Source: Salinilacihabitans rarus (GTDB lineage Archaea > Halobacteriota > Halobacteria > Halobacteriales > Natrialbaceae). From it: a stretch of DNA of 64,000 nucleotides. Every line of letters begins with the position of its first letter. Position 1 is the first letter of the stretch. The position numbers were made by a program, and so were the translations under genes. Below, piece after piece: positions 1-64,000 of the stretch. A model generated the notes under the pieces. It was not told where the DNA came from. It did not search any database and saw only the letters and a list, made by a program, of their open reading frames with translations. Location of the stretch: NCBI RefSeq assembly GCF_024296665.1, contig NZ_CP100762.1:2480001-2544000 (forward strand), read 5' to 3'.

Positions 1-339
1 GGGCTCGCCGGCGGCCAGTTTCGGCTGGGGCTGCAGGTCGAAGTCGTACTCGTACAGCCCGTCGTAGACCTGGCTGTTGATCTGGGCGCTGTAGGCGTCG
101 AACGTGACGATCGGGTCGAAGTCGCCGTCCGGCCTGATCTCCTGGGTGTAGACGAGGCGGCCGGCCTCTCCCTGTGACGCGGCGGCCTGACCGCCGTCGC
201 CGTCGCCGCCGTCGCCGCCGCCGTCGCCGCCGTCGCCGTCGTCGTCCTGACCGCCGAAACAGCCGGCGAGGGCGGCCGTGGTCGCTACGCCTGACGCGAG
301 GAGCGCCCGTCGGGTCGGGCTGAACTGGTCGGACACCAT
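1..339 (-). CDS. Solute-binding lipoprotein of an ABC transporter (family 5, peptide/nickel type), 5' part only
   Basis: The first 113 residues are in the window; the gene runs off the left edge. The N-terminus carries a twin-arginine signal (TRRALLASG) followed by a lipobox ending LAGC, so the protein is probably Tat-exported and lipid-anchored outside the cell. A Gly/Asp-rich linker encoded by GCC/GTC repeats (about 190-245) follows. The mature start contains VTFDAYSAQINSQVYDGLYE, typical of DppA/OppA-type binding proteins, where the ligand is usually a peptide or metal chelate. The ligand cannot be told here. The start ATG (337-339) lies next to AT-rich DNA at 340-370 that should hold the promoter. 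Confidence 0.82.
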   Translation of the reverse strand, partial: MVSDQFSPTRRALLASGVATTAALAGCFGGQDDDGDGGDGGGDGGDGDGGQAAASQGEAGRLVYTQEIRPDGDFDPIVTFDAYSAQINSQVYDGLYEYDFDLQPQPKLAAGEP

Positions 340-483
340 TTTGATCAATAGTTACAGTACTCCTATTTTGGTATCAGTAGGGTACTGGACGCAAATGGTT
401 GCTTACCATTCGCTAATCGATCACGACCGCCACGACCGCGGCCGAACGATAGTTCTTTTCCCTCGGCGACGTACACGACCGAT

Positions 484-903
484 ATGCACTACAGGGCCGT
501 CGACACGGAAGCGGCGTACGTCGCCCGCCTCGAGACGGGGGCGGACTGGCGGGCGGAGATCGAGTCCCTCGCCGACGAGGTCGGCGCCGACGCCGCCTGG
601 TTCACCGCGCTCGGCGCCGTCCAGGACGCCGAACTCTGGTTCTACGATCAGGACGACCTCGAGTACCGTCCGATCGAGTTCGACGAGCCACTGGAGGTGG
701 CCAGCTGCGTCGGTAACGTCTCGTTGCTCGATGGCGAGCGGTTCGCACACACCCACGCGGTGCTCTCGCGGCCCGACGGCGAGGCGGTCGCGGGCCACCT
801 GAACGCCGCGACGGTCTTCGCCGGCGAGGTCCACATGCGCGTCTTCGAGGACCCGCTGGAGCGCGCCCACGACGAGACCACCGACCTCGACCTCTGGCTC
901 TGA
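484..903 (+). CDS. PPC-domain (DUF296) protein
   Basis: A single-domain 139-residue protein of the PPC/DUF296 fold, known from plant AT-hook proteins and as a stand-alone domain in prokaryotes. Recognisable features are the opening segment with a conserved arginine (VARLETGADW), the central GAVQDAELWFYD strand and the HTHAVLSRPDGEAVAGHL motif, whose histidines resemble the metal site of prokaryotic members. Its function is not established; some relatives are annotated as DNA-binding without a DNA-binding motif. The stop codon is one base before the polC start, so it is probably the first gene of a polC transcript. Confidence 0.8.
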   Translation: MHYRAVDTEAAYVARLETGADWRAEIESLADEVGADAAWFTALGAVQDAELWFYDQDDLEYRPIEFDEPLEVASCVGNVSLLDGERFAHTHAVLSRPDGEAVAGHLNAATVFAGEVHMRVFEDPLERAHDETTDLDLWL

Positions 904-904
904 C

Positions 905-3900
905 ATGCGCGAGGCAGACGAACGCTACTTCCGGCGGCTGGAGCGCCGCCTCGACGAGGCGTTCGACGTCGCCGAGCGCGCGAAAGGACGCGGCGCCGAC
1001 CCCGAACCCGAAGTCGAGATTCCGGTCGCCCAGGACATGGCCGACCGCGTCGAGAACATCCTCGGCATCGACGGCGTCGCCGAGCGCGTGCGCGAACTCG
1101 AAGGGGAGATGTCCCGCGAGGAGGCCGCGCTCGAACTCGCGAAGGACTTCGCCGAGGGGACCGTCGGCGACTACGAGACGAGAGCGGGCAAGGTCGAGGG
1201 CGCCGTCCGGACGGCGGTCGCCCTGCTCACGGAGGGGGTCGTCGCCGCCCCCATCGAGGGCATCGACAGGGTCGAGATCCTGGAGAACGGCGACGGCACG
1301 GAGTTCGTCAACGTCTACTACGCCGGCCCCATCCGGTCGGCGGGCGGGACCGCACAGGCGCTGTCGGTGCTCGTCGCCGACTACACGCGCGCGCTCGTCG
1401 GTCTGGAGCAGTACGACGCCCGCGAGGAGGAGGTAGAACGCTACGCCGAGGAGGTCGCCCTCTACGACAAGGAGACCGGCCTGCAGTACTCCCCGAAGGA
1501 CGAGGAGACGAAGTTCATCGCGGAACACCTCCCCATCATGCTCGACGGGGAGGCGACCGGCGACGAGGAGGTCTCCGGTTATCGGGACCTCGAACGGGTG
1601 GACACCAACTCCGCCCGCGGCGGGATGTGCCTCGTCATGGCCGAAGGGATCGCGCTGAAGGCGCCGAAGATCCAGCGGTACACCTCGCAACTCGACGAGG
1701 TCGACTGGCCGTGGCTCCAGGACCTCATCGACGGCACCTACGACGACGCGGCCGAGGACGACGGCGACGAGGGAGGTGAGGGGGCCGACGACGGCGACGG
1801 GACGGCTGACGACGCCGACAGCGGCGCTGACGGCCCCGCGTCCGACGACCCCGGCGGGCCGCCCCGCGTCGAACCCGCCACGAAGTACCTCCGGGACCTG
1901 ATCGCCGGCCGGCCGGTCTTCTCTCACCCCTGTGCGAAGGGCGGCTTTCGCCTGCGATACGGCCGCGCGCGCAACCACGGCTTCGCGACCGCGGGCGTCC
2001 ACCCCGCGGCGATGCACCTGCTCGACGACTTCCTCGCCACCGGCACCCAGATCAAGACCGAACGGCCGGGCAAGGCGGCGGGGGTCGTCCCCGTCGACAC
2101 CATCGAGGGGCCGACCGTCCGACTCGCGAACGGCGACGTCCGCCGGATCGACGACGTCGACGAGGCCCTCGAAGTGCGAAACGGCGTCGAGAAGATCCTC
2201 GACGCGGGCGAGTACCTCGTCAACTACGGCGAGTTCGTCGAGAACAACCACCCGCTCGCGCCCGCCTCCTACGTCTACGAGTGGTGGGTTCAGGACCTCG
2301 AAGCGGCCGGCGCCGACGTCCAGGCGCTGCGGGACGATCCGGGCGTCGACCTCGAACACCCGACGGCCGAGCGCGCCGTCGAGTGGGCGACCGCGTACGA
2401 CGCGCCGCTGCACCCCGACTACACCTACCAGTGGCACGACCTCCCGGTCGAGTCCTTCCGTGACCTCGCCGACGCGGTCGCGGACGGCCGGATCGAGGAC
2501 GGGACGCTCGTGCTGGAGTGGCGCGAGGCGACCCGGGACGCCCTCGAAGCGGTCGTCGTCGAGCACCGCCAGCGCGAGGGCGACCGGATCGAGGTCGACG
2601 ACCCGATGCCGTTCGTCCGCACGCTGGGGCTGACCGAGGACCTCGAACGCACGTGGAGCGACGACGACCTCTCGGAGCGGGCACGAACGTGGGGCGTCGA
2701 GCGCGAGGGGGACAACGCCGTCGAGGCCGTAAACGAGGTCGCCCCCTTCACCGTCCGCGAGCGGGCGCCCACCCGGATCGGCAACCGGATGGGTCGCCCC
2801 GAGAAGTCCGAGCGACGGGACCTCAGCCCGCCGGTCCACACCCTGTTCCCGATCGGCGAGGCCGGCGGCGCCCAGCGCGACGTCGCCGCGGCCGGCAAAC
2901 ACGCCGAGACGATGTCCGACACGCCCGGCGTCGTCGAGGTGCAGGTCGGCCGCCAGCGCTGTCCGAGTTGCGGGACGGAGACGTTCGAGAACCGCTGTCC
3001 GGACTGTGGCGAGCGGACGACGCCCGACTACCGCTGTCCCGACTGCGACCGCCGCGTCGAACCCGACGAGGCCGGCCGCGTCGAGTGCGACCGCTGTGAG
3101 GTCGAGGCCACCTGCGTCGAGACTCGCGAGGTCGACGTCCACGAGGTCTACCGCGACGCCCTGGAGTCCGTCGGCGAGCGCGAGAACGCCTTCGAGATAC
3201 TCAAGGGCGTCAAGGGGCTCACCTCGACGGACAAGATCCCCGAGCCGATGGAGAAGGGGATCCTCCGGGCGAAACACGACGTGAGCGCGTTCAAGGACGG
3301 CACCGTCCGCTACGACATGACCGACCTCCCCGTGACCGCCGTCCGCGCGAGCGAACTCGACGTCACGGTCGGCCAACTGCAGGCGCTGGGATACGAGGAG
3401 GACATTCACGGCGAACCCCTGACCCACGGGGACCAACTGGTCGAACTCAAAGTCCAGGACGTCGTCCTCTCGGACGGCGCGGCCGAGCACATGCTGCAGA
3501 CCGCGAACTTCATCGACGACCTCCTCGAGAACTACTACGGCCTCGACCCGTTCTACGAGTTCGAGGAGCGCGACGACCTCGTCGGCGAACTCGTCTTCGG
3601 GATGGCGCCGCACACGTCGGCCGCAACTGTCGGGAGAGTGATCGGATTTACGAGCGCAGCGGTCGGATACGCTCATCCGTTCTTCCACGCCGCAAAACGG
3701 CGGAATTGCGACGGTGACGAGGATTGCGTGATGCTTCTCATGGACGGGCTATTGAATTTTAGCATCAAATACTTGCCAGATAAGCGGGGCGGATCGATGG
3801 ACGCGCCTCTGGTCATGTCCTCGCGCATCGACCCCTCCGAGATCGACGACGAGGCCCACAACATGGACGTCGTCTCGCGGTATCCCCGCGAGTTCTACGA

Positions 3901-4453
3901 GGCCACGCTGGAGGAGGCCGATCCCGGCGCGGTCGAGATCGAGATCGCCGAGGACACCCTCGGCACCGACCGCGAGTACACCGGCTTCGCGCACACCCAC
4001 GACACGACCGACGTCGCGATGGGGCCGGACCTCTCGGCGTACAAGACGCTCGGTTCGATGATGGAGAAGATGGACGCCCAGCTAGAACTCGCGCGGAAAC
4101 TCGAAGCGGTCGACGAGACCGACGTCGCCGAGCGCGTCATCGAGTACCACTTCCTGCCGGACCTGATCGGCAACCTGCGGGCGTTCTCCCGGCAGGAGAC
4201 GCGGTGTCTCGACTGCGGCGAGAAGTTCCGCCGGATGCCCCTCACGGAGAACTGCCGGGAGTGTGGCGGCCGGGTGAACCTCACCGTCCACCAGGGATCG
4301 GTGAACAAGTACATGCAGACGGCGATCGAGGTCGCCGAGGAGTACGGCTGTCGCGACTACACGAAACAGCGCCTCGAAGTGCTCAGCAAGTCCCTCGAAA
4401 GCATTTTCGAGAACGACAAAAACAAGCAGTCCGGGATCGCCGACTTCATGTGA
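905..4453 (+). CDS. polC: DNA polymerase II (PolD) large subunit DP2
   Basis: Catalytic subunit of the archaeal replicative polymerase PolD; its partner DP1 is not in the window. The 1182 residues include the N-terminal DP2 domain, a haloarchaeal acidic linker (about residues 275-322), the GYxxDIHG-like region, a Cys-rich zinc-binding block (about 680-740, several CxxC), the NCDGDEDC active-site motif at about residues 934-941 with the catalytic aspartates of a double-psi beta-barrel polymerase, and a second C-terminal zinc site (CLDCGEK...CRECGG). No intein is present, but the DNA around the active-site motif has atypical codon use (see 3623-3811). The gene starts one base after the PPC-domain gene. 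Confidence 0.97.
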   Translation: MREADERYFRRLERRLDEAFDVAERAKGRGADPEPEVEIPVAQDMADRVENILGIDGVAERVRELEGEMSREEAALELAKDFAEGTVGDYETRAGKVEGAVRTAVALLTEGVVAAPIEGIDRVEILENGDGTEFVNVYYAGPIRSAGGTAQALSVLVADYTRALVGLEQYDAREEEVERYAEEVALYDKETGLQYSPKDEETKFIAEHLPIMLDGEATGDEEVSGYRDLERVDTNSARGGMCLVMAEGIALKAPKIQRYTSQLDEVDWPWLQDLIDGTYDDAAEDDGDEGGEGADDGDGTADDADSGADGPASDDPGGPPRVEPATKYLRDLIAGRPVFSHPCAKGGFRLRYGRARNHGFATAGVHPAAMHLLDDFLATGTQIKTERPGKAAGVVPVDTIEGPTVRLANGDVRRIDDVDEALEVRNGVEKILDAGEYLVNYGEFVENNHPLAPASYVYEWWVQDLEAAGADVQALRDDPGVDLEHPTAERAVEWATAYDAPLHPDYTYQWHDLPVESFRDLADAVADGRIEDGTLVLEWREATRDALEAVVVEHRQREGDRIEVDDPMPFVRTLGLTEDLERTWSDDDLSERARTWGVEREGDNAVEAVNEVAPFTVRERAPTRIGNRMGRPEKSERRDLSPPVHTLFPIGEAGGAQRDVAAAGKHAETMSDTPGVVEVQVGRQRCPSCGTETFENRCPDCGERTTPDYRCPDCDRRVEPDEAGRVECDRCEVEATCVETREVDVHEVYRDALESVGERENAFEILKGVKGLTSTDKIPEPMEKGILRAKHDVSAFKDGTVRYDMTDLPVTAVRASELDVTVGQLQALGYEEDIHGEPLTHGDQLVELKVQDVVLSDGAAEHMLQTANFIDDLLENYYGLDPFYEFEERDDLVGELVFGMAPHTSAATVGRVIGFTSAAVGYAHPFFHAAKRRNCDGDEDCVMLLMDGLLNFSIKYLPDKRGGSMDAPLVMSSRIDPSEIDDEAHNMDVVSRYPREFYEATLEEADPGAVEIEIAEDTLGTDREYTGFAHTHDTTDVAMGPDLSAYKTLGSMMEKMDAQLELARKLEAVDETDVAERVIEYHFLPDLIGNLRAFSRQETRCLDCGEKFRRMPLTENCRECGGRVNLTVHQGSVNKYMQTAIEVAEEYGCRDYTKQRLEVLSKSLESIFENDKNKQSGIADFM
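3623..3811 (+). other. Codon-usage island in polC around the catalytic NCDGDEDC motif
   Basis: Within these 63 codons I count 23 ending in A or T (for example AGA, TTT, CTA, AAA, CCA), while flanking polC codons end almost only in G or C. The encoded protein is fully conserved family sequence, so this is a synonymous difference and not an insertion. The Asn-Cys junction at 3706/3707, which I recall as an intein insertion point in archaeal DP2 genes, sits close to the middle. A gene-conversion tract left by intein gain or loss would explain it. Confidence 0.7.
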
Positions 4454-4561
4454 CGGTCGTCGGCCGGAAGCCGGCCGGTTCTCGCGTGCCGCGTCGCCGC
4501 CGAGTCGCTCTCGCACAATGCGCGCCGGGGCTTTATCGACGTTCGCGGTGGGAAGTCGACC

Positions 4562-4900
4562 ATGGTCGAAACGGGTGAGACTCCGGCCAGAGAGGGGGAG
4601 GAGGAGGCCCTAAAGGACGTCCACGAGGTCGACTTCGGACAGCGGGTCTACGACGAGGACGGTAACGAACTGGGACGGGTCCGCGGCTTCGAGCGCAGCG
4701 GTTTCTTCGTGACGACCCGCGAGGGCGCGGAGGCGATGAGCGTCGAGCACGCCCGCTCGGGCCACGAGTTCGGCGAGGCGCACCTGATGTGGCGCTGCAC
4801 CGAGTGCGGCGAGATGGGCGACATCGAGGGGGGCCTTCCCGAGGAGTGTCCCAACTGCGGCACCCGGAAGGAGAACCTGATGTACTGGACCGAGGACTGA
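4562..4900 (+). CDS. Haloarchaeal rubredoxin-like zinc-ribbon protein (DUF7130-like)
   Basis: A 112-residue protein with an N-terminal small beta domain (GQ/QRVYDEDGNELGRVRGF, resembling a PRC-barrel start) and a C-terminal zinc ribbon CTECGEMGD...CPNCGTRKE near residues 78-105, ending YWTED. I recognise this architecture as a common haloarchaeal family annotated DUF7130; the family label is from memory. Cytoplasmic; function unknown. A TTTATC element about 30 bp upstream of the ATG (4530s) is a plausible TATA box, so it is probably transcribed separately from polC. Confidence 0.75.
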   Translation: MVETGETPAREGEEEALKDVHEVDFGQRVYDEDGNELGRVRGFERSGFFVTTREGAEAMSVEHARSGHEFGEAHLMWRCTECGEMGDIEGGLPEECPNCGTRKENLMYWTED

Positions 4901-5120
4901 CCGCTCGCCGCCCGTTCTCGTCGTCTCGCCGATGTCCCACCTCCCCGGCCGGACGGTCGGTCCGTCGCGGACCGACGCGCTCGCCCAGCCGATCGGCTAC
5001 CACGCCCCCTTTGATATAGCGCATTCTAGTTTATCGCCGATTTCGCGCGGTTCGCCGCCGGACGGACTGACGCGTCGAGACGGTCGTCAGCGGCGGCGAG
5101 CGCGCGTCGCGGACGAAAAC

Positions 5121-5129
5121 GGTTTTACC
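5121..5129 (+). promoter_or_regulatory. TATA-like box of panE
   Basis: TTTTACC lies about 27 bp upstream of the panE ATG, the spacing expected of a leaderless haloarchaeal promoter. Confidence 0.5.
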
Positions 5130-5151
5130 GCCGCTCGCGCCACCGTCTCAC

Positions 5152-6051
5152 ATGGAGATCGTCGTCTTCGGCGCGGGGAGCCTCGGGAGCCTCGTCGGCG
5201 GCCTCCTCGCGCGCGAACACGACGTCACGCTGGTCGCCCGCGAGGCCCACGCCGCCGCGGTCCGCGAGGACGGACTGCGCCTCGAAGGGGAGGTCGAGGG
5301 AGTGGTCCGCCCGTCGGCGACGACCGACGGCCGCGGACTCGACGCCGACCTCGCGGTGGTGACGGTCAAGGCCTTCGACACCGAGGCGGCGGCCCGGGCC
5401 CTCGCGACGGGCGCGTTCGACGCCGTCTGCTCGCTGCAAAACGGGATGGGAAACGAGGAGACGCTGGCCGATCACGTCGACGCGCCGGTGCTCGCGGGGA
5501 CGGCCACGTACGGCGCGGTCCGCCGGGGGCCGGGGGTCGTCGAGTGTACGGGGACCGGCGAGGTCGTCCTCGGGGCCCGGGAGGGCGGCCCCTCGCCGGC
5601 CGCCGAGCGCGCGGGAGGTGCGTTCGCCCGCGCCGGCGTCGAGACGGTCGTCAGCGAGGAGATGCCCCGGCGACTGTGGGAGAAACTCGCCGTCAACGCC
5701 GGGATCAACCCCGTCACGGCGCTGACGGCGACGGAGAACGGCGCGGTGCGTCGCGAACCGGCGCGGGACCTCTCTCGGGCCGCCGCGCGGGAGACCGCCC
5801 GCGTCGCCCGCGCGCACGACGTCGCCCTCTCGAACCGCGAGGCGCTGGCCGCGCTCGCCGAGGTCGCCGCGGCGACGGCGACGAACACGTCCTCGATGCG
5901 TCAGGACGTCCTCGCCGGCCGGCGAACCGAGATCGACGCCATCAGCGGCTACGTGGTCGACCGGGCGACGGCCCGTGGGCTCGACGCGCCGACGAACGAG
6001 ACGCTGGCGGCGCTGATCCGGACGTGGGAGCGGGGACGAGAACTGCGGTAA
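5152..6051 (+). CDS. panE: 2-dehydropantoate 2-reductase (ketopantoate reductase)
   Basis: Reduces 2-dehydropantoate to pantoate with NADPH in coenzyme A synthesis. The 299 residues open with a Rossmann motif GAGSLGSLVGGLLA (residues 7-20), have the SLQNGMGNEE segment (about 97), the catalytic-lysine helix WEKLAVNAGINPVTALT (about 180) and the C-terminal SMRQDVLAGRRTEIDAISG motif, all diagnostic of the PanE/ApbA family. The stop is immediately followed on the other strand by the stop of the NifU-like gene, so the two genes converge with no spacer. Confidence 0.93.
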   Translation: MEIVVFGAGSLGSLVGGLLAREHDVTLVAREAHAAAVREDGLRLEGEVEGVVRPSATTDGRGLDADLAVVTVKAFDTEAAARALATGAFDAVCSLQNGMGNEETLADHVDAPVLAGTATYGAVRRGPGVVECTGTGEVVLGAREGGPSPAAERAGGAFARAGVETVVSEEMPRRLWEKLAVNAGINPVTALTATENGAVRREPARDLSRAAARETARVARAHDVALSNREALAALAEVAAATATNTSSMRQDVLAGRRTEIDAISGYVVDRATARGLDAPTNETLAALIRTWERGRELR

Positions 6052-6423
6052 CTAGAAGGGAGCCTGCGGGCCTTCGTCGTCCTCGCCGTCGTCGTCGTCG
6101 GTGCTGTGGCCGGGGAACGACGGGCTCATCCCGCCACCGCCGCCACCGCCGCCCATGCCGCCGTCCATGCCGGTGTGGGCGTGGACCTGCTCGATCTCGG
6201 GGATCTCCTTGACCATCCGGCTCTTGATCGCCTGGATCGTCATCGGCGAGATGCCACAGCCGCTGCAGGCGCCGCCGAGGGCGATGCTTACCTCGCCGGT
6301 CTCGCGGTCGATGTCCTGGATGGCCGCGCTACCGCCGTGCATCTGGATCTGCGGGAAGTTACGCCGCAGGAAGTTGGCGACGCGCTCCTCGAGGTCGTCT
6401 CCGTCCTGGCTCTCGGTGCTCAT
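6052..6423 (-). CDS. NifU C-terminal-domain Fe-S cluster protein
   Basis: A 123-residue protein with a NifU/NfuA-type C-terminal domain: the GACSGCGISPMT motif (about residues 50-61) supplies the CxxC that binds a labile Fe-S cluster for transfer to apo-proteins. After the domain comes a poly-glycine stretch and an acidic tail (about 90-123), probably disordered. I chose the internal ATG at 6423 because conserved sequence begins there; upstream in-frame sequence lacks family similarity. The SufU scaffold and SufS desulfurase occur at 45.6-47.4 kb. Confidence 0.88.
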   Translation of the reverse strand: MSTESQDGDDLEERVANFLRRNFPQIQMHGGSAAIQDIDRETGEVSIALGGACSGCGISPMTIQAIKSRMVKEIPEIEQVHAHTGMDGGMGGGGGGGGMSPSFPGHSTDDDDGEDDEGPQAPF

Positions 6424-6497
6424 GTACCCGCCTTGGGTACGAGCCTCCCTAAACCTTCCGTCGTGCCCGTTCGGCCGTACTTTGGCTTCGGCTCCGG

Positions 6498-6815
6498 TCA
6501 GGCGAACCCGAAGACGCGCCGAAGTTCGCGTTCGATCTCCTCGATGTAGGTTTCGAGGACGGACTCGAACTTCTCGCGGTCGACGAGCACGCCCTGCAGG
6601 CGCTCGTAGGGCTCGTCGGGGAGTTCGATGCGGAACTCGCCGTCGCCCTCGTAGAAGGGTTCGCTCTCGTTGAGGACGAACTGGTCGATGCCGTGGATCA
6701 ACTCGGAGTCGTAGCGCTCGTTCATCCGGTTGAACGCGTTCTTGTACGCCTGCTGGAGCTCCGGGAAGTAGTTGGCGTACTTGTCCTCGAACTTCTCGGG
6801 GTCGAAGTCGGCCAT
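6498..6815 (-). CDS. Conserved haloarchaeal protein (DUF5783-like)
   Basis: A 105-residue acidic protein, MADFDPEKFEDKYANYFPEL at the start, predicted mostly helical with no membrane segment, signal peptide or metal motif. I recall this family as DUF5783, restricted to haloarchaea; function unknown. The ATG at 6815 matches the family start. It lies 74 bp upstream of the NifU-like gene on the same strand, so the two may be cotranscribed. Confidence 0.72.
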   Translation of the reverse strand: MADFDPEKFEDKYANYFPELQQAYKNAFNRMNERYDSELIHGIDQFVLNESEPFYEGDGEFRIELPDEPYERLQGVLVDREKFESVLETYIEEIERELRRVFGFA

Positions 6816-6968
6816 GTCCGCACGGAAGGGCGGACGGGACAAAAGTCGGACGATCGGTCCCCGTGTGGCCGACACGTCGGCTCGCTGACCCGGTACGCAC
6901 TCCCTACATACGGGGGGTGACCACGCAAGCCGAACGACCACACGTTCGTCCGGCCACTCCCCGCCTGT

Positions 6969-7358
6969 ATGCCATCCGATCAGCACCCCATCCCGCCGGA
7001 GGCGCTTCCGCCGGGGTGGGGGCCGGCCGACGCCGGCGAGGAACACCTCGCGTACCGCCGCGTCCGGCCGGCGATCGAACTGATCGCGGCCCGCACCGAC
7101 GCCGACCGCTCCCACCCGTCGCTCGGTCTCGGGCGGTGCTGGGAGCTTCGCTACCGGCTTCCGCTCGGCGAACTCTCCGTCTCCGAGTCGATCGGGCGCG
7201 TCGCCACCCGCCGTGCCGCGATCGACGGCCTCCTCGCGTGCATGAACCGCGTCCACGAGACGGTCGACGATCCGGACGACCCGATCGAGGTTCAGGCCGC
7301 CCTCCGGGACGTCTCGCTCAGCGACCTCGTTCCGGGCGACCGGACGTTCGAGTTCTGA
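6969..7358 (+). CDS. Hypothetical haloarchaeal protein
   Basis: A 129-residue cytoplasmic protein with no motif I can name. The middle segment (ELRYRLPLGELSVSESIGRV) and the regular acidic composition, together with G/C-ending codons throughout, argue that it is a real gene. It converges with the DUF4010-type gene with no gap: its TGA ends at 7358 and the opposite stop begins at 7359. Confidence 0.62.
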   Translation: MPSDQHPIPPEALPPGWGPADAGEEHLAYRRVRPAIELIAARTDADRSHPSLGLGRCWELRYRLPLGELSVSESIGRVATRRAAIDGLLACMNRVHETVDDPDDPIEVQAALRDVSLSDLVPGDRTFEF

Positions 7359-8603
7359 TCAGAGAAACAGGACGGCCGCCCCGGAGAGCGCGCCCACGGC
7401 GATCAACACCAGGTTCCAGAACAGCACCGGCCGGACCAGTTCGCGGGCGATGCCCGCGGCGAAGACAGTCTTGACGAGGATGCTCGCGGCCGTCCCGACG
7501 ATCACCCCGGCGACGGCCGTGTCGTTCGTGATCTGGCCGGTGCTGACGAGCGTGACGGCCGTCGTCGTGGCGGTCCCGCTCGAAACCAGCCCCGCGAGGA
7601 ACGTCGTCGCGAGGAAGCCGCTGGCGCCGAAGGCGTCCTCGGCGCCGACCGAGGCGAGCAACACCACGAGAAACAGCGCCCCGAACGTCAACGCGTTACG
7701 GAGGCTGAACGGCGACGTGAGGTCGGCCTCGAAGTTCGACCGCCAGTCGCTCTGCCGAATCGCGGCGGCGATGCCCGCGACCGCGATGGCCCCGAGCGGG
7801 ACGCCGATCACGACGGCCGACTCCGGGACGAACGCGGCCACGATGACCGCGTTGCGCACGGCCATCGCCGCGTTCGCCAGCAGGATCGCGCCCACGGCGA
7901 GGCCGAGCAGTTCCGACTGGGTCGTCGCGCGCTTGCCCATCTCGGCGACGACGGCCGTCGAGTTCACCAGCCCCCCGAAGAAGCCGGTGACGGCGATCCC
8001 CCGGCCCTGGTACTTCTTGACGAGGACGTAGTTGACGAAGCCGATGGCGCTGACCGCGATGACGAGCGACCAGATGAGTCGCGGCTGGATCGCGCCCCAC
8101 GGGTCGATCGTCTCGTCGGGGAGGAGGGGGTAGACGACGAACGCGAGGATGACGAACTCGACGGCGCTTCGTACCTCCTCGCGGGAGAGTCCCCACGCGA
8201 ACTGGTGGAGTTCGCGCTTCAACACCAGCAGCAGCGACGAGAGCACCGCCACCGTCACCGACTCGATGAACAGGCCGTTGGCGACCAGCACGCCGATGCT
8301 GTAGGCGACCAGCATCGAGACGGAGGTCGTCAGCGACAGCCCCTCGACGTCCTCCTCGATGAAACTCTGGACCGCGAGCAACACGGCCTGGGCGATGATC
8401 AACAGCCCGCCGATCAGCAACAGGGCCTGACTGTCGAGGATCGTGAACACCGCCGCGAGCAGGCTGATCAGCGCGAACGTCCTGATCCCCGCGGACTTCT
8501 GGGACCACTCGCGTTCGAGCCCCAGGAACATCCCGAGCAGCGTCGCCAGCACCAGTTTGACGACCTCCGCTTCCACCTGGAGAAGCGACTCGAACTCGGT
8601 CAT
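7359..8603 (-). CDS. MgtC/SapB-DUF4010 family membrane protein
   Basis: A 414-residue integral membrane protein with about 12 hydrophobic segments. The N-terminal third matches the MgtC/SapB domain (LGLEREWSQKSAGIRTFALI), and the rest matches DUF4010 (VNYVLVKKYQGRGIAVTGFF, GGLVNSTAVVAEMGKRA). The family is predicted to be transport-related; the substrate is unknown. I placed the start at the ATG at 8603, where the conserved helix begins, because the longer reading adds an Arg-rich leader without family similarity. Confidence 0.82.
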   Translation of the reverse strand: MTEFESLLQVEAEVVKLVLATLLGMFLGLEREWSQKSAGIRTFALISLLAAVFTILDSQALLLIGGLLIIAQAVLLAVQSFIEEDVEGLSLTTSVSMLVAYSIGVLVANGLFIESVTVAVLSSLLLVLKRELHQFAWGLSREEVRSAVEFVILAFVVYPLLPDETIDPWGAIQPRLIWSLVIAVSAIGFVNYVLVKKYQGRGIAVTGFFGGLVNSTAVVAEMGKRATTQSELLGLAVGAILLANAAMAVRNAVIVAAFVPESAVVIGVPLGAIAVAGIAAAIRQSDWRSNFEADLTSPFSLRNALTFGALFLVVLLASVGAEDAFGASGFLATTFLAGLVSSGTATTTAVTLVSTGQITNDTAVAGVIVGTAASILVKTVFAAGIARELVRPVLFWNLVLIAVGALSGAAVLFL

Positions 8604-9058
8604 AGCCGGAGTCCGCCCCCGGCGGTCGTCCCGTCGCACCCGGCGAGCGAAACGGTCCCGCGCCCGCCCGGTCGCCGCTCGTCCGTCCACGACCGTTTCC
8701 ACCACCGTTGTTCCGACGCGCGTACTCTCACGGAAGTCCTCCGGCTACTGGTGTAGCACCGGCCCGGATACTACATCTTTCTATATAGTACTATGTATTG
8801 GGGCTCGCCGTCCCCGAGTTCGTCCGCGTGGCTCGTTCGGCCCGGCCGAATCGCGGTCGCGCGGTCTCGCCCCCTCGAACGCCCGTCGACCGGACGAACG
8901 GCGTTTCGCCGCCGGTTCTGGAGTCCCGGTCGCCGGCCACCGATAAATGCCATGTTGCGATATCAATTCGCGACTGATCGTCCGCGTCCGCATCGGTACG
9001 GAGAACTTATGAGTGCTACTCGGGTAGTTACGATAACGCCGACCTCGAACGGTGGATC
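8604..9058. other. Non-coding region between divergent genes
   Basis: No convincing gene. It holds two AT-rich patches, one at about 8770-8800 with the perfect 10-bp palindrome ATAGTACTAT (8785-8794) and one at about 8941-9040 leading into the PHP gene. Open frames here are short, Arg-rich and lack haloarchaeal codon bias. Confidence 0.55.
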
Positions 9059-9808
9059 ATGACCTCCCGGGCATCCTTCGCTATCGACTTTCACGTCCAC
9101 TCGGACGACTCGTATGACGGCCACGAGCCGATCGAACTCATCCTCGAACACGCCGCCGACATCGGCCTCGACGGGGTCGTGATCACCGACCACGACGAGA
9201 TCGGCGAGTCGCTGCGAGCGGCCGACCTCGCCCCGGAGTACGGCCTGCTGGGTATCCCGGGCGTCGAGGTCTCGACGCGTCACGGTCACCTGCTCGCGAT
9301 CGGCGTCGAGGAGCGTCCGGACCCGGGTCAGTCGTTCGAGGAGACCGTCGCCGAGGTCCGCGCCCGCGACGGGCTCGCCATCGTTCCCCACCCGTTCCAG
9401 CGCAGCCGTCACGGCGTCCGCAAGCGGCACCTGACCGACGCCGACGCGATCGAGGCGTACAACTCGATGGTCTTCACCGGCTACCGGAACCGCCGCGCGC
9501 GCACCTTCGCCCGCCGCCGCGGCTACCCCGAGATCGGCGCCAGCGACGCCCACTACCTCCCGAACGTCGGCCGCGCCTACACCGAGGTGGTCGTCACCGC
9601 CGGCGGGGGCGCGAGGAAAGCCGACATCGACGGCGACGACCTCGTCGACGCAATCCTCGACGGCCGCACCCAGATCCGCGGGAAGCGCACGCCGATCCGG
9701 CGAAGCGCCGTCCAGTACGGCAAGGCCGCGGTCCGCAAGTCGACGTACCTGCTCACGTCGCGGGCGCCGCTGGTGCCGACGGTGCCGGCGTCGATGAAAC
9801 GCTCCTGA
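9059..9808 (+). CDS. PHP-domain metal-dependent phosphoesterase
   Basis: A 249-residue PHP-family hydrolase. The first metal motif FHVHSDDSYDG is at residues 9-19, the second VITDHDEIG at about 41-49, then HGHLLAIG, a histidine in VPHPFQ and the C-terminal GASDAHYLPNVG motif (about 160-171). This set of His and Asp residues binds two or three metals in the PHP fold. The C-terminal 70 residues resemble the PHP-associated domain. The substrate is unknown. It converges with the RecJ-like gene without a gap. Confidence 0.87.
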   Translation: MTSRASFAIDFHVHSDDSYDGHEPIELILEHAADIGLDGVVITDHDEIGESLRAADLAPEYGLLGIPGVEVSTRHGHLLAIGVEERPDPGQSFEETVAEVRARDGLAIVPHPFQRSRHGVRKRHLTDADAIEAYNSMVFTGYRNRRARTFARRRGYPEIGASDAHYLPNVGRAYTEVVVTAGGGARKADIDGDDLVDAILDGRTQIRGKRTPIRRSAVQYGKAAVRKSTYLLTSRAPLVPTVPASMKRS

Positions 9809-11278
9809 TCAGGACAGTTGCTCGCCGACGAGTTCGTCGGCGCGCGCGACGAACGCCTCCTCCTCGCCTTTCGGGACGGTCGCGCCGGCCGCGACGTCGT
9901 GGCCGCCGCCGTCGCCGCCGACCGCCCGCGAGGCCTCGCCCATCACGGCCGAGAGGTCGAGACCCCGGCGGACGAGCGCGTGGGTGCCGCGTGCGGAGAC
10001 CTTCACCTCCCCGTCCTCCCCGTCGCGCTTCTCCGCGAACGCGACGATCGGCTTCTCCCGGCTGATGCCGCCGTTGCCGAGGGCCATCCCCGCGACGATG
10101 CCGACGATCGTCTCCCGGATTCGGTCGCCCGCGTGGAACCACTGGACGTGCTCCTCGTGGGTGACGCCCTCGCTCGTGACGAGGTCGATCCCCGCCGAGA
10201 GGTTCCGCCGGTGCTCGCGCAGGAGTTTGCGCGCGCGTTCGAGCGCCTCGGCGCGGTCGCCCAGACAGACCCCGAGGCCGACGTCGGCGCGCTCGTAGCG
10301 CGCGGTGGCGTTCAGCAGCGTGGAGAACTCGCTTGCGTCCCGGAGTTCGGTGCCGACCGGCTCCCGGCTCAGGACGTAGGAGGTGCCGACGAGGTCGTCG
10401 ATCTTGCTCGCGGGGACGCCGCTCGAAACCGCCCGCTGGACGAGCGCGCTCGCGACCCGCCGTTTCTCCTCGCCGGTCAGGTCGGCCCAGCGGCGCCACT
10501 CGCCGTCGCGTTTCAACTCGAGGTCGAGACCGTCGAGAAAGCGCAACGCGCCGCCCGCGTCGTTCGAGATGCCGGGGACGTGGACGTCCGTGGCGTACTC
10601 GAGCAGTTTCGGGAGCGGCCGGGTCTGTTTCCCGTAGAGCGCGAGGTCGGTCGCGGTTTCGAGGACGCCGGCCGCCTCGCCCTCCTCGACGATGGCCGCG
10701 TTCGCGCCGCGCAGTTCGCCGCCGGAGGCCTGCATGTCGCCGACGGCGCCGACGACGGCCAGCGCGGCGAGGTCGCGGTTGTCCGCCCGGGGCGCGTCGG
10801 CCGCGGTGCCGCCGTCCGTGGCGGCCCGTCCGTCGGTCACGTCCGCCAGCGCCCGCGCGAGGACGTAACTCGCGCCGGCGCCGGACAGTTCGGAGGCGCC
10901 GTCGATGCCGAACAACAGCGGGTTGAGGTGGTACTCGGTGTCGGCGTCGGCGGGCCGGTGGTGGTCCGCGACGACGGGCGTGAACGCGCCCCGTCGCTCG
11001 TGGTCGGTTATCTCGTCGAGTTGGCCGCTCCCGAAGTCCGTAAAGAGCACCGTCTCGTAGTCCGTCGCCGCGATCCGCGCGATCGCCTCGGCGTCGAGTT
11101 GCTTCTCGAAGACCGCCTCGAACGGGACGCCCGCGCGTTCGAGCGCGCTCGCGGCGATCGCGGCGCTGGTCAGCCCGTCGGCGTCGATGTGGGAGGCGAG
11201 CAGGACGCGATCCGCCGCCGCGAGTCGCTTCGCGCACGCGGCCGCTCGCTCCTCGAGTTCGGGAACCGGCCCTGCCAT
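9809..11278 (-). CDS. RecJ-like DHH-family nuclease
   Basis: A 489-residue member of the DHH/DHHA1 phosphoesterase superfamily, the archaeal RecJ/GAN group that works in DNA repair and, in some archaea, with the CMG helicase. Motif I is SHIDADGLTSAA (residues 29-40), followed by FTDFGSGQ and the DHH motif VVADHHRP (about 105-112), with NPLLFGIDGA after it. The DHHA1 end carries GGDGGGHDVAAGA (about 455-467). Haloarchaea encode several RecJ paralogues and I cannot say which one this is. Confidence 0.88.
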   Translation of the reverse strand: MAGPVPELEERAAACAKRLAAADRVLLASHIDADGLTSAAIAASALERAGVPFEAVFEKQLDAEAIARIAATDYETVLFTDFGSGQLDEITDHERRGAFTPVVADHHRPADADTEYHLNPLLFGIDGASELSGAGASYVLARALADVTDGRAATDGGTAADAPRADNRDLAALAVVGAVGDMQASGGELRGANAAIVEEGEAAGVLETATDLALYGKQTRPLPKLLEYATDVHVPGISNDAGGALRFLDGLDLELKRDGEWRRWADLTGEEKRRVASALVQRAVSSGVPASKIDDLVGTSYVLSREPVGTELRDASEFSTLLNATARYERADVGLGVCLGDRAEALERARKLLREHRRNLSAGIDLVTSEGVTHEEHVQWFHAGDRIRETIVGIVAGMALGNGGISREKPIVAFAEKRDGEDGEVKVSARGTHALVRRGLDLSAVMGEASRAVGGDGGGHDVAAGATVPKGEEEAFVARADELVGEQLS

Positions 11279-11319
11279 CGGTCGTCACTGGGTCGGCTTG
11301 CGTCATAAAGTCGCGGTTG

Positions 11320-12489
11320 CTAGAGCGGGAGGACGAGCCCGTTCCCGTCCTCGGCGCGCTCGAACGCGTCGGCGGTCCCGAACGGCGCCGAGCGCTCGCG
11401 CATCGTCTCGCGCGCCCACGCCGCGGCCTCCGGGCCGGCGGGGCCGACCGCGAGGTCGTCGATCACCACCGGGTGGAGGCGCAGTTCCTCGAGGCCGTCC
11501 GCGCCGACGACGAGTTCGAACAGGAAGCTCCGGTCGTTTCGCAGCGTCTCGTCGACGGCGTAGTCGTCGAGCAGGTCGCCCGCGTCGTGGACGATCACGC
11601 CGTCGCCGTAGGTCTCGACGCCCTGGAAGACGTGCGCGCTGTGGCCGTGGACGACGGCGACGCCGCGGTCGATCAGCCACCGCGCGAACCGGACGTACCG
11701 CTCGTCGGGGTAGGCGACCCAGTTCGGCCCCCAGTGGATCGACGCGACGATCAGGTCGGGGTCGGCCGCGCGGGCGCGGGCGAGCGCCGTCCCGACCCGG
11801 TCTAACACCCCGCCGACGGTCGGGTCGGCCTCGGCGTAGGCGATGCCGGGAGCGTCGCGCGTCGCGCCGTACTCGGCGAAGTGGTCGGCGATCGAGAACG
11901 CCGCGACCTCGAGGCCGCCGACGCGGACGACCGAGGGGGTGAGAGACTCGTCGAGGGTCTCCCCCGCGCCCGCGGTCGCGACGTCGCTCCCGCCGAGCGC
12001 GTCGAGCGTGTCCCGCAGCGCCGTCGGCCCGTAGTCGAGCGCGTGGTTGTTCGCGAGCGCCGCCCACCGAACCCCGGCGCGCTCGAGCGCCGGGACGGCC
12101 CACGCCGGGTCCGCCCGGAAGTAGTACGCCCGGTCGGGGAACCGCTCCCCCCGCGTCGAGAGGCAACACTCCAGATTGACGAACAGGCCGTCGAGCGCGT
12201 CGAGACGGTCGAGGAGGTCGGTCCACGGTCCTGCGGGCACCACGTCGGCGTACCGCTCGTCGAGGTTCCGCCCGAGCATGACGTCGCCGCCGAAGCCGAG
12301 GGCGACGGTCTCGCCCGGATCGAGGTCGGGATCGACCTCGGCGTCGACCCGCGGCGGTTCGGCCGCCGGCGCCGAACAGCCGGCCAGCGTCGCCGAGGCG
12401 GTCGTCAGCGCCGCGGTCGCGGCGGTCAGCACGTCCCGTCGGCTCCTCGCGGGGCCGGACGAATCGGCGTCGGGTCGGTCCTCTCGCAC
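11320..12489 (-). CDS. CapA-family (poly-gamma-glutamate synthesis type) lipoprotein
   Basis: A 389-residue protein of the CapA metallophosphatase-like family. It has a twin-arginine signal (SRRDVLTAATAA, about 16-27) and a lipobox LAGC (about 35-38), so it should be lipid-anchored on the outer face. CapA motifs follow: GFGGDVMLGRN (about 69), NLECCLS, LANNHALDYG and IVASIHWGPNW. Bacterial relatives help make or anchor poly-gamma-glutamate; the haloarchaeal role is uncertain. The start is a GTG at 12487-12489, the only start in frame ahead of the signal peptide. Confidence 0.83.
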   Translation of the reverse strand: MREDRPDADSSGPARSRRDVLTAATAALTTASATLAGCSAPAAEPPRVDAEVDPDLDPGETVALGFGGDVMLGRNLDERYADVVPAGPWTDLLDRLDALDGLFVNLECCLSTRGERFPDRAYYFRADPAWAVPALERAGVRWAALANNHALDYGPTALRDTLDALGGSDVATAGAGETLDESLTPSVVRVGGLEVAAFSIADHFAEYGATRDAPGIAYAEADPTVGGVLDRVGTALARARAADPDLIVASIHWGPNWVAYPDERYVRFARWLIDRGVAVVHGHSAHVFQGVETYGDGVIVHDAGDLLDDYAVDETLRNDRSFLFELVVGADGLEELRLHPVVIDDLAVGPAGPEAAAWARETMRERSAPFGTADAFERAEDGNGLVLPL

Positions 12490-12555
12490 GGTTTCACTCG
12501 GTCCGTGCCCGCCTCCACGTTGGAGAACGGGAAAACGACTTCGACCGACGGTCGG

Positions 12556-13293
12556 CTACTCTCGGCGCGTCGCCGCGACCGTCTCGCGGGCCAGCGCCTC
12601 GAACGTCGCCTCGCTCGCGACCACGTCGACGTCGATCCCGTGGTCGGCCGCGGTCTCCCGCGTCGGTTCGCCGATGACGCCGACGACGGCCTCGTCGAGG
12701 CCGGCGATCGCTTCCTCCCGGACGCCCCGCGCGTCCGCGGCACCGAGGAAGTGTTCGACCGTAAGCGAGGAGGTGAAACAGGCGGCGTCGAGGTCGCCGT
12801 CGGCGGCCAGTTCGGCGGACTCGCCGCTCCCCGCGGGGCGGACGAGCCGGTAGAGCACCGTCTCGTGGCTGTAGGCGCCCGCGACGTCGAGACCGTCGAG
12901 CAACACCTCGCTGCCGTGGTCGCTGCGGGCGACCTCGACGCGGGCGCCGTCGGCGCCGTCGTCCGCCAGCGCGTCGACGAGGCCGGCGGAGGTGTACTCC
13001 GCGGGGACGAGGTCGACCTCGTAGCCCGCCTCGCGGAGGGCGTCGGCCGTGGCGGGGCCGATGGCGCAGACGGCCGCCTCGCCGGGGTCCCAGCCGGCGT
13101 CGCCGACGAGTTCGGCCCCGGTCTTGCTCGTCAGCACGACGCGGTCGGCGTCGGTCCGGGGGACCGCCCCGGTCGGTTCGACCGCGAGCATCGGGTCCGG
13201 CACCGGCGTCGCGCCCAGCGAGTCGAGCAGGTCGACGGCCTCGTCGATTCTCTCGTCGTCCGGTCGGAAGACGGCGACGGTGGGCTCAGCCAT
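12556..13293 (-). CDS. hemD: Uroporphyrinogen-III synthase
   Basis: Closes hydroxymethylbilane with D-ring inversion to uroporphyrinogen III, the branch point to siroheme, cobalamin and haem. At 245 residues it has the usual HemD length. Weakly conserved family features are RPDDERIDEAVDLLDSLGA at the start, the VLTSKTGAELV segment (about 54) and the second-domain CFTSSLTVEHFL (about 165). Assignment rests partly on its place as third gene of the hemC-cobA-hemD operon; it overlaps cobA by 8 bp. Confidence 0.9.
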   Translation of the reverse strand: MAEPTVAVFRPDDERIDEAVDLLDSLGATPVPDPMLAVEPTGAVPRTDADRVVLTSKTGAELVGDAGWDPGEAAVCAIGPATADALREAGYEVDLVPAEYTSAGLVDALADDGADGARVEVARSDHGSEVLLDGLDVAGAYSHETVLYRLVRPAGSGESAELAADGDLDAACFTSSLTVEHFLGAADARGVREEAIAGLDEAVVGVIGEPTRETAADHGIDVDVVASEATFEALARETVAATRRE

Positions 13294-14065
13294 CGTCGAC
13301 CACCGCCGCGTCGTCGCGTTCGTTCGCCAGCCACTCGACGACCCGCTCGCGGGTCGCCGCCACCTCGCCGATCACCGTCACGGCGGGCGGTTCGATCCCG
13401 GCCTCGTCGCGGACGTCGACGATCGTTTTCAGGGTGCCCGTCGCCACCCGCTGGTCGGGCCACGTACCGCGCTCGACCAGCGCGACCGGCGTGTCGGGGG
13501 CCATCCCGGCCTCGCGCAGCGCGGTCGCGTAGTCTGGCAGCCGACCGACGCCCATCAGGACGACGATGGTCCCCCCGGTGGCCGCCAGCGCCTCCCAGTC
13601 GACGGCCGACTCCTCCTTGGCGGGGTCCTCGTGGCCGGTGACGAACGAGACCGAGGAGGCGTGGTCGCGGTGGGTGACCGGGATGCCGGCGACCGCGGGC
13701 GCGGCGACCGCGGAGGTGACCGCCGGGACGACCTCGAACGGCACGCCGTGGGCGGCGAGGTACTCGGCCTCCTCGCCGCCGCGGCCGAAGACGAACGGGT
13801 CGCCGCCTTTCAGCCGGACGACGGTCTGGCCCTCGCGGGCGAGTTCGACCAGCCGCTCGTTGATCTCCGCCTGCGAGGTGCGCTCGCCGCCGGCGCGCTT
13901 GCCGACGTCCTCGGCCCGGTCGTCGGGCACCAGGTCGATGATCTCCGGACCCGGCAGTTTGTCGTGGAGGACGACGTCGGCCGTCTCGAGCAGGCGCTTC
14001 GCCCTCACCGTCAGCAGGTCGGGGTCGCCGGGGCCGCTGCCGACGAGGTAGACCGTGCCCGTCAC
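13286..14065 (-). CDS. cobA: Uroporphyrinogen-III C-methyltransferase (SUMT)
   Basis: Transfers two methyl groups from SAM to uroporphyrinogen III, giving precorrin-2 for siroheme, cobalamin and the alternative haem pathway. The 259 residues contain the family motifs VGSGPGDPDLLTVRA (7-21), RLKGGDPFVFGRGGEEAEYL (about 83-102) and GIPVTHRDHASS (about 127). The start is GTG at 14063-14065, one base after the hemC stop, and its 3' end overlaps hemD, so the three genes are translationally packed. Confidence 0.95.
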   Translation of the reverse strand: MTGTVYLVGSGPGDPDLLTVRAKRLLETADVVLHDKLPGPEIIDLVPDDRAEDVGKRAGGERTSQAEINERLVELAREGQTVVRLKGGDPFVFGRGGEEAEYLAAHGVPFEVVPAVTSAVAAPAVAGIPVTHRDHASSVSFVTGHEDPAKEESAVDWEALAATGGTIVVLMGVGRLPDYATALREAGMAPDTPVALVERGTWPDQRVATGTLKTIVDVRDEAGIEPPAVTVIGEVAATRERVVEWLANERDDAAVVDDG

Positions 14066-14066
14066 G

Positions 14067-15206
14067 TCACTTCCCCTCCGGCTCGTCCGCGGCGTCGGGC
14101 GACTCGTCGTCGCCCGCGGCCTCCCGGCGGGCGCGCTCGATCAGGTCGCTGGCGCCGCGGTCGGCGAGGTCGCTCGCGAACTCCCGCGCCGCGCGGCCGT
14201 GGGTCTCGACCGGCAGGTCGCGGGTCGCGACCACCGACTCCTCGCCGTCGCGGTCGAACACCTGCACGCTCGCGTGGACGTACTCCCCCTGGACGACGGC
14301 GTAGATGCCGACCGGCGCGATACAGCCGCCACCGAGTTCCGCGAGGATCGCCCGCTCGACGGTCGTCTCGACCCGCGTCCGCGGGTGGTCGATCGCCTCC
14401 CGGAGCGCCCGCGCGGTCTCGCCGTCGGCGGCGGTCACCGCGAGCGCGCCCTGACCCGGCGCGGGGACGAACGTCGTGGCCGGGAGCCGCTCGTACTCGA
14501 CGTGGTGGGCCAGCCCGCTCCGGTCGAGCCCCGCCTCCGCCAGCACGAGCGCGTCGTACTCGGTCTCGACCTCGCGGCCGAGCGCCTGCCGTTCGATCTC
14601 GGAGAGGTCGTCGAACCACTCGTCGACCGTCCGGTCGAACTCGGCCTCGAAGTCGTCGTTCCCGGCGTTGCCCTTCCGCTCCCTGTCGGCCTCGCTTCGC
14701 TCCTCGTGTTCTGCCTGCAACGCGGGCGCGAGTAGCTTCTCGATTCGCGTGTCGACGTTCCCCCGGATCGGCTCGACGTCGAGGTCGGGGCGCTCGGCCA
14801 GCACCTGCGCGCGCCGGCGCAGGCTCGACGTGCCGACGACGGCTCCCTCCGGCAGTTCGTCGAGGCTCGACCCGTCGGCCGTGACGAGGGCGTCCCCCGG
14901 CGGGCCGCGCTCGGGGACCGCCGCGGTCACGAGGTCGTGGGGCTGTTCGGTGGGCATGTCCTTCATCGAGTGGACCGCGCCGTCGACGTCGCCGTCGAGG
15001 ACGCGCTCGTCGAGTTCGCGGACGAACGCCCCCGTCTTCCCGAGGCGGTGGATCAACTCGTCTCTGATCTGGTCGCCCGTCGTCTCCACCGCTTCGAGGC
15101 TCACCTCGTAACGGCGCTCTTCGAGGGCCGCTTTCACCCCAGCGGCCTGCCGTCGGGCGAGCGGAGAGCCTCGCGTCGCCAGTCGAACCGTCCCGCGCGT
15201 TCTCAT
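14067..15206 (-). CDS. hemC: Hydroxymethylbilane synthase (porphobilinogen deaminase)
   Basis: Polymerises four porphobilinogen units into hydroxymethylbilane. The N-terminal LATRGSPLARRQ, the MKDMPTEQP segment and the dipyrromethane-cofactor cysteine in ELGGGCIAPVG (about residue 290) identify it. The 379 residues are longer than typical bacterial HemC because of a charged insertion around residues 155-200 (LLAPALQAEHEERSEADRER and following), probably a haloarchaeal surface loop. The ATG at 15206 is chosen because the enzyme fold begins immediately after it. First gene of hemC-cobA-hemD. Confidence 0.95.
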   Translation of the reverse strand: MRTRGTVRLATRGSPLARRQAAGVKAALEERRYEVSLEAVETTGDQIRDELIHRLGKTGAFVRELDERVLDGDVDGAVHSMKDMPTEQPHDLVTAAVPERGPPGDALVTADGSSLDELPEGAVVGTSSLRRRAQVLAERPDLDVEPIRGNVDTRIEKLLAPALQAEHEERSEADRERKGNAGNDDFEAEFDRTVDEWFDDLSEIERQALGREVETEYDALVLAEAGLDRSGLAHHVEYERLPATTFVPAPGQGALAVTAADGETARALREAIDHPRTRVETTVERAILAELGGGCIAPVGIYAVVQGEYVHASVQVFDRDGEESVVATRDLPVETHGRAAREFASDLADRGASDLIERARREAAGDDESPDAADEPEGK

Positions 15207-15308
15207 GGGCGACAGTCCGCGCCTCGGGTATGAAAAGCGTACGCTCTGCCCGCGCACTCGCGCCGACGGACGGAGTGATTTACGTTCGGACGGCCGAAAC
15301 CGTCACGC

Positions 15309-15671
15309 ATGAGCGACACGCTCTACGATCGCCTCGGCGGCGAGGACGCCATCGGCGCCGTCGTCGACCGCTTCTACGAGCGCGTCCTCGACGACGAGCG
15401 CCTCGCGCCCTTCTTCGAGGACGTCGACATGCGCGGACAGCGCGCCCACCAGACGCAGTTCCTCTGTGCGGTCACCGGCGGCCCCGTCGAGTACACCGGC
15501 CGGGATATGGAGACGGCCCACGCTCACCTCGACGTTCGCGAGGAGCACTTCGCGGCCATCGTGGGCCACCTCGCGGCGGCCCTCGAGGAGTTCGACGTCG
15601 ACGCGGCCGACCGCGAGGCGGTCCTCGACGCGTTCGGGAGCTACGAGGACGCCATCGTCTCCGCGGACTGA
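15309..15671 (+). CDS. Group I truncated haemoglobin
   Basis: A 120-residue 2-over-2 globin. It opens TLYDRLGGEDAIGAVVDRFY, where the Tyr corresponds to the B10 position, and holds the proximal-histidine motif METAHAHLDV (about residues 71-80). Group I truncated globins bind O2 and NO, and several act as NO dioxygenases converting NO to nitrate. The next gene, 115 bp downstream on the same strand, is a quinol NO reductase, which supports a role in NO removal. Confidence 0.92.
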   Translation: MSDTLYDRLGGEDAIGAVVDRFYERVLDDERLAPFFEDVDMRGQRAHQTQFLCAVTGGPVEYTGRDMETAHAHLDVREEHFAAIVGHLAAALEEFDVDAADREAVLDAFGSYEDAIVSAD

Positions 15672-15674
15672 CTG

Positions 15675-15715
15675 ACGTGTTCGCCCGCGACCCGTAGTCC
15701 GGTAGCCGAACACGT
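15675..15715. promoter_or_regulatory. 9-bp perfect inverted repeat between globin and NO reductase genes
   Basis: ACGTGTTCG (15675-15683) and its exact reverse complement CGAACACGT (15707-15715) flank a 23-nt spacer. The arms are centred 32 bp apart, about three helical turns, which suits a dimeric or paired regulator acting upstream of the NO reductase. It could alternatively form the 3' hairpin of the globin mRNA. Confidence 0.5.
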
Positions 15716-15786
15716 TCCCATCCTTTTCCATCCCGCAGGAACCGACGCGCCGGTTGAGGGTCGCGTACGGGAAAGCCCGAGGTGTA

Positions 15787-18111
15787 ATGAAAGTACGCCG
15801 AAAGACGCTGGCGACGGCCCTCGCGGCCATCTTCGTCGCGAACCTCGTCGTGATGAGCGGCGGCGCGTGGCTCTCCTACGAGGCACAACCCGAGATCCCC
15901 GAGACGATCGTCGGTCCCGACGGCGAGACCGTCGCCACGGCGGACGACGTACAGACCGGCAAGACGGTCTTCCAGGAGAACGGGCTGATGAATCAAGGGT
16001 CGATCCTCGGCCACGGGAGCTACTACGACTCCGATTACACCGCCGACGCGCTCGAGTCGAAGACCGCACACATGCGGGACTACTACGCCGAGGCCGAGTA
16101 CGGCGCGGCGTCCTACGACGACCTCGACGCCGGCGAGCGGGCCGCCGTGGCCGAACGGGTCCGCGAGGAACTGGATTCGAGCGGCTACGGCTCGCAGGTC
16201 GAGTACTCCGCGGCGGAGGTGTACGCCCACGAGCAGGTCCGCGAGGAGTACGTCGAGCGCTACCACGAAGGCGACCGCGAGCGCGGCGTCCCCGCGGGAC
16301 AGATCCCCACCGCCGAGGAGGCCGAGCAGTTCGCCGACTTCGCGCTGTGGACCGCCTGGATCTCCCACACCGACCGCCCCGGCACCGACGTCTCGTTCAC
16401 CAACGAGTGGCCGTTCTCGCCCGCCGCGGGCAACGACGCCGCCGGCGCCGCGATGACCTGGAGCGTCGTCGCGATGGTCCTGCTCGTCGCCGGCGCGGGC
16501 GCCGCCATCTGGCTCTACCGGGCGGTCGAACTCCCCGAACCCGAGGCCGAGGGGGTCTCGATCCCGCACCCGCGGGAGATCGACCTCACGCCGAGTCAAC
16601 TGTTGAGCGCGCGGTTCGTGCTCATCGGCGCGCTCCTGTTCGTCGCCCAGACGCTGCTCGGCGGCTTGCTCGCCCACTATTACGTCGAGCGCGACGGCTT
16701 CTTCGGCCTCCACGAACTCGCGGGGATCGACATCCTCGCGTACCTGCCGTGGTCGATCGCGCGCACGTGGCACGTCGACCTCGGCATCCTCTGGATCGCG
16801 ACCATCTGGCTCGGCGCCGGCCTCTTCCTCGCGCCGCTGCTGACGGGCTACGAGCCCAGACGGCAGGCGCTGTACGTCAAGGGACTGATCGGCGCGTTAC
16901 TCGTCGTCGCCGTCGGCGGCCTCGCCGGGGTCTGGCTCGGCACGCACAACTACTTCGGCGACCAGCTCTGGTGGCTGCTCGGCAACGAGGGCCTCGAATA
17001 CCTCGAAATCGGCCGGATCTGGCAGGCCGGCCTGCTGGTCGGCTTCCTCGGGTGGACCTACCTCGTCGCCCGCGGGTTCAGGCCGCTGTTGCGCCGCGAG
17101 CCCCGTTACGGGCTGGCGCACATGATCGTCTACGCCGGCGGCTCGATCGGCCTGCTGTTCATGGCCGGCTTCATGTACACGCCGGAGACGAACATCGTGA
17201 CGACCGAGTTCTGGCGCTGGTGGGTCGTCCACATGTGGGTCGAGGGCGTCTTCGAGTTCTTCGTCCTCGTGGTGATCTCGCTGACGCTCGTCTCGATGAA
17301 CCTGCTCTCGAAGCGCTCGGCCGAGAAGGCGGTCATCTTCCAGGCCATGCTCGTGATGGGCAGCGGCATCATCGGCGTCTCCCACCACTACTGGTGGGTC
17401 GGCCAGCCCGACGTCTGGGTGCCCATCGGCAGCGTCTTCTCGACGCTCGAGTTCATCCCGCTGCTTTTCATCCTCTACGAGGCGCTCCACGAGTACCGCG
17501 CGATGATGGACGCCGGCACGTCGTTCCCCTACAAGATGGCGTTTTACTTCATCATCGCCTCCTCGGTCTGGAACTTCTTCGGGGCCGGCGTGCTCGGGTT
17601 CTTCATCAACCTGCCGCTGATCAACTACTACGAGCACGGCACTTACCTCACCGTCGCACACGCCCACGGCGCGATGTTCGGCGCGTTCGGCTTCCTCGCG
17701 ATGGGGATGGCCGTCTACATCCTCCGGGTGACCACCCGCAGCGACGCGTGGAGCGAGCGTCGCCTGCGCGCCGCGTTCTGGCTCTCTAACGTCGGCCTCG
17801 CGTTGATGCTGTTCCTCTCGCTGCTCCCGGTGGGCTTTCTCCAGCTCGAAGTCGCGTTCACCGAGGGCTACGCGGCCGCCCGGAGCCTCTCGTTCTACGG
17901 CTCCGGGACGGTCCAGACGCTGATGTGGCTGCGGATGCCCGGGGACACCCTGGTGATCCTCGGCTCGGTCGTCTTCGCCTGGGACGTCGCCGCGAAGCTG
18001 CTGTTCCAGCGCAAGCCGACCGCGACCGAGGAGTCCGACTCGCACGTCATCGCCGACCGCGTCTTCGCCGAGGGCGGGGACGACGGCCCCGCTGTCGCCG
18101 GCGACGACTGA
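15787..18111 (+). CDS. norZ: Quinol-dependent nitric oxide reductase (qNOR)
   Basis: Membrane enzyme of the haem-copper oxidase superfamily that reduces 2 NO to N2O with quinol electrons. Its 774 residues have an N-terminal membrane anchor, a large extracytoplasmic domain (about 30-215, fused cytochrome-c-like fold without a CxxCH haem site, as in qNORs), then about 13 membrane helices. Visible ligand histidines are in TWHVDLGILW, WWVVHMWVEG, GVSHHYWWVGQP and VAHAHGAMFG; the glutamates of VEGVFEFF belong to the FeB site. I start at the ATG at 15787 because it directly precedes the membrane anchor. Confidence 0.93.
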   Translation: MKVRRKTLATALAAIFVANLVVMSGGAWLSYEAQPEIPETIVGPDGETVATADDVQTGKTVFQENGLMNQGSILGHGSYYDSDYTADALESKTAHMRDYYAEAEYGAASYDDLDAGERAAVAERVREELDSSGYGSQVEYSAAEVYAHEQVREEYVERYHEGDRERGVPAGQIPTAEEAEQFADFALWTAWISHTDRPGTDVSFTNEWPFSPAAGNDAAGAAMTWSVVAMVLLVAGAGAAIWLYRAVELPEPEAEGVSIPHPREIDLTPSQLLSARFVLIGALLFVAQTLLGGLLAHYYVERDGFFGLHELAGIDILAYLPWSIARTWHVDLGILWIATIWLGAGLFLAPLLTGYEPRRQALYVKGLIGALLVVAVGGLAGVWLGTHNYFGDQLWWLLGNEGLEYLEIGRIWQAGLLVGFLGWTYLVARGFRPLLRREPRYGLAHMIVYAGGSIGLLFMAGFMYTPETNIVTTEFWRWWVVHMWVEGVFEFFVLVVISLTLVSMNLLSKRSAEKAVIFQAMLVMGSGIIGVSHHYWWVGQPDVWVPIGSVFSTLEFIPLLFILYEALHEYRAMMDAGTSFPYKMAFYFIIASSVWNFFGAGVLGFFINLPLINYYEHGTYLTVAHAHGAMFGAFGFLAMGMAVYILRVTTRSDAWSERRLRAAFWLSNVGLALMLFLSLLPVGFLQLEVAFTEGYAAARSLSFYGSGTVQTLMWLRMPGDTLVILGSVVFAWDVAAKLLFQRKPTATEESDSHVIADRVFAEGGDDGPAVAGDD

Positions 18112-18131
18112 GGATCCCCTCCGCCATCCGC

Positions 18132-18803
18132 CTACGGCGTTCCGAGCGTCCGCCGTCGCTTCGCGAGGTAGTACGCCGCCAGCGCCGGCTGGACCACCGG
18201 GACGAACAGGCTCACGAACGCCGCGCCGAGGTAGGCCGCCGGGTTCGGCCGCCACGACGCCCGCCGCGTGCTGACGTAGGCGGCGTCCCGGTGGATCGAC
18301 ACGGGAAACGCGCCGACCGCGATCGCACCCGCCACCCCGGCGGCGGTCGTCACGAGGCCGGGAATCGCGAGGACGTAGCCGACGGCGGCCGCCGCGAGGC
18401 CGAGGACGCTCGCCGCCAGCGAGAGGGCGACCACCAGCCACCACTCCGACCGGCCCGCGGGGGTGCCGAACCGCCGGTGGCGCCGGTAGAGGTAGAAGAC
18501 GCCCGCGGCGGGCGCCCAGAGGAACGCGAACGCCGCTTCGAGCCACGGGATCGGCAGCCACTGGCCGGTCTCGCGGACCTGCCGCGCGTCGAGGAAGAGT
18601 GCGACCGTCATTCCGAGGGTCAGCAGGGCGTAGCCGAAGCTCCCGACGAGCACGAGCGTCCACCCGAGCAGCGGGACGGCGGGGTCGACCTCCCGGAGGA
18701 CGCCGACGGCGCCGACGCCGACGACCGGCGGGAAGAGGTAACACAGCCGCTCGGCGACCCGCGCCGGATCGAACCGCCGGTCGCCCTCGGTGACGCGTCC
18801 CAT
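18132..18803 (-). CDS. Hypothetical multi-pass membrane protein
   Basis: About 223 residues with six hydrophobic segments (LCYLFPPVVGVGAVGVL, LLGWTLVLVGSFGYALL, AFAFLWAPAAGVFYLY and three more), a short Arg-rich cytoplasmic loop YRRHRRFGTP and the C-terminal tail YYLAKRRRTLGTP. I do not recognise the family. An upstream in-frame start at 18941 would add 46 residues without clear character, so I prefer the ATG at 18803. It converges with the NO reductase, 20 bp apart; no functional link can be read from that. Confidence 0.65.
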   Translation of the reverse strand: MGRVTEGDRRFDPARVAERLCYLFPPVVGVGAVGVLREVDPAVPLLGWTLVLVGSFGYALLTLGMTVALFLDARQVRETGQWLPIPWLEAAFAFLWAPAAGVFYLYRRHRRFGTPAGRSEWWLVVALSLAASVLGLAAAAVGYVLAIPGLVTTAAGVAGAIAVGAFPVSIHRDAAYVSTRRASWRPNPAAYLGAAFVSLFVPVVQPALAAYYLAKRRRTLGTP

Positions 18804-19025
18804 CGCCTCCCGGGGATTCCCGTCGCGCGTGGATACGTCTACCGGCCGTTCGAGTTCGACGGCTCGCGGCACCTGCGGCGCTCGCGGCGTCCACGCTCCG
18901 CCTCGAAAAAATGGCGATGCCCTGTACTCCCTGTTGGCCACGACTGGCCGGGCGAACGGCCAACGGCCCGCGTCTTCAGCGTTGGGTGGCCTCGCAGCGG
19001 CTGACGGGGCGCGAACCGTTTAGGT

Positions 19026-20369
19026 TTAGAGCGCCTCCCGGTAGGCTTCGAGGGTGCGGTCGACGTCCTCCTCGGTGTGAGCGTAGCTGACGAACTGGCT
19101 CTCGAACTGGTTCTGGCTGAGGAAGATCCCCTGCTCTTTCATCTTCCCCCAGAAGATCCGCCGCCAGCGCTCCGTCTCGGCGCGTTTCACGTCGGCCGCG
19201 TTCTTCGGACAGTAGTCGTAGCGCGGGCAGTCGGGGTTCTGCGTACAGCCGGCCTCGCAGTGGCCCTCGCGGCCGCCGCCCGGCCCCTCGCGGGTGAACA
19301 CCACCTTGAACATGCTGCCGGTGCCGACGACGGTGTAGTTCGGCGCCCGGTCGGCGAGGATCTCGGTCAGGCCCGCGCGCAGGCGCTCGCCCAGCCGGTC
19401 GACGTGCTCGTAGACGTCGTTCTCGGCGGCGAACGTGAGCGTCTCGAGGCCGGCGGCCATCGTCACCGGGTGACCCGAGAACGTGCCCGCCTGGAAGACG
19501 TCGCCGGAGGGGGTAAACTGCTCGACGATCTCCGCTCTCCCGCCGATCGCGCCGACGGGGAAGCCGCCGCCGACGATCTTCCCGAAGGTGGTGACGTCGG
19601 GGGTGACGCCGAACTCGCTTTGGGCACAGCCCAGACCGCCGACGCGAAAGCCCGTGATCACCTCGTCGAAGAGCAACAGCGCGTCGTGTTCCTCGGTGAT
19701 CTCCCGGAGGAACTCGAGGTAGCCGGGGACGGGGTGGACGATGCCGTAGTTCGCGAGGATCGGTTCGGCGAGGACCGCCGCGATGTCGTCGCCGTGTTCC
19801 TCGAAGACCTCGGTCATCGCCGCCTCGTCGTTGAACGGGACCGGCAGGGTGTGCTCGGCGAACGCCGCCGGGATCCCCGCCGAGGAGGGTTTCGGGTTCT
19901 CGTGGTCGCCCTCGACGAGCGTGGACTCCTGTGCGCCGTGGTAGCCACCCTGCATGACGACGACCTTGTCCCGGCCGGTGTACCCCCGCGCGAGGCGGAC
20001 GGCGGAGGTCGTCGCCTCCGTGCCCGAGTTGACAAAGCGGATCTTCTCGACGCTCGGGACGTGCCGGACGACGAACTCCGCGAGGTCGACCTCGACCTCG
20101 GTGGGGGCGCCGTACATCGGCCCCTCGCTCGCTCGCCGCTGGATCCCCGCCTGCACGGGTTCGGGGAGGTCGTGGCCCAAAAGCAGCGGCCCCAGCCCCA
20201 TCACCCAGTCGACGTACCGGTTGCCGTCGGCGTCGATCACGTGGCCGCCGTCGCCCTTGCGGACGAAGAACGGGTAGGGCTCGATCGCCGCGCGAACGGC
20301 CGAGTTGACGCCGCCGGGCATGACCGACAGCGCCCGATCGTACAGCGCGCGAGACTGCTCGTCGTTCAT
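19026..20369 (-). CDS. hemL: Glutamate-1-semialdehyde 2,1-aminomutase
   Basis: PLP enzyme that makes 5-aminolevulinate from glutamate-1-semialdehyde, the substrate of HemB nearby. The 447 residues contain [11 protein letters not shown] near the start, [15 protein letters not shown] (about 121), [13 protein letters not shown] and the PLP lysine in [12 protein letters not shown] (about 265). A segment at about residues 371-387 carries four cysteines spaced C-x3-C-x5-C-x5-C, which bacterial HemL lacks (see findings). The ATG at 20369 is preferred over an upstream start because conserved [12 protein letters not shown] begins there. Confidence 0.95.
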
Positions 20370-20438
20370 GCGCGACCGTTGGGAGCGGGACGGCAAAGTA
20401 GTACCGAGGTCGTCCCGTGCCGACCTCGCGACGAACCG

Positions 20439-20771
20439 TCAGACCGCTTCGGCCCCGCTCTTGCCGGTACGAACCTGCACCGCGTCCTCGACGGGCAGGA
20501 CGAATATCTTCCCGTCGCCGGGTTCGCCGGTGGTGGCGGCCTCGCGGATCGCGTCGACGACGTCCCCCGCGGGCACGTCGGCGACCACGCACTCGATTTT
20601 GATCTTCTGGTGGAGGTCGACGGTGTACTCCTCGCCGCGCCACTGGCCAGTCTTCGCGGGCTGGGAGCCCCGGCCGGAGACGTTGGTGACGGTCAGCGAG
20701 GGAGCGCCGACCTCCGCGAGGGCCGTCTTGACCGCGCCGAGGCGGTCGGGCCGGACGATGGCGGTGACCAT
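20439..20771 (-). other. PII/GlnK domain of the amt fusion
   Basis: Marks the C-terminal signalling domain, from the VTAIVRPDR strand to the stop. It contains the T-loop with QWRGEEY in place of the usual YRGxEY and the ATP-binding GDGKIF B-loop. Confidence 0.9.
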
Positions 20772-22097
20772 CTCGATTCCGGACCCGCCGTCGGTCGACA
20801 GTTCGCGGTCGTCGCGACCGCCGTCGGTCGCGAGTTCGGGCTTGCCGAACTCGGGGTAGGTGTCGACGCCGTGTTCGGAGACGTCGAGGCCGTCGCGCTC
20901 GTGTTCGGGCGTGACGCGGGCCTGACCGGCCAGTTTGAACGCGCCGAAGACGGCGCCCGTCGCGGCGACCGTCCAGACGGTGATGACGGCGACGCCGACG
21001 ACCTGCGCGGCGAGCAGGTCGGCCGAGAAGCCGTCGACGTGGACGAACGGCAGGGCGAGCACGCCCAGCACGCCCGCGCTCCCGTGGACGGGGAACACCG
21101 CGCAGACGTCGTCGATCTTGAGCGTGCGTTCGACGACGCCGAAGACGATCGGCAACTGGGCGCCGGCGAGGAACGCGACCGCGACCGCGCCCCACCAGGT
21201 GACGACGTCGGCGATGCCGGTCACGCCGACGAGGCCGGCCAGCAGGCCGTTGGCGACGTAGAGCGTGTCGACCTTCTTCGTCCGGTACAGCGAGACGGCG
21301 GCCGCGCCGAGCGCGCCGGCGGCCATCCCGAGGGTGGTCGCGAGCGCGACCCGGCCGACGTACGCGAAGTCGCCGAGGACGAGGTCGCCGCCCTCGACCG
21401 CGAAGACGGTCGCCGCGGTGCCGACGTTGAAGCCGTACCAGCCGAACGCCAGCACGAGCGTCCCGAGGACGGCGAAGGTCATCGAGTGGCCGGGGATGAC
21501 GTTCGCGGAGCCGTCGTCGTTGAACCGGTCGAGACGCGGGCCGATCACGTACGCCGCGGTGAGGCCGGCGATGCCGCCCATCCCGTGGACGATCATGCCG
21601 CCGGCGAAGTCGTGGAAGCCGACGCCGAAGACGTCCGCGAGGAAGCCCCCGGCCCAGGTGAACCCCTCGACGACGGGGTAGATGACCGCCGCCAGCAGGA
21701 GGGTGTAGGTGACGTACGCGCGCAGTTTCGCCCGGCCGGCCACCGCGCCGGAGACGATGGTCGCCGCGGTCATCGCGAAGACGGCGCCGAAGAGCCAGTC
21801 GACCCACGCGTTCGGGTCGGACTCGGTCATCGTCCCGACCAGATCGGCGAGCGCGACCTCGCCGTCGCCGGTCGCCGCGCCGACGACGCCGGCTAGCCCG
21901 GCGCCGACGACGAAGAACGCGAGCACGCCGACGCTCCAGGTCAGCAGGTTCTTCGTCAACTGGTTCGCCACGTTCTTCGAGCGCACCTGACCGGATTCGA
22001 GCATCGCGAACCCGGCGTGCATGAAGAAGATGAGAAAGCAGACGACCAGCACCCACAGCAGGTTCACGCCCTCGGCGAGGACGGCGGCGTCTACCAT
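20439..22097 (-). CDS. amt: Ammonium transporter fused to a PII (GlnK-like) regulatory domain
   Basis: 552 residues. Residues 1-400 are an 11-helix Amt/MEP channel ([43 protein letters not shown] with the pore histidine). An acidic linker (about 400-440) leads to a complete PII domain at about 443-552: [14 protein letters not shown], a T-loop [17 protein letters not shown] and the B-loop [14 protein letters not shown] proteins normally plug Amt channels when nitrogen is ample; here channel and plug are one chain. The position of the uridylylated Tyr51 of enteric GlnK reads Trp, so that modification is impossible. Confidence 0.93.
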
Positions 22098-22500
22098 CCC
22101 GTCACCTCCGCACCCGTGGCTATCGGCCGCCCGTCTAGTAGACGGTCGTTTGATTCTTTGCCATTCAACCGCGCGTTTGTCTTCCGAATCACGTTCGAGT
22201 GGCACGAGATAGCAGTGTATAAGGATTGTTGTTGACGTGCGTCTAAATATAGTGTCTGGCGCGTGGCGAACGACGAACTCTAGAGTCGATTTAATGGATA
22301 TAAGGACGACGACCGTCCGGTTTCCGACCGAACGGGCACGCGAAACCCGACGTTCGTCGGGGTCGAACGCGGGGGCAATCCGCCGTTCGTCCCGGCGCGA
22401 CCGCCGTATCGGTTCGATCGACGCTCGCGCGCGGCAATCGTTGCCGCTCGACGACCGCGCCGACGGTCGAGGTGGACGATCGTTCGATCGGCCCCGCCGG
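22098..22500. other. Non-coding region upstream of amt, downstream of hemB
   Basis: No gene is supported in these 403 bp. The first 50 bp hold the amt promoter and a perfect palindrome (22131-22145). The stretch 22140-22320 is AT-richer than its surroundings. The last 180 bp before the hemB stop are GC-rich, without obvious repeats. Confidence 0.55.
22131..22145. promoter_or_regulatory. 15-bp perfect palindrome in the amt promoter
   Basis: CCGTCTAGTAGACGG is a 7-1-7 perfect palindrome, 34-48 bp upstream of the amt ATG. That places it over or just upstream of the expected TATA/BRE region, the right place for an operator of a dimeric regulator controlling ammonium uptake. Confidence 0.55.
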
Positions 22501-23508
22501 TCAGAGCCGGCGGGCCACGTCCTCGGCGAAGTACGTCAGGATCAGGTCCGCGCCGGCGCGCTTGATCGACAGCAGCGACTCGACGGCCACCTCCTCCAGG
22601 TCGAGCCAGCCCTTCTCGGCGGCGGCGTGGAGCATGGCGTACTCGCCGGAGACGTTGTAGGCGGCGACCGGGTGGTCGAACTCCCGGCGCAGCGAGGCGA
22701 CGATATCGAGGTAGGGGAGGGCGGGCTTGACCATCAGCACGTCCGCGCCCTGCTCGACGTCCAGTCGCACCTCGCGCAGCGCCTCGCGGGCGTTCGCGGG
22801 GTCCATCTGGTAGTGTCGGCGGTCGCCGAAGGCGGGCGCGCCGTCGGCGGCGTCGCGGAACGGCCCGTAGAAGGCGCTCTCGTACTTCGCCGCGTAGCTC
22901 ATGATCGGGACGTGCTCGTGGCCCGCGCGGTCTAACGCCGCGCGGATGGCGCCGACCATGCCGTCCATCATCCCGCTCGGCGCGACCATGTCCGCGCCCG
23001 CCTCGGCGTGGGAGACGGCGATCCGTTCGAGCGAGTCGAGGGTCGCGTCGTTGTCGACGGTGAGGGTGGCCGCGCAGGCCCGCTCGTCCGCGACGCCATC
23101 GCCCCGCAGTTCCTCCTCCAGCGGCCCGCAGTGGCCGTGGTCGGTGTACTCACAGAGGCAGACGTCGGTGATCACGTAGGCGTCGGTCTCCGCCGTGATC
23201 CGGCGGGTCGCCTCCTGAATCACGCCGTCGTCGGCCCACGCGCGGCTTCCCTCGGGGTCCTTCGAGCGCGGGACGCCGAACAGCATGACCGCCTCGACGC
23301 CGGTTTCGAGCACCGCCTCGACGCGGGCGACGGCCTCGTCGACGGGGACGCGCTCGTGGCCGGGCATCGACTCGATCGGGCGGCGTTCGTCGGTCGTGGC
23401 GTCGACGAACACCGGCGCGACGAAGTCCGTCGGATCGAGGCTCGTCTCGCTGACGAGCCCCCGAATACGGTCGCGTCGGAGTCGCCGGGGGCGGTGGGTG
23501 AGGTCCAT
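22501..23508 (-). CDS. hemB: Delta-aminolevulinic acid dehydratase (porphobilinogen synthase)
   Basis: Condenses two 5-aminolevulinates into porphobilinogen, the substrate of HemC. The 335 residues show the zinc-type triple-cysteine motif [14 protein letters not shown] (about 120-133), the active-site lysines in [18 protein letters not shown] (about 200) and [11 protein letters not shown] (about 254), and the ending [11 protein letters not shown]. The ATG at 23508 gives the usual [12 protein letters not shown] start. With hemL and hemC-cobA-hemD nearby, five early tetrapyrrole genes cluster on this strand. Confidence 0.96.
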
Positions 23509-23559
23509 ACCGGGCAGTACCCGCGGGGCGGCCAAAAGCGGTGCGTTCTCGCGGGCCGG

Positions 23560-24639
23560 TCAGACCATCGCCTCGTCGCCGACGTCGGGGTGCTCGCGGA
23601 CGAACGCCACGAGGTCGTCGACGTAGGACTCGAAGGGGGGACACTCGATCCCGGTCCCGGCCAGCGCCCGCCGCGTGTTCGGACAGGCGTACCGCGTCGG
23701 GTGGTCGAGGTAGTCGATCGTGGCGGGTTCGGCGGGCAGGCCGCGCTCGGCCAGCCGTGCCGTCGCCGCCCGGGCGAGCCCCTTCGTCGTCGGCACCGAG
23801 ACCGTCCGGCGGCCCGCGGCCTCGGCGAGGGCGTCGACGAACGCCGGCACCGGCAGCGGCGCGGAGTCACAGAGCTGGTAGACCTCGCCGGCGGCGTCCT
23901 CGCGGCCGCTCAGGTGGGCGATGGCGTCGACGACGAAGTCCCGGGGGACGACGTTCAACTCCGCGTCGCTCGCCCCCGGCAGCGCGAACGAGGTCGCCAG
24001 CGGCCGCGGCTGGGCGAGCAGCAGGCGCAACAGGTAGTACGGCCCGTCGTACTTCTCGGTCTCGCCGGTCTCGCTGTCGCCGACGACGATCGCGGGCCGG
24101 TAGATCGTCGCGGCCAGCCCCTCGGCCATCCGCTCCTGAACCGCGACCTCCGCCCGGTACTTCGTCTCCTCGTAGTGGTTGTTGAACGTCTGGCCCTCCC
24201 GCAGGTGGTCCTCGGTGAACACGCCGTCGTAGCGGCCGCTGACGTAGCAGGTGCTGACGTACTGGAACCGCTCGACGTCGAGGGTCTCGGCGACGTCGAG
24301 GACGTGCTCGGTGCCCCGGACGTTGACGGCCTCGCCGAGGGCGGGGTCGACCGCGAGGTCGTAGACCGCCGCGAGGTGGTAGACCTCGCGGACGGAGGCG
24401 AGGTCGTCGAGCCCGTCGAGTCCGATATCGGGCTCGGTGATGTCGCCCTCGTACAGCCGGATCCGGTCGTCGTCGGGGCCGGCGATCTCGGCCGCTCGGC
24501 GTTCGGCGCGCTCGCGGTAGGCCGGCTGGACGAGGCAGGCGATCGGGCCGTCGCCGCGGGCGACCAGTCGTTCGATCAGCGCGGAGCCGAGGAAGCCCGG
24601 GAAGCCCGTGAGCAGGACTTCGGGGTCACGCTCGCTCAT
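23560..24639 (-). CDS. NAD(P)-dependent SDR-family reductase resembling fatty acyl-CoA/thioester reductases
   Basis: A 359-residue extended short-chain dehydrogenase. It has the nucleotide motif TGFPGFLGSALIERL (11-25), the AAVYDL segment (about 92) and the catalytic YEETK (Tyr-x-x-x-Lys, about 176-180). TGFPGFLG and the later RPAIVVGDSETGETEKYDGP resemble male-sterility-type acyl reductases more than sugar epimerases. Its ATG overlaps the stop of the aldehyde dehydrogenase gene by 4 bp, so they are translated together, suggesting a shared pathway of acyl/aldehyde interconversion. Substrate not proven. Confidence 0.8.
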   Translation of the reverse strand: MSERDPEVLLTGFPGFLGSALIERLVARGDGPIACLVQPAYRERAERRAAEIAGPDDDRIRLYEGDITEPDIGLDGLDDLASVREVYHLAAVYDLAVDPALGEAVNVRGTEHVLDVAETLDVERFQYVSTCYVSGRYDGVFTEDHLREGQTFNNHYEETKYRAEVAVQERMAEGLAATIYRPAIVVGDSETGETEKYDGPYYLLRLLLAQPRPLATSFALPGASDAELNVVPRDFVVDAIAHLSGREDAAGEVYQLCDSAPLPVPAFVDALAEAAGRRTVSVPTTKGLARAATARLAERGLPAEPATIDYLDHPTRYACPNTRRALAGTGIECPPFESYVDDLVAFVREHPDVGDEAMV

Positions 24640-26219
24640 CGGAACGCACCCCCGAGGCGGCGCTGGAGTCGGGTGAGCGCCGACAGCCCGCGGACGAACC
24701 ACCGCGTCGGCACCCCCGGCGGGGCGTCGAGCGGGCCGACCCGCGAGGTCGCGAGCGTCCGCGCGTCGACGTACCGCAAGAGCCCCTCGGGGCCGTGTCG
24801 CCGGCCCAGCCCGGAGTCGCCGACGCCGCCCATCGGCGCGTCGACGGCCGCCCAGCCGGCGGTGTAGGCGTCGTTGACGCAGACCGTGCCGGCCTCGATC
24901 CGGCGGGCGACCTCGCGGCCGCGCTCCCGGTCGCCGGCCCAGACGCTCGCGTTCAGGCCGTACTCGGTGTCGTTCGCCGCCTCGATCGCCGCCTCGGCGG
25001 TCGCGACCGGGGAGACGGAGACGACGGGGCCGAACGTCTCCTCGCGGGCGACCGGCGAGTCGGGGTCGACGTCGGTCAGCACGGTCGGCTCGTAGCAAAA
25101 GGGGCCGACGTCGGGGCGGGCGCGTCCGCCGGTCAGGACCGACGCGCCGCGCTCGACGGCGTCCTCGACGTGGGCCTCGACCCGGTCGAGCTGGTCGCCG
25201 TCGATCAGCGAGCCCACGTCGGGGCCGTAGTCGAAGCCGGTTCCCAGCGAGAGGTCGCGGGTCGCCCCGACGAACGCGTCGAGGAACGCCTCGTACTGCG
25301 AGCGGACGACGTAGATCCGCTCTGCGGCGAGACAGAGCTGACCGGCGTTGGTGAACGCGCCCTGGACGGCCCCGCGGGCCGCCGTCTCGACGTCGGCGTC
25401 CCCGAGGACGACCAACGGGTTCTTCCCGCCGAGTTCGAGCGAGCAGTCGATCAGGTTCCGTCCCGCCCGCTCGGCGACCGTCCGGCCGGTCTCGGTGCTG
25501 CCGGTGAACGCGACGTAGTCGACCCGGTCGATCAGCGCCGGGCCGACGACCGGCCCCTCGCCGGTGACGATCCGGAAGACGTCCCGCGGCAGCCCGGCCT
25601 CGTACAGCAGGTCCGCGAGCGCGAGCGCGACGAACGGCGTCTTCTCGTCGGGTTTGAGCACGACCGCGTTGCCCGCGAGCAGCGCCGGGACGGCGTCCGT
25701 GATCGCGAGCGTCAGCGGGTAGTTCCACGGCGAGATGATCCCGACGACGCCCACGGGGTCGTAGGCGACGCGCGCGTCGGTCGCGAGCGGAATCGCGCCG
25801 CGACGCTGCCCCTCCGCGAGCGTCTCGGGACCGACGTCGGCGTAGTAGGAACTCGTCAGCGGGACGTCGAGGACCTCCTCGACGGCGTGCCGGCGGGACT
25901 TGCCGGTCTCGACCTGGAGCAGGTCGAGCAGTTCCTCGCGGCGCGCGAGGACGAGGTCGCCGAACCGGCGCAGGATCGCCGCGCGCCGCTCGATCGGCGT
26001 CTCCGCCCACGCGGCCTGTGCCTCCCGGGCGCGCTCGACGGCCGCGTCGACGTCGGCCTCGGTGCAGGCGGGGATTCGGCCGATCGGCTCGTCCGTCGCG
26101 GGGGCGCGGACCGCGATGGTCTCGCCCCCGGCGGCGTCGATCCGGCCCGCGAGAGCTTCGAGCCGGCCGGACGGGAGCCGCGTCTCGTCGAGGATCGACC
26201 GGTGCGTTGTGCGTGTCAT
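24636..26219 (-). CDS. NAD(P)-dependent aldehyde dehydrogenase (succinate-semialdehyde dehydrogenase-like)
   Basis: A 527-residue ALDH superfamily enzyme oxidising an aldehyde to an acid. Visible residues: the ISPWNYPLTL motif (about 152), FTGSTETG (about 230), catalytic Glu in LELGGKNPLVV (about 256) and catalytic Cys in NAGQLCLAAERIYV (about 290). The C-terminus runs about 30 residues past the usual end with an amphipathic Leu/Arg segment. I take the ATG at 26219. It is the first gene of a pair with the acyl reductase-like SDR and is divergent from the acyl-CoA dehydrogenase, consistent with lipid or amino-acid catabolism. Confidence 0.87.
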   Translation of the reverse strand: MTRTTHRSILDETRLPSGRLEALAGRIDAAGGETIAVRAPATDEPIGRIPACTEADVDAAVERAREAQAAWAETPIERRAAILRRFGDLVLARREELLDLLQVETGKSRRHAVEEVLDVPLTSSYYADVGPETLAEGQRRGAIPLATDARVAYDPVGVVGIISPWNYPLTLAITDAVPALLAGNAVVLKPDEKTPFVALALADLLYEAGLPRDVFRIVTGEGPVVGPALIDRVDYVAFTGSTETGRTVAERAGRNLIDCSLELGGKNPLVVLGDADVETAARGAVQGAFTNAGQLCLAAERIYVVRSQYEAFLDAFVGATRDLSLGTGFDYGPDVGSLIDGDQLDRVEAHVEDAVERGASVLTGGRARPDVGPFCYEPTVLTDVDPDSPVAREETFGPVVSVSPVATAEAAIEAANDTEYGLNASVWAGDRERGREVARRIEAGTVCVNDAYTAGWAAVDAPMGGVGDSGLGRRHGPEGLLRYVDARTLATSRVGPLDAPPGVPTRWFVRGLSALTRLQRRLGGAFR

Positions 26220-26305
26220 GTATCGGACAACGGGCTCGCCCCATCTCAACCTAGGCATCGCCGTTCGTTTCGCCCCGTGGCAATTCTTGCGAGAACATAG
26301 GTGGG

Positions 26306-26312
26306 CTTTTGA
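26306..26312 (+). promoter_or_regulatory. TATA-like box of the acyl-CoA dehydrogenase gene
   Basis: CTTTTGA lies about 27 bp upstream of the ATG, indicating a leaderless transcript. Confidence 0.4.
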
Positions 26313-26335
26313 CGCCCCCTCCCGGATGAACGATC

Positions 26336-27499
26336 ATGCTGGACTACGTACAGCTCGAGGCGGACCTCGACGAGGAGGAGCGCCTGATCCGCGACACGGC
26401 CCGCGAGTTCGTCGCGGACCGCGTGCGCCCGGAGATCGGCGATCACTTCGAGGCCGGCACCTTCCCGACGGAGATCATCCCTGAGATGGGGGAGATGGGC
26501 TTTTACGCCCCCAACCTCGACGGCTACGGCTCTCCCGGCGTCTCCGAGACCGCCTACGGGCTGTTGATGCAGGAACTCGAGGCCTGCGACTCCGGTCTCA
26601 GGTCGATGGCCTCGGTACAGGGCGCGCTGGTGATGTACCCGATCTACGCCTACGGTTCGGCGGACCAGAAGGAGGAGTGGCTGCCGAAACTCGGCGCGGG
26701 CGAGGCCGTCGGCTGTTTCGGGCTCACCGAACCCGAGCACGGCTCGAACCCGTCGGCGATGGAGACCCGCGCCGAGCGCGACGCCGACGGCTACGTGCTC
26801 AACGGCTCGAAGACGTGGATCACGAACTCGCCGATCGCCGACGTCGCCGTCGTCTGGGCCCGCGACCGCTCCGCGGAGGACGACCCCGTCCGGGGCTTCC
26901 TCGTCGAGACCGACCGCGACGGCGTCACGACCAACGAGATCAAAGAGAAGCTCTCGCTGCGCGCGTCGATCACCGGCGAGATCGCCCTCAACGACGTCCG
27001 CGTCCCCGAGGAGAACGTCCTGCCCGGCGTCTCCGGGATGAAGGGGCCGCTGTCGTGTCTCACGCAGGCCCGGTACGGCATCGCGTGGGGCGCCGTCGGC
27101 GCGGCCCGCGACTGCTTCGAGACCGCCCGCCAGTACGCCACCGACCGCGAGCAGTTCGGCGGCCCGATCGCCCGCTTCCAGCTACAACAGGAGAAACTCG
27201 CGGAGATGGCCACCGGGATCACGACGAGCCAGTTGCTCGCCTACCGGCTTGCCGAACTCAAAGAGCGCGGCGACCTCCGCCCCCAGCACGTCTCGATGGC
27301 CAAGCGCCACAACGTCCGGATGGCCCGCGAGCAGGCCCGCGTCGCCCGCGAGATGCTCGGCGGCAACGGCATCACGACCGACTACTCGCCGATGCGCCAC
27401 CTCGCGAACATGGAGACGGTCTACACCTACGAGGGGACCCACGACATCCACACGTTGATTCTGGGGCAGGATCTGACGGGTATCGCGGCCTTCGAGTGA
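26336..27499 (+). CDS. Acyl-CoA dehydrogenase, glutaryl-CoA dehydrogenase-like
   Basis: FAD enzyme that introduces a double bond into an acyl-CoA. The 387 residues show CFGLTEPEHGSNPSAMETRA (about 131-150), the KTWITNSPIADV motif typical of glutaryl-CoA dehydrogenases, RYGIAWGAVGAA and the catalytic glutamate in YTYEGTHDIH (about 370). These resemble GcdH more than straight-chain enzymes, but substrate range needs assay. It is transcribed away from the aldehyde dehydrogenase/SDR pair. Confidence 0.9.
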   Translation: MLDYVQLEADLDEEERLIRDTAREFVADRVRPEIGDHFEAGTFPTEIIPEMGEMGFYAPNLDGYGSPGVSETAYGLLMQELEACDSGLRSMASVQGALVMYPIYAYGSADQKEEWLPKLGAGEAVGCFGLTEPEHGSNPSAMETRAERDADGYVLNGSKTWITNSPIADVAVVWARDRSAEDDPVRGFLVETDRDGVTTNEIKEKLSLRASITGEIALNDVRVPEENVLPGVSGMKGPLSCLTQARYGIAWGAVGAARDCFETARQYATDREQFGGPIARFQLQQEKLAEMATGITTSQLLAYRLAELKERGDLRPQHVSMAKRHNVRMAREQARVAREMLGGNGITTDYSPMRHLANMETVYTYEGTHDIHTLILGQDLTGIAAFE

Positions 27500-27524
27500 C
27501 GCGAAGCGACACGAGACCCGAAAC

Positions 27525-27532
27525 CTTATTCG
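27525..27532 (+). promoter_or_regulatory. TATA-like box of the HIT gene
   Basis: CTTATTCG lies about 27 bp upstream of the GTG start; it supports that start and a leaderless transcript. Confidence 0.5.
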
Positions 27533-27554
27533 CGCGACCGTCACATCCTCCATC

Positions 27555-27971
27555 GTGACCGAAAGCTGTACGTTCTGTGACATCGCCGACGGGACGGAAC
27601 CCGCCTACCGGGTGTACGAGGACGAGTCGACGCTGGCGTTCCTCGACGTCAACGCCGTCAGCGACGGCCACACGCTCGTCGTCCCGAAAGCGCACGCGCC
27701 GACGCTCTCGGCGGCCGACGAGGAGACCGTCGCCGCCGTCTTCCGGACCGTCCGCCGCGTCGGCCGCGCCGTCGAGCGCGCGCTCGAACCGGACGGCTAC
27801 AACGTGTTCCAGTCCAACGGCGCGGCCGCGGGACAGGACGTGTTCCACCTGCACGCCCACGTCGTCCCGCGGTGGGAGGGCGACGGCATCCACTTCTCCC
27901 CCTCGCGCGAGCGGATCGATCCGTCGCGAGGCGAGCGCGTCGCCGACGCGCTCCGCGAGGTAGTCGAGTAG
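27555..27971 (+). CDS. HIT-family nucleotide hydrolase
   Basis: A 138-residue histidine-triad protein. The zinc-type N-terminus CTFCDIADG (residues 5-13), the GHTLVVPKAHAPTL strand (about 38) and the catalytic triad HLHAHVVPRW (about 97-106) are all present. Family members hydrolyse AMP-linked or dinucleoside polyphosphate substrates. The start is GTG at 27555, supported by the TATA-like box upstream. Confidence 0.93.
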   Translation: MTESCTFCDIADGTEPAYRVYEDESTLAFLDVNAVSDGHTLVVPKAHAPTLSAADEETVAAVFRTVRRVGRAVERALEPDGYNVFQSNGAAAGQDVFHLHAHVVPRWEGDGIHFSPSRERIDPSRGERVADALREVVE

Positions 27972-28068
27972 CCGGCCGTCGCCTGCCGGTACCGACGCAC
28001 TCTTTCGTCGGCCGACGAGACTGTCTCCCGAGCGGTCGTCCGCGACGGCCGACGGGGATCCGAATCCG

Positions 28069-29241
28069 ATGCGCTGGCGCTACCGGGAGACCGTCCTCGC
28101 GCTGTGTACGCTCGCGTTCTTCGCGACGATGGTCGCGCGGTTAGCGATCAGCCCGGTCGTCCCGGAGATCACCGCCGACTTCGGCGTGCCGAACTGGGCC
28201 ATCGGCGTCGCCCTGACGGGGCTGTGGATGGCGTACTTCCTCTCGCAGTTCCCGAGCGGGGTGTTCGCCGACCGCTTCGGCGAGCGGCCGATCATCCTCG
28301 TCGCCGTCGGCGGGACGGCGGTTTCGAGCCTGCTCATCGCCCTCTCGCCGGTCTTCGGCGTCTTCGTCCTCGCGACGATCGCGCTCGGCTTCCTCGCGGG
28401 GTTACACTACAGCGTCGCGACGACGCTGTTGACCCGCACCTACGACGACATCGGCACCGCCATCGGCCTCCACAACGGCGGCGCGCCCGCGGCCGGCCTC
28501 GTCGCCCCGGTGCTGGCGGTCTGGATCAGCGGCCGCTACGGCTGGCGGCCCGCGGTCGCGCTCGGGGCGGCGGTCGCCGTCCCGATATTCGTCCTCTTCG
28601 CGGGGCGTGTCCGTCCGACCGAACCGCGCCGGCCCGACCAGCCGATCGCCGAGCGGTTCGAACTCGACCCGCTCGTCGAGTTGCTCTCGCGGCCGCCCAT
28701 CGCGTTCACCGTGGGCATCTCGATCGCCTGCGCGTTCGTCTGGCAGGGGACGGCCTCGTTCCTGCCGGCGTTTCTCATCTACCACCGCGGCCAGTCGGAG
28801 GCGACGGCGGGAGTCGTCTTCTCGGCGTACTTCGTCGTCCAGGGGATCACGCAGGTCGGGATCGGCGCGGCCTCGGACCGGTACGGCCGCGACCCGGTGA
28901 CCGCCGCCTGCATGGTGCTGGGCGCCGCCGGCTTCGCGGTGCTGGTGTTCGTCCCCGGCCTCCTCGCGGTCGCGGGGGCAGTCGCCCTCGTCGGGACGGG
29001 GATGGGCTGGTCGGCGGCCGCGCTGCCGCGTTTCATGGACCACCTCTCGGAGGCCGAGCGCGGCGCCGGTTTCGGGCTCGTCCGCACCGTCTACGGCGTC
29101 GTCGGCGCGCTCGGCTCCGCCGGCACCGGCCTGTTCGCCGACCTCTTCGGCTGGGGCGTCTCCTTTCTCGTCCTCGCCGGGTTGCTCTCGCTCGTCTTCT
29201 GTGCGCTCGCGCTCAATCGGGCGCTCTCGCTCGGGTACTGA
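28069..29241 (+). CDS. Major facilitator superfamily transporter
   Basis: A 390-residue permease with about 12 membrane helices. The loop 2-3 motif is present as GVFADRFGERP (about 64-74) and again in the second half as GAASDRYGRDP, the hallmark MFS duplication. The substrate cannot be assigned. It is followed immediately by a convergent DCC-family gene. Confidence 0.88.
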   Translation: MRWRYRETVLALCTLAFFATMVARLAISPVVPEITADFGVPNWAIGVALTGLWMAYFLSQFPSGVFADRFGERPIILVAVGGTAVSSLLIALSPVFGVFVLATIALGFLAGLHYSVATTLLTRTYDDIGTAIGLHNGGAPAAGLVAPVLAVWISGRYGWRPAVALGAAVAVPIFVLFAGRVRPTEPRRPDQPIAERFELDPLVELLSRPPIAFTVGISIACAFVWQGTASFLPAFLIYHRGQSEATAGVVFSAYFVVQGITQVGIGAASDRYGRDPVTAACMVLGAAGFAVLVFVPGLLAVAGAVALVGTGMGWSAAALPRFMDHLSEAERGAGFGLVRTVYGVVGALGSAGTGLFADLFGWGVSFLVLAGLLSLVFCALALNRALSLGY

Positions 29242-29242
29242 G

Positions 29243-29629
29243 TCAGGACTCGCGTCGGGCCGGCGGCGGACGGCTGACGAGGCGGCCGAACAGCGCCCGG
29301 CGGTCGGCGGCCGCCCGGTAGAGGGGCTCGCGGACCCGGTCGCTGCCGGGTAGCCGGCGGAACGCGCGCGCGGGGTACCGTGACGGCGTCTCGAGGCGCG
29401 CCGTCGCCTCCTCGATGGCCTCGCCACAGGAGTAGACGGCGTCGTCGGTCAGCAGGTGGGCACACTCCTCGTAGTCGTCGGGGAGGCGTGCCCGCTGGTC
29501 CGGCGTCAGGTCGGCGAAGCCGACGAGTTCGAACGAGCCCCGCCGGGCGGCGAACTCGGCACACCAGGTGCAGAAGCCGCAGTCGTCGTCGTAGACCAGT
29601 CGCGGGGGGTGTGCCGCGTCGTCGCTCAT
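29243..29629 (-). CDS. DCC-family (DUF393) thiol-disulfide oxidoreductase-like protein
   Basis: A 128-residue member of the DCC1/DUF393 family, named for the motif seen here as YDDDCGFCTWC (13-23), a thioredoxin-like CxxC. Family members are predicted thiol-disulfide oxidoreductases. The ATG at 29629 lies just before the motif; an upstream in-frame start would add 34 residues with no similarity. It converges with the MFS gene and is divergent from the ferredoxin gene. Confidence 0.83.
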   Translation of the reverse strand: MSDDAAHPPRLVYDDDCGFCTWCAEFAARRGSFELVGFADLTPDQRARLPDDYEECAHLLTDDAVYSCGEAIEEATARLETPSRYPARAFRRLPGSDRVREPLYRAAADRRALFGRLVSRPPPARRES

Positions 29630-29693
29630 GGGGTTGGGTACGGTCTCGACGGGGAAAGGTCGACCGGCGCTCCCGGCGGTTTTCGGGTCCATA

Positions 29694-29700
29694 CTTTTAA
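29694..29700 (+). promoter_or_regulatory. TATA-like box of the ferredoxin gene
   Basis: CTTTTAA about 34 bp upstream of the ATG, implying a leader of only a few bases. Confidence 0.45.
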
Positions 29701-30054
<354 letters not shown>

Positions 30055-30117
30055 CCGATTCGCGGCCCGGTCACGCACACGACTGACAGTTCTCGAGGAA
30101 AATCGCGAAGCGCCGGC

Positions 30118-30282
30118 TCACTCGGCGCGGTCGACGTCGACTCGCTCCTTCAGCGCCTCCAGCCCGTCGGCCTCGGCGAGTTCCTGCAACCGCTCGCGGA
30201 AGTGGTCCTCGCAGAGGCCGACTCTGAGCCCGTCGGACTCCGCGGCGAACGCGGCCTCCCGGTCGCAGTAGTGGCAGTGCAT
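30118..30282 (-). CDS. 54-residue zinc-binding protein (DUF6757-like)
   Basis: A small protein beginning MHCHYCDREAAFAAESDG, with a CxxC near the N-terminus and a second Cys/His group (LCEDHFRERL, about 24-33), a probable single zinc site, then an acidic helix. I recall similar short haloarchaeal proteins labelled DUF6757; the label is not checked. Function unknown. It sits 37 bp downstream of the PHP gene on the same strand and could be cotranscribed. Confidence 0.72.
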   Translation of the reverse strand: MHCHYCDREAAFAAESDGLRVGLCEDHFRERLQELAEADGLEALKERVDVDRAE

Positions 30283-30319
30283 ACCCACCGGTACGGTACC
30301 ACCTGCATTGAACCCTGCG

Positions 30320-31111
30320 CTATCGGTCCGATCGGGGGGTCGGAAGCTCCAGCGTTCGGTACGCGTCCCGCGAGAGGCCGGCCAGTCCGAGGCGGTCGTC
30401 GTGGGCGTCGCTGCCGCCCGTCGCGAGCAGGCCGTGGCGCTCGATCGCCCGCTCGACCGGCCCGAGGTCGACCTCGCGGTCGTATGGGTAGTCCAGTTCG
30501 ACCGCGTCGAGGGCCGCGGTCAGGGCGAGCGCGCCCGCGGGGTCGCGGTACCGCAGCGGGTGGGCGAGCGCGACGACCGAACACGCCTCCGCGAGCAGGT
30601 CGCGGCCGCGGGCGAACGAGGTGACGTCCCGCGGGACGAAACACGGGCCGTCGTTCCCGATGAGGTGTTCGAACGCCCCCTCGTAGTCGTAGCCGGCGTC
30701 GGGATGGGCGTCGATCGCGCGGGCGACGTGGGGGCGGCCGAACCCCTCGTCGACGGACAGTCCGAGGTCGATCCCGAGGCGGTCCTCGACGCGCTCGACG
30801 ATCGCGCGGCCGCGTTCGCGGCGGTCGCGCTGGATCCGCTCGATCTCGTCGTCGAGGGCCGGCGTGGGTCCGACGCCGTAGCCGAGCAGGTCCACCCGCC
30901 GGCCGTCGGTGGCCTCGACGCGGAGTTCGATCCCGTGGACGAGCGTCACCCCCTCGCGCTCGACGGCGGGGTCGTCGAACGGCTGGCGGCGGTCGTGGTC
31001 CGTGAGCGCGACCACCTCGACGCCCGCGCGGCGGGCGGCGGCGGGCACCGCCGCGAGGTCGAGGCTCCCGTCCGAGCGGGTGGTGTGGACGTGGAGGTCG
31101 GCGTAGGGCAT
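30320..31111 (-). CDS. PHP-domain phosphoesterase, RNase AM/YciV-like
   Basis: A 263-residue PHP hydrolase. Metal motifs are DLHVHTTRSDG (5-15), VALTDHDRR (about 35-43), HGIELRVE (about 58), VALAHPLRY (about 194) and GGSDAHDD (about 239). The helical insertion between residues 85 and 160 is the arrangement of the YciV (RNase AM) branch, which removes terminal phosphate or short 5' RNA pieces; the exact substrate is inferred. The ATG at 31111 directly precedes the first motif. A second PHP protein is at 9.1 kb. Confidence 0.85.
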   Translation of the reverse strand: MPYADLHVHTTRSDGSLDLAAVPAAARRAGVEVVALTDHDRRQPFDDPAVEREGVTLVHGIELRVEATDGRRVDLLGYGVGPTPALDDEIERIQRDRRERGRAIVERVEDRLGIDLGLSVDEGFGRPHVARAIDAHPDAGYDYEGAFEHLIGNDGPCFVPRDVTSFARGRDLLAEACSVVALAHPLRYRDPAGALALTAALDAVELDYPYDREVDLGPVERAIERHGLLATGGSDAHDDRLGLAGLSRDAYRTLELPTPRSDR

Positions 31112-31234
31112 ACCTACACCGCTCGCCGGCCGGTCGAAAGCGTTTCGCACTCGCGCCGTGGCACGCGGTCCCGTTCTAGGCTCTCTAGGGAGTCGAAGGT
31201 GTACCGACGACCTAAAGAACGTTTATGGACAATG

Positions 31235-31245
31235 TTTATAATTAT
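31235..31245 (+). promoter_or_regulatory. TATA box of the DUF5789-like gene
   Basis: TTTATAATTAT is centred 28 bp before the ATG at 31268. Because it overlaps an alternative upstream start (31232), it favours the downstream start. Confidence 0.55.
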
Positions 31246-31267
31246 CGTTCACACAGTTGGGGCCACG

Positions 31268-31555
31268 ATGCTCCGCAACGGCACCGGCGACCTCATCGAC
31301 GCCCACGAGTACCCCGCGACCACCGAGGACCTGATCGAAGCGTACGGCGACCGGACCCTCGAACTCCCCAACGGCTCCGAGACGATCGGCGACGCGCTCG
31401 CCCGCCTCGACGGCGAGACGTTCGAGTCCTCCGAGGAGGCCCGTCTCGCGGTCTACTCGGCGGTCAGCCGGAAGGCGATCGGCCGCTTCGGTTACTCCGA
31501 CCGTGACCCGACGCCCCTCGGCAGTCCGTACGCGCCCGACCAGGTCTCGTTCTGA
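31268..31555 (+). CDS. Small haloarchaeal protein (DUF5789-like)
   Basis: A 95-residue acidic cytoplasmic protein. The pattern YPATTEDLIEAYGDRTLELP (about 15-34) and the ending GYSDRDPTPLGSPYAPD are familiar from a widespread haloarchaeal family I recall as DUF5789. No catalytic motif; function unknown. A reading from 31232 would add a hydrophobic 12-residue leader but runs through the TATA box, so I reject it. Confidence 0.74.
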   Translation: MLRNGTGDLIDAHEYPATTEDLIEAYGDRTLELPNGSETIGDALARLDGETFESSEEARLAVYSAVSRKAIGRFGYSDRDPTPLGSPYAPDQVSF

Positions 31556-31580
31556 CGGCCCGTAGCTGTCCCTCTGCGGC

Positions 31581-32615
31581 TCAGTCGACGAACTCGATCG
31601 CTCCTTCGAGGTCCAGCGGTACCGCGCCCTTCCGGTAGCCCTCGACGCGCCCGTCCGGGCGGGCCCGGTAGACGACCGCCGGGCGGTGGCGGACGTCCGG
31701 CCGCTCGCCGCGGACCGCGGCCCACGAGTCGTCACGGAAACTCGAACAGTCGACGAAGAGGACGGCGCCGCCGCCGTGTTTCTCGAGTTGGCCGTTCGTC
31801 TTCGTCTCGGCGGTGTCGCGGACGGCGGCGACGGGCCCCGCCGCCGCGCGGTTCGCGGGCGGCTGGGGTCGGGTGACCTCGACGAGGACGTTCGTCGCCT
31901 CGTCGGTCGCCCGGAAGTCCAGCGAGTGCCCCGTCGTCACCTCGATCTCGGGGACGACGTCGTAGCCGGCGTCGGTGAGGACCTTCGCCGCGAGGAACTC
32001 GGCCATCGCGGCGCTCATGCGGACGCGGTCGACGTGGTCGCTCGTGCCGAGTTTGCCCGACATGACGTGTCTGTGCTCGTCGAGGACGCCGGTCGAGAGG
32101 AACGCCTCGAAGAAGCGGGTCGCCTCGCGGCGGCCGGCGTCGGGGAAGCCGGCGGCGTGTTCGCGGAAGAACGACCGGGTCGACTCGCGGCCGTCCTTGG
32201 ACATGAACACCGGGAGGAAGTACCACGAGAGGTGCGGGTAGTCCGCGAGCCACGGCTCCTCCTCGTGGAGGGTCGCGAGCAGTTCGCGCTGGGCCCACCG
32301 CGAGACGTGGTAGGGGACCTCGCGCCAGCCGAACTTGTCGGTGCGCCACAGCGAGGACGGCGTCTCGGTGTTGCCCATCCAGTAGGCCTCGTCGTCGCGG
32401 CGGGCGAACAGCGCGACGTCGCCGTTTTGCATCTCGAAGCGGTGGGTCGCCCAGCCGCCGCCCGCGTCGAAGCGGGGGTCGACGGCGCGGGCGCCGATGT
32501 TGCTGTTCAGGGGCTGGAAAATCCGTCGTCGAACGCGTTGTTCGCTCCAGTGTTCGGGCGAATATCGAAAGCGAAGCGGCCGTGCCACGGCGACCCGTAC
32601 GGGGCCGGCGTGCAT
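31581..32615 (-). CDS. Conserved haloarchaeal protein (DUF5784-like), possible nuclease fold
   Basis: A 344-residue soluble protein. I recall similar haloarchaeal proteins as DUF5784. The C-terminal third has a segment reminiscent of restriction-endonuclease-like folds: GYDVVPEIEV, then LDFRATDEATNVLVEVTRP (about 240-258, an acidic residue before VEVT) and a lysine in ETKTNGQLEKHGG. That resemblance is my reading and unproven. The ATG at 32615 is chosen because longer readings add a Cys/Arg-rich leader with poor codon bias. Confidence 0.68.
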   Translation of the reverse strand: MHAGPVRVAVARPLRFRYSPEHWSEQRVRRRIFQPLNSNIGARAVDPRFDAGGGWATHRFEMQNGDVALFARRDDEAYWMGNTETPSSLWRTDKFGWREVPYHVSRWAQRELLATLHEEEPWLADYPHLSWYFLPVFMSKDGRESTRSFFREHAAGFPDAGRREATRFFEAFLSTGVLDEHRHVMSGKLGTSDHVDRVRMSAAMAEFLAAKVLTDAGYDVVPEIEVTTGHSLDFRATDEATNVLVEVTRPQPPANRAAAGPVAAVRDTAETKTNGQLEKHGGGAVLFVDCSSFRDDSWAAVRGERPDVRHRPAVVYRARPDGRVEGYRKGAVPLDLEGAIEFVD

Positions 32616-32755
32616 ACGTCTTCCCCTCCGCACACGGCGTCTCCCCGCCGGAAAATCGCCCGAGTGCGGCGGGTCGACTTCTGTGCACGCGCCGCGGGGG
32701 TGTGAACGACCGTTACATTGATTAGCGGCAACTTCCAAATATGAGTGTAGTTACC

Positions 32756-32929
32756 ATGTCAATGGGTGCCTATGACGAGGACGAGCACGAGCGCCGTGAG
32801 CAGCAGGCCTCGAAGGTCGACGCGGACTTCGACGACGAGCGGACGATCTACCACGGGAAGATCGAGTACGACTCGGGTGATTCGGCGGAGGCGCTCCTGA
32901 ACAAGTTCGAGGAGATCAAGTCCAACTAG
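32756..32929 (+). CDS. Small haloarchaeal protein (DUF5786-like)
   Basis: A 57-residue very acidic protein starting MSMGAYDEDEHERREQQ and ending LLNKFEEIKSN. The start sequence is one I recognise from a conserved haloarchaeal family (DUF5786 as I recall). An in-frame ATG at 32741 would add five residues; an AT-rich ACATTGATTA element about 27 bp before that ATG leaves this possible. Function unknown. Confidence 0.7.
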   Translation: MSMGAYDEDEHERREQQASKVDADFDDERTIYHGKIEYDSGDSAEALLNKFEEIKSN

Positions 32930-33042
32930 CGGCCGACGGAGCCGACTGTTCTGCGGGGGCGTGTCGCTGGCGGCCGCTCGCAGCGTCGGCACCGCCCTCC
33001 CGGCCGCGCGGCGAACGACACCACCGGCAGCGGCGGCTGTGC

Positions 33043-33960
33043 TCACTCCCCCGGTACGGACTCCTCCACGGCGTCCCACCCCGGGGTCCCGGGTGCGCCG
33101 CGGTCGTCCTCGACCTCGCGGGCCGCGTCCGGGTCGGGGGTCTCCCCGCCGTCGCGGCGTCGCATCCACTCGCGGATCGCGCGGCCGGCCCACGAGTCCG
33201 CCGCCAGCGCCCGCGCCCGCGCTCGCTCGTAGTGGGGTTCCGATATCGAGAGCGTCCCGGGGCTGGAGGCGGCCGCGACGGCGAGGAACTCCGCGCGGTC
33301 CGCCCGGCTGAGGGCGTCGTCCGCGAGGCGGTCGACCCGCCCGGCGAGGTCCCCGGGCCGGGGGTGGACGAACACCTTCTGACCGATCGCCTGCGGGCCC
33401 AGCAGGAGGCTCCCGGCGTCGGGGTCGTCGGGGGCGTCGTCGACGAGTCGCTCGCCGCCGACGGCCCCCTCGACGCGCTCGCACTCGGTCTCCTGGCCGA
33501 GCGCGAGGTTGTGCGCGGGGTACTCGGCGCACTCGCTCGGGTACAGGTCGTCGTCGTGGATCCGACACTGCAGGGTCGTCGGATCGAGGAAGACGCAGGT
33601 CGGCAGCCACGCGGCCGCCTCGCGGTCGAACGGCGCGACCGGCTTCGGCGGCTTGCGCAGGCCGACGAAGAACGCGGGCCGGCCGGCGACCGCGGCGAGT
33701 TCGCGGCCGTCGACCTCGACGCGTCCGTCGATCCCGTCGGCCTCGCTCGCGCGCCAGAGCCGGGGGGTCAGCGCGTCGCCGAGGCCCGCTTCGAGGAACG
33801 CCCGGACCTCGTCGCGGGTGAGTGGCACGAGGTTGTACGTGTCGTCGAGCGGCCGCCGGGGCCCCCGGCGCTCGTGTTCGATCGCCTCCCTGACGGCCGG
33901 GTCGAGCAGCGGCCGCCAGTCGATGCAACAGCCCGCACAGCCCTCGCAGTTCACCTCCAT
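33043..33960 (-). CDS. YkgJ-family cysteine-cluster protein
   Basis: A 305-residue protein with a YkgJ-type cysteine cluster: CEGCAGCC at residues 5-12, then TCVFLDPTTLQCRIHDDDLY (about 120-140) and a further cysteine in SECAEYPAHN. The eight or so cysteines are likely to bind zinc or an Fe-S cluster; function unknown. After residue 200 the sequence is a haloarchaeal extension rich in Arg and Asp. The ATG at 33960 gives the conserved MEVNCEGCAGCC start. Confidence 0.82.
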   Translation of the reverse strand: MEVNCEGCAGCCIDWRPLLDPAVREAIEHERRGPRRPLDDTYNLVPLTRDEVRAFLEAGLGDALTPRLWRASEADGIDGRVEVDGRELAAVAGRPAFFVGLRKPPKPVAPFDREAAAWLPTCVFLDPTTLQCRIHDDDLYPSECAEYPAHNLALGQETECERVEGAVGGERLVDDAPDDPDAGSLLLGPQAIGQKVFVHPRPGDLAGRVDRLADDALSRADRAEFLAVAAASSPGTLSISEPHYERARARALAADSWAGRAIREWMRRRDGGETPDPDAAREVEDDRGAPGTPGWDAVEESVPGE

Positions 33961-34065
33961 GCGACGGCGTACGACGCGGGCGCGCAAATACTGTCCCCCG
34001 GTCGTCGCCGGTCGCGGGGCCGCCCGAGGGGAACGACTTTCAGCGTCGGCGACCGATATTCGGCT

Positions 34066-34311
34066 ATGGCACAGGGGACCTGCGACGGCTGTGGACGAGC
34101 CGTCACGGCCGCCGGCGGCGTCGCCAACCTCTGGACGTTCGGCGACCGCGACGGCAGCGAGGGCACCGGCATGACCCTCGAGTTCGAGGACGGCTCGACG
34201 CACCTGCTCTGTTACCCGTGTATCGACGCGCTGCCGGACGGGCCGACGGCCGCGGACGTCGAGCGACTGGAGCGGGTCGACGGGGAGACGTCGCGGCTCG
34301 TCGGCCCCTAA
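34066..34311 (+). CDS. Small zinc-finger protein
   Basis: An 81-residue protein with two cysteine pairs: CDGCGRAV at residues 6-13 and LCYPCIDAL at about 47-55, spaced as a single zinc site. Between them is a beta-rich, acidic section (MTLEFEDGSTH). I do not recognise a named function; small proteins like this are common in haloarchaea. Its stop abuts the 3' end of the tRNA-like gene on the other strand. Confidence 0.7.
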   Translation: MAQGTCDGCGRAVTAAGGVANLWTFGDRDGSEGTGMTLEFEDGSTHLLCYPCIDALPDGPTAADVERLERVDGETSRLVGP

Positions 34312-34314
34312 AAG

Positions 34315-34399
34315 CGGAAGGGGTGGGATTCGAACGCCACGAGGCCCGAAGGCCTCCGCGGGCGAGGCCCGCGGTGCTCTTCCGCTGAGCGACCCTTCC
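34315..34399 (-). tRNA. tRNA-like gene with abnormal anticodon arm (identity uncertain)
   Basis: Read on the minus strand, an 85-nt cloverleaf can be drawn: acceptor GGAAGGG/CCCTTCC (7 bp), U8, D-arm GCTC-AGCGGAA-GAGC with A14, G18 and G19, T-loop TTCGAAT, discriminator G and a TTTT tract just after. The T-stem pairs fully only if one C is bulged. The anticodon arm is a very GC-rich hairpin (CCGCGGGC, CTC, GCCCGCGG) of 19 nt with no U33; the central triplet is CTC (formally Glu). A long variable arm GGCC-TTCG-GGCC follows. It may be an unusual, intron-disturbed or decayed tRNA. Confidence 0.55.
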
Positions 34400-34561
34400 G
34401 CACGCGGGGGCGACGGCGGAGTTCGTATTCGTAATCTGGTCGCTACCGACCGCTAGGGGTCGGTTTCACCGCCGCCGGCGCCGGGTGTCGCCCCGGCCGT
34501 CGCCCTCGCGGCGGGAGACGCTTCGCAGACTTTAGGGCGCCGCCGGACGCTCACCCGAACG

Positions 34562-36370
34562 GTGAACCCCGAGCGGATCTTCGAGGCGTTTCCGGCGCCC
34601 AGCTACCGCGGCAACCAGGAACGGGCCCTCCGTGACGTCCGCGACGCGTTCGCGGCCGGCAACGACGTGGTGCTGGTACGTGCGCCGACCGGCAGCGGCA
34701 AGTCCCTGCTCGCGCGGGCGGTCGCCGGCTGTGCCCGGCGGGTCGACGAGGCCGACCCGAGCGAGGCGACCGGCGCCTACTACACGACGCCGCAGGTCTC
34801 GCAACTGGACGACGTCGCCGCCGACGACCTGCTCGCGGACCTCAACGTCGTCCGCGGGAAGTCGAACTACACCTGCATCCTGCCGGGGGAACTCGACACG
34901 CCGGTCGATCGGGCCCCCTGCGTCCGCGAGCGCGGCTACGACTGCTCCGTGCGCCACCGCTGTCCGTACTTCTCGGACCGGGCGATCGCCTCGAACCGGT
35001 CGATCGCGGCGATGACGCTCGCGTACTTCATGCAGACCGCCGGCAGCGAGGTGTTCCGCAAGCGCGACGTCGTCGTGATCGACGAGGCCCACGGGCTGGC
35101 GGAGTGGGCCGAGATGTACGCGACGATCCGACTGGGGCCGCGGACGGTGCCGTTCTGGGACGACCTGCGGGTCCCCGCGGTCGACGGCCTCGACCGGGCC
35201 GCGCGCTTCGCGGAGAACCTCGCCGGGGTCTGCGAGCGCCGCAAGGACGACCTGCTCGGCCGGGAGGAACTCTCCCCGCGGGAGGTACGCGAGCGCGACC
35301 GCCTCCAGGAACTGCGCGGCGACCTCGACTGGTTCGTCTCGGACTACCGCGACCCGGAGAGCCCGACGACGTGGCTGGTCGATCAGGCCGACCCCGCCGA
35401 CGCCGACGACGAGGACGTCGGCGGGCCGCTGACGATCAAGCCGATGAACCCCGAGCGCTACCTCGCGCACACGGTCTGGGACCGCGGGAACAGGTTCGCC
35501 CTGCTGTCGGCGACGATTCTCAACAAGGAGGCGTTCTGCCGGCACGTCGGCCTCGACCCCGCGAACGTCGCCCTCGTCGACGTCGGCCACACCTTCCCCG
35601 TCGAGCGCCGGCCGCTGTACGACGTCACCCGGGGGAAGATGACCTACGAGGCCCGCGACGAGACGCTGCCGAAGGTCGCCCGAACGATCGTCCGGATCAT
35701 GCAGGCCCACCCCGACGAGAAGGGGCTGATCCACGCCCACTCCTACGACATCCAGGAACGACTGGCGGAGTACCTCCGGGAGTTCGGCGTCGGCGAGCGC
35801 GTCCGCACCCACTCGCGGGACGGCCGGGACGCCGACCTCGAGGCGTGGAAGGCGAGCGGCGACCCGGACGTCTTCCTCTCGGTGAAGATGGAGGAGGCGC
35901 TGGATCTGAAGGGGGACCTCTGTCGGTGGCAGGTGCTGTGCAAGGCGCCCTTCCTCAACACGAGCGACTCGCGGGTCGCCCACCGTCTGGAGCAGGGCCA
36001 GTGGGCGTGGTACTACCGGGCGGCGCTGCGGACGGTCGTCCAGGCCTGCGGGCGGGTCGTCCGCGCGCCCGACGACCGCGGGGCGACGTACCTCGCGGAT
36101 TCGAGCCTGCTCGACCTGTTCGAGCGGGCGAGAACCGACATGCCCGACTGGTTCGCCGATCAGGTCGACCGCATGGAGCGCCCGGACCTGCCGGCGTTCG
36201 AGCCGCGGACGGCGCTCGGAGGGCCGAACGAGGGGTCGGGTCGCGACGGCGGTGACGCGGCCGCGGACGGGGACGGGGACGAGGGGTCGTACTCCTCGCG
36301 GCGTCGGCGACGGGCGCGACGGTCGTCGCGGTCGAGTCCGCTGGCGGACGTCTGGGAGACGGACCGGTAG
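34562..36370 (+). CDS. XPD/DinG-like superfamily 2 DNA helicase
   Basis: A 602-residue ATP-dependent helicase. Walker A is RAPTGSGKSLLA (about 39-50), Walker B is VVVIDEAHGL (about 162-171, DEAH box), and four cysteines between them (TCILPG, APCVRE, YDCSVRHRCPYF, about 103-139) match the Fe-S cluster of the XPD/Rad3/DinG group. The C-terminal motif VVQACGRVVRAPDDRG (motif VI, about 497) completes the helicase core; a Ser/Arg-rich tail follows. Probable repair role. The start is GTG at 34562, just before MNPERIFEAFPAPSYR. Confidence 0.92.
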   Translation: MNPERIFEAFPAPSYRGNQERALRDVRDAFAAGNDVVLVRAPTGSGKSLLARAVAGCARRVDEADPSEATGAYYTTPQVSQLDDVAADDLLADLNVVRGKSNYTCILPGELDTPVDRAPCVRERGYDCSVRHRCPYFSDRAIASNRSIAAMTLAYFMQTAGSEVFRKRDVVVIDEAHGLAEWAEMYATIRLGPRTVPFWDDLRVPAVDGLDRAARFAENLAGVCERRKDDLLGREELSPREVRERDRLQELRGDLDWFVSDYRDPESPTTWLVDQADPADADDEDVGGPLTIKPMNPERYLAHTVWDRGNRFALLSATILNKEAFCRHVGLDPANVALVDVGHTFPVERRPLYDVTRGKMTYEARDETLPKVARTIVRIMQAHPDEKGLIHAHSYDIQERLAEYLREFGVGERVRTHSRDGRDADLEAWKASGDPDVFLSVKMEEALDLKGDLCRWQVLCKAPFLNTSDSRVAHRLEQGQWAWYYRAALRTVVQACGRVVRAPDDRGATYLADSSLLDLFERARTDMPDWFADQVDRMERPDLPAFEPRTALGGPNEGSGRDGGDAAADGDGDEGSYSSRRRRRARRSSRSSPLADVWETDR

Positions 36371-36508
36371 CCCGACTCCCGTCGGCGGTCGACGACGCGC
36401 GGTCCGGTGTCAGTCAGAGGGCACAATCGCAGGGGTGTCCGAGCATCGCGACCGACTGCCGCCGTGTCGACGGTCGGCGCCGTCTCCCAATTATCTACGC
36501 CCCGGGAC

Positions 36509-36529
36509 GTGTTTCAGGGGGTGAAACAC
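36509..36529. terminator. Perfect 8-bp inverted repeat between convergent genes
   Basis: GTGTTTCA, a GGGGG spacer and TGAAACAC form a perfect hairpin 6 bp past the stop of the HTH regulator and 138 bp past the helicase stop. Lying between two converging genes, it may be a bidirectional 3'-end hairpin. A protein-binding palindrome is the alternative. Confidence 0.45.
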
Positions 36530-36535
36530 CCGACC

Positions 36536-37330
36536 TCACTCCGGCGCCGCGAGGTCGGCCGGGTCGACCGGGCGCGCGCCGTCGCGGTGGCGCCGGTACC
36601 ACCGGCGGGCCCACTCGCGCAGTCGGTCGTCGTCGCTCTCGACGACGCCGGCGAGGCGACCGCCGTCGTACGCCCCGAGGAAGACCGTCTCGCCGTAGAG
36701 CGTCACGCCCATCGACGGCGCGGTCGCGGCGACGTAGAGGTCGTAGCCGTCGAGCGCGACCGACTCGCGGAGCCGTTCGGGGTACCGCTGCTCGACGAAC
36801 CGGAACGTCTCCTCGCCGAGGACCAGTTCGGTCGGCGCGTCGCCGTAGACGATGGGCGCGTGCAGCGTCATGAACTGGCGGCTCATGACCGGCGAGACGC
36901 CCCGGAACCGGTCGCCGTCGGCCGCTTCGAGGCGGTCGGCGTACCACTCGACCGGCCGCTGGGGGTTCTCCGCGGTCGCCGACGCGACCCGGGCCGTCTC
37001 GAGCCAGGCGGGGTCGAGGCCGTCGACGCCGTCGAGGTGGGCGAAGACCGGAGCGACCCGGTCGAGCGTCCGGAACCGCGCCCGCGCGCGCCGGTAGCTT
37101 TCGAGGGCCAGTTCGCCGAGGCCGGTGGCGACGTACGTGCCGTCGTCCCGGCGACACCAGTCGCGCTCGCGCAGGTCGGCGAGCGTCCGGTGGACGGTCG
37201 TCCGCGAGGCGCCGGTCGCCTCGACGAGGTCCGCCGGCCGCGCCGGACCGTCGGCGAGGCGTTCGAGCAGGTCGACGCGCGCGGCCGACGCCGAGAGGTA
37301 GGCGACGTCGCGGTCCGGCTCGTCGGTCAT
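36536..37330 (-). CDS. Winged-helix transcriptional regulator with FilR1-like C-terminal domain
   Basis: A 264-residue DNA-binding protein. Residues 10-75 form an ArsR/MarR-like winged helix (SAARVDLLERLADGPARPAD, then ASRTTVHRTLADLRERDW as the recognition helix). Residues 115-250 match the methanogenesis-regulator FilR1-type middle domain common in haloarchaeal regulators (VSPVMSRQFM, GYDLYVAATAPSMGVTLYGE), which probably senses a ligand. The target is unknown; the divergent small membrane gene is downstream in map order, with the promoter region near 37331-37419. Confidence 0.83.
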   Translation of the reverse strand: MTDEPDRDVAYLSASAARVDLLERLADGPARPADLVEATGASRTTVHRTLADLRERDWCRRDDGTYVATGLGELALESYRRARARFRTLDRVAPVFAHLDGVDGLDPAWLETARVASATAENPQRPVEWYADRLEAADGDRFRGVSPVMSRQFMTLHAPIVYGDAPTELVLGEETFRFVEQRYPERLRESVALDGYDLYVAATAPSMGVTLYGETVFLGAYDGGRLAGVVESDDDRLREWARRWYRRHRDGARPVDPADLAAPE

Positions 37331-37419
37331 CTCGATGAAAGTTCACGCCAGTCTAGGTAAACCGTTACGATCCGTACCGGCGCGGCCGGCCGTCCCGCCG
37401 CCGCGGCGTCGGCGGCCGC

Positions 37420-37506
37420 TCAGAGCGCCAGCGACGCCGTGTAGGCCACCATCGAGGTGACCATCAGGACGGCAAACAGCAGCGCGAAGACCTGACTTCT
37501 GTCCAT
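37420..37506 (-). CDS. 28-residue single-span membrane peptide
   Basis: An ATG-started 28-codon frame encoding MDRSQVFALLFAVLMVTSMV and eight further mostly hydrophobic residues. It has a charged start and one clean membrane helix. Codons are mostly G/C-ending, and the flanking DNA has no longer frame. I have an impression of similar tiny haloarchaeal membrane peptides, unverified. It lies 47 bp downstream of the Taw2-like gene start on the same strand (upstream in map order). Confidence 0.55.
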   Translation of the reverse strand: MDRSQVFALLFAVLMVTSMVAYTASLAL

Positions 37507-37552
37507 CGTGAGTTCGTTCTCCCGCCGGGGGCAAGAAAGTCACGCACGCGGG

Positions 37553-38635
37553 TCAGTCAACCCGCGCGTCGACGACGACGTGGGCGACCCCCGCGCTGTG
37601 GCTCTTGACGCGCCGGCGGTCGAGGACGTCGAGCGAGCGTCCCGCCGCCTCGACCGCCGATTCGAGGCGTTCGAGCGGGCGCTCCCACAGCAGCGCCTCC
37701 GGCGTCGCCTCGTGGTAGTGGAGGACGCCGCCCGGCCGGAGCGCCGCGAGGGCGGCCGGGAGGAACTCGTGGGCCTCCTCCGTGCGGGTCCCGTCGCCCG
37801 ACTCGTCGACGCCGTCGGCCCGGCCGTAGTAGCCCATCACGACCCGGTCGACCGACAGGTCTCCAGCGAGGTCGCGGCAGTCGGTCGTGTAGGCGTCGAC
37901 GCGGTCGGCGACGTCGTTGCGCACCGCGTTCTCCAGCAGGTAGCGGAACGCGGTCGGGTTGAGTTCGGTCGCGGTCACCCGCGCGCCGGCGCGGGCCATC
38001 GGCAGCGTGAAGTAGCCGACGCCGGCGAACATGTCGAAGACGTGCTCGTCGGCGTCGACGAGGTCGCCGGCGCGGGCGCGCTCGGCCTGATTGCCCGGCG
38101 AGAACATCACGCGCGCGGGGTCGAGGCCGTACCGGATCCCGTGTTCGACGTGGACCGTCTCCGTGTCCCGCGCGCCGGCGAGGTGGCGCGTCCGGGGCTC
38201 GCGGTAGGTGCCGGCTTCGCCGTCGTTTTCGATCCCCTCGTCGGCGAGGACGGTCTCGGCCTCGCCGTGGAGGTCGAGCAGCGCGTCGGCGAGGGCGGCC
38301 TCGTCGGGGCAGTCCTCGGGAACGCACACGAGGACGACCGAACCGATCACGGCCCACGACCCCGGCGCGGCCGCGATCTCGGCGTCGCTCCAGCCGCGCT
38401 CGGCGAGGAGGTCGTCGAGGTCGCGACGGCGGTACTCGGGGTCGACCTGCCGGATCACCTCGCGGACGGCCGTCTCGGCGGGCGGGTCGGTGATCGGGAG
38501 CGCGACCGTCTCGGCGTCGTACTCGCGGACGCGCCGGTCGTCGTCGTAGACGCCCTCGGCGCGCAGCGACGCGATGGCGGCCTCCGAGCGGCCTTTCTCG
38601 ACGACGGCGGCGAGCGGGGCCTCGTCCTCAGTCAT
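37553..38635 (-). CDS. taw2: Trm5/Taw2-like tRNA guanine-37 modification methyltransferase
   Basis: A 360-residue class I SAM enzyme. The SAM motif is DMFAGVGYFTLPMARAG (about 199-215), followed by ATELNPTAFRYLLENA. Where Trm5 has NPPY, this protein has VVMGYYGRAD, and it carries LHYHEATPE (about 305), the signature of Taw2/TYW2, which transfers the 3-amino-3-carboxypropyl group of SAM in wybutosine synthesis at position 37 of tRNA-Phe. That favours Taw2 over Trm5. The 3' neighbour NMD3 overlaps by 8 bp. Confidence 0.82.
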   Translation of the reverse strand: MTEDEAPLAAVVEKGRSEAAIASLRAEGVYDDDRRVREYDAETVALPITDPPAETAVREVIRQVDPEYRRRDLDDLLAERGWSDAEIAAAPGSWAVIGSVVLVCVPEDCPDEAALADALLDLHGEAETVLADEGIENDGEAGTYREPRTRHLAGARDTETVHVEHGIRYGLDPARVMFSPGNQAERARAGDLVDADEHVFDMFAGVGYFTLPMARAGARVTATELNPTAFRYLLENAVRNDVADRVDAYTTDCRDLAGDLSVDRVVMGYYGRADGVDESGDGTRTEEAHEFLPAALAALRPGGVLHYHEATPEALLWERPLERLESAVEAAGRSLDVLDRRRVKSHSAGVAHVVVDARVD

Positions 38636-39752
38636 CGCTCTCGTCGGGCAGGACGTGCAGGCCGGCGCGGCTTTTCAGCACGGAGACGGTCTCGGCCCCG
38701 GGGTCGAAGTAGTCGGGTCGGGCGACCGTCTTCGCCTGGTAGGTCTCGGGGTCGAGCACCTGGACGGCGTGGTCGTCCTCGACCGCCACGACGGTGGTCT
38801 CGACGGCGTCCTCGTGCTCGCCCAGTTTGCGCGCGTCGGGGGAGGCGCCCTCCTCGTAACTCGCCTCGTAGCGCTCGCCCGTGGTGAGGCGGGTCCCCTT
38901 GAGGTTGCCGTGGGCGCTGCGGACGAGCACCGGGCCGCCGTCGTCGTCCGCGAGGTCGATCACGTCGCCCGGCGTGTACGGCGGGAGCCTGACCGCGTAG
39001 GTGACGCGGTAGACCTCGTTGCCGTCCTCGTCCTCGGTGACGAGCGTCTCCGAGTCGGTGACGGTGCCGCCGTACTCCTCGACCATCTTGTTGGCGATCT
39101 TCTTGCCGATCTTGTTGGTCGAGACCTTGACGTCTAGCCCGTCGTCGACCTCGCCCATCTCGGTGACGAACGCGTTGCGGTCGCCCGTCGCCTCCATGTC
39201 GGCGACCACGGTATTGGCGATCGTCTTCGCCCGTTCGACCTCCTCGGCCGTCGGGGTACGCTCGGCGGCCCGGATCTGGACGACGCTCGCGTAGTAGTCG
39301 CCGGCGATCCGGCCACAGCGCGTACACGTCTGGCGGGCGATCTTGACGGGCACCGTCACCTGCTCTTCGACCGGGGTGCCTCGCACCACGCCGGTGAAGT
39401 AACAGTGCATCCGGATCGTGTTCCGGTCGACCTCCTCGGGTTCGACCTGCCAGGCGACGTCCTCGACGTCGACGTGGACGCCCAGCGCCTCGCTGACCTC
39501 CTCGATCGCGACGTCGGTGTAATCCTGTGCGCCGACGTCGACCCACCGTCGACCGCGGTGGACCGCACCGCACTGCGCGCAGACGCGCACGTCGATCCGG
39601 TCCGGCGCGTCGACGAACTCGAAGTCCTCGAAGTAACAGGCGTCACAGAGGTCGACCTCGGCGCCGGGCCGCAGCGGGTCGGACGCGTCGCTCTCCGACC
39701 GCTCGGGCACCGGATCGCCACAGCGCGGACAGAACGCGCGCGTGTCGCTCAT
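38628..39752 (-). CDS. nmd3: NMD3 homologue (large ribosomal subunit factor)
   Basis: Archaeal counterpart of the eukaryotic 60S export adaptor; in archaea it probably acts in late large-subunit assembly. The 374 residues carry the four CxxC pairs of NMD3 zinc domains: CPRCG (8-12), CDACY (about 36), CAQCG (about 57) and CTRCG (about 143), followed by NAFVTEMGEVDDGLDVKVST and NKIGKKIANKMVEEYG, hallmark NMD3 segments. It overlaps the Taw2-like gene by 8 bp, linking it to RNA modification, and is divergent from htpX. Confidence 0.94.
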   Translation of the reverse strand: MSDTRAFCPRCGDPVPERSESDASDPLRPGAEVDLCDACYFEDFEFVDAPDRIDVRVCAQCGAVHRGRRWVDVGAQDYTDVAIEEVSEALGVHVDVEDVAWQVEPEEVDRNTIRMHCYFTGVVRGTPVEEQVTVPVKIARQTCTRCGRIAGDYYASVVQIRAAERTPTAEEVERAKTIANTVVADMEATGDRNAFVTEMGEVDDGLDVKVSTNKIGKKIANKMVEEYGGTVTDSETLVTEDEDGNEVYRVTYAVRLPPYTPGDVIDLADDDGGPVLVRSAHGNLKGTRLTTGERYEASYEEGASPDARKLGEHEDAVETTVVAVEDDHAVQVLDPETYQAKTVARPDYFDPGAETVSVLKSRAGLHVLPDESDD

Positions 39753-39836
39753 CGGTCACGGTTGGCGATTGATCTCCATAAGCGGCCCGTTCGACGTCCC
39801 GGACGGTCGCCGCCGCCTCGATTCGTTCTCGCGCGC

Positions 39837-39863
39837 TGAAAACTCCACTCGAAGCGAAGGGGT
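39837..39863 (+). repeat. Origin-recognition-box-like repeat, copy A
   Basis: This 27-bp repeat has the core CTCCACTCGAAGCGAAGGGG and differs from copy B at three positions. A dyad-like first half followed by CGAAnCGAnGGGG fits the archaeal ORB consensus as I remember it. Confidence 0.6.
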
Positions 39864-39892
39864 CCGCGGGACGTCGGCCTATTTTCACGGCG

Positions 39893-39919
39893 TGAAAACT
39901 CCACACGAAACGAGGGGGT
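39893..39919 (+). repeat. Origin-recognition-box-like repeat, copy B
   Basis: Same orientation as copy A, starting 56 bp downstream, 24 of 27 positions identical; core CTCCACACGAAACGAGGGGG. Its first bases also form the right arm of a 7-3-7 palindrome (39882-39898). Confidence 0.6.
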
Positions 39920-40073
39920 TGCGCGTCCGGCGACGGCGGCGCCGGATCGCCGGAGAGCGTCTGCGGGCTACGAACCGGTCGTTCTCGGGTTCCCGGGTCG
40001 ACCCGTCCGATCGGCGCGGCGCGGACCCCGCCCGCGCGGACCCCTCCGGTTCCGGTCGAGCACGGGGATCGAT

Positions 40074-40118
40074 CCGTCAGACGTCCGTCAGACTCGTCCT
40101 TCGGGTGGCCCGTCAGAC
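40074..40118 (+). repeat. Three direct copies of CCGTCAGAC
   Basis: Exact copies of the 9-mer lie at 40074-40082, 40085-40093 and 40110-40118, like short iterons between the box-like repeats and htpX. Confidence 0.6.
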
Positions 40119-40136
40119 GTTGCCGGGCCACACGGC

Positions 40137-40158
40137 CTCCAGGCGAAATAGGGGGGTT
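40137..40158 (+). repeat. Degenerate third origin-box-like copy
   Basis: Aligns with copy B over 22 positions with 17 matches (CTCCA, CGAAA and the G-run followed by TT are kept). Same orientation as A and B. Confidence 0.4.
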
Positions 40159-40261
40159 CGCGTGTCGGCGTCGATAGGTGTTGGGGCGGTGACAAGTCGG
40201 CCCCCGCGTGCGACGGACCGATGCGGCGACACTTATCCCGCTCGCGTCCGTACTGGTTCGC

Positions 40262-41137
40262 ATGAACTGGCAGACGGACTGGGGGCTGCGGTTTCGAATG
40301 TTTCTGACGATGTTCCTGCTGTTCGCGCTGTACATCGTCTTCGCCGGCGTGATCACCGCCTACTTCAGGGGCGGTCTGCTCGTCTTCGCGGTGCTGTTCG
40401 GCGGGATGTCGATGGTGCAGTACTACTTCAGCGACACGCTCACCCTCCGGAGCATGGGCGCGCGGACGGTCTCGGACGACGAGTACCCCGAGTTGCACGC
40501 CTCGATCGAGCGCCTCTCCCAGCAGGCCGACCTCCCCAAGCCGAAGGTGGCGGTCGTCGACTCGGGGGTTCCCAACGCGTTCGCGACCGGACGCAACCAG
40601 AAAAACGCCGCCGTCGCGGTGACCACGGGGCTACTGAACACCCTCACCCGCGAGGAACTCGACGGCGTGCTCGCACACGAACTCTCGCACGTGAAAAACC
40701 GCGACATGATGGTGATGACGATCGCCTCGTTCCTCTCGACGATCGCGTTCATGATCGTCCGCTGGGGCGCGTTCTTCGGGGGCGGGCGCAACCGACAGCA
40801 GGGCGGCGTCGTCGTCGCCATCCTCGTCTCGCTGGTCGTCTGGATCGTCAGCTACCTGCTGATCCGCGCGCTCTCGCGGTACCGCGAGTTCTCCGCCGAC
40901 CGCGGGGCCGCGGTCATCACCGGCAACCCGTCGGCGCTGGCGTCGGCCCTGCTCAAGATCTCGGGGCGGATGGACGAGGTTCCCAAGCAGGACCTCCGCG
41001 AGGAGGCGGAGATGAACGCCTTCTTCATCATCCCGATCAGGTCGGGGGTCGTCGGGCGGCTGTTCAGCACCCACCCATCCACCGATCGCCGGGTCGAGCG
41101 GCTGCGCCAGCTCGAACGCGAACTCGAGGTGGCCTGA
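40262..41137 (+). CDS. htpX: HtpX-like membrane zinc metalloprotease
   Basis: A 291-residue membrane protease of family M48 that degrades damaged membrane proteins. Two N-terminal helices (residues 12-55) precede the zinc site HELSHVKNRD (about 140-149, HExxH), two further helices follow, and the third zinc ligand is the glutamate in REFSADRGAAVITG (about 205). A TATA-like CTTATCC 27 bp upstream supports the start. PspAB, often a neighbour of HtpX in halobacteria and actinobacteria, is two genes away. Confidence 0.92.
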   Translation: MNWQTDWGLRFRMFLTMFLLFALYIVFAGVITAYFRGGLLVFAVLFGGMSMVQYYFSDTLTLRSMGARTVSDDEYPELHASIERLSQQADLPKPKVAVVDSGVPNAFATGRNQKNAAVAVTTGLLNTLTREELDGVLAHELSHVKNRDMMVMTIASFLSTIAFMIVRWGAFFGGGRNRQQGGVVVAILVSLVVWIVSYLLIRALSRYREFSADRGAAVITGNPSALASALLKISGRMDEVPKQDLREEAEMNAFFIIPIRSGVVGRLFSTHPSTDRRVERLRQLERELEVA

Positions 41138-41452
41138 TCACTCGAGGCGGCGGACGACGACGAAGCCGTCCCCGTACACCGTGACGCCGTAGCCGGCAAG
41201 CGGGAACCACAGGTGGCCGTCGGCCCGCCGGCTGTCCGAGTTCGTGGCCGCGAAGATTTCGTCCAGCGCGTCGGGGTCGACGCGGTCGTACAGCAGTTCG
41301 AGGTCGGTCGGCTCCGTCCCGGACAGTTCCGCGACGGTCGAGACGACGGTGGCGGACAGCGACTCCCCGTCGTCCGGGTCGTGGTGGGTGTGGGCGGTGT
41401 TGATCGTCGGGTCTCCGCTCGGGCGTGGACTGTTGCTCTCTGACGCGTTCAT
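41138..41452 (-). CDS. HalOD1 output-domain protein
   Basis: A 104-residue protein that is essentially one HalOD1 domain, a haloarchaeal output module otherwise found attached to sensor or receiver domains: LSATVVSTVAELSGTEPTDL (about 31-50), then LYDRVDPDALDEIF and a beta hairpin with YGVTVYGDGFVVV. The molecular role is unknown. I take the ATG at 41452; longer readings run through its likely promoter. It converges with htpX. A second HalOD1 gene is at 44.7 kb. Confidence 0.8.
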   Translation of the reverse strand: MNASESNSPRPSGDPTINTAHTHHDPDDGESLSATVVSTVAELSGTEPTDLELLYDRVDPDALDEIFAATNSDSRRADGHLWFPLAGYGVTVYGDGFVVVRRLE

Positions 41453-41759
41453 GGCTGAATCCCCGTCTTCGCCGAGTGTCTCCCTCGCTGACAGGGGAAC
41501 AACGGTATCACGGGCGATACCATAAAACCCCGTCAGACATTTTACAGCTATTTGTCTCACAAAATAAAGTACGAACGGCGAGGGGTGCCGGTTCGCGTCG
41601 CCCGCGGCGTAAGACGCCACGCCGTCGGGCGATTCGCCCCGTCAGGGCGTCGTCGTCGTCCGATCTCGCTCGTCGGCGCCGCCCGACGGCGCCCCGCCGG
41701 GGGGACGCCGGCGCCGTCGACCAGTGACACTTTACCGGTTCGGTACCCTGCCTCGACGC
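41453..41759. other. Non-coding region between the HalOD1 gene and pspAB
   Basis: Divergent promoter region. Near the HalOD1 side lies GGTATC-(6)-GATACC (41504-41521) next to a TTTTATGG element on the minus strand, with AT-rich DNA to about 41580. On the other side ACTTTACC at about 41729-41736 is the likely TATA box of pspAB. No gene seen. Confidence 0.5.
41504..41521. promoter_or_regulatory. Inverted repeat at the HalOD1 gene promoter
   Basis: GGTATC and GATACC are perfect 6-bp arms with a 6-bp spacer, directly downstream of a TATA-like element on the minus strand and 52 bp before the HalOD1 start. Candidate operator. Confidence 0.4.
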
Positions 41760-42365
41760 ATGGGACTGCTCGACGGACTCCGCGCCATCTTCGGCACCCG
41801 GGCGGAGACGGACGCGAGCCGCGACGCCGACCCCGAGGACCTCTTCGGGATGAGCACCGCCTACCTCACGATGGAGGCCGACCTCGGCTACGAGTCGGTC
41901 GGCGCGGGCGCGCTCTGCTTCGCCGGCGTCGACTCCACCGACTTCCGCGACGCCGTCGACGAGGTGCGGGCGATCCTCGAGGCCGGCCGCGAGGACACCG
42001 GCACCGACTTCGCGGTCACGGAGGACGACCACGGCTACCACTGGGTCGTCTTCGAGGAGTCGGACCCCGAGGACCTCGTCACGAGCATGCACTTCGCGGC
42101 GGACACGTTCGTCGAGCGCGGCTACGGCTCGCGGCTGCTCGCCGCGGTCTTCGGCTACGAGGGCGAGAAGGGGCCGGCCTACTGGATCTACTCGTTCCGC
42201 CGGGGGGCGTTCTACCCGTTCGCCCCCCGCCCGGGCCGCGAACGCGACTCGGGCGTCGAGTTCAAACTCGAGTCGGTACTCGACGGCGAACTCGAGATCG
42301 AACGCGAGAAGGAGTACTGGTACCCGCTGTGGCCGAGCGCGAGCGGGCGCCACCCGTGGGAGTAG
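41760..42365 (+). CDS. pspAB: PspA-associated protein PspAB-like
   Basis: A 201-residue soluble protein starting MGLLDGLRAIFG, with the pattern LFGMSTAYLTMEADLGYESV (about 29-48), GALCFAGVDSTDFRD and DDHGYHWVVFEES, which I recognise as the PspA-associated PspAB family of halobacteria and actinobacteria. Those proteins accompany HtpX and PspA in membrane-stress responses; the biochemical role is unknown. htpX lies just upstream in the same direction, with a HalOD1 gene in the opposite direction between them. Confidence 0.8.
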   Translation: MGLLDGLRAIFGTRAETDASRDADPEDLFGMSTAYLTMEADLGYESVGAGALCFAGVDSTDFRDAVDEVRAILEAGREDTGTDFAVTEDDHGYHWVVFEESDPEDLVTSMHFAADTFVERGYGSRLLAAVFGYEGEKGPAYWIYSFRRGAFYPFAPRPGRERDSGVEFKLESVLDGELEIEREKEYWYPLWPSASGRHPWE

Positions 42366-42432
42366 CCCCGAAGTCGCGTTCCGCGTTCGCGTTTCGCATC
42401 CGTTTTGACGCCGTCGTGCGTACCCCGACCCG

Positions 42433-43503
42433 GTGAGCGACTGGAACCAGTTCCGGGGCGACGCCCGGAACACGGGGCTGCGAGTCGACGTCGAGGGGCC
42501 GGACCGACCCGAAGCGGCGTGGACGGCCGACCTCTCCGGGGCGCCGGTCGGCGCGCCGGTCCTCGGCCGGGAGACCGTCTACGCGGGCGACGACCGCGGC
42601 AACCTCTACGCCTTCGACGCCGAGTCGGGCCACCGCTGGTGGGTCTCGGAGGCGTTCGACCCCGTCGCCTCGACGCCCGCCGCGGCCGACGGGGTCGTCG
42701 GCGTCGCCCGCGCGGACGGGACCGTGGCCGCCCTCGACGCGACCTCGGGCGACCGCCGCTGGGAGTACGAGGCGACGGCGCCGGTCGAGGCCGACCTCGC
42801 GCTCGCAGACGGGACCCTCTACGTCGGCGACGCCGACGGGCTGACGGCGCTCGACGCGGCGACCGGCGACCTCCGCTGGGCGAACGAGACGTACGGCCCC
42901 GTCGCCGGCGCCCCGGCCGTCGCCGACGGGCGCGTCTACGTCGGCACGGCCGACGAGGCGGTCCACGCCCTCGACGCCGAGACCGGCGAGGAGGAGTGGA
43001 AGGCACCCACGGACGGGACGGTCGTCGGCGGACCGACCGCGGTCGACGACCGGGCGTACGTCGCCGACGACGACGGGACGCTGCTCGCACTGGACGCCGA
43101 GACGGGCCAGACGTGGTTCGCCTACGAGGCCGGCGCGGCCTTCACCTCCTCGCCGACGGTCGTCGACGAAACGACGTTCGTCCCGGCCGCCGACGGCTAC
43201 GTTCACGTCACCGACACGACGTTCGGCAACCGAAAGCTCCGGGGACTGCTGTTCGCGAAGAAGGGAATCGGACTCGACGGTCGTCCCCGCGGGTCGCCGG
43301 CCGTCGCGGGCGACGTCTGCTGCGTCGCCGACGCCAGCGGCGGCCTCTACGGGATCGACCGCGACGACCTCGACTTCGACTGGCACCTCCCGCTCGACGC
43401 CCCCGTCGCGACCGGCCCGGCGCTCGCCGACGGCCGCCTCTACGTCGCCCGCGAGGACGACCGCCTCGCCTGTCTGGCGTGGGACGTCGACCCGTCGCCG
43501 TAG
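42433..43503 (+). CDS. PQQ-like beta-propeller repeat protein
   Basis: A 356-residue beta-propeller. Blades repeat with the pattern GxVYAGDDRGNLYAFDAESG, LYVGDADGLTALDAATGDLR, VYVGTADEAVHALDAETGEE and similar, about every 40 residues, giving seven or eight blades. The fold is that of BamB/PQQ-dependent dehydrogenases, but there is no signal peptide, so this copy is probably cytoplasmic and not a dehydrogenase. The start is GTG at 42433. Confidence 0.85.
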   Translation: MSDWNQFRGDARNTGLRVDVEGPDRPEAAWTADLSGAPVGAPVLGRETVYAGDDRGNLYAFDAESGHRWWVSEAFDPVASTPAAADGVVGVARADGTVAALDATSGDRRWEYEATAPVEADLALADGTLYVGDADGLTALDAATGDLRWANETYGPVAGAPAVADGRVYVGTADEAVHALDAETGEEEWKAPTDGTVVGGPTAVDDRAYVADDDGTLLALDAETGQTWFAYEAGAAFTSSPTVVDETTFVPAADGYVHVTDTTFGNRKLRGLLFAKKGIGLDGRPRGSPAVAGDVCCVADASGGLYGIDRDDLDFDWHLPLDAPVATGPALADGRLYVAREDDRLACLAWDVDPSP

Positions 43504-43591
43504 CGCGCCCTCGTACCTGAACCCTCGGCACCGACCCGGCGTCGCCCGGCCGCCGCCCGGCACTTTCACTTTCACTCTCCTGTTAACGAGG

Positions 43592-43598
43592 CTTTATG
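43592..43598 (+). promoter_or_regulatory. TATA-like box of radA
   Basis: CTTTATG lies 27 bp upstream of the radA ATG at 43623 and argues against an upstream start at 43596. Confidence 0.5.
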
Positions 43599-43622
43599 AG
43601 GGATCCGGCGCAACGGACGGGT

Positions 43623-44654
43623 ATGGCAGACGTAGACCTCGAGACCCTCCCGGGCGTCGGACCGGCGACCGCGGACAAACTCAAAGACGCTGGCTTCGAC
43701 TCCTTCCAGAGTCTGGCCGTCGCCTCCCCCTCGGAGCTGTCGAACACGGCCGACGTCGGCGAGTCGACCGCCGCCGACATCGTGACGGCCGCCCGCGACG
43801 CCGCCGACATCGGCGGCTTCGAGACCGGTTCCGCGGTGCTGGAGCGACGGAACAAGATCGGCAAACTCACCTGGCACATCGACGAGGTCGACGACCTCCT
43901 CGGCGGCGGCATCGAGACCCAGTCGATCACCGAGGTGTACGGCGAGTTCGGCGCCGGCAAGTCCCAGGTGACCCACCAGATGGCCGTCAACGTCCAGCTT
44001 CCACAGGAGGTCGGCGGCCTCCACGGCAGCGTCATCTTCATCGACTCCGAGGACACCTTCCGGCCCGAGCGCATCGACGACATGGTCCGCGGGCTCCCGG
44101 AGGAGGCCATCGAGGCGACCCTCGAGGACCGCGAGATCGAGGGCAGCCCCGACGACGAGGAGACGATGGAGGCCCTCGTCGACGACGTCCTCGAGAAGAT
44201 CCACGTCGCGAAGGCGTTCAACTCCAACCACCAGATGCTGCTGGCCGAGAAGGCACAGGAACTCGCCGGCGAACACGAGGACTCCGAGTACCCGGTCCGC
44301 CTGCTCTGTGTCGACTCGCTGACCGCGCACTTCCGCGCGGAGTACGTCGGCCGCGGCAACCTCGCCGACCGCCAGCAGAAACTCAACAAGCACCTCCACG
44401 ACATCGACAAGGTCGGCAACCTCTACAACGCCGCCATCGTCGTCACGAACCAGGTCTCCTCGAACCCCGACGCGTTCTTCGGCGACCCGACCAAGCCCAT
44501 CGGCGGCAACATCCTCGGCCACAAGTCGACGTTCCGCATCTACCTCCGCAAGTCCAAGGGCGACAAGCGCATCGTCCGCCTCGTCGACGCGCCGAACCTC
44601 GCCGACGGCGAGGCCGTCATGCGCGTCCAGGACGGGGGTCTGAAGCCCGAGTGA
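43623..44654 (+). CDS. radA: DNA repair and recombination protein RadA
   Basis: Archaeal RecA/Rad51 recombinase: polymerises on single-stranded DNA and catalyses strand exchange. The 343 residues have an N-terminal helix-hairpin-helix domain ([18 protein letters not shown], 8-25), Walker [10 protein letters not shown] (about 105-113), Walker [13 protein letters not shown] (about 222) and the L2/C-terminal region [14 protein letters not shown] with [20 protein letters not shown]. Walker A, a common intein site in this gene, is uninterrupted. It converges with a HalOD1 gene 4 bp away. Confidence 0.97.
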
Positions 44655-44658
44655 CCGG

Positions 44659-44988
44659 TTAACCCGATCCCGATCCCGATCCCGATCCCGTTTTCCTCCC
44701 GCCTCGCGCCGCCCGGTCGTCGCCGGGCGGGGCGAGCGAGACCGTCACCCGTTCCCGGTCGTCGACGGTGACCTCGTACCCGCAGTACGTGAACGTGACG
44801 CGGCCCGCCCGCGGCCGCCCACCTCGCGTCGGTTCGAACAGCGCGTCCAGCGCCTCCGGATCGACCACGTCCCACAGCGGCGGCAACCCGAGCGGGTCCC
44901 TGTCCGCGGCCGCCGCCACGGCGTCGACGATGGCTTCGGTGACGGATCGGCGTTCGTCCTCCGTTCCCTCGGAAATCTCGGTAATCAT
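44659..44988 (-). CDS. HalOD1 output-domain protein with a Gly-Ser repeat tail
   Basis: A 109-residue single HalOD1 domain (SVTEAIVDAVAAAADRDP, about 15; LWDVVDPEALDALFEP; YCGYEVTVDDRERVTV). The C-terminus is KTGSGSGSGSG, encoded by a tandem hexamer that ends at the stop four bases from the radA stop. The tail is unlikely to be folded. Function unknown; like the HalOD1 gene at 41.1 kb, it is preceded by its own promoter region. Confidence 0.75.
   Translation of the reverse strand: MITEISEGTEDERRSVTEAIVDAVAAAADRDPLGLPPLWDVVDPEALDALFEPTRGGRPRAGRVTFTYCGYEVTVDDRERVTVSLAPPGDDRAARGGRKTGSGSGSGSG
44662..44690. repeat. Hexanucleotide microsatellite CCCGAT, about 4.5 copies
   Basis: A perfect CCCGAT/ATCGGG tandem run in the 3' end of the HalOD1 gene, adjacent to the radA stop. 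It encodes the alternating Gly-Ser tail; each unit adds one Gly-Ser pair and keeps the frame. Confidence 0.85.
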
Positions 44989-45074
44989 CGGACTCCGTAC
45001 GCCGCTGGACGACAAAAGCCTACCCGTGGGTCCAACGGCGCCGGAACCGCCGAAACGCCGCGCGCCGCCGCCGG

Positions 45075-45467
45075 TCATTCCAGCGCGTCGAGCGCCGCCC
45101 GTCGCTTCTCGACGACCGCCTCGATCCGCGCTTTCTTGTCCTCGGGGTCTTCGAGGCCGTGTAGCCAGCGGACGCCGGCGTAGAACGCGACCAGTCCGTC
45201 GATCTCCTCGTCGGTGAGCCTCCCGAGGTCGCCGGCGGCCGACTCGTAGATCACCGGCGCCTCGACGCGCTCGGTCACCCGCTCGTAGCCGCCGTCGGCG
45301 ACCAGTTCGTCGACGTAGTCGTACGACCGGAGTTCCTCGGCGAGCGCCTGTCGGAGCCGTCGGGCGGCGTCGCGCTCGCGCTTCCAGTACAGCAGGTACG
45401 AGCCCGCGGCGGTCGCGATCGAGCCGATGACCGCCCCGAGGACGAAGCCGGTGGCCGTCTCGACCAT
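45075..45467 (-). CDS. Hypothetical protein with one N-terminal membrane helix
   Basis: A 130-residue protein: one membrane span (TATGFVLGAVIGSIATAAGS, residues 4-23), then a charged, mostly helical cytoplasmic domain (RERDAARRLRQALAEELRSY and following) that may form a coiled coil. No family recognised. I choose the ATG at 45467 because it directly precedes the helix. Confidence 0.65.
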   Translation of the reverse strand: MVETATGFVLGAVIGSIATAAGSYLLYWKRERDAARRLRQALAEELRSYDYVDELVADGGYERVTERVEAPVIYESAAGDLGRLTDEEIDGLVAFYAGVRWLHGLEDPEDKKARIEAVVEKRRAALDALE

Positions 45468-45609
45468 GCGGTCGCTTCGCCGCGACGGCGGGTAGGACCG
45501 CGGCTTGCGAGCGTGGTCGGCCGTCACGCGACGGCGTCGCGTGCCGAACCGACTGTACGCGGCCGCCGGCCCGCAGGCTCACCGGCGGCGAGTCGGGGAC
45601 CGAGCAGAA

Positions 45610-46029
45610 TCAGTCCTCGGTCGTCGTCTTGTCCTTGTCGAGTTCGCCGCGGTAGATCTCGGCGCCGTCCTGTGCGACCTTCTCGGCCAGCACCGCGCAC
45701 TTGACCCGCATCGGCGAGATGTCGACGCCGAGCATGTCGGTGACGTCGTCGCGGTCCATCTCCAGCAGGTCGTCGACGGTCTTGCCCGCGAGTTCGGTCG
45801 AGAGCATGCTCGCGGAGGCCTGGCTGATCGCACAGCCGTCGCCGGAGAACGCGACCCGCTCGATGGTCTCGCCGTCCTCCTCCAGACGGACGTCCATGCG
45901 GATCTCGTCGCCGCACATCGGGTTCTCGCCGACGTGCGAGAAGGTGGGGTCCTCGAGTTCCCCGTAGTTGCGGGGGTTCTTGTAGTGGTCGAGGATCTGC
46001 TGTCTGTACATGTCCGAGCCCAGTCCCAT
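45610..46029 (-). CDS. sufU: SUF-type Fe-S scaffold protein
   Basis: A 139-residue IscU/SufU-fold protein that receives sulfur from the desulfurase and assembles clusters. Its three conserved cysteines are in NPMCGDEI (about 36-43), SGDGCAISQAS (about 62-72) and RVKCAVLA (about 108), and the start DMYRQQILDHYKNPRN is classical. It lies 87 bp downstream of sufS on the same strand, so the two form a functional pair. Confidence 0.94.
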   Translation of the reverse strand: MGLGSDMYRQQILDHYKNPRNYGELEDPTFSHVGENPMCGDEIRMDVRLEEDGETIERVAFSGDGCAISQASASMLSTELAGKTVDDLLEMDRDDVTDMLGVDISPMRVKCAVLAEKVAQDGAEIYRGELDKDKTTTED

Positions 46030-46116
46030 CGTACGCGTCGGTACGGTCGTCCCCCCGAAAAGGGTTCCGACCGCCCGCAGACCCGTCGTCGCGCGACGGC
46101 CCGGACGCGGGTCGCG

Positions 46117-47361
46117 TTACGCGAACAGGTCCCGCGCGTCCTCGACCGCCTCGACCAGTTTGTCGACCTCCTCGCGGGTGTTGTAGACGTAGAACGAGGC
46201 CCGCGCGGAGGCGGCGACGCCGAGTTTGTCGTGTAGCGGCTGGGTGCAGTGGTCGCCCGCGCGGATGGCGACGGCGTGGTCGTTCATGATCGAGGCGAGG
46301 TCGTGGGCGTGGACCGATTCGAGGTTGAAGCCGACGAGGCCGCCCCGCTCGGGGCCGGGTTCGGGGCCGTAGATCTCGACGTCGTCGAACTCGGCCAGCC
46401 GTTCGTAGGCGTAGGCGGCGATCCCCTCCTCGTGCTCGCGGACGCGTTCCATCCCGATCCCTTCGAGGTAGTCGACGGCGGCGTGGAGGCCGACGGCCTC
46501 GGCGATGGGGGGCGTGCCGGGCTCGAACCGCCACGGGAGTTCGGCCCACGTGGACTCCTCGAAGGTCACCTTGCGGATCATGCCGCCGCCGTAGAGGTAC
46601 GGCGCGAGTCCTTCGAGCAACTCGCGTTTGCCGTAGCAGACGCCGATGCCGGTGGGGCCGGCCATCTTGTGGCCGGAGAAGGCGTAGAAGTCGGCGTCGA
46701 TCGCGTTCACGTCGACGGGCCGGTTGGGGACCGCCTGCGCCCCGTCGATGAACGCGAGCGCGCCGTGGTCGTGGGCGATGTCGACCAGTTCCGAGACGGG
46801 GTTGACGGTGCCGAGCGTGTTCGAGACGTGGACCGCGCTCACCATCGCGGTGTCGTCGGTGATGCACTCGCGGGCGTGGTCTACGTCCAGCCGGCCGTCC
46901 TCGGTGATCCGGACGTACTTCACGTCCGCGCCCGTCCGCCGGGCGATCTGTTGCCACGTCACGAGGGAGGCGTGGTGTTCCATCTCCGTGAGCACGACCT
47001 CGTCGCCGGGGCCGAGTTCGTTCAGCCCCCACGAGTAGGCGATCAGGTTCTCGGCCTCGGTCGTGTTCTTCGTGAAGATGATCTCCTCGCGGCCGTCGGC
47101 GCCGACGAACTCGGCGACGCGGTCGTGGGCCTCCTCGTAGGCGATCGAGGCCTCCTGGCTGAGGTGGTGGATGCCGCGGTGGACGTTCGAGTTGTACCGC
47201 CGGTAGTAGTCGCTCATCGCCTCGACGACCGGCTCCGGGGTGTGCGTCGTCGCCGCGTTGTCGAGGTAGACGAGCCGCTCGCCGTCGAAGCTCCGGTCGA
47301 GGATGGGGAAGTCCTCGCGGATCCCCTCGACGTCGAGGGGCTCGAGGTCTTGCTGGCTCAT
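46117..47361 (-). CDS. sufS: SufS-type cysteine desulfurase
   Basis: PLP enzyme that takes sulfur from cysteine for Fe-S cluster assembly. The 414 residues show LVYLDNAATTHTP (about 30), HRGIHHLSQEA, EMEHHASLVTW, the PLP lysine in FYAFSGHKMAGPTGIG (about 225-240) and the active-site cysteine in RAGDHCTQPLH (about 370). Group II (SufS/CsdA) features fit the SufU partner downstream. The ATG at 47361 matches the family start. Confidence 0.95.
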   Translation of the reverse strand: MSQQDLEPLDVEGIREDFPILDRSFDGERLVYLDNAATTHTPEPVVEAMSDYYRRYNSNVHRGIHHLSQEASIAYEEAHDRVAEFVGADGREEIIFTKNTTEAENLIAYSWGLNELGPGDEVVLTEMEHHASLVTWQQIARRTGADVKYVRITEDGRLDVDHARECITDDTAMVSAVHVSNTLGTVNPVSELVDIAHDHGALAFIDGAQAVPNRPVDVNAIDADFYAFSGHKMAGPTGIGVCYGKRELLEGLAPYLYGGGMIRKVTFEESTWAELPWRFEPGTPPIAEAVGLHAAVDYLEGIGMERVREHEEGIAAYAYERLAEFDDVEIYGPEPGPERGGLVGFNLESVHAHDLASIMNDHAVAIRAGDHCTQPLHDKLGVAASARASFYVYNTREEVDKLVEAVEDARDLFA

Positions 47362-47441
47362 TGTCCGTACGGAGGGTCCCCACACAAAACACTCCTTCGG
47401 TCGTGCCCGGCGCTCGCGGCGGTTCGGTCGAGCGGAGCCGG

Positions 47442-48260
47442 CTACTGTGCCACTTCGAGGATCCGCGACCCGCAGTCGTCGCAGGTGACCGCGTACACCT
47501 GACGGGAGCGACAGCACGACTCGACGGTCTCCTCGTCGATCGAGATCGGGCCGTCACAGGTCGGACAGACCTCGACGAACGCCCGGAGGCCGCTTGCCAC
47601 CCGACTGCGGGTCTGGACCGACAGCGCCCCCCAGCCGTCGACCCGGTCGGCGAGCACGTCGGCGCCGGCGATGTCGGCCAGCAGCGCGGCTTCGGACTCC
47701 CAGCGCCCGGCGAGGCCGCCGTCGACACGGGCGCCGACGGCGTCGGTCTCCCCGCGCGAGGCGACGGCGACCCCGTCGGGGTCGACCCCGAGGAACGCGG
47801 CCACCTGCCGCTCGCGGTCGCCGTCCCGGTACTCGACGACCCGCTCGCGCCACGCCTCGCGGACGTCGTCGGCGAGACAGAGGTCGTCGACGTCGTCGCA
47901 GGGGGCGACGACGCCGGCGTCGAGCAACGTCTCCTCGGGGTTGGCCCCGTCCCGACCGACGTCCGTCGCCTCCGGCGCCTCGAAGTCGGCGGGGGCCTTG
48001 TCGAACGCCGCGAGCAGCCAGTCGGGGAAGTACCGTTTCGTCAGCGTCGGCGTCCCGGGGACGAGGTAGCCGCGGAAGTAGATCGCCCCGAGCGAGACGC
48101 CGAGGACGACGGGCCCGGCCGGCGGGACGGCGATCGCGGCGGCCGCCGCGAGGACGACCGCGATCGCCATGTTGACAGCCGTACACGGGATACAGCGGTT
48201 CTCGCCGGTGTACTCCGGCTGGCGGAGCCAGTCGATCGTGCGCGAGAGCGCGGAGTGCAT
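47442..48260 (-). CDS. Hypothetical membrane protein with C-terminal zinc ribbon
   Basis: A 272-residue protein. Near the N-terminus there are cysteines (RCIPCTAVN, about 24-32) and two membrane helices (about 30-65), then a soluble acidic region, and at the end a zinc ribbon CPTCDGP...CCRSRQ...CDDCGSR (about 233-266). The family is unknown to me; DNA, RNA or protein binding cannot be decided. The ATG at 48260 is chosen over the GTG at 48266. Confidence 0.68.
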   Translation of the reverse strand: MHSALSRTIDWLRQPEYTGENRCIPCTAVNMAIAVVLAAAAAIAVPPAGPVVLGVSLGAIYFRGYLVPGTPTLTKRYFPDWLLAAFDKAPADFEAPEATDVGRDGANPEETLLDAGVVAPCDDVDDLCLADDVREAWRERVVEYRDGDRERQVAAFLGVDPDGVAVASRGETDAVGARVDGGLAGRWESEAALLADIAGADVLADRVDGWGALSVQTRSRVASGLRAFVEVCPTCDGPISIDEETVESCCRSRQVYAVTCDDCGSRILEVAQ

Positions 48261-48338
48261 ACCCACGAGTACGCTTCCCCGCTCAAAAACCTTCGTGTCC
48301 GATGGTAATTCGCAATCGCGTCGACGGTCGACGGGATC

Positions 48339-48674
48339 TCAGAACAGCCGCAGCAGTTGGGCGTGTCGCGTCTCGCCGATGTCGAGGACGTTCGCCTCCT
48401 CGACGAACCCGGCCTCGACGGCGAGGGCGACCGAGCGGGTGCCGACGATGTTGGCGACAGTCGCCCGCGCCAGACTGTCGACGACGGCCTCCTCGTCGAC
48501 CTCGTCGCCGGCGTAGAACTCCTCGGTGACCGTCAGCGAGAGGTCGCCGGTCTCGAAGGTCTCGCCGAGGACCTCCCGGTCACAGACCGCGACCAGCAAC
48601 CCCTCCTCGGTCTCGCGCTCGCGGACGATCAGCGAGCCGTCGGCGCCGGCGCCGTCGGCGGTGTCGCCGGTCAT
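48339..48674 (-). CDS. DUF424 archaeal protein
   Basis: A 111-residue protein matching archaeal DUF424: LLVAVCDREVLGETFETGDL (about 26-45), then FYAGDEVDEEAVVDSLARAT and ANIVGTRSVALAVEAGFVE. It is widely conserved in archaea, frequently near translation genes; function unknown. The N-terminal 17 residues are a haloarchaeal acidic extension. Its ATG overlaps the TPR gene stop by 4 bp, so they are cotranslated. Confidence 0.85.
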   Translation of the reverse strand: MTGDTADGAGADGSLIVRERETEEGLLVAVCDREVLGETFETGDLSLTVTEEFYAGDEVDEEAVVDSLARATVANIVGTRSVALAVEAGFVEEANVLDIGETRHAQLLRLF

Positions 48675-49435
48675 TCTCGCATCCGCTCGCGTTCCTCGAC
48701 GAGGCGTTCCTCGGCGCGCTCGCGCATCTCGTTTGCCTCCTCGGCGATCTCCTCGGCCTCGTCGTACTCGCCGAGTTCTTCGAGGATACGGGCTTTCTCC
48801 TCGAGTACCTGCGCGTCGCGCAGGCCGAGGCGGATCGCGTTGTCGACGCAGTGCAGTGCCTCCTCGGCGAGGCCGCGCTCGGCGAGGAAGAACGCCCGGT
48901 TGTACCAGCCCTGGGCGAACCGTTCGTCGATCTCGACGGCGCGCTCGGCGTGTTCGAGCGCCCCCGCGGTCTCGCCGAACTCCCAGAGGGCGTACGCGAG
49001 ATTCGTCTCGGCGCTGGCGGCGTGCTCGCTTTCGTCGTCGATCCGAAGCGCCTCGCGGTGGGCGCCGATCGCCTCGTCGTACTCCTCGAGTTCGGCGTGG
49101 GCGACGCCCTTGTTCACCCACGCCTCCTGTTCGACGAGGTCGTCGTCGGCGAAGCGGGCCGCGCGCTCGAACGCGTCGGTCGCCTGCTCGAAGCGGTTGA
49201 TCCGCATGTAGTTCAGCCCCACGTCGAGCAGTTCCTCGGCGTCGACCTGCGCTTTCGGGATCTGGTGCTGGTCGAGCGTGTCCGCGATGACGCGCGAGTC
49301 GACGGGGTCGACCTTCGCGGGGTCGACGTCTAGCTCCGGTGGATCGAGGTCGAACTCGTCGTAGGGATCGTCGAAGCCGGCACCTTCGGAGAAGCGGTGC
49401 CCGCGGTCGCGGTCGCGCTCGCCCTGGTCGGTCAT
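48671..49435 (-). CDS. Tetratricopeptide-repeat protein
   Basis: A 254-residue protein with about four TPR units from residue 60 onward (LLDVGLNYMRINRFEQATDA, EAWVNKGVAHAELEEYDEAI, TNLAYALWEFGETAGALEHA, GWYNRAFFLAERGLAEEALH), ending in a charged helix ERAEERLVEERERMRE. TPRs mediate protein-protein contacts. It precedes and overlaps DUF424 by 4 bp, suggesting the two products act together. Confidence 0.86.
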   Translation of the reverse strand: MTDQGERDRDRGHRFSEGAGFDDPYDEFDLDPPELDVDPAKVDPVDSRVIADTLDQHQIPKAQVDAEELLDVGLNYMRINRFEQATDAFERAARFADDDLVEQEAWVNKGVAHAELEEYDEAIGAHREALRIDDESEHAASAETNLAYALWEFGETAGALEHAERAVEIDERFAQGWYNRAFFLAERGLAEEALHCVDNAIRLGLRDAQVLEEKARILEELGEYDEAEEIAEEANEMRERAEERLVEERERMRE

Positions 49436-49510
49436 CGGCGCGGAGTTGGGTGCCGCGATGGTTAAGACCTGCGCTCGGCCGCGAGCGTCCCGACGGGCCG
49501 GCGGGCGCGT

Positions 49511-50752
49511 TCAGACCTCGGGCTCGGTCCCCGCGGCGTCGGTGAAGACGAGGTCGTCGCTCCGGCGCAGCCAGTCGACGCCCCACTTGACCGTGACGGG
49601 GACGAGCGCGGTGGTGAAGATGGCCGTGAACACGAGCACCGAGAACAGCTCCTGACCGATGATGCCCGACGAGAGGGCGATCGAGACGATGACGATCTCG
49701 ACGGTGCCGCGGCCGTTCATCCCGAAGCCGATCACCAGCCCCTCCCTCGCGGAGAGCTTCGTCGGCAGCGCGAACAGCCAGCTACCGGCGATCTTGCCGA
49801 CGAACGCGACCACGACGACGGCGGCCAGCAGTTGCGGGTTCTCCGTGAACACCCCGAGGCTGAGGTCGAACGCGACCGTCACGAAGAATATCGGGGCGAA
49901 AAAGCCCATCGCGAGGTCGTAGATGACCGTGTACATGTGCTCGTAGATGTCGGGTTCGAGCTGGGCCTGCCGGAGGAACAGCCCGGCCATGAAGCCGCCG
50001 ACGATCATGTGCAGATCGACGGCGGCGGCGAAGAACGCGAAGGACAGCGAGACCACGAGCGCGACGGTGAACGCCGACGTCTTGTCGACGAAGTCGTGGC
50101 GCTCCATCCGCCGTTCGAGGTGCTCCCAGAGGTACGGGAGAAAGCGGTCGCCGACCACGATCACGATCGCGAAGTACGCGAGCGCCTCGGCGGTCAGCGT
50201 CGCCAGCCCCAGCAGGGAGACGTCGCCCGTCTCGACGAAGCCGGTCACGCCCGCGAAGACGACCATCACGCCGACGTCCGAGAGGAGCGCGCCGCCGAGC
50301 AGGACGCTCGCGATGCGGGTGTCGAGGATGTCGAGGTCGACCAGGATGCGCGACTTGGTCGCGAGCGAGGTCGCCGCCATCGCGATGCCGACGAACAGCG
50401 CCTGCTCGATGGAGGCGCCGATGGCGACGCCGAGGCCGTAGCCGAGGGCGAACGGGACGACGAACCCGCCGAAGGCGACCATCAGCGCCTGCGGGCCGAG
50501 CTGGACGAGTTCGTGGATGTCCACCTCCATGCCGACGTAGATCATCAGCAGGAAGACGCCGAGTTCGGCCAGCACGTCGAGCTCCGGCGCCGGCTGCAAC
50601 ACGCCGAGCAGCGCGGGGCCGAAGACGATGCCGGCGAGCAGTTCGCCCATCAGCGCCGGGTAGCCGGCGCGCTCGGCGAGGGTCCCGACGATCCACGCGA
50701 GCGTGAGCACCGCGAGCAGGTTCAGCAGATCGATGCCGGCGGCTTCGACCAT
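49511..50752 (-). CDS. CPA2-family cation:proton antiporter
   Basis: A 413-residue membrane protein with about 12 helices: [20 protein letters not shown] (about 34-53), [18 protein letters not shown] and the core helix [20 protein letters not shown] with LLSDVGVM. These are KefB/NapA-type (CPA2) features; with a single acidic residue in the transport helix, K+ or Na+ specificity is unclear. No TrkA-type regulatory domain is attached. Such antiporters matter for ion balance in salt-in halophiles. Confidence 0.88.
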
Positions 50753-50757
50753 TCCAT

Positions 50758-51183
50758 CTAGTCGGTGGTCGCTCGAACGTTAAGGAACCACCCGCTCGTC
50801 CGTCCGAGGAGGAGGGCGGTCCACGCCAGCCCGACCCCGCAACCGAGGCCGACGAGGTGGGGCCGGACGGCCGCGACGGCCGGTGCGACGAAGAGGTCGA
50901 CCGTCGCGCCGACGAACGCGGCCGCTGCGACCGCGGCGAGCGCGACGTCGACGGCCGGCTCACACCCCACCGCCGCCCGCACGCGCCGACCGACGTCCCC
51001 GAGGTACGCCGGCGCGACGAGGCCGGCGGCGACCGCGAGCAGTCCGAGGAAGGCGGCCGTGACGACCGAGAAGCCGCCCCCGGCGCTGCGCCCGAGCACG
51101 AGCGCGGCCGCGACCGCGAGGTGGACGGCGGCGTCGGCGGCGCCGAGGGTCGTCCGGAGGCTGCGGCGGGAGCGTGCGCTCAT
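50758..51183 (-). CDS. Hypothetical four-helix membrane protein
   Basis: A 141-residue Ala/Val-rich protein with four likely membrane helices ([45 protein letters not shown] and [15 protein letters not shown]). No family recognised. It is 5 bp upstream of the antiporter gene on the same strand, so they are likely one transcript, and it may be an accessory subunit; that is inference from spacing only. Confidence 0.66.
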
Positions 51184-51271
51184 CGCGGGCGTGTGGCGTA
51201 CGCGTCGCCGACCCGAAAAGGTCTGCCCGGCAGGAGGACGGTTTCAAGTCCGGCGGCTCCGAACCTCCGGT

Positions 51272-51829
51272 ATGCGACTGTTCGTCAGCGTCGACCTGCC
51301 GGACGAACTCGCGGAACCGGTCGCCGACCTCCAGGAGGCGTTCGCGGACGCCTCGGGGCTGAACGTCACCGACCCGGAGCAGGCCCACGTCACCCTGAAG
51401 TTCCTCGGCGAGGTCGACGAGGATCGGTTGCCGGCACTGTGCCGGGAACTCGACGCCGCGGTCGCCGACGCGGGGGTCGACCCCTTCACCGCGCGGTACG
51501 GCGGGCTGGGGGTCTTCCCGAGTCTCGACTACATCAGCGTCCTCTGGCTGGGCGTCGAGGCGGGCGGCGAGGAACTGACCCGGCTCCACGAGGCCGTCGA
51601 GGAGCGGACGACGGCGATGGGGTTCGAGCCCGAGAGCCACGAGTTCACCCCGCACGTCACCCTCGCGCGGATGGAACACGCCGGCGGGAAGGACCTCGTT
51701 CGGAGACTCGTCCGCGAGCGCGACCCGACCGTCGGCGAGACGACCGTCGACGAGGTACGCCTCACCGAGAGCACGCTGACGCCCGACGGACCGGCGTACT
51801 CGACGGTCGAGCGGTTCCCGCTCGGCTGA
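51272..51829 (+). CDS. thpR: RNA 2',3'-cyclic phosphodiesterase (2H family)
   Basis: A 185-residue 2H phosphoesterase. The two catalytic HxTx motifs are HVTLKFLG (about residues 40-47) and HVTLARM (about 130-136), and the protein starts [12 protein letters not shown], as in ThpR/LigT. The family opens 2',3'-cyclic phosphate ends of RNA, for instance tRNA-splicing products. The ATG at 51272 matches the family start. Confidence 0.93.
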
Positions 51830-51850
51830 TCGCCGTTCAGATGGACAAGA

Positions 51851-51857
51851 TTTTAAG
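51851..51857 (+). promoter_or_regulatory. TATA box of the rpl39e cluster
   Basis: TTTTAAG centred 29 bp before the rpl39e ATG. It probably drives rpl39e, rpl31e and aif6, which are spaced by 9 and 1 bp. Confidence 0.55.
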
Positions 51858-51882
51858 CCAGCGTAAGCTACGTCCGTCCACT

Positions 51883-52035
51883 ATGGGCAAGAAATCGAAG
51901 GCCAAGAAGAAGCGGCTGGCCAAACTCGAGAACCAGAACAGCCGCGTTCCGGTCTGGGTCATGCTCAAGACGGACATGGAAGTGCAGCGAAACCCCAAGC
52001 GCCGTAACTGGCGGCGAAGCGACACCGACGAGTGA
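51883..52035 (+). CDS. rpl39e: Ribosomal protein L39e (eL39)
   Basis: A 50-residue basic protein of the large subunit, found in archaea and eukaryotes only. [20 protein letters not shown] and the ending [12 protein letters not shown] match eL39 throughout, with the exit-tunnel segment VPVWVMLKT in the middle. First gene of the L39e-L31e-aIF6 cluster. Confidence 0.97.
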
Positions 52036-52044
52036 TCGAGAGCC

Positions 52045-52323
52045 ATGAGCGCCAGTGATTTCGAAGAACGCGTCGTGACGGTACCGCTGCGGGACGTGAA
52101 GAAGGGGGCCAACCACGAGGCCGCCGACCTCGCGATGACCATCGTCCGCGAACACCTCGCCAAGCACTTCGCGGTCGACGAGGACGCCATCCGACTGGAC
52201 CCCTCGATCAACGAGGCCGTCTGGTCGAACGGCCGGTCGAACCCACCCCGAAAGCTCCGCGTCCGCGCCGCGCGCTTCGACGAGGCGGGCGAGGCCGTCG
52301 TCGAAGCCGAGGTCGCCGAGTAA
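52045..52323 (+). CDS. rpl31e: Ribosomal protein L31e (eL31)
   Basis: A 92-residue large-subunit protein. [20 protein letters not shown] (9-28), the central [15 protein letters not shown] and [19 protein letters not shown] (about 61-79) are diagnostic. It lies near the tunnel exit on the ribosome. Nine bases separate it from rpl39e and one base from aif6. Confidence 0.97.
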
Positions 52324-52324
52324 C

Positions 52325-52987
52325 TTGCTTCGCGCCGCCTTCGCGGGGTCGGCGTACGTCGGCGTCTTCGCCCGCGCGACCGACTCGTGCGTGCTGGTCC
52401 GTCCCGACGCCGACGACGCCCTCGTCGCCGACCTCTCAGCGGAACTCGCGGTGCCCGCCGTGTCGACGACCGTCGGCGGCGCGTCGACGGTCGGCGCGCT
52501 GGCGACGGGCAACGAGAACGGCCTGCTGGTCAGCAGCCGCGTCCTCGAATCCGAGCGGGAGCGACTCGAGGAGGCCGTCGACCTGCCCGTCGTCGCCCTT
52601 CCCGGGGCCGTCAACGCCGCGGGGAACGTCGTCCTCGCGAACGACTACGGCGCGTACGTCCACGCCGACCTCCCGCGGGAGGCCGTACAGGCGGTCGAGG
52701 AGGCCCTCGACGTCCCCGTCGAGCGCGGCGACCTCGCCGGCGTGCGCACCGTCGGGATGGCGGCCGTCGCGACCAACGAGGGCGTGCTCTGTCACCCGAA
52801 GGCGACCGACGCCGAACTCGACCACCTGGAGGAGGTACTCGACGTCCGCGCCGACGTCGGCACGATCAACTACGGCGCGCCGCTGGTCGGCTCCGGCCTG
52901 CTCGCAAACGAGTCGGGCTACGTCGTCGGTCAGGACACGACCGGACCGGAACTCGGCCGAATCGAGGACGCGCTCGGCTATCTGTAA
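52325..52987 (+). CDS. tif6: Translation initiation factor aIF6
   Basis: A 220-residue anti-association factor that binds the large subunit and blocks premature 30S joining. The pentein-type repeats are visible as [52 protein letters not shown] and [20 protein letters not shown]. The start is TTG at 52325, one base after the L31e stop; no ATG or GTG in frame would keep the first strand. In haloarchaea the next gene is normally rpl18a; here an opposite-strand gene intervenes. Confidence 0.93.
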
Positions 52988-53111
52988 CCGGCGAGACGTC
53001 GTCGACTATAGTACTCTTCGTCCGTTCTGTAGGCCGTAGCCGGCCGAACGCCCACGTTCGTAGCCCGGGGCGTCGGAGCGAACCCCGCCGCGGCGCCCCG
53101 CGGACCCCGAC

Positions 53112-53582
53112 TCAGTCGATGGGGTCGAGCATGTCGACGAATTCGAGGACGCTGTCCTGCGTGTACGTGATGACGTCGACGACGAGGTACTCGGTCTCGA
53201 CGATGAGTTCCTCGGTGTAGACGATCCGGTCGGCCATCTCGCCGATCCGGTCGGCCATCGCCCCGATTTCGTCGACGGTGTAGAGGACGCCGTCGAGGCT
53301 CTCGAGGTACAGCACCTCGCCGGTCTCGGAGAGCACCATGACGACCCGGTCCACCTCACAGCAGCCGTTCCGGTTCAGGAACAGGTAGTAGGTGCTGCCG
53401 TCTGCAAGCGGCGCGTAGATGAACGATTCGCCGAAGTACGTCTCCGCGAACGAGACGGACGTTCCGGGCTCCAGTTCGATCTGGTAGGAGTCGTCGTCGC
53501 TCTCGGCCGCGGCGGTCGTCGCGGCGCCACCGCCGGCGACGGCGGCGACGCCGAGGTTCGAGATGAATTTCCTGCGGTTCAT
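53112..53582 (-). CDS. Tat-exported hypothetical protein inserted in the translation cluster
   Basis: A 156-residue protein with a Tat signal (MNRRKFISNLGVAAVAGGGA) and no lipobox, so probably secreted. After an acidic linker comes a beta-rich domain (IELEPGTSVSFAETYFGESF, FLNRNGCCEVDRVVMV with a CC pair) and a helical C-terminus with the internal repeat IGAMADRIGEMADRIVY. No family recognised. It lies on the opposite strand between aif6 and rpl18a, and AT-rich DNA flanks its start; both suggest insertion. Confidence 0.68.
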   Translation of the reverse strand: MNRRKFISNLGVAAVAGGGAATTAAAESDDDSYQIELEPGTSVSFAETYFGESFIYAPLADGSTYYLFLNRNGCCEVDRVVMVLSETGEVLYLESLDGVLYTVDEIGAMADRIGEMADRIVYTEELIVETEYLVVDVITYTQDSVLEFVDMLDPID

Positions 53583-53905
53583 TGTGTGTCGTCCGCCCAA
53601 GTGACGCATCGGTGTTGGGCAGTATTGCAAATACAATGCAAACACGATAATAAATGTGTTGATCGAAGGTCGTCGGAATCGGCCTTGGAACGTTCGAATA
53701 CTTCCCTGTGGTCCTATGCGGGGTCGGTCGGCGGGGACCGCCGTCCCATCAGTCGCCGGTTGGTATTGTGATATTTAAGCAAAACCATTGTGCGCGTCTC
53801 GGCGTTCGAGTCGGACTGCCGACGGTTCCCGCCCCGCTGTCCGGCTTCTCCCGGGTGCTCGCACGAACGGGAACATTCTTCCGACTCCCCGACGCAGGGG
53901 TTAGC
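53583..53905. other. AT-rich intergenic region upstream of rpl18a
   Basis: These 323 bp include the least GC-rich DNA near the cluster. About 53620-53670 is the promoter side of the Tat protein gene, with TTGCA-(7)-TGCAA. ATATTTAAG at about 53771-53779 and CATTCTT about 30 bp before rpl18a are possible promoters for rpl18a. No gene seen. Confidence 0.5.
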
Positions 53906-54082
53906 ATGAGTAAGTTCACCGTCACCGGTCGGTTCAAGGATCGTTCGAGCTACACGGAGTTCGAGACGGCCATCGAGGCCGAAAACGAGTCCGTCGCCCG
54001 CGAGCACGTCCTCTCGCAACTCGGCAGTCGCCACGGCGTCAAGCGCACGCAGGTCGAACTCGAGGAGGTCGCGGAACGATGA
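53906..54082 (+). CDS. rpl18a: Ribosomal protein L18Ae/LX (eL20)
   Basis: A 58-residue protein, the usual archaeal LX length. MSKFTVTGRFKDRSSYTEFE, the AENESVAREHVLSQLGSRHG helix and the ending TQVELEEVAE match the family. The ATG at 53906 is the family start. Its stop overlaps the pfdA start by 4 bp, so translation is coupled. Confidence 0.93.
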   Translation: MSKFTVTGRFKDRSSYTEFETAIEAENESVAREHVLSQLGSRHGVKRTQVELEEVAER

Positions 54083-54525
54083 GCAGCCAGCAGCAACTCC
54101 AGGAACTCTCCCAGCAGCTTCAGGAGATCCAGGAACAGATCGAGGCCCTCCAGGGGTCGGTCGAGAACATCCGCCAGCGCCAGACCGAGGTCGACGAGGC
54201 GATCGAGGCCCTCGAATCGATCGAGACGGACTCGGTCGTCCAGGTTCCCCTCGGCGGCGGCGCCTACGTCCGCGCGCGCGTCGAAGACGTCGAGGAGGTC
54301 ATCGTCGAACTCGGCGCCGACTACGCCGCGGAGTTCGAGCGCGACGGCGCCGTCGACGCCCTCGAGAACAAGAAAGACCGCCTCGACGACCGCATCGACG
54401 AGATCACCGAAGAGATCTCCGAACTCGAAGCCGAGAGCACCCAGCTCGAAGGGCAGGCCCAGCAGCTCCAGCAGCAGGCGCTCCGCCAGCAGATGCAGGG
54501 GATGCAGGGCGGAGACGAAGAGTAG
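54079..54525 (+). CDS. pfdA: Prefoldin alpha subunit
   Basis: A 148-residue co-chaperone subunit; two alpha and four beta subunits form the jellyfish-shaped hexamer that passes unfolded proteins to the thermosome. N- and C-terminal coiled coils (residues 1-50 and about 95-140, Gln- and Glu-rich) flank the central beta hairpin VVQVPLGGGAYVRARVEDVE (about 54-73), the alpha-type arrangement. Nine bases downstream, ftsY begins. Confidence 0.95.
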   Translation: MSSQQQLQELSQQLQEIQEQIEALQGSVENIRQRQTEVDEAIEALESIETDSVVQVPLGGGAYVRARVEDVEEVIVELGADYAAEFERDGAVDALENKKDRLDDRIDEITEEISELEAESTQLEGQAQQLQQQALRQQMQGMQGGDEE

Positions 54526-54534
54526 GACCGGGGC

Positions 54535-55872
54535 ATGTTCGACAACCTGAAGGAGAAGCTCGGGAGCTTCCGCGAGGAGGCCGAGGAGGCGGCCGAGGAG
54601 AACGTCGAGGCGGTCCCCGAGGAGGAACTCGCGGACGCCCCCGAAGAGAACGTCGAGGACGCCCCCGAGGGGGCCGACGCGGAGGCGGACGCGGGCGACT
54701 CGCCCGGCGCGGCCGTCGAGGCCCCGGCGGACCCCGAAGCGGCCGTCGATCCGAAGCACCCCGAGGGTGACGCCCGGCCGTCGGCTACCGATCCGTCGGC
54801 GGTCGCTGCGGAGCCCGAGACGACGGGCCGGCCCGAGTCGGACGACGAGGCGATCGGCCAGCCGGACGCCGATACCGCCGAGGCCGAACCCGAAGCCGCG
54901 CCCGGGGCGGATGCGGCCGCCGGCTCCGAACCCGAAGCGGGCGGCGACGCCGACGCGGGCGAGTCGGCCGACCCGAACGCGACGGGCTTTGGCCGCAAGG
55001 CGAAGTCGCTCGTGCGCGGGCGGTTCGTCATCGAGGAGGACGACCTCGAAGGGCCGCTGCACGAACTCGAACTCGCGTTGCTCTCGAGCGACGTCGAGAT
55101 GAGCGTCGCCGAGGAGATCCTCGACAACATCCGCGAGGAACTCGTCGGCGAGACGCGCACGTTCACCACCTCGACCGGCGCGGTCGTCGAGGAGGCGCTG
55201 CGCGAGGCCATCCTCGACGTGATCAGCGTCGGCCAGTTCGACTTCGACGAGCGCCTCGCCGTCGAGGACAAACCCGTCGTCATCATCTTCACGGGCGTCA
55301 ACGGCGTCGGGAAGACGACCTCGATCGCCAAACTCGACCGGTACCTCGAGGAGCGTGGCTACTCGACCGTGATGGCAAACGGCGACACCTACCGCGCGGG
55401 GGCCAACGAGCAGATCCGCGAGCACGCCGAGGCGCGGGACACGAGGCTCATCAGCCACGAACAGGGCGGCGACCCGGCCGCGGTGCTGTACGACGCCGTC
55501 GAGTACGCCGAGGCAAACGACGTCGACGTCGTGCTGGGCGACACGGCGGGCCGACTGCATACCGACGAGGGCCTGATGGACCAACTCGAGAAGATCGGCC
55601 GCGTCGTCGACCCCGACCTGACCCTGTTCGTCGACGAGGCGGTCGCCGGTCAGGACGCCGTCAACCGCGCCCGCGAGTTCAACGAGGCCGTCGAAACCGA
55701 CGGCGCCATCCTGACGAAAGCCGACGCCGACTCCAACGGGGGCGCGGCCATCTCGATCGCCCACGTCACCGGGAAGCCGATCCTCTTTCTGGGCGTCGGT
55801 CAGGGGTACGACGACCTCGAACGGTTCGACCCCGAGAAGATGGCCGACCGCCTGCTCGGGGACGAGGCGTAG
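54535..55872 (+). CDS. ftsY: Signal recognition particle receptor FtsY
   Basis: SRP GTPase that docks SRP-ribosome complexes at the membrane. The 445 residues start with an amphipathic helix (MFDNLKEKLGSFREE), then a long acidic, Pro/Ala-rich A-domain (about 20-145), the N domain, and the G domain with GVNGVGKTTS (G1, about 257-266), DTYRAGANEQIR, LGDTAGRLHTD (G3) and TKADADSNGG (G4). The G4 and insertion-box features mark FtsY and not SRP54. Last gene of the aIF6-to-FtsY cluster. Confidence 0.96.
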   Translation: MFDNLKEKLGSFREEAEEAAEENVEAVPEEELADAPEENVEDAPEGADAEADAGDSPGAAVEAPADPEAAVDPKHPEGDARPSATDPSAVAAEPETTGRPESDDEAIGQPDADTAEAEPEAAPGADAAAGSEPEAGGDADAGESADPNATGFGRKAKSLVRGRFVIEEDDLEGPLHELELALLSSDVEMSVAEEILDNIREELVGETRTFTTSTGAVVEEALREAILDVISVGQFDFDERLAVEDKPVVIIFTGVNGVGKTTSIAKLDRYLEERGYSTVMANGDTYRAGANEQIREHAEARDTRLISHEQGGDPAAVLYDAVEYAEANDVDVVLGDTAGRLHTDEGLMDQLEKIGRVVDPDLTLFVDEAVAGQDAVNRAREFNEAVETDGAILTKADADSNGGAAISIAHVTGKPILFLGVGQGYDDLERFDPEKMADRLLGDEA

Positions 55873-55938
55873 GGTCGCGGCCGCCGTTCGACGATCGCAC
55901 CAGACGGCTCTTGCCCGGCCCGTCACTACGTCGGTACG

Positions 55939-56649
55939 ATGTACCGACGGACGCTACTGCAGGGCGCGGCGGCGGGGACGCTCGTCGCCGCGAGCGGCTG
56001 TCTAACCGAGGCCTTCGAGGACGAGGGCGGGCCAACGGCCCTCGATCCTCCCGCCGACGGGCCGCCCGAGGGCGCGGACCTCTCCTACCCCACCCACGGG
56101 GAACCGTTCCCCGACGTGACGCTCCCGGATCCGATCGCCGGGACGACGGTCGACACCGCCGACATCGACGACGTCTTCGTCTGCACGGCGATCTACGCCT
56201 CCTGTCCGTCCGAGTGTCTGATGATGGTGAGCAGCCTCGCCGAGGTCCAGCGCGAGACGATCCGGGAGGGGATCGACGACGAGGTGACGTTCCTCGCGAT
56301 CACCTTCGACCCCGAGCGGGACACGGCCGAGGTGCTCGAAGACCACGCGAGGCTCAACCGCGTCGATCTCGAGGCGGGCAACTGGCACTACCTCCGCCCC
56401 GAGGACGCCGCGGAGGCCAAGGCGGTCGTCGAGGAGCGCCTCGGGGTCGCGTTCCAGCGCGACGGCGGTGACGCCGGGGACGCGGCCGACGAGGGGGCCT
56501 ACGACTTCACCCACCTGACGCTGACGTTCCTCGTCAACCCGGAGGGGTACGTCGAGCGCGCGTACACGGGCGATTTCACCCCGGTGCGGGGGCCGAGCGT
56601 CGAGGAAGTCTTCGAGGACGTCGTCGCGGTCCGGTCGGCGTTCGAATGA
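55939..56649 (+). CDS. SCO1/SenC-like copper-chaperone lipoprotein
   Basis: A 236-residue exported protein. The signal has RR (MYRRTLLQG) and a lipobox ending SGC (about 18-20). The thioredoxin-like SCO domain has the copper-binding CPSEC (CxxxC, about 92-96) and a conserved histidine in DFTHLTLTFLVNPEG (about 194), the third ligand. SCO proteins deliver copper to the CuA site of haem-copper oxidases or serve as thiol reductases. Its stop overlaps the next gene by 4 bp. Confidence 0.88.
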   Translation: MYRRTLLQGAAAGTLVAASGCLTEAFEDEGGPTALDPPADGPPEGADLSYPTHGEPFPDVTLPDPIAGTTVDTADIDDVFVCTAIYASCPSECLMMVSSLAEVQRETIREGIDDEVTFLAITFDPERDTAEVLEDHARLNRVDLEAGNWHYLRPEDAAEAKAVVEERLGVAFQRDGGDAGDAADEGAYDFTHLTLTFLVNPEGYVERAYTGDFTPVRGPSVEEVFEDVVAVRSAFE

Positions 56650-57470
56650 GCGTCGCGGCGGCCGTTCTCTCGACGTGCTCCGATCCGGGACTCGATCCGA
56701 CGCGCGCCGAACCGGTCGCCACGTCGGTGTTTCTCCTGATCGGCCTCCTCGGCGGGGCGCACTGTCTGGGGATGTGCGGTCCCCTCGTGACGACGTACGC
56801 CGACCGCCTGCGGGCGGCCGAGGACCCGAGACGGGACCTCCTGACGGTGCGGGCGGTCCGCCAGCACGCGCTGTTCAACCTCGGGCGGGCCGCCAGCTAC
56901 GCGTTGCTCGGCGGGCTGTTCGGCCTCGCCGGGTCGCTCGCGTTCGTCACGCCGCGGTCGGTCAGCGCCGTCGTCTCGGACGTCCACCTCGTCGCGGGGG
57001 TCCTCGTCGGCGCGCTCATCGTCGCGATGGGGCTCAACTACCTGCTCGGGCGCGGCGCGCTCGGCGGCGGCCTCGCGGCGCCGCTGCTCGGGCCGGCGCT
57101 CGGACGGCTCCAGCGACGGCTGCTCGCCCGGGTCGACGCGTGGGTCGGCGGCCCGCGGATCGTCGGCCTCGGCGCGGCCCACGGGCTGTTTCCGTGCCCG
57201 ATCACGTATCCCGCGTACCTCTACGCGTTCGTGCTCGGGTCGCCCCTCGCCGGCGCCACCTCGCTGGCCGCCCTCGGCCTCGGGACGATTCCCGCGCTCT
57301 TCCTGTACGCGACGGCGTTCCAGTCGGTGAGCGTCGAGACGCGCGCCCGCCTCCACCGGCTCCTCGGGGCCGCGTTCGTCGTCCTCGGCTACGTCCCGCT
57401 CCAGCACGGCCTCGCGGTCGTCGGCGTCGACCTCCCGCCGCTGCCGCTCCCACACTACCAGCCGCTGTGA
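56646..57470 (+). CDS. UreH/TauE-SafE-type membrane protein
   Basis: A 274-residue protein with about six membrane helices: GLLGGAHCLGMCGPLVT (about 33-49, a CxxxC at the membrane face), FNLGRAASYALLGGLFG and AAHGLFPCPITYPAYLYAF (about 178). This is the UreH-like branch of the TauE/SafE superfamily, some members of which help copper handling for cytochrome oxidase assembly. The 4-bp overlap with the SCO gene supports such a role here. Confidence 0.82.
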   Translation: MSVAAAVLSTCSDPGLDPTRAEPVATSVFLLIGLLGGAHCLGMCGPLVTTYADRLRAAEDPRRDLLTVRAVRQHALFNLGRAASYALLGGLFGLAGSLAFVTPRSVSAVVSDVHLVAGVLVGALIVAMGLNYLLGRGALGGGLAAPLLGPALGRLQRRLLARVDAWVGGPRIVGLGAAHGLFPCPITYPAYLYAFVLGSPLAGATSLAALGLGTIPALFLYATAFQSVSVETRARLHRLLGAAFVVLGYVPLQHGLAVVGVDLPPLPLPHYQPL

Positions 57471-57572
57471 ACCACCCGACGGGCGGCCGGCCCCGGGGCC
57501 GAGGTGTGGCCGCCGGACCGTTGCAGGTGCCCGCCCGGGATTCTTGTGACGGATCGTCGTACCGTCCCCGCC

Positions 57573-58418
57573 ATGGCACCGGACGAGGTTCTCGTGATCG
57601 GATCGACCGGCACCCAGGGCGGGGCGGTCGCCCGCCACCTGCTCGACCGCGGGGTCGACGTGGACGCGCTCACGCGCGACACGGACGGTCCTGCCGCCCG
57701 CGACCTCGCCGAGCGCGGCGCCGAGGTCGTCGAGGGGAACATCGCCGAGAAAAATACGATCGAGCCGCTGATCGCGGACGCCGACGGCGTCTTCCTGATG
57801 ACGAACTTCTGGGAACACGGCTACGACGACGAGGTCGATCAGGGGACGAACGTGGTCGACCTCGCCGACGAGGTCGGCGTCGACCACCTCGTCTTCTCGT
57901 CGGTCGGCGGCGCCGAGCGCGACACCGGCATCCCCCACTTCGACTCGAAGTTCGAGATCGAGGGGCTGATCGACGAGCGCGGCCTCCCCGCGACGGTCGT
58001 CCGGCCGGTCTTCTTCGCGCAGAACTTCGCGGGCTTTCGCGAGTCGATCGAGGACGGCACGCTGGCGATGGGGCTCGAACCGGGGACGCCGCTGCAGGTG
58101 CTCGACGTCGAGGACCTCGGGGCGTTCGTCGCCGAAGTCTTCGCCGACCCCGACCGGTACGTCGGCGAGGCGTTCGAACTCGCGAGCGACGAACTCACGC
58201 TGCGCGCGATGGCGGTGCGCTTTGCCGACGCGCTCGGGAGCGAGGTCCGCGCTCACCACCTGTCGATCGACGACGTTCGAGAGCACCAGGGCGAGGAGTA
58301 CGCGGTGATGTTCGAGTGGTTCAACGAGGCCGGCTACGAGTCGCCGATCGACGAGTTGCAGGCCGACCACGACGTCGCGTTCAACCGGTTCGAGGAGTAC
58401 CTCGAACGGGAGTGGTAG
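57573..58418 (+). CDS. NmrA-like NAD(P)-binding protein
   Basis: A 281-residue atypical short-chain dehydrogenase. The Rossmann motif is IGSTGTQGGAVARHLLDRG (about 9-27), followed by DADGVFLMTNFWEHG, FSSVGGAERDTGIPHFDSKF and VRPVFFAQNFAGFRES, as in NmrA/HSCARG redox-sensor proteins. The catalytic Tyr-Lys pair of true SDR enzymes is not in place, so a sensor role is as likely as an enzymatic one. The ATG at 57573 is used. Confidence 0.82.
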   Translation: MAPDEVLVIGSTGTQGGAVARHLLDRGVDVDALTRDTDGPAARDLAERGAEVVEGNIAEKNTIEPLIADADGVFLMTNFWEHGYDDEVDQGTNVVDLADEVGVDHLVFSSVGGAERDTGIPHFDSKFEIEGLIDERGLPATVVRPVFFAQNFAGFRESIEDGTLAMGLEPGTPLQVLDVEDLGAFVAEVFADPDRYVGEAFELASDELTLRAMAVRFADALGSEVRAHHLSIDDVREHQGEEYAVMFEWFNEAGYESPIDELQADHDVAFNRFEEYLEREW

Positions 58419-58442
58419 CGGCGGCCGCGGGCGACTCCCGGA

Positions 58443-59084
58443 CTAACAGACCGGCTTCGGGTTCGCGCCCATCCCTTCGAGCGTCTCGACGTACTCGCCG
58501 TAGGCGGCCTCGATCGCACCCGTAGCAGCCTCCCGGGCGCGCTCCCAGTCCCCCTCGTCCTCGCAGACCGCGTCGAGCAGGTCGGTCGCGCGCTCGCGCT
58601 GGTCGTCGAGGTCGGCCTCGAACTCCCGGAAGAGCCCCGCAGTCTCCGGGTCGGCGTCGCCGACGAAGTAGCCGATCACCTGATCTTTCGAGCGCTCGCT
58701 GGCGAGGGTCCGCCCGACGAGCGCGCCGAGGCGCTCGACGGTGTCGTCGAGGTCCCGGAGGTACCCGTGCAGCGCCGGGAGGTCGGCCGCCGCCGGGTCG
58801 TGGTCGTCGACGCGCTCGGCGACGGTCTCGTAGTGGCCGCGCTCCTCCGTGGCGGTCGCCGCGAACGCCTCGCGGGCGCCGTCGTGGGTCTCGTCGTCGG
58901 CCCACGCCTCGAAGGTCTCCCGGGCGGCGTGCTCGGCGTCGGCGGTCGCCCGGAGGACGGGTCCGGCGTCGATCTCGCCCCCGGTGGCGGCGTACAGCGA
59001 CTTGGACGACCCCAGTCGCGACAGGGCGGTGCGGTTCTCCTCGCGGACGGTCTCGACGAAACTCTCGGCGTCGGGATCGGTCAT
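58443..59084 (-). CDS. Rubrerythrin-family ferritin-like protein
   Basis: A 213-residue four-helix-bundle protein common in haloarchaea. Helices carry di-iron type residues: DAEHAARETFEAWADDE (about 49-65) and ATEERGHYETVAERVDDHD (about 78-96). There is no rubredoxin domain, so it is the erythrin-type core only; roles in peroxide or iron handling are inferred from the family. A single cysteine ends the protein (PKPVC). Confidence 0.78.
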   Translation of the reverse strand: MTDPDAESFVETVREENRTALSRLGSSKSLYAATGGEIDAGPVLRATADAEHAARETFEAWADDETHDGAREAFAATATEERGHYETVAERVDDHDPAAADLPALHGYLRDLDDTVERLGALVGRTLASERSKDQVIGYFVGDADPETAGLFREFEADLDDQRERATDLLDAVCEDEGDWERAREAATGAIEAAYGEYVETLEGMGANPKPVC

Positions 59085-59180
59085 GGACGTTCGTTCGGGG
59101 AGGCCGGAAGTTAGGCCTATCGTCGTCGACAACGGCCAGTCCCGCGGTGGCGGGCGGCCCGCCGGACCCGGCCGGTCGAG

Positions 59181-59417
59181 CTAGCGGTCGCCGTCCCGTC
59201 GACTCTCCGCGTCGGGTCGGTCCGGGCTGACCAACCAGCCGAGAAACAGGACGATCGCACCGAGGAGGACGACCACCAGAAACAGTTCCGCGACGACTTG
59301 GAGCCCTCCGTAGCCGCCGTCGACGCTGATGAACCCCGCCGCGAGGACGACGATCGTCACCACGAGCAGTTGGTTCGTCGCCGTGCGACTCGAGAGCCAC
59401 GAGTTCTCGTCGGCCAT
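59181..59417 (-). CDS. Small two-span membrane protein
   Basis: A 78-residue protein with two membrane helices (NQLLVVTIVVLAAGFISV, about 15-32, and LQVVAELFLVVVLLGAIVLF, about 39-58) and a charged C-terminal tail. No family recognised. The ATG at 59417 is chosen because upstream in-frame sequence is Pro/Arg-rich and uncharacteristic. Confidence 0.6.
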   Translation of the reverse strand: MADENSWLSSRTATNQLLVVTIVVLAAGFISVDGGYGGLQVVAELFLVVVLLGAIVLFLGWLVSPDRPDAESRRDGDR

Positions 59418-59520
59418 CGGTTCACCGCTCCGACGCGAACGCGGTAACGGTTCCGGTTCCCGTACACTGGGTTGGCCGGAGACGGTCGAGTCGGCACACG
59501 GGTCCCCTTCGGTCACCGCT

Positions 59521-59631
59521 CCGCTACGAGGACTCCTTCACTCCGTTCGGTCCCCCTCGCCTTTCTCCACGGGTCGGCTTCGCCTCCCCGTTCCGCTACG
59601 AGGCGTCGCTCTCCGCCTCGCCTTTCTCCAC
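59521..59631. repeat. Partial duplication of the tssA 3' end
   Basis: CCGCTACGAGG occurs at 59521-59531 and 59593-59603, and CCTCGCCTTTCTCCAC at 59555-59570 and 59616-59631. The outer copy, on the minus strand, reads VEKGEGDRTE then stop, a variant of the real tssA tail VEKGEAESDAS. Confidence 0.65.
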
Positions 59632-60474
59632 CGGCGCGTTGACGAGGTTCCCCCACTCGGTCCAGGACCCGTCGTAGTTGACGGCGTCCTCGTAGCCGAG
59701 CAGTTCGTGCAGGGCGAACCACGCGACCGAGGAGCGCTCGCCGATACGGCAGTAGGCGACGGTCGTCTCGTCGCCGTCGATGCCCTCGGCGGCGTAGAGT
59801 TCCTCGAGTTCCGCGCGGCTCTTGAAGGTGCCGTCGTCGTCGGTGACGGCGGCCCACGAGATGTTCTTCGCGCCGGGGATGTGGCCACCGCGCTGGGCGG
59901 TCTCCTGCAGGCCCGGCGGGGCGAGGATATCGCCGCGGTACTCCTCGGGCGAGCGGACGTCGACCAGCGGGACGCCGCGTTCGATGGCGTTCTCGACGTC
60001 CTCGCGGTAGGCGCGGACGCTCTCGCGCGGGCCGCCGGCCTCGTACTCGACTTCGGGGTACGCCGGCACTTCGTCGGTGGTCGGGTAGCCGTTCTCCACC
60101 CAGTACTCGCGGCCGCCGTCGAGCAGGCGGACGTCGTCGTGGCCGTAGTACGTGAACTGCCAGTAGGCGTAGGCGGCAAACCAGTTCGAGTTGTCGCCGT
60201 AGAGGACGACCGTCGAGTCGTCGTCGATCCCGTGGCTGCCCAGCAGGTCCTCGAAGGCCTCCTTGTCGAGGACGTCGCGGCGGGTCTGGTCCTGTAGCTG
60301 GGTCTCCCAGTTGAACCCGACCGCGCCGGGGGCGTGTTCCGCCTCGTAGGCCTCGGTGTCGACGTCGACCTCGATCAGCCGAAGGTCGGCGTCGTCGCTC
60401 CGGAACTCGTCGAGTCGCGCCTCGACCCAGTCGGCCGAGACGAGCACGTCGTTCGCGTAATCGTCGTCTTCCAT
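59596..60474 (-). CDS. tssA: Tandem-rhodanese thiosulfate sulfurtransferase
   Basis: A 292-residue protein with two rhodanese domains. The N-terminal inactive domain includes VVLYGDNSNWFAAYAYWQF (Asp replaces the catalytic Cys); the active loop is TVAYCRIGERSSVAWF (about 239-254) with the sulfur-carrying cysteine. Rhodaneses move sulfane sulfur from thiosulfate to cyanide or biological acceptors. It is divergent from a second rhodanese gene 274 bp away; a partial copy of its 3' end lies just downstream. Confidence 0.9.
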   Translation of the reverse strand: MEDDDYANDVLVSADWVEARLDEFRSDDADLRLIEVDVDTEAYEAEHAPGAVGFNWETQLQDQTRRDVLDKEAFEDLLGSHGIDDDSTVVLYGDNSNWFAAYAYWQFTYYGHDDVRLLDGGREYWVENGYPTTDEVPAYPEVEYEAGGPRESVRAYREDVENAIERGVPLVDVRSPEEYRGDILAPPGLQETAQRGGHIPGAKNISWAAVTDDDGTFKSRAELEELYAAEGIDGDETTVAYCRIGERSSVAWFALHELLGYEDAVNYDGSWTEWGNLVNAPVEKGEAESDAS

Positions 60475-60748
60475 GTGGCCCTCACTTGGGCGGAGCCCCG
60501 TTTAGCGGCTGGCCAACCGGCCAATTCGGTCGCCGCCGATCCATATCGGAAACGCTTGCCGCGACTCGTCCGGTCCGGCACCGCGAACGGCGCCGCCGCG
60601 GGCGCGGCGGGGCCGCTCGGCGGCGAAACGCGCCGCCGCGCCGCGACGCCGGCGCCGCCGGCCGGCAAACGTTGCCTCGGGCTCGGGACGGGAGAGAGAC
60701 GTGCCGCCATCGACGCGCTGACGACCGTCGCGCCGAAGCGGGAGACCG

Positions 60749-61543
60749 ATGGACGACTCCGTCGTCGTTTCGTTCGAGTGGCTCGCCGACCGCCTCGACG
60801 ACCCGGAGGTGCGCGTCGTCGACGTACGCGACGGCTGGGAGTTCGAGGGGATCGGTCACCTGCCCGGCGCGGCGAACGTCCCGTTCGACCGGTTCCGGGA
60901 CGACGGCGACGCCGACCGGGGGACGCTCCCCGGCGCGGACGCCTTCGCGGCCCTGCTCTCGGAGGCGGGGATCGAGCGCGGGGACACGCTCGTCGCCTAC
61001 GATGACACCTTCGGCGTCTTCGCCGCGCGCTTTCTCGTCACCGCCCACGAGTACGGCCACCCCGACGTGCGACTGCTGGCGGGCGACTACAGCGCGTGGA
61101 GCCGCGAACGCGAGACGACCACGAACGCCCCCGCGTTCGAGTCGACGACGTACGAACCCGACCCGCTCGCGTCCGCGGAGAGCCCGCTGGTCGACCGCGC
61201 GGCGGTCGAGGACGCGATCGAGGAGGGCGCGTTGCCGGTCGACACTCGCGACCCCCGCGAGTTCGCGCAGGCCCATCTCCCCGGCGCGGTCCGCTTCGAC
61301 TGGCGCGAGGTCGTCGACGAGGAGCGCCGCCGGCTGCGACCCCGCGAGGAGGTCCGCGACCTGCTCGCCGACAGCGGCATCGCGCCCGACCGCCGGATCG
61401 TCCTCTACTGCAACACGGCCCGGCGGATCAGCCACACCTTCGTCGTCCTGCGGTGGCTCGGCTTCGAGGACGTCGGCTTCTACGAGGGGAGCCTCGCCGA
61501 GTGGCTCGCGGCGGACGGCGCCGTCGAGACCGGCGGCGAGTAG
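60749..61543 (+). CDS. tssB: Tandem-rhodanese sulfurtransferase
   Basis: A 264-residue tandem rhodanese. The N-terminal domain has VRVVDVRDGWEFEGIGHLPG and an Asp in the catalytic loop (LVAYDDTFGVFAARF); the active loop is IVLYCNTARRISHTF (about 215-229), with Cys at about 219. It is divergent from tssA and about 36% different in length distribution of loops, so the pair probably arose by an old duplication. The two products may differ in sulfur acceptor. Confidence 0.87.
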   Translation: MDDSVVVSFEWLADRLDDPEVRVVDVRDGWEFEGIGHLPGAANVPFDRFRDDGDADRGTLPGADAFAALLSEAGIERGDTLVAYDDTFGVFAARFLVTAHEYGHPDVRLLAGDYSAWSRERETTTNAPAFESTTYEPDPLASAESPLVDRAAVEDAIEEGALPVDTRDPREFAQAHLPGAVRFDWREVVDEERRRLRPREEVRDLLADSGIAPDRRIVLYCNTARRISHTFVVLRWLGFEDVGFYEGSLAEWLAADGAVETGGE

Positions 61544-61547
61544 GCCG

Positions 61548-62966
61548 TCAGCCGTTCGTCCCCCGCCAGTCCGGCGCCGTCGAGTACGACCGCGAGGAGA
61601 GGTCGTCGAACGCCTTCAGCACCACCTCGTTCAGCGCGGGGTGGACGTGGACCGCGTCGGCGACGGCGTCGACGGTGCCCGGCCCCGACTGGATCGTCAC
61701 GGCGACCTCGTGGATCATCGTCGCCGCCTCCGGGCCGACGACGTGACAGCCGAGGATCTCGCCGCCGCCGGGTTCGGCGAGGACCTTCACGAAGCTCTCG
61801 TCCTCGCCGAGGATCAGGCCCTTCGGCGCCGCGTCGTAGGTGACGAGCGTCGACTCGTACTCGACGCCCGCCTCGGCGAGTTCGCCCTCGGTCTCCCCGA
61901 CGCTTGCGACCTGCGGCGAGGTGAAGATGGCGTGGGGGACCCCCTCGTAGTCGACGGTCTCGCCGGCGTCGTCGAGGACGTTCGCGGCCACGACGCGGGA
62001 CTCGTAGTCTGCGACGTGCTTGAACGGGTACGCCGCGAGGACGTCCCCGAGCGCCCACACCCCGTCGGCGGTCGTCGCGAGGCGTTCGTCGACCTCGACG
62101 TGGCCCCGGTCGTCGACCTCGACGCCGGCGTTCTCGGGGTCGAGCGTGTCGGTGTTCGGCCGCCGGCCGGCGGCGACGAGCAGCGCGTCGGCCGCCACCT
62201 CCGTCTCCTCGTCGTCGCCCGCCTCGACGGCCACGGCGACGCTCCCGTCGTCGCGTTCCCGCACGGCCCGGGCCTCGTGGCCCGCGTACACCTCGCAGTA
62301 CCGGTCGATCGAGGCCGTCACGAGGTCGCTCACGTCGTCGTCCTCGCGGGGGACGAGGCGGTCGCTGCGGCCGACGATCGACACCTCGGTCCCCAGCGCG
62401 GCGAAGAAGTAGCCCAGTTCCGCGCCGATGTAGCCGCCGCCGACGATGGCGAGGCTATCGGGTCGCTCGTCGAGGTAGAGCGCGTCGTCGCTGGTGAGGT
62501 AGTCGACGTCGTCGAGGCCGTCGATCGGGGGCGCGACGGGCCGGGAGCCGACGGCGATCACCACGTCCTCGCCGCGGATCCGGTCGCCGCCGTCATCGAG
62601 TTCGACGGTGCGCTCGTCGACGAACCGGCCGGCGGTCCGGTAGCGGGTCACGCCGTCGGCGCGTTCGAGGGACTCGCGCTGGCGGTCGGCCCTGGCGTAG
62701 ACGGTGTCGTGGACCGCCTCGGTGACGGCGCCGTACTCGACCCCGCGGAGGTCGGCGTCGATCCCGAACCGGTCGGCCCGGCGGATCTCGGAGACGAGGT
62801 CGGCGCGGTGGATGAGCGCCTTCGAGGGGACACAGCCCCGGGTGACGCAGGCGCCGCCGAGCGGGCCGGGTTCGAGGACGGCCGCCTCCAGCCCGCGGTC
62901 TGCCGCCGCGGTCGCGACCTGCGAGCCCGAACCGCCGCCGAGGACGACGATGTCGTACTCCTCCAT
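61548..62966 (-). CDS. Pyridine nucleotide-disulfide oxidoreductase (low-molecular-weight-thiol reductase-like)
   Basis: A 472-residue flavoprotein disulfide reductase. The FAD motif is VVLGGGSGSQVATAA (about 7-21), the redox pair is GGACVTRGCVPSKALIHR (about 37-54), the NAD(P) motif is IVGGGYIGAELGYFFAALGT (about 170) and the C-terminal catalytic histidine lies in VHVHPALNEVVLKAF (about 442). The ending resembles mycothione and mercuric reductases. Haloarchaea use gamma-glutamylcysteine, and a bis-gamma-glutamylcysteine reductase role is plausible; dihydrolipoamide dehydrogenase is the alternative. Confidence 0.85.
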   Translation of the reverse strand: MEEYDIVVLGGGSGSQVATAAADRGLEAAVLEPGPLGGACVTRGCVPSKALIHRADLVSEIRRADRFGIDADLRGVEYGAVTEAVHDTVYARADRQRESLERADGVTRYRTAGRFVDERTVELDDGGDRIRGEDVVIAVGSRPVAPPIDGLDDVDYLTSDDALYLDERPDSLAIVGGGYIGAELGYFFAALGTEVSIVGRSDRLVPREDDDVSDLVTASIDRYCEVYAGHEARAVRERDDGSVAVAVEAGDDEETEVAADALLVAAGRRPNTDTLDPENAGVEVDDRGHVEVDERLATTADGVWALGDVLAAYPFKHVADYESRVVAANVLDDAGETVDYEGVPHAIFTSPQVASVGETEGELAEAGVEYESTLVTYDAAPKGLILGEDESFVKVLAEPGGGEILGCHVVGPEAATMIHEVAVTIQSGPGTVDAVADAVHVHPALNEVVLKAFDDLSSRSYSTAPDWRGTNG

Positions 62967-63011
62967 GGCGGCGGTACGGTCCACGGGCGCCGGCTTATAA
63001 CCCCGTCCGGC

Positions 63012-63224
63012 TCAGAGCCAGTCGTCCCCGCTTCCGGCGGTGCCCTCCTCGTACGTCGCGAGCACCGAGGCGAGGTTCTCGAGGGCCTCGTCCTCGCTGC
63101 CCCCCTGACTGGAAATGCCGGTGTCGTCGTCGGTCGCGACGTAGAGGCCGTCCTCGACCGTGACGGTGACGGCGTCGTCCTCGGCCAGTTCCTCCGCGGT
63201 CGGCTCGTCCGACGGATCGGTCAT
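63012..63224 (-). CDS. HicB-like antitoxin-fold protein without a visible HicA
   Basis: A 70-residue protein with the HicB partial RNase-H fold: VTVTVEDGLYVATDDDTGIS (about 17-36), then SQGGSEDEALENLASVLATY. There is no HicA-type (dsRBD-like) frame beside it, so it is either an orphan or serves another role. The C-terminus lacks the DNA-binding tail of classical HicB. The ATG at 63224 is preferred over a start nine codons upstream. Confidence 0.76.
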   Translation of the reverse strand: MTDPSDEPTAEELAEDDAVTVTVEDGLYVATDDDTGISSQGGSEDEALENLASVLATYEEGTAGSGDDWL

Positions 63225-63326
63225 ACGCGTCCGTATCGGCGGCGTCGTCAAATACCTGCTGACGGCGGCCGGCGACCGGTGGCCGGCGCCCTCGCCGGCG
63301 TCGACGGGAGAGCGGCCGAGAAAAAG

Positions 63327-63334
63327 CCTTTAAC
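63327..63334 (+). promoter_or_regulatory. TATA-like box of srp54
   Basis: CCTTTAAC is centred 28 bp before the srp54 ATG, consistent with a leaderless transcript. Confidence 0.5.
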
Positions 63335-63358
63335 GCCGCCGCCCCGTAGCCCCGGTAA

Positions 63359-64000
63359 ATGGTACTCGACGATCTCGGCAGTTCTCTGCGGGGCACCCTC
63401 GACAAACTCCGCGGGAAGTCCCGAATCTCCGAGGAGGACGTCGAGGAGGTCGTCAAGGAGATCCAACGCTCCCTGCTGTCGGCCGACGTCGACGTCTCGC
63501 TCGTGATGGAGCTGTCGGACAACATCAAGCACCGCGCGCTCGACGAGGAGCCGCCCGCCGGCACCCCGGCGCGTGACTTCGTCCTCCGCATCGTCTACGA
63601 GGAACTGGTCGACCTCATCGGCGAGTCGACCGAACTCCCCCTCGAAGAGCAGACGATCCTGCTCGCGGGCCTGCAGGGGTCGGGGAAGACCACCTCCGCG
63701 GCGAAGATGGCGTGGTGGTTCTCGACGAAGGGGCTGCGCCCGGCGGTCATCCAGACCGACACCTTCCGCCCCGGCGCCTACGATCAGGCCGAGCAGATGT
63801 GCGAACGGGCCGAGGTCGACTTCTACGGCGACCCCGACGCCGACGACCCGGTCCGGATCGCCCGCGACGGCCTCGAGGCGACCAGCGACGCCGAGGTCCA
63901 CATCGTCGACACCGCGGGTCGTCACGCCCTAGAGGAGGACCTGATCGACGAGATCGAGGAGATCGAGGACGTCGTCGAGCCCGACACCTCGCTGCTCGTC
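63359..64000 (+). CDS. srp54: Signal recognition particle protein SRP54, N-terminal part
   Basis: The first 214 residues of the SRP GTPase; the gene runs off the right edge. It starts [20 protein letters not shown], has the helical N domain (residues 1-90), the G1 loop [18 protein letters not shown] (about 104-121), [15 protein letters not shown] and the G3 motif VDTAGRH (about 187). The M domain that binds 7S RNA is missing because of the window end. Its receptor gene ftsY lies 7.5 kb upstream on the same strand. Confidence 0.97.

Follow-up and report, generated by a model that had tools for sequence, protein, structure and literature searches.

Can a gene that has the acceptor stem and the elbow of a tRNA, and a GC-rich hairpin in the place of its anticodon arm, be a tRNA, and if it is not, what might its RNA do? 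The question is raised by an 85-nt element on the minus strand (positions 34315 to 34399) of the 64,000-nt stretch of Salinilacihabitans rarus DNA analyzed here, referred to below as the window. The preliminary description of this locus had left three readings side by side, namely, a decayed tRNA, a tRNA with a misread intron, and a tRNA-shaped RNA with a non-decoding role.

Anatomy and fold of the element

Read on the minus strand from 34399 to 34315, the element begins with the 5' strand of an acceptor stem (GGAAGGG, 34393 to 34399), which pairs with CCCTTCC at 34316 to 34322, and continues after TC with a D-arm (GCTC-AGCGGAA-GAGC, 34376 to 34390) carrying the equivalents of A14, G15, and G18G19. 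A single A connects the D-arm to the GC hairpin that replaces the anticodon arm (CCGCGGG-CCTCG-CCCGCGG, 34356 to 34374), which has neither a 7-nt loop nor U33. Next come an extra (variable) arm (AGGCC-TTCG-GGCCT, 34342 to 34355), a C, and a T-arm (GTGGcG-TTCGAAT-CCCAC, 34323 to 34340) with a one-nucleotide bulge, the C at 34336. The 85 nt include the discriminator G (34315); the 3' CCA is not encoded. The sequence CTTTT follows directly on the minus strand, and its T-run (34310 to 34313), which may serve as a terminator, shares bases with the stop codon of a convergent zinc-finger-like gene.

The preliminary description had listed a canonical acceptor stem, U8, A14, G18G19, the TTCGAAT T-loop, and a trailing T-run, together with a GC hairpin of 19 nt that stands where the anticodon arm should be and has no U33, an extra arm capped by UUCG, and a single bulged C in the T-stem, and all of these could be confirmed from the sequence. 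The element thus has the 7-bp acceptor stem of a canonical tRNA as well as its D-loop/T-loop elbow nucleotides, and RNA folding returned a cloverleaf of −48.6 kcal/mol (z = −3.1, with 2 of 200 shuffles equally good).

Tests against known tRNA classes

ARAGORN called the element “tRNA-Glu(ctc),” the sole tRNA called in the window. It might be an ordinary tRNA-Glu(CTC) or a tRNA whose intron is noncanonical, but both explanations are very improbable. A standard tRNA-Glu(CTC) is present elsewhere in the genome (L107), and the tRNA set is complete without the element, which is therefore not needed for decoding. On relatives, ARAGORN gave unrelated labels or missed the element, such that copies are annotated inconsistently (Glu, Lys, Arg, Gly, Gln, or undetermined) or overlooked, and a comparison of the acceptor stem with those of the genome's tRNAs, made to assign an amino acid, found no clear nearest isotype. 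A lenient test for an anticodon arm with a 7-nt loop and U33 was passed by all 43 ordinary tRNAs of the genome versus only 4 of 119 distinct copies of the element, the latter being chance matches; the terminal loops of the anticodon-replacing hairpin in these copies are mostly 3 to 6 nt. An intron-bearing archaeal tRNA was also rejected, as the arms range from about 15 nt to more than 50 nt in relatives with no constant anticodon arm inside, and no constant loop is left after removal of any insert. In the element itself, the arm is only 2 nt longer than normal, and no segment can be excised to leave a 7-nt loop with U33, which speaks against the misread intron considered earlier.

Covariance models also set the element apart. 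The only Infernal match was to tRNA-Sec (RF01852) and was subthreshold (28.4 bits versus a cutoff of 47). No RF00005 match was found by cmscan of the element region, and a search of the S. rarus genome with RF00005 at an E value of 0.1, which 42 ordinary tRNAs pass, did not report the element; no Rfam 15 family matches it above threshold. Allo-tRNAs have 8/4 or 9/3 acceptor/T stems plus an anticodon, and this class was rejected because the element has a 7-bp acceptor stem and a 5-bp T-stem with one bulged base. A tmRNA, which combines a tRNA-like domain with a tag-coding region, was rejected as well, with none reported by ARAGORN and with copies of the element being 78 to 125 nt long (119 distinct copies), and a search for a virus-borne tRNA with two core patterns gave no match in viral contigs.

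Conservation and covariation

A first homologue search with a 90-nt query returned matches in most genomes of the same family, and two models, R1 and R2, separate the element from ordinary tRNAs. The homologues in other haloarchaea that the preliminary description had proposed searching for do exist, and they keep the fold. The acceptor stem is identical in 30 of 30 rows of alignment A1 and in 30 of 30 rows of alignment A2, with no variation in either strand, and in the 30 homologues of A1, the D-arm and T-arm are nearly invariant and the anticodon-equivalent and extra arms are variable. Species differ in the length and sequence of the anticodon-equivalent hairpin, and its pairs covary; the extra arm covaries too, and its hairpin is gone in several SDH-type relatives. 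On the structure given above, nine pairs changed on both sides, compared with 2.9 in shuffles; most of the nine lie in the anticodon-equivalent arm. A second group of 15 copies, mainly from families f17 and f7 and including Haladaptatus, showed six such pairs versus 1.9 in shuffles; two of its members are shared with the first alignment. A chance tRNA-like fold is ruled out by this conservation and covariation. Decay fares no better, given that the core is almost unchanged in 119 distinct copies and that compensatory changes have kept the variable arms paired. Judging from these comparisons of sequence, the element is the product of neither chance nor decay.

The T-stem deserves separate mention. 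Its 5' strand is one base longer than its 3' strand (6 nt versus 5 nt) in every row of A1 and A2, both of which were built without the core pattern that collected the 119 copies; that pattern demanded the asymmetry, and the 119 copies are therefore no independent count of the bulge. The 5' strand reads GTGGCG in Natrialbaceae and GCGTGG or GTGTGG in other families, and 41 of the 43 ordinary tRNAs of the genome have an unbulged 5-bp T-stem. The discriminator base is G in 101 of the 119 copies, A in 17, and C in 1, and this inconstancy argues against one fixed synthetase.

Distribution and genomic context

In a class scan of 391 genomes, the element was found in 90 of 101 genomes of the same family (Natrialbaceae) and in roughly 100 genomes of other families, at E values of about 1e-9 or better. 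It is present in about half of the sampled haloarchaea, including Natrinema, Natronococcus, Natrialba, Halopiger, Haladaptatus, Halorientalis, and Halegenticoccus, and many families and genera are without it. Among 16 genomes checked closely, members scored 61 to 84 bits and ordinary tRNAs at most 48, and there was one copy in each genome except G393, which has two; across all carriers, the element is nearly always single copy. A spread beyond the order was considered and rejected: the matches of a phylum-wide scan scored 51 to 58 bits, and the one inspected, at L247, proved to be a standard tRNA-Ser(TGA).

Two genomes of genus g6 (G302 and G251) have a second full copy with a near-identical core at another site (L145, 5718 to 5807, and L147, 5340 to 5429), and one of these copies has a gene for a FemX-like GNAT protein about 220 bp downstream in convergent orientation. 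A related 85-nt tRNA-like gene was observed in genus g68 (L163, 6148 to 6232); its acceptor sequence is GAAAGGG, its T-stem has no bulge, and its anticodon hairpin is short and lacks U33.

In the window, the element is flanked by a divergent gene encoding a helicase with DEAD_2 and Helicase_C_2 domains (Pfam; 34562 to 36370, plus strand) and a convergent gene encoding a small CxxC (zinc-finger-like) protein (34068 to 34311, plus strand; synteny cluster c18), for which a Pfam search gave no match. Context genes were named by eye from sequence, except for those tested against Pfam. The helicase gene is a conserved synteny marker in Natrialbaceae and not part of the RNA, and the CxxC gene likewise serves as a synteny marker only. 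A position between the two genes, which the preliminary description had proposed looking for in other haloarchaea, holds in Natrialbaceae; it does not hold in most other families and in two Natrialbaceae genera, in which the element lies downstream of sdhCDBA on the same strand, and elsewhere other genes adjoin it. Copies in f17 and f7 also occur near sugar or polysaccharide genes. Such a change of neighbors between families suggests that the RNA acts in trans.

Promoter box and probable transcription unit

A TATA-like promoter box, GATTACGAATACGAA, lies at 34423 to 34437 on the minus strand, about −38 to −24 relative to the RNA. The Natrialbaceae box GATTACAAATACGAA occupies this position (−38 to −24) and is conserved in 65 copies of the same type, and an AT peak is found at equal distance upstream in 53 copies of other families. 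Behind the element, only the first 3 positions are conserved, and there is no conservation beyond about +10. As a conserved TATA-like box at about −30 should place the start of the primary transcript at or near the mature 5' end, we infer that the element is probably its own transcription unit, starting near that end.

This arrangement bears on the possibility that the element is a processing signal of the t-element type, at which RNase P or tRNase Z would cut the tRNA-like fold and thereby set the end of a neighboring RNA. Haloarchaea offer a precedent in the t-element upstream of 5S rRNA (PMC4326828), the S. rarus genome has a T-arm-like element directly upstream of its 5S rRNA, and many families have the element downstream of sdhCDBA in the same orientation. 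Set against these points are the element's own promoter box about 30 bp upstream, the lack of conserved downstream sequence, the divergent upstream neighbor in Natrialbaceae, which leaves no same-strand gene to process, and the existence of reduced forms without the tRNA fold. We consider such a signal unlikely. The element is also not the 5S t-element itself, as the 5S rRNA gene lies at 2622926 to 2623047, about 108 kb away.

Two features of the downstream region were seen in some genomes. The sequence GTGGCTCACGCG is conserved 25 to 55 bp downstream of the element, chiefly in genera g5, g20, and g28 (L252, L253, L255, L256, L258, and L259); it was dismissed as a general downstream motif because it is present only in some genera. 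At two loci (L265, 642 to 972, minus strand, and L029, 1501 to 1800), the full element is followed by tandem partial copies of its 3' end (GGTTCGA..TCCCGCCCC.TCCG), which are spaced roughly 115 to 160 bp apart and are each bordered by an inverted half of the T-arm; these copies resemble either small palindromic inserts or old duplications of attachment sites.

Reduction and loss

Eleven genomes of the same family have no full member. In seven of these, the same promoter stands beside the helicase gene and is followed by a shortened hairpin of 36 to 80 nt in which the GGAAGGG/CCCTTCC terminal stem is wholly or largely intact, and in one such hairpin the stem has changed on both sides in a compensatory manner (GGAAGGA/TCCTTCC). 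One genus accounts for five of the seven, which therefore probably represent three independent cases rather than seven. In the remaining four genomes, no element was found at either site; such complete loss in some species indicates that the RNA is dispensable. The reduced hairpins indicate that retention of the elbow is not universal, and among the sequences compared, the terminal stem is the most persistent part of the RNA. At one locus (L257, 3646 to 4230), two copies of the promoter box GATTACGAATA stand about 565 bp from each other, and only the second precedes a reduced, 36-nt hairpin; the doubling is possibly the result of an insertion.

Loss and shrinkage in some species, along with the absent anticodon, would be expected of a decaying, functionless tRNA pseudogene. 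However, the strict conservation and covariation in two groups, the conserved promoter, and the survival of the terminal stem even where the element has shrunk, in one case with a compensatory change, make that explanation highly improbable.

Possible roles outside translation

We hypothesize, with a probability of about 60%, that the element is a gene in its own right, encoding a conserved small RNA of haloarchaea that is tRNA-like, does not decode, and serves as a tRNA mimic in trans. This is in line with the third reading of the preliminary description, and the sequence evidence supports it. By sequence, the RNA keeps an intact acceptor stem and the D-loop/T-loop elbow of an L-shaped tRNA, and a rigid GC hairpin free to vary in length takes the place of the anticodon arm. 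Such an RNA could not act in the ribosome, and proteins that recognize the acceptor end and elbow of tRNAs would bind it in trans. Its complete loss in some species and the reduced hairpins weigh against this explanation. We hold this general reading, a non-decoding tRNA mimic, firmly, and any mechanism by which it might serve as a donor only loosely.

Among specific mechanisms, we tentatively rank first one in which the RNA receives CCA, is charged, and donates its amino acid outside translation. In this mechanism, the T-stem bulge would weaken EF-1A binding and the missing anticodon would bar the RNA from decoding. A more elaborate and still more speculative form is that a dedicated tRNA, having evolved away from decoding, is charged via its acceptor stem, is kept from EF-1A by the T-stem bulge and from the ribosome by the missing anticodon, and donates its amino acid to cell-surface glycans or lipids via FemX-like GNAT transferases. 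If true, this would be, to our knowledge, the first known anticodon-less donor tRNA in Archaea.

According to a review (PMC4052509), T-stem pairs including 49-65 and 51-63 govern the affinity of EF-Tu, tRNAs that bind it weakly may supply non-ribosomal reactions in Staphylococcus, and the acceptor-arm pair G2-C71 is read by FemX. In the element, G2-C71 does not vary, and the T-stem bulge immediately follows pair 51-63. Genes for FemX-like GNAT proteins lie near three copies of the element and are commoner among carrier genomes (16 of 22 versus 6 of 22; Fisher P = 0.006 with no correction for phylogeny). A close FemX-like gene is absent from six carrier genomes, and the association fails inside genera g7 and g10; it is suggestive but confounded by phylogeny and genome content. 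The variable discriminator base also counts against charging by one fixed synthetase.

Almost as likely as the donor mechanism, and equally tentative, is that the RNA stays uncharged and regulates or titrates tRNA-binding enzymes, such as RNase P, tRNase Z, the CCA-adding enzyme, modification enzymes, or a synthetase. The conserved parts are the elbow and the acceptor stem, the discriminator base varies, and the acceptor-stem hairpin survives where the cloverleaf is lost. An uncharged mimic would also need no linked partner gene, which fits the differing genomic contexts. On the other hand, this role would leave the conserved T-stem bulge without a reason, and many haloarchaea possess the same enzymes without the element.

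If the tRNA mimic reading is right, the fixed T-stem bulge and the free anticodon arm would split the parts of a tRNA that serve extraribosomal recognition from those that serve decoding. The presence of the element in Natrinema, Haladaptatus, and Halorientalis makes it testable.

Comparison with known tRNA-like RNAs

Among ordinary tRNAs, the haloarchaeal tRNA-Ser(TGA) scores best with model R1 (53 bits) and has a similar extra arm (GGC...GCC-TC) and mostly G73, but the element differs from it in its tRNA-Ala-like D-arm, its acceptor stem, its bulged T-stem, and the lack of an anticodon. A long extra arm and G73 are also shared with tRNA-Sec, yet the element has no UCA anticodon and lacks the 9/4 acceptor/T architecture, having a 7/5 arrangement plus bulge instead of a 13-bp acceptor/T stack.

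A t-element upstream of haloarchaeal 5S rRNA was reportedly described by Hoelzle in 2008 and 2012. A T-arm-like element observed directly upstream of the 5S rRNA in the genome studied (L251, 1448 to 1500) resembles that of Haloferax volcanii. The haloarchaeal t-element is tRNA-like and is cut by tRNase Z (PMC4326828); it shares this fold with our element, but it is part of the 5S precursor and acts as a cleavage signal, whereas the element is a separate gene without a conserved neighboring RNA.

Certain non-proteinogenic tRNA-Gly isoacceptors of Staphylococcus aureus are believed to be excluded from translation by weak EF-Tu binding and to act as aminoacyl donors (PMC4052509). They provide a working analogy only, as the element, unlike them, has no anticodon and its charging is hypothetical.

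The closest anatomical analogues are the human mascRNA and menRNA, from vertebrate MALAT1 and MEN-beta, which are L-shaped tRNA mimics with a canonical T-loop, a GG elbow, a long anticodon-equivalent stem, and a compact loop, and which do not decode (PMC11693755). The kept elbow, the long anticodon-equivalent stem, and the compact loop are common to these RNAs and the haloarchaeal RNA. However, RNase P releases mascRNA and menRNA from long RNAs, and their D-arms are reduced, whereas the haloarchaeal RNA has its own TATA-like promoter box at about −30, which argues against such a release, and a full D-arm, often with an extra arm, as well as the T-stem bulge. If it is indeed a stand-alone, vertically inherited, non-decoding tRNA-shaped RNA, it would represent an archaeal branch among the few known tRNA mimics.
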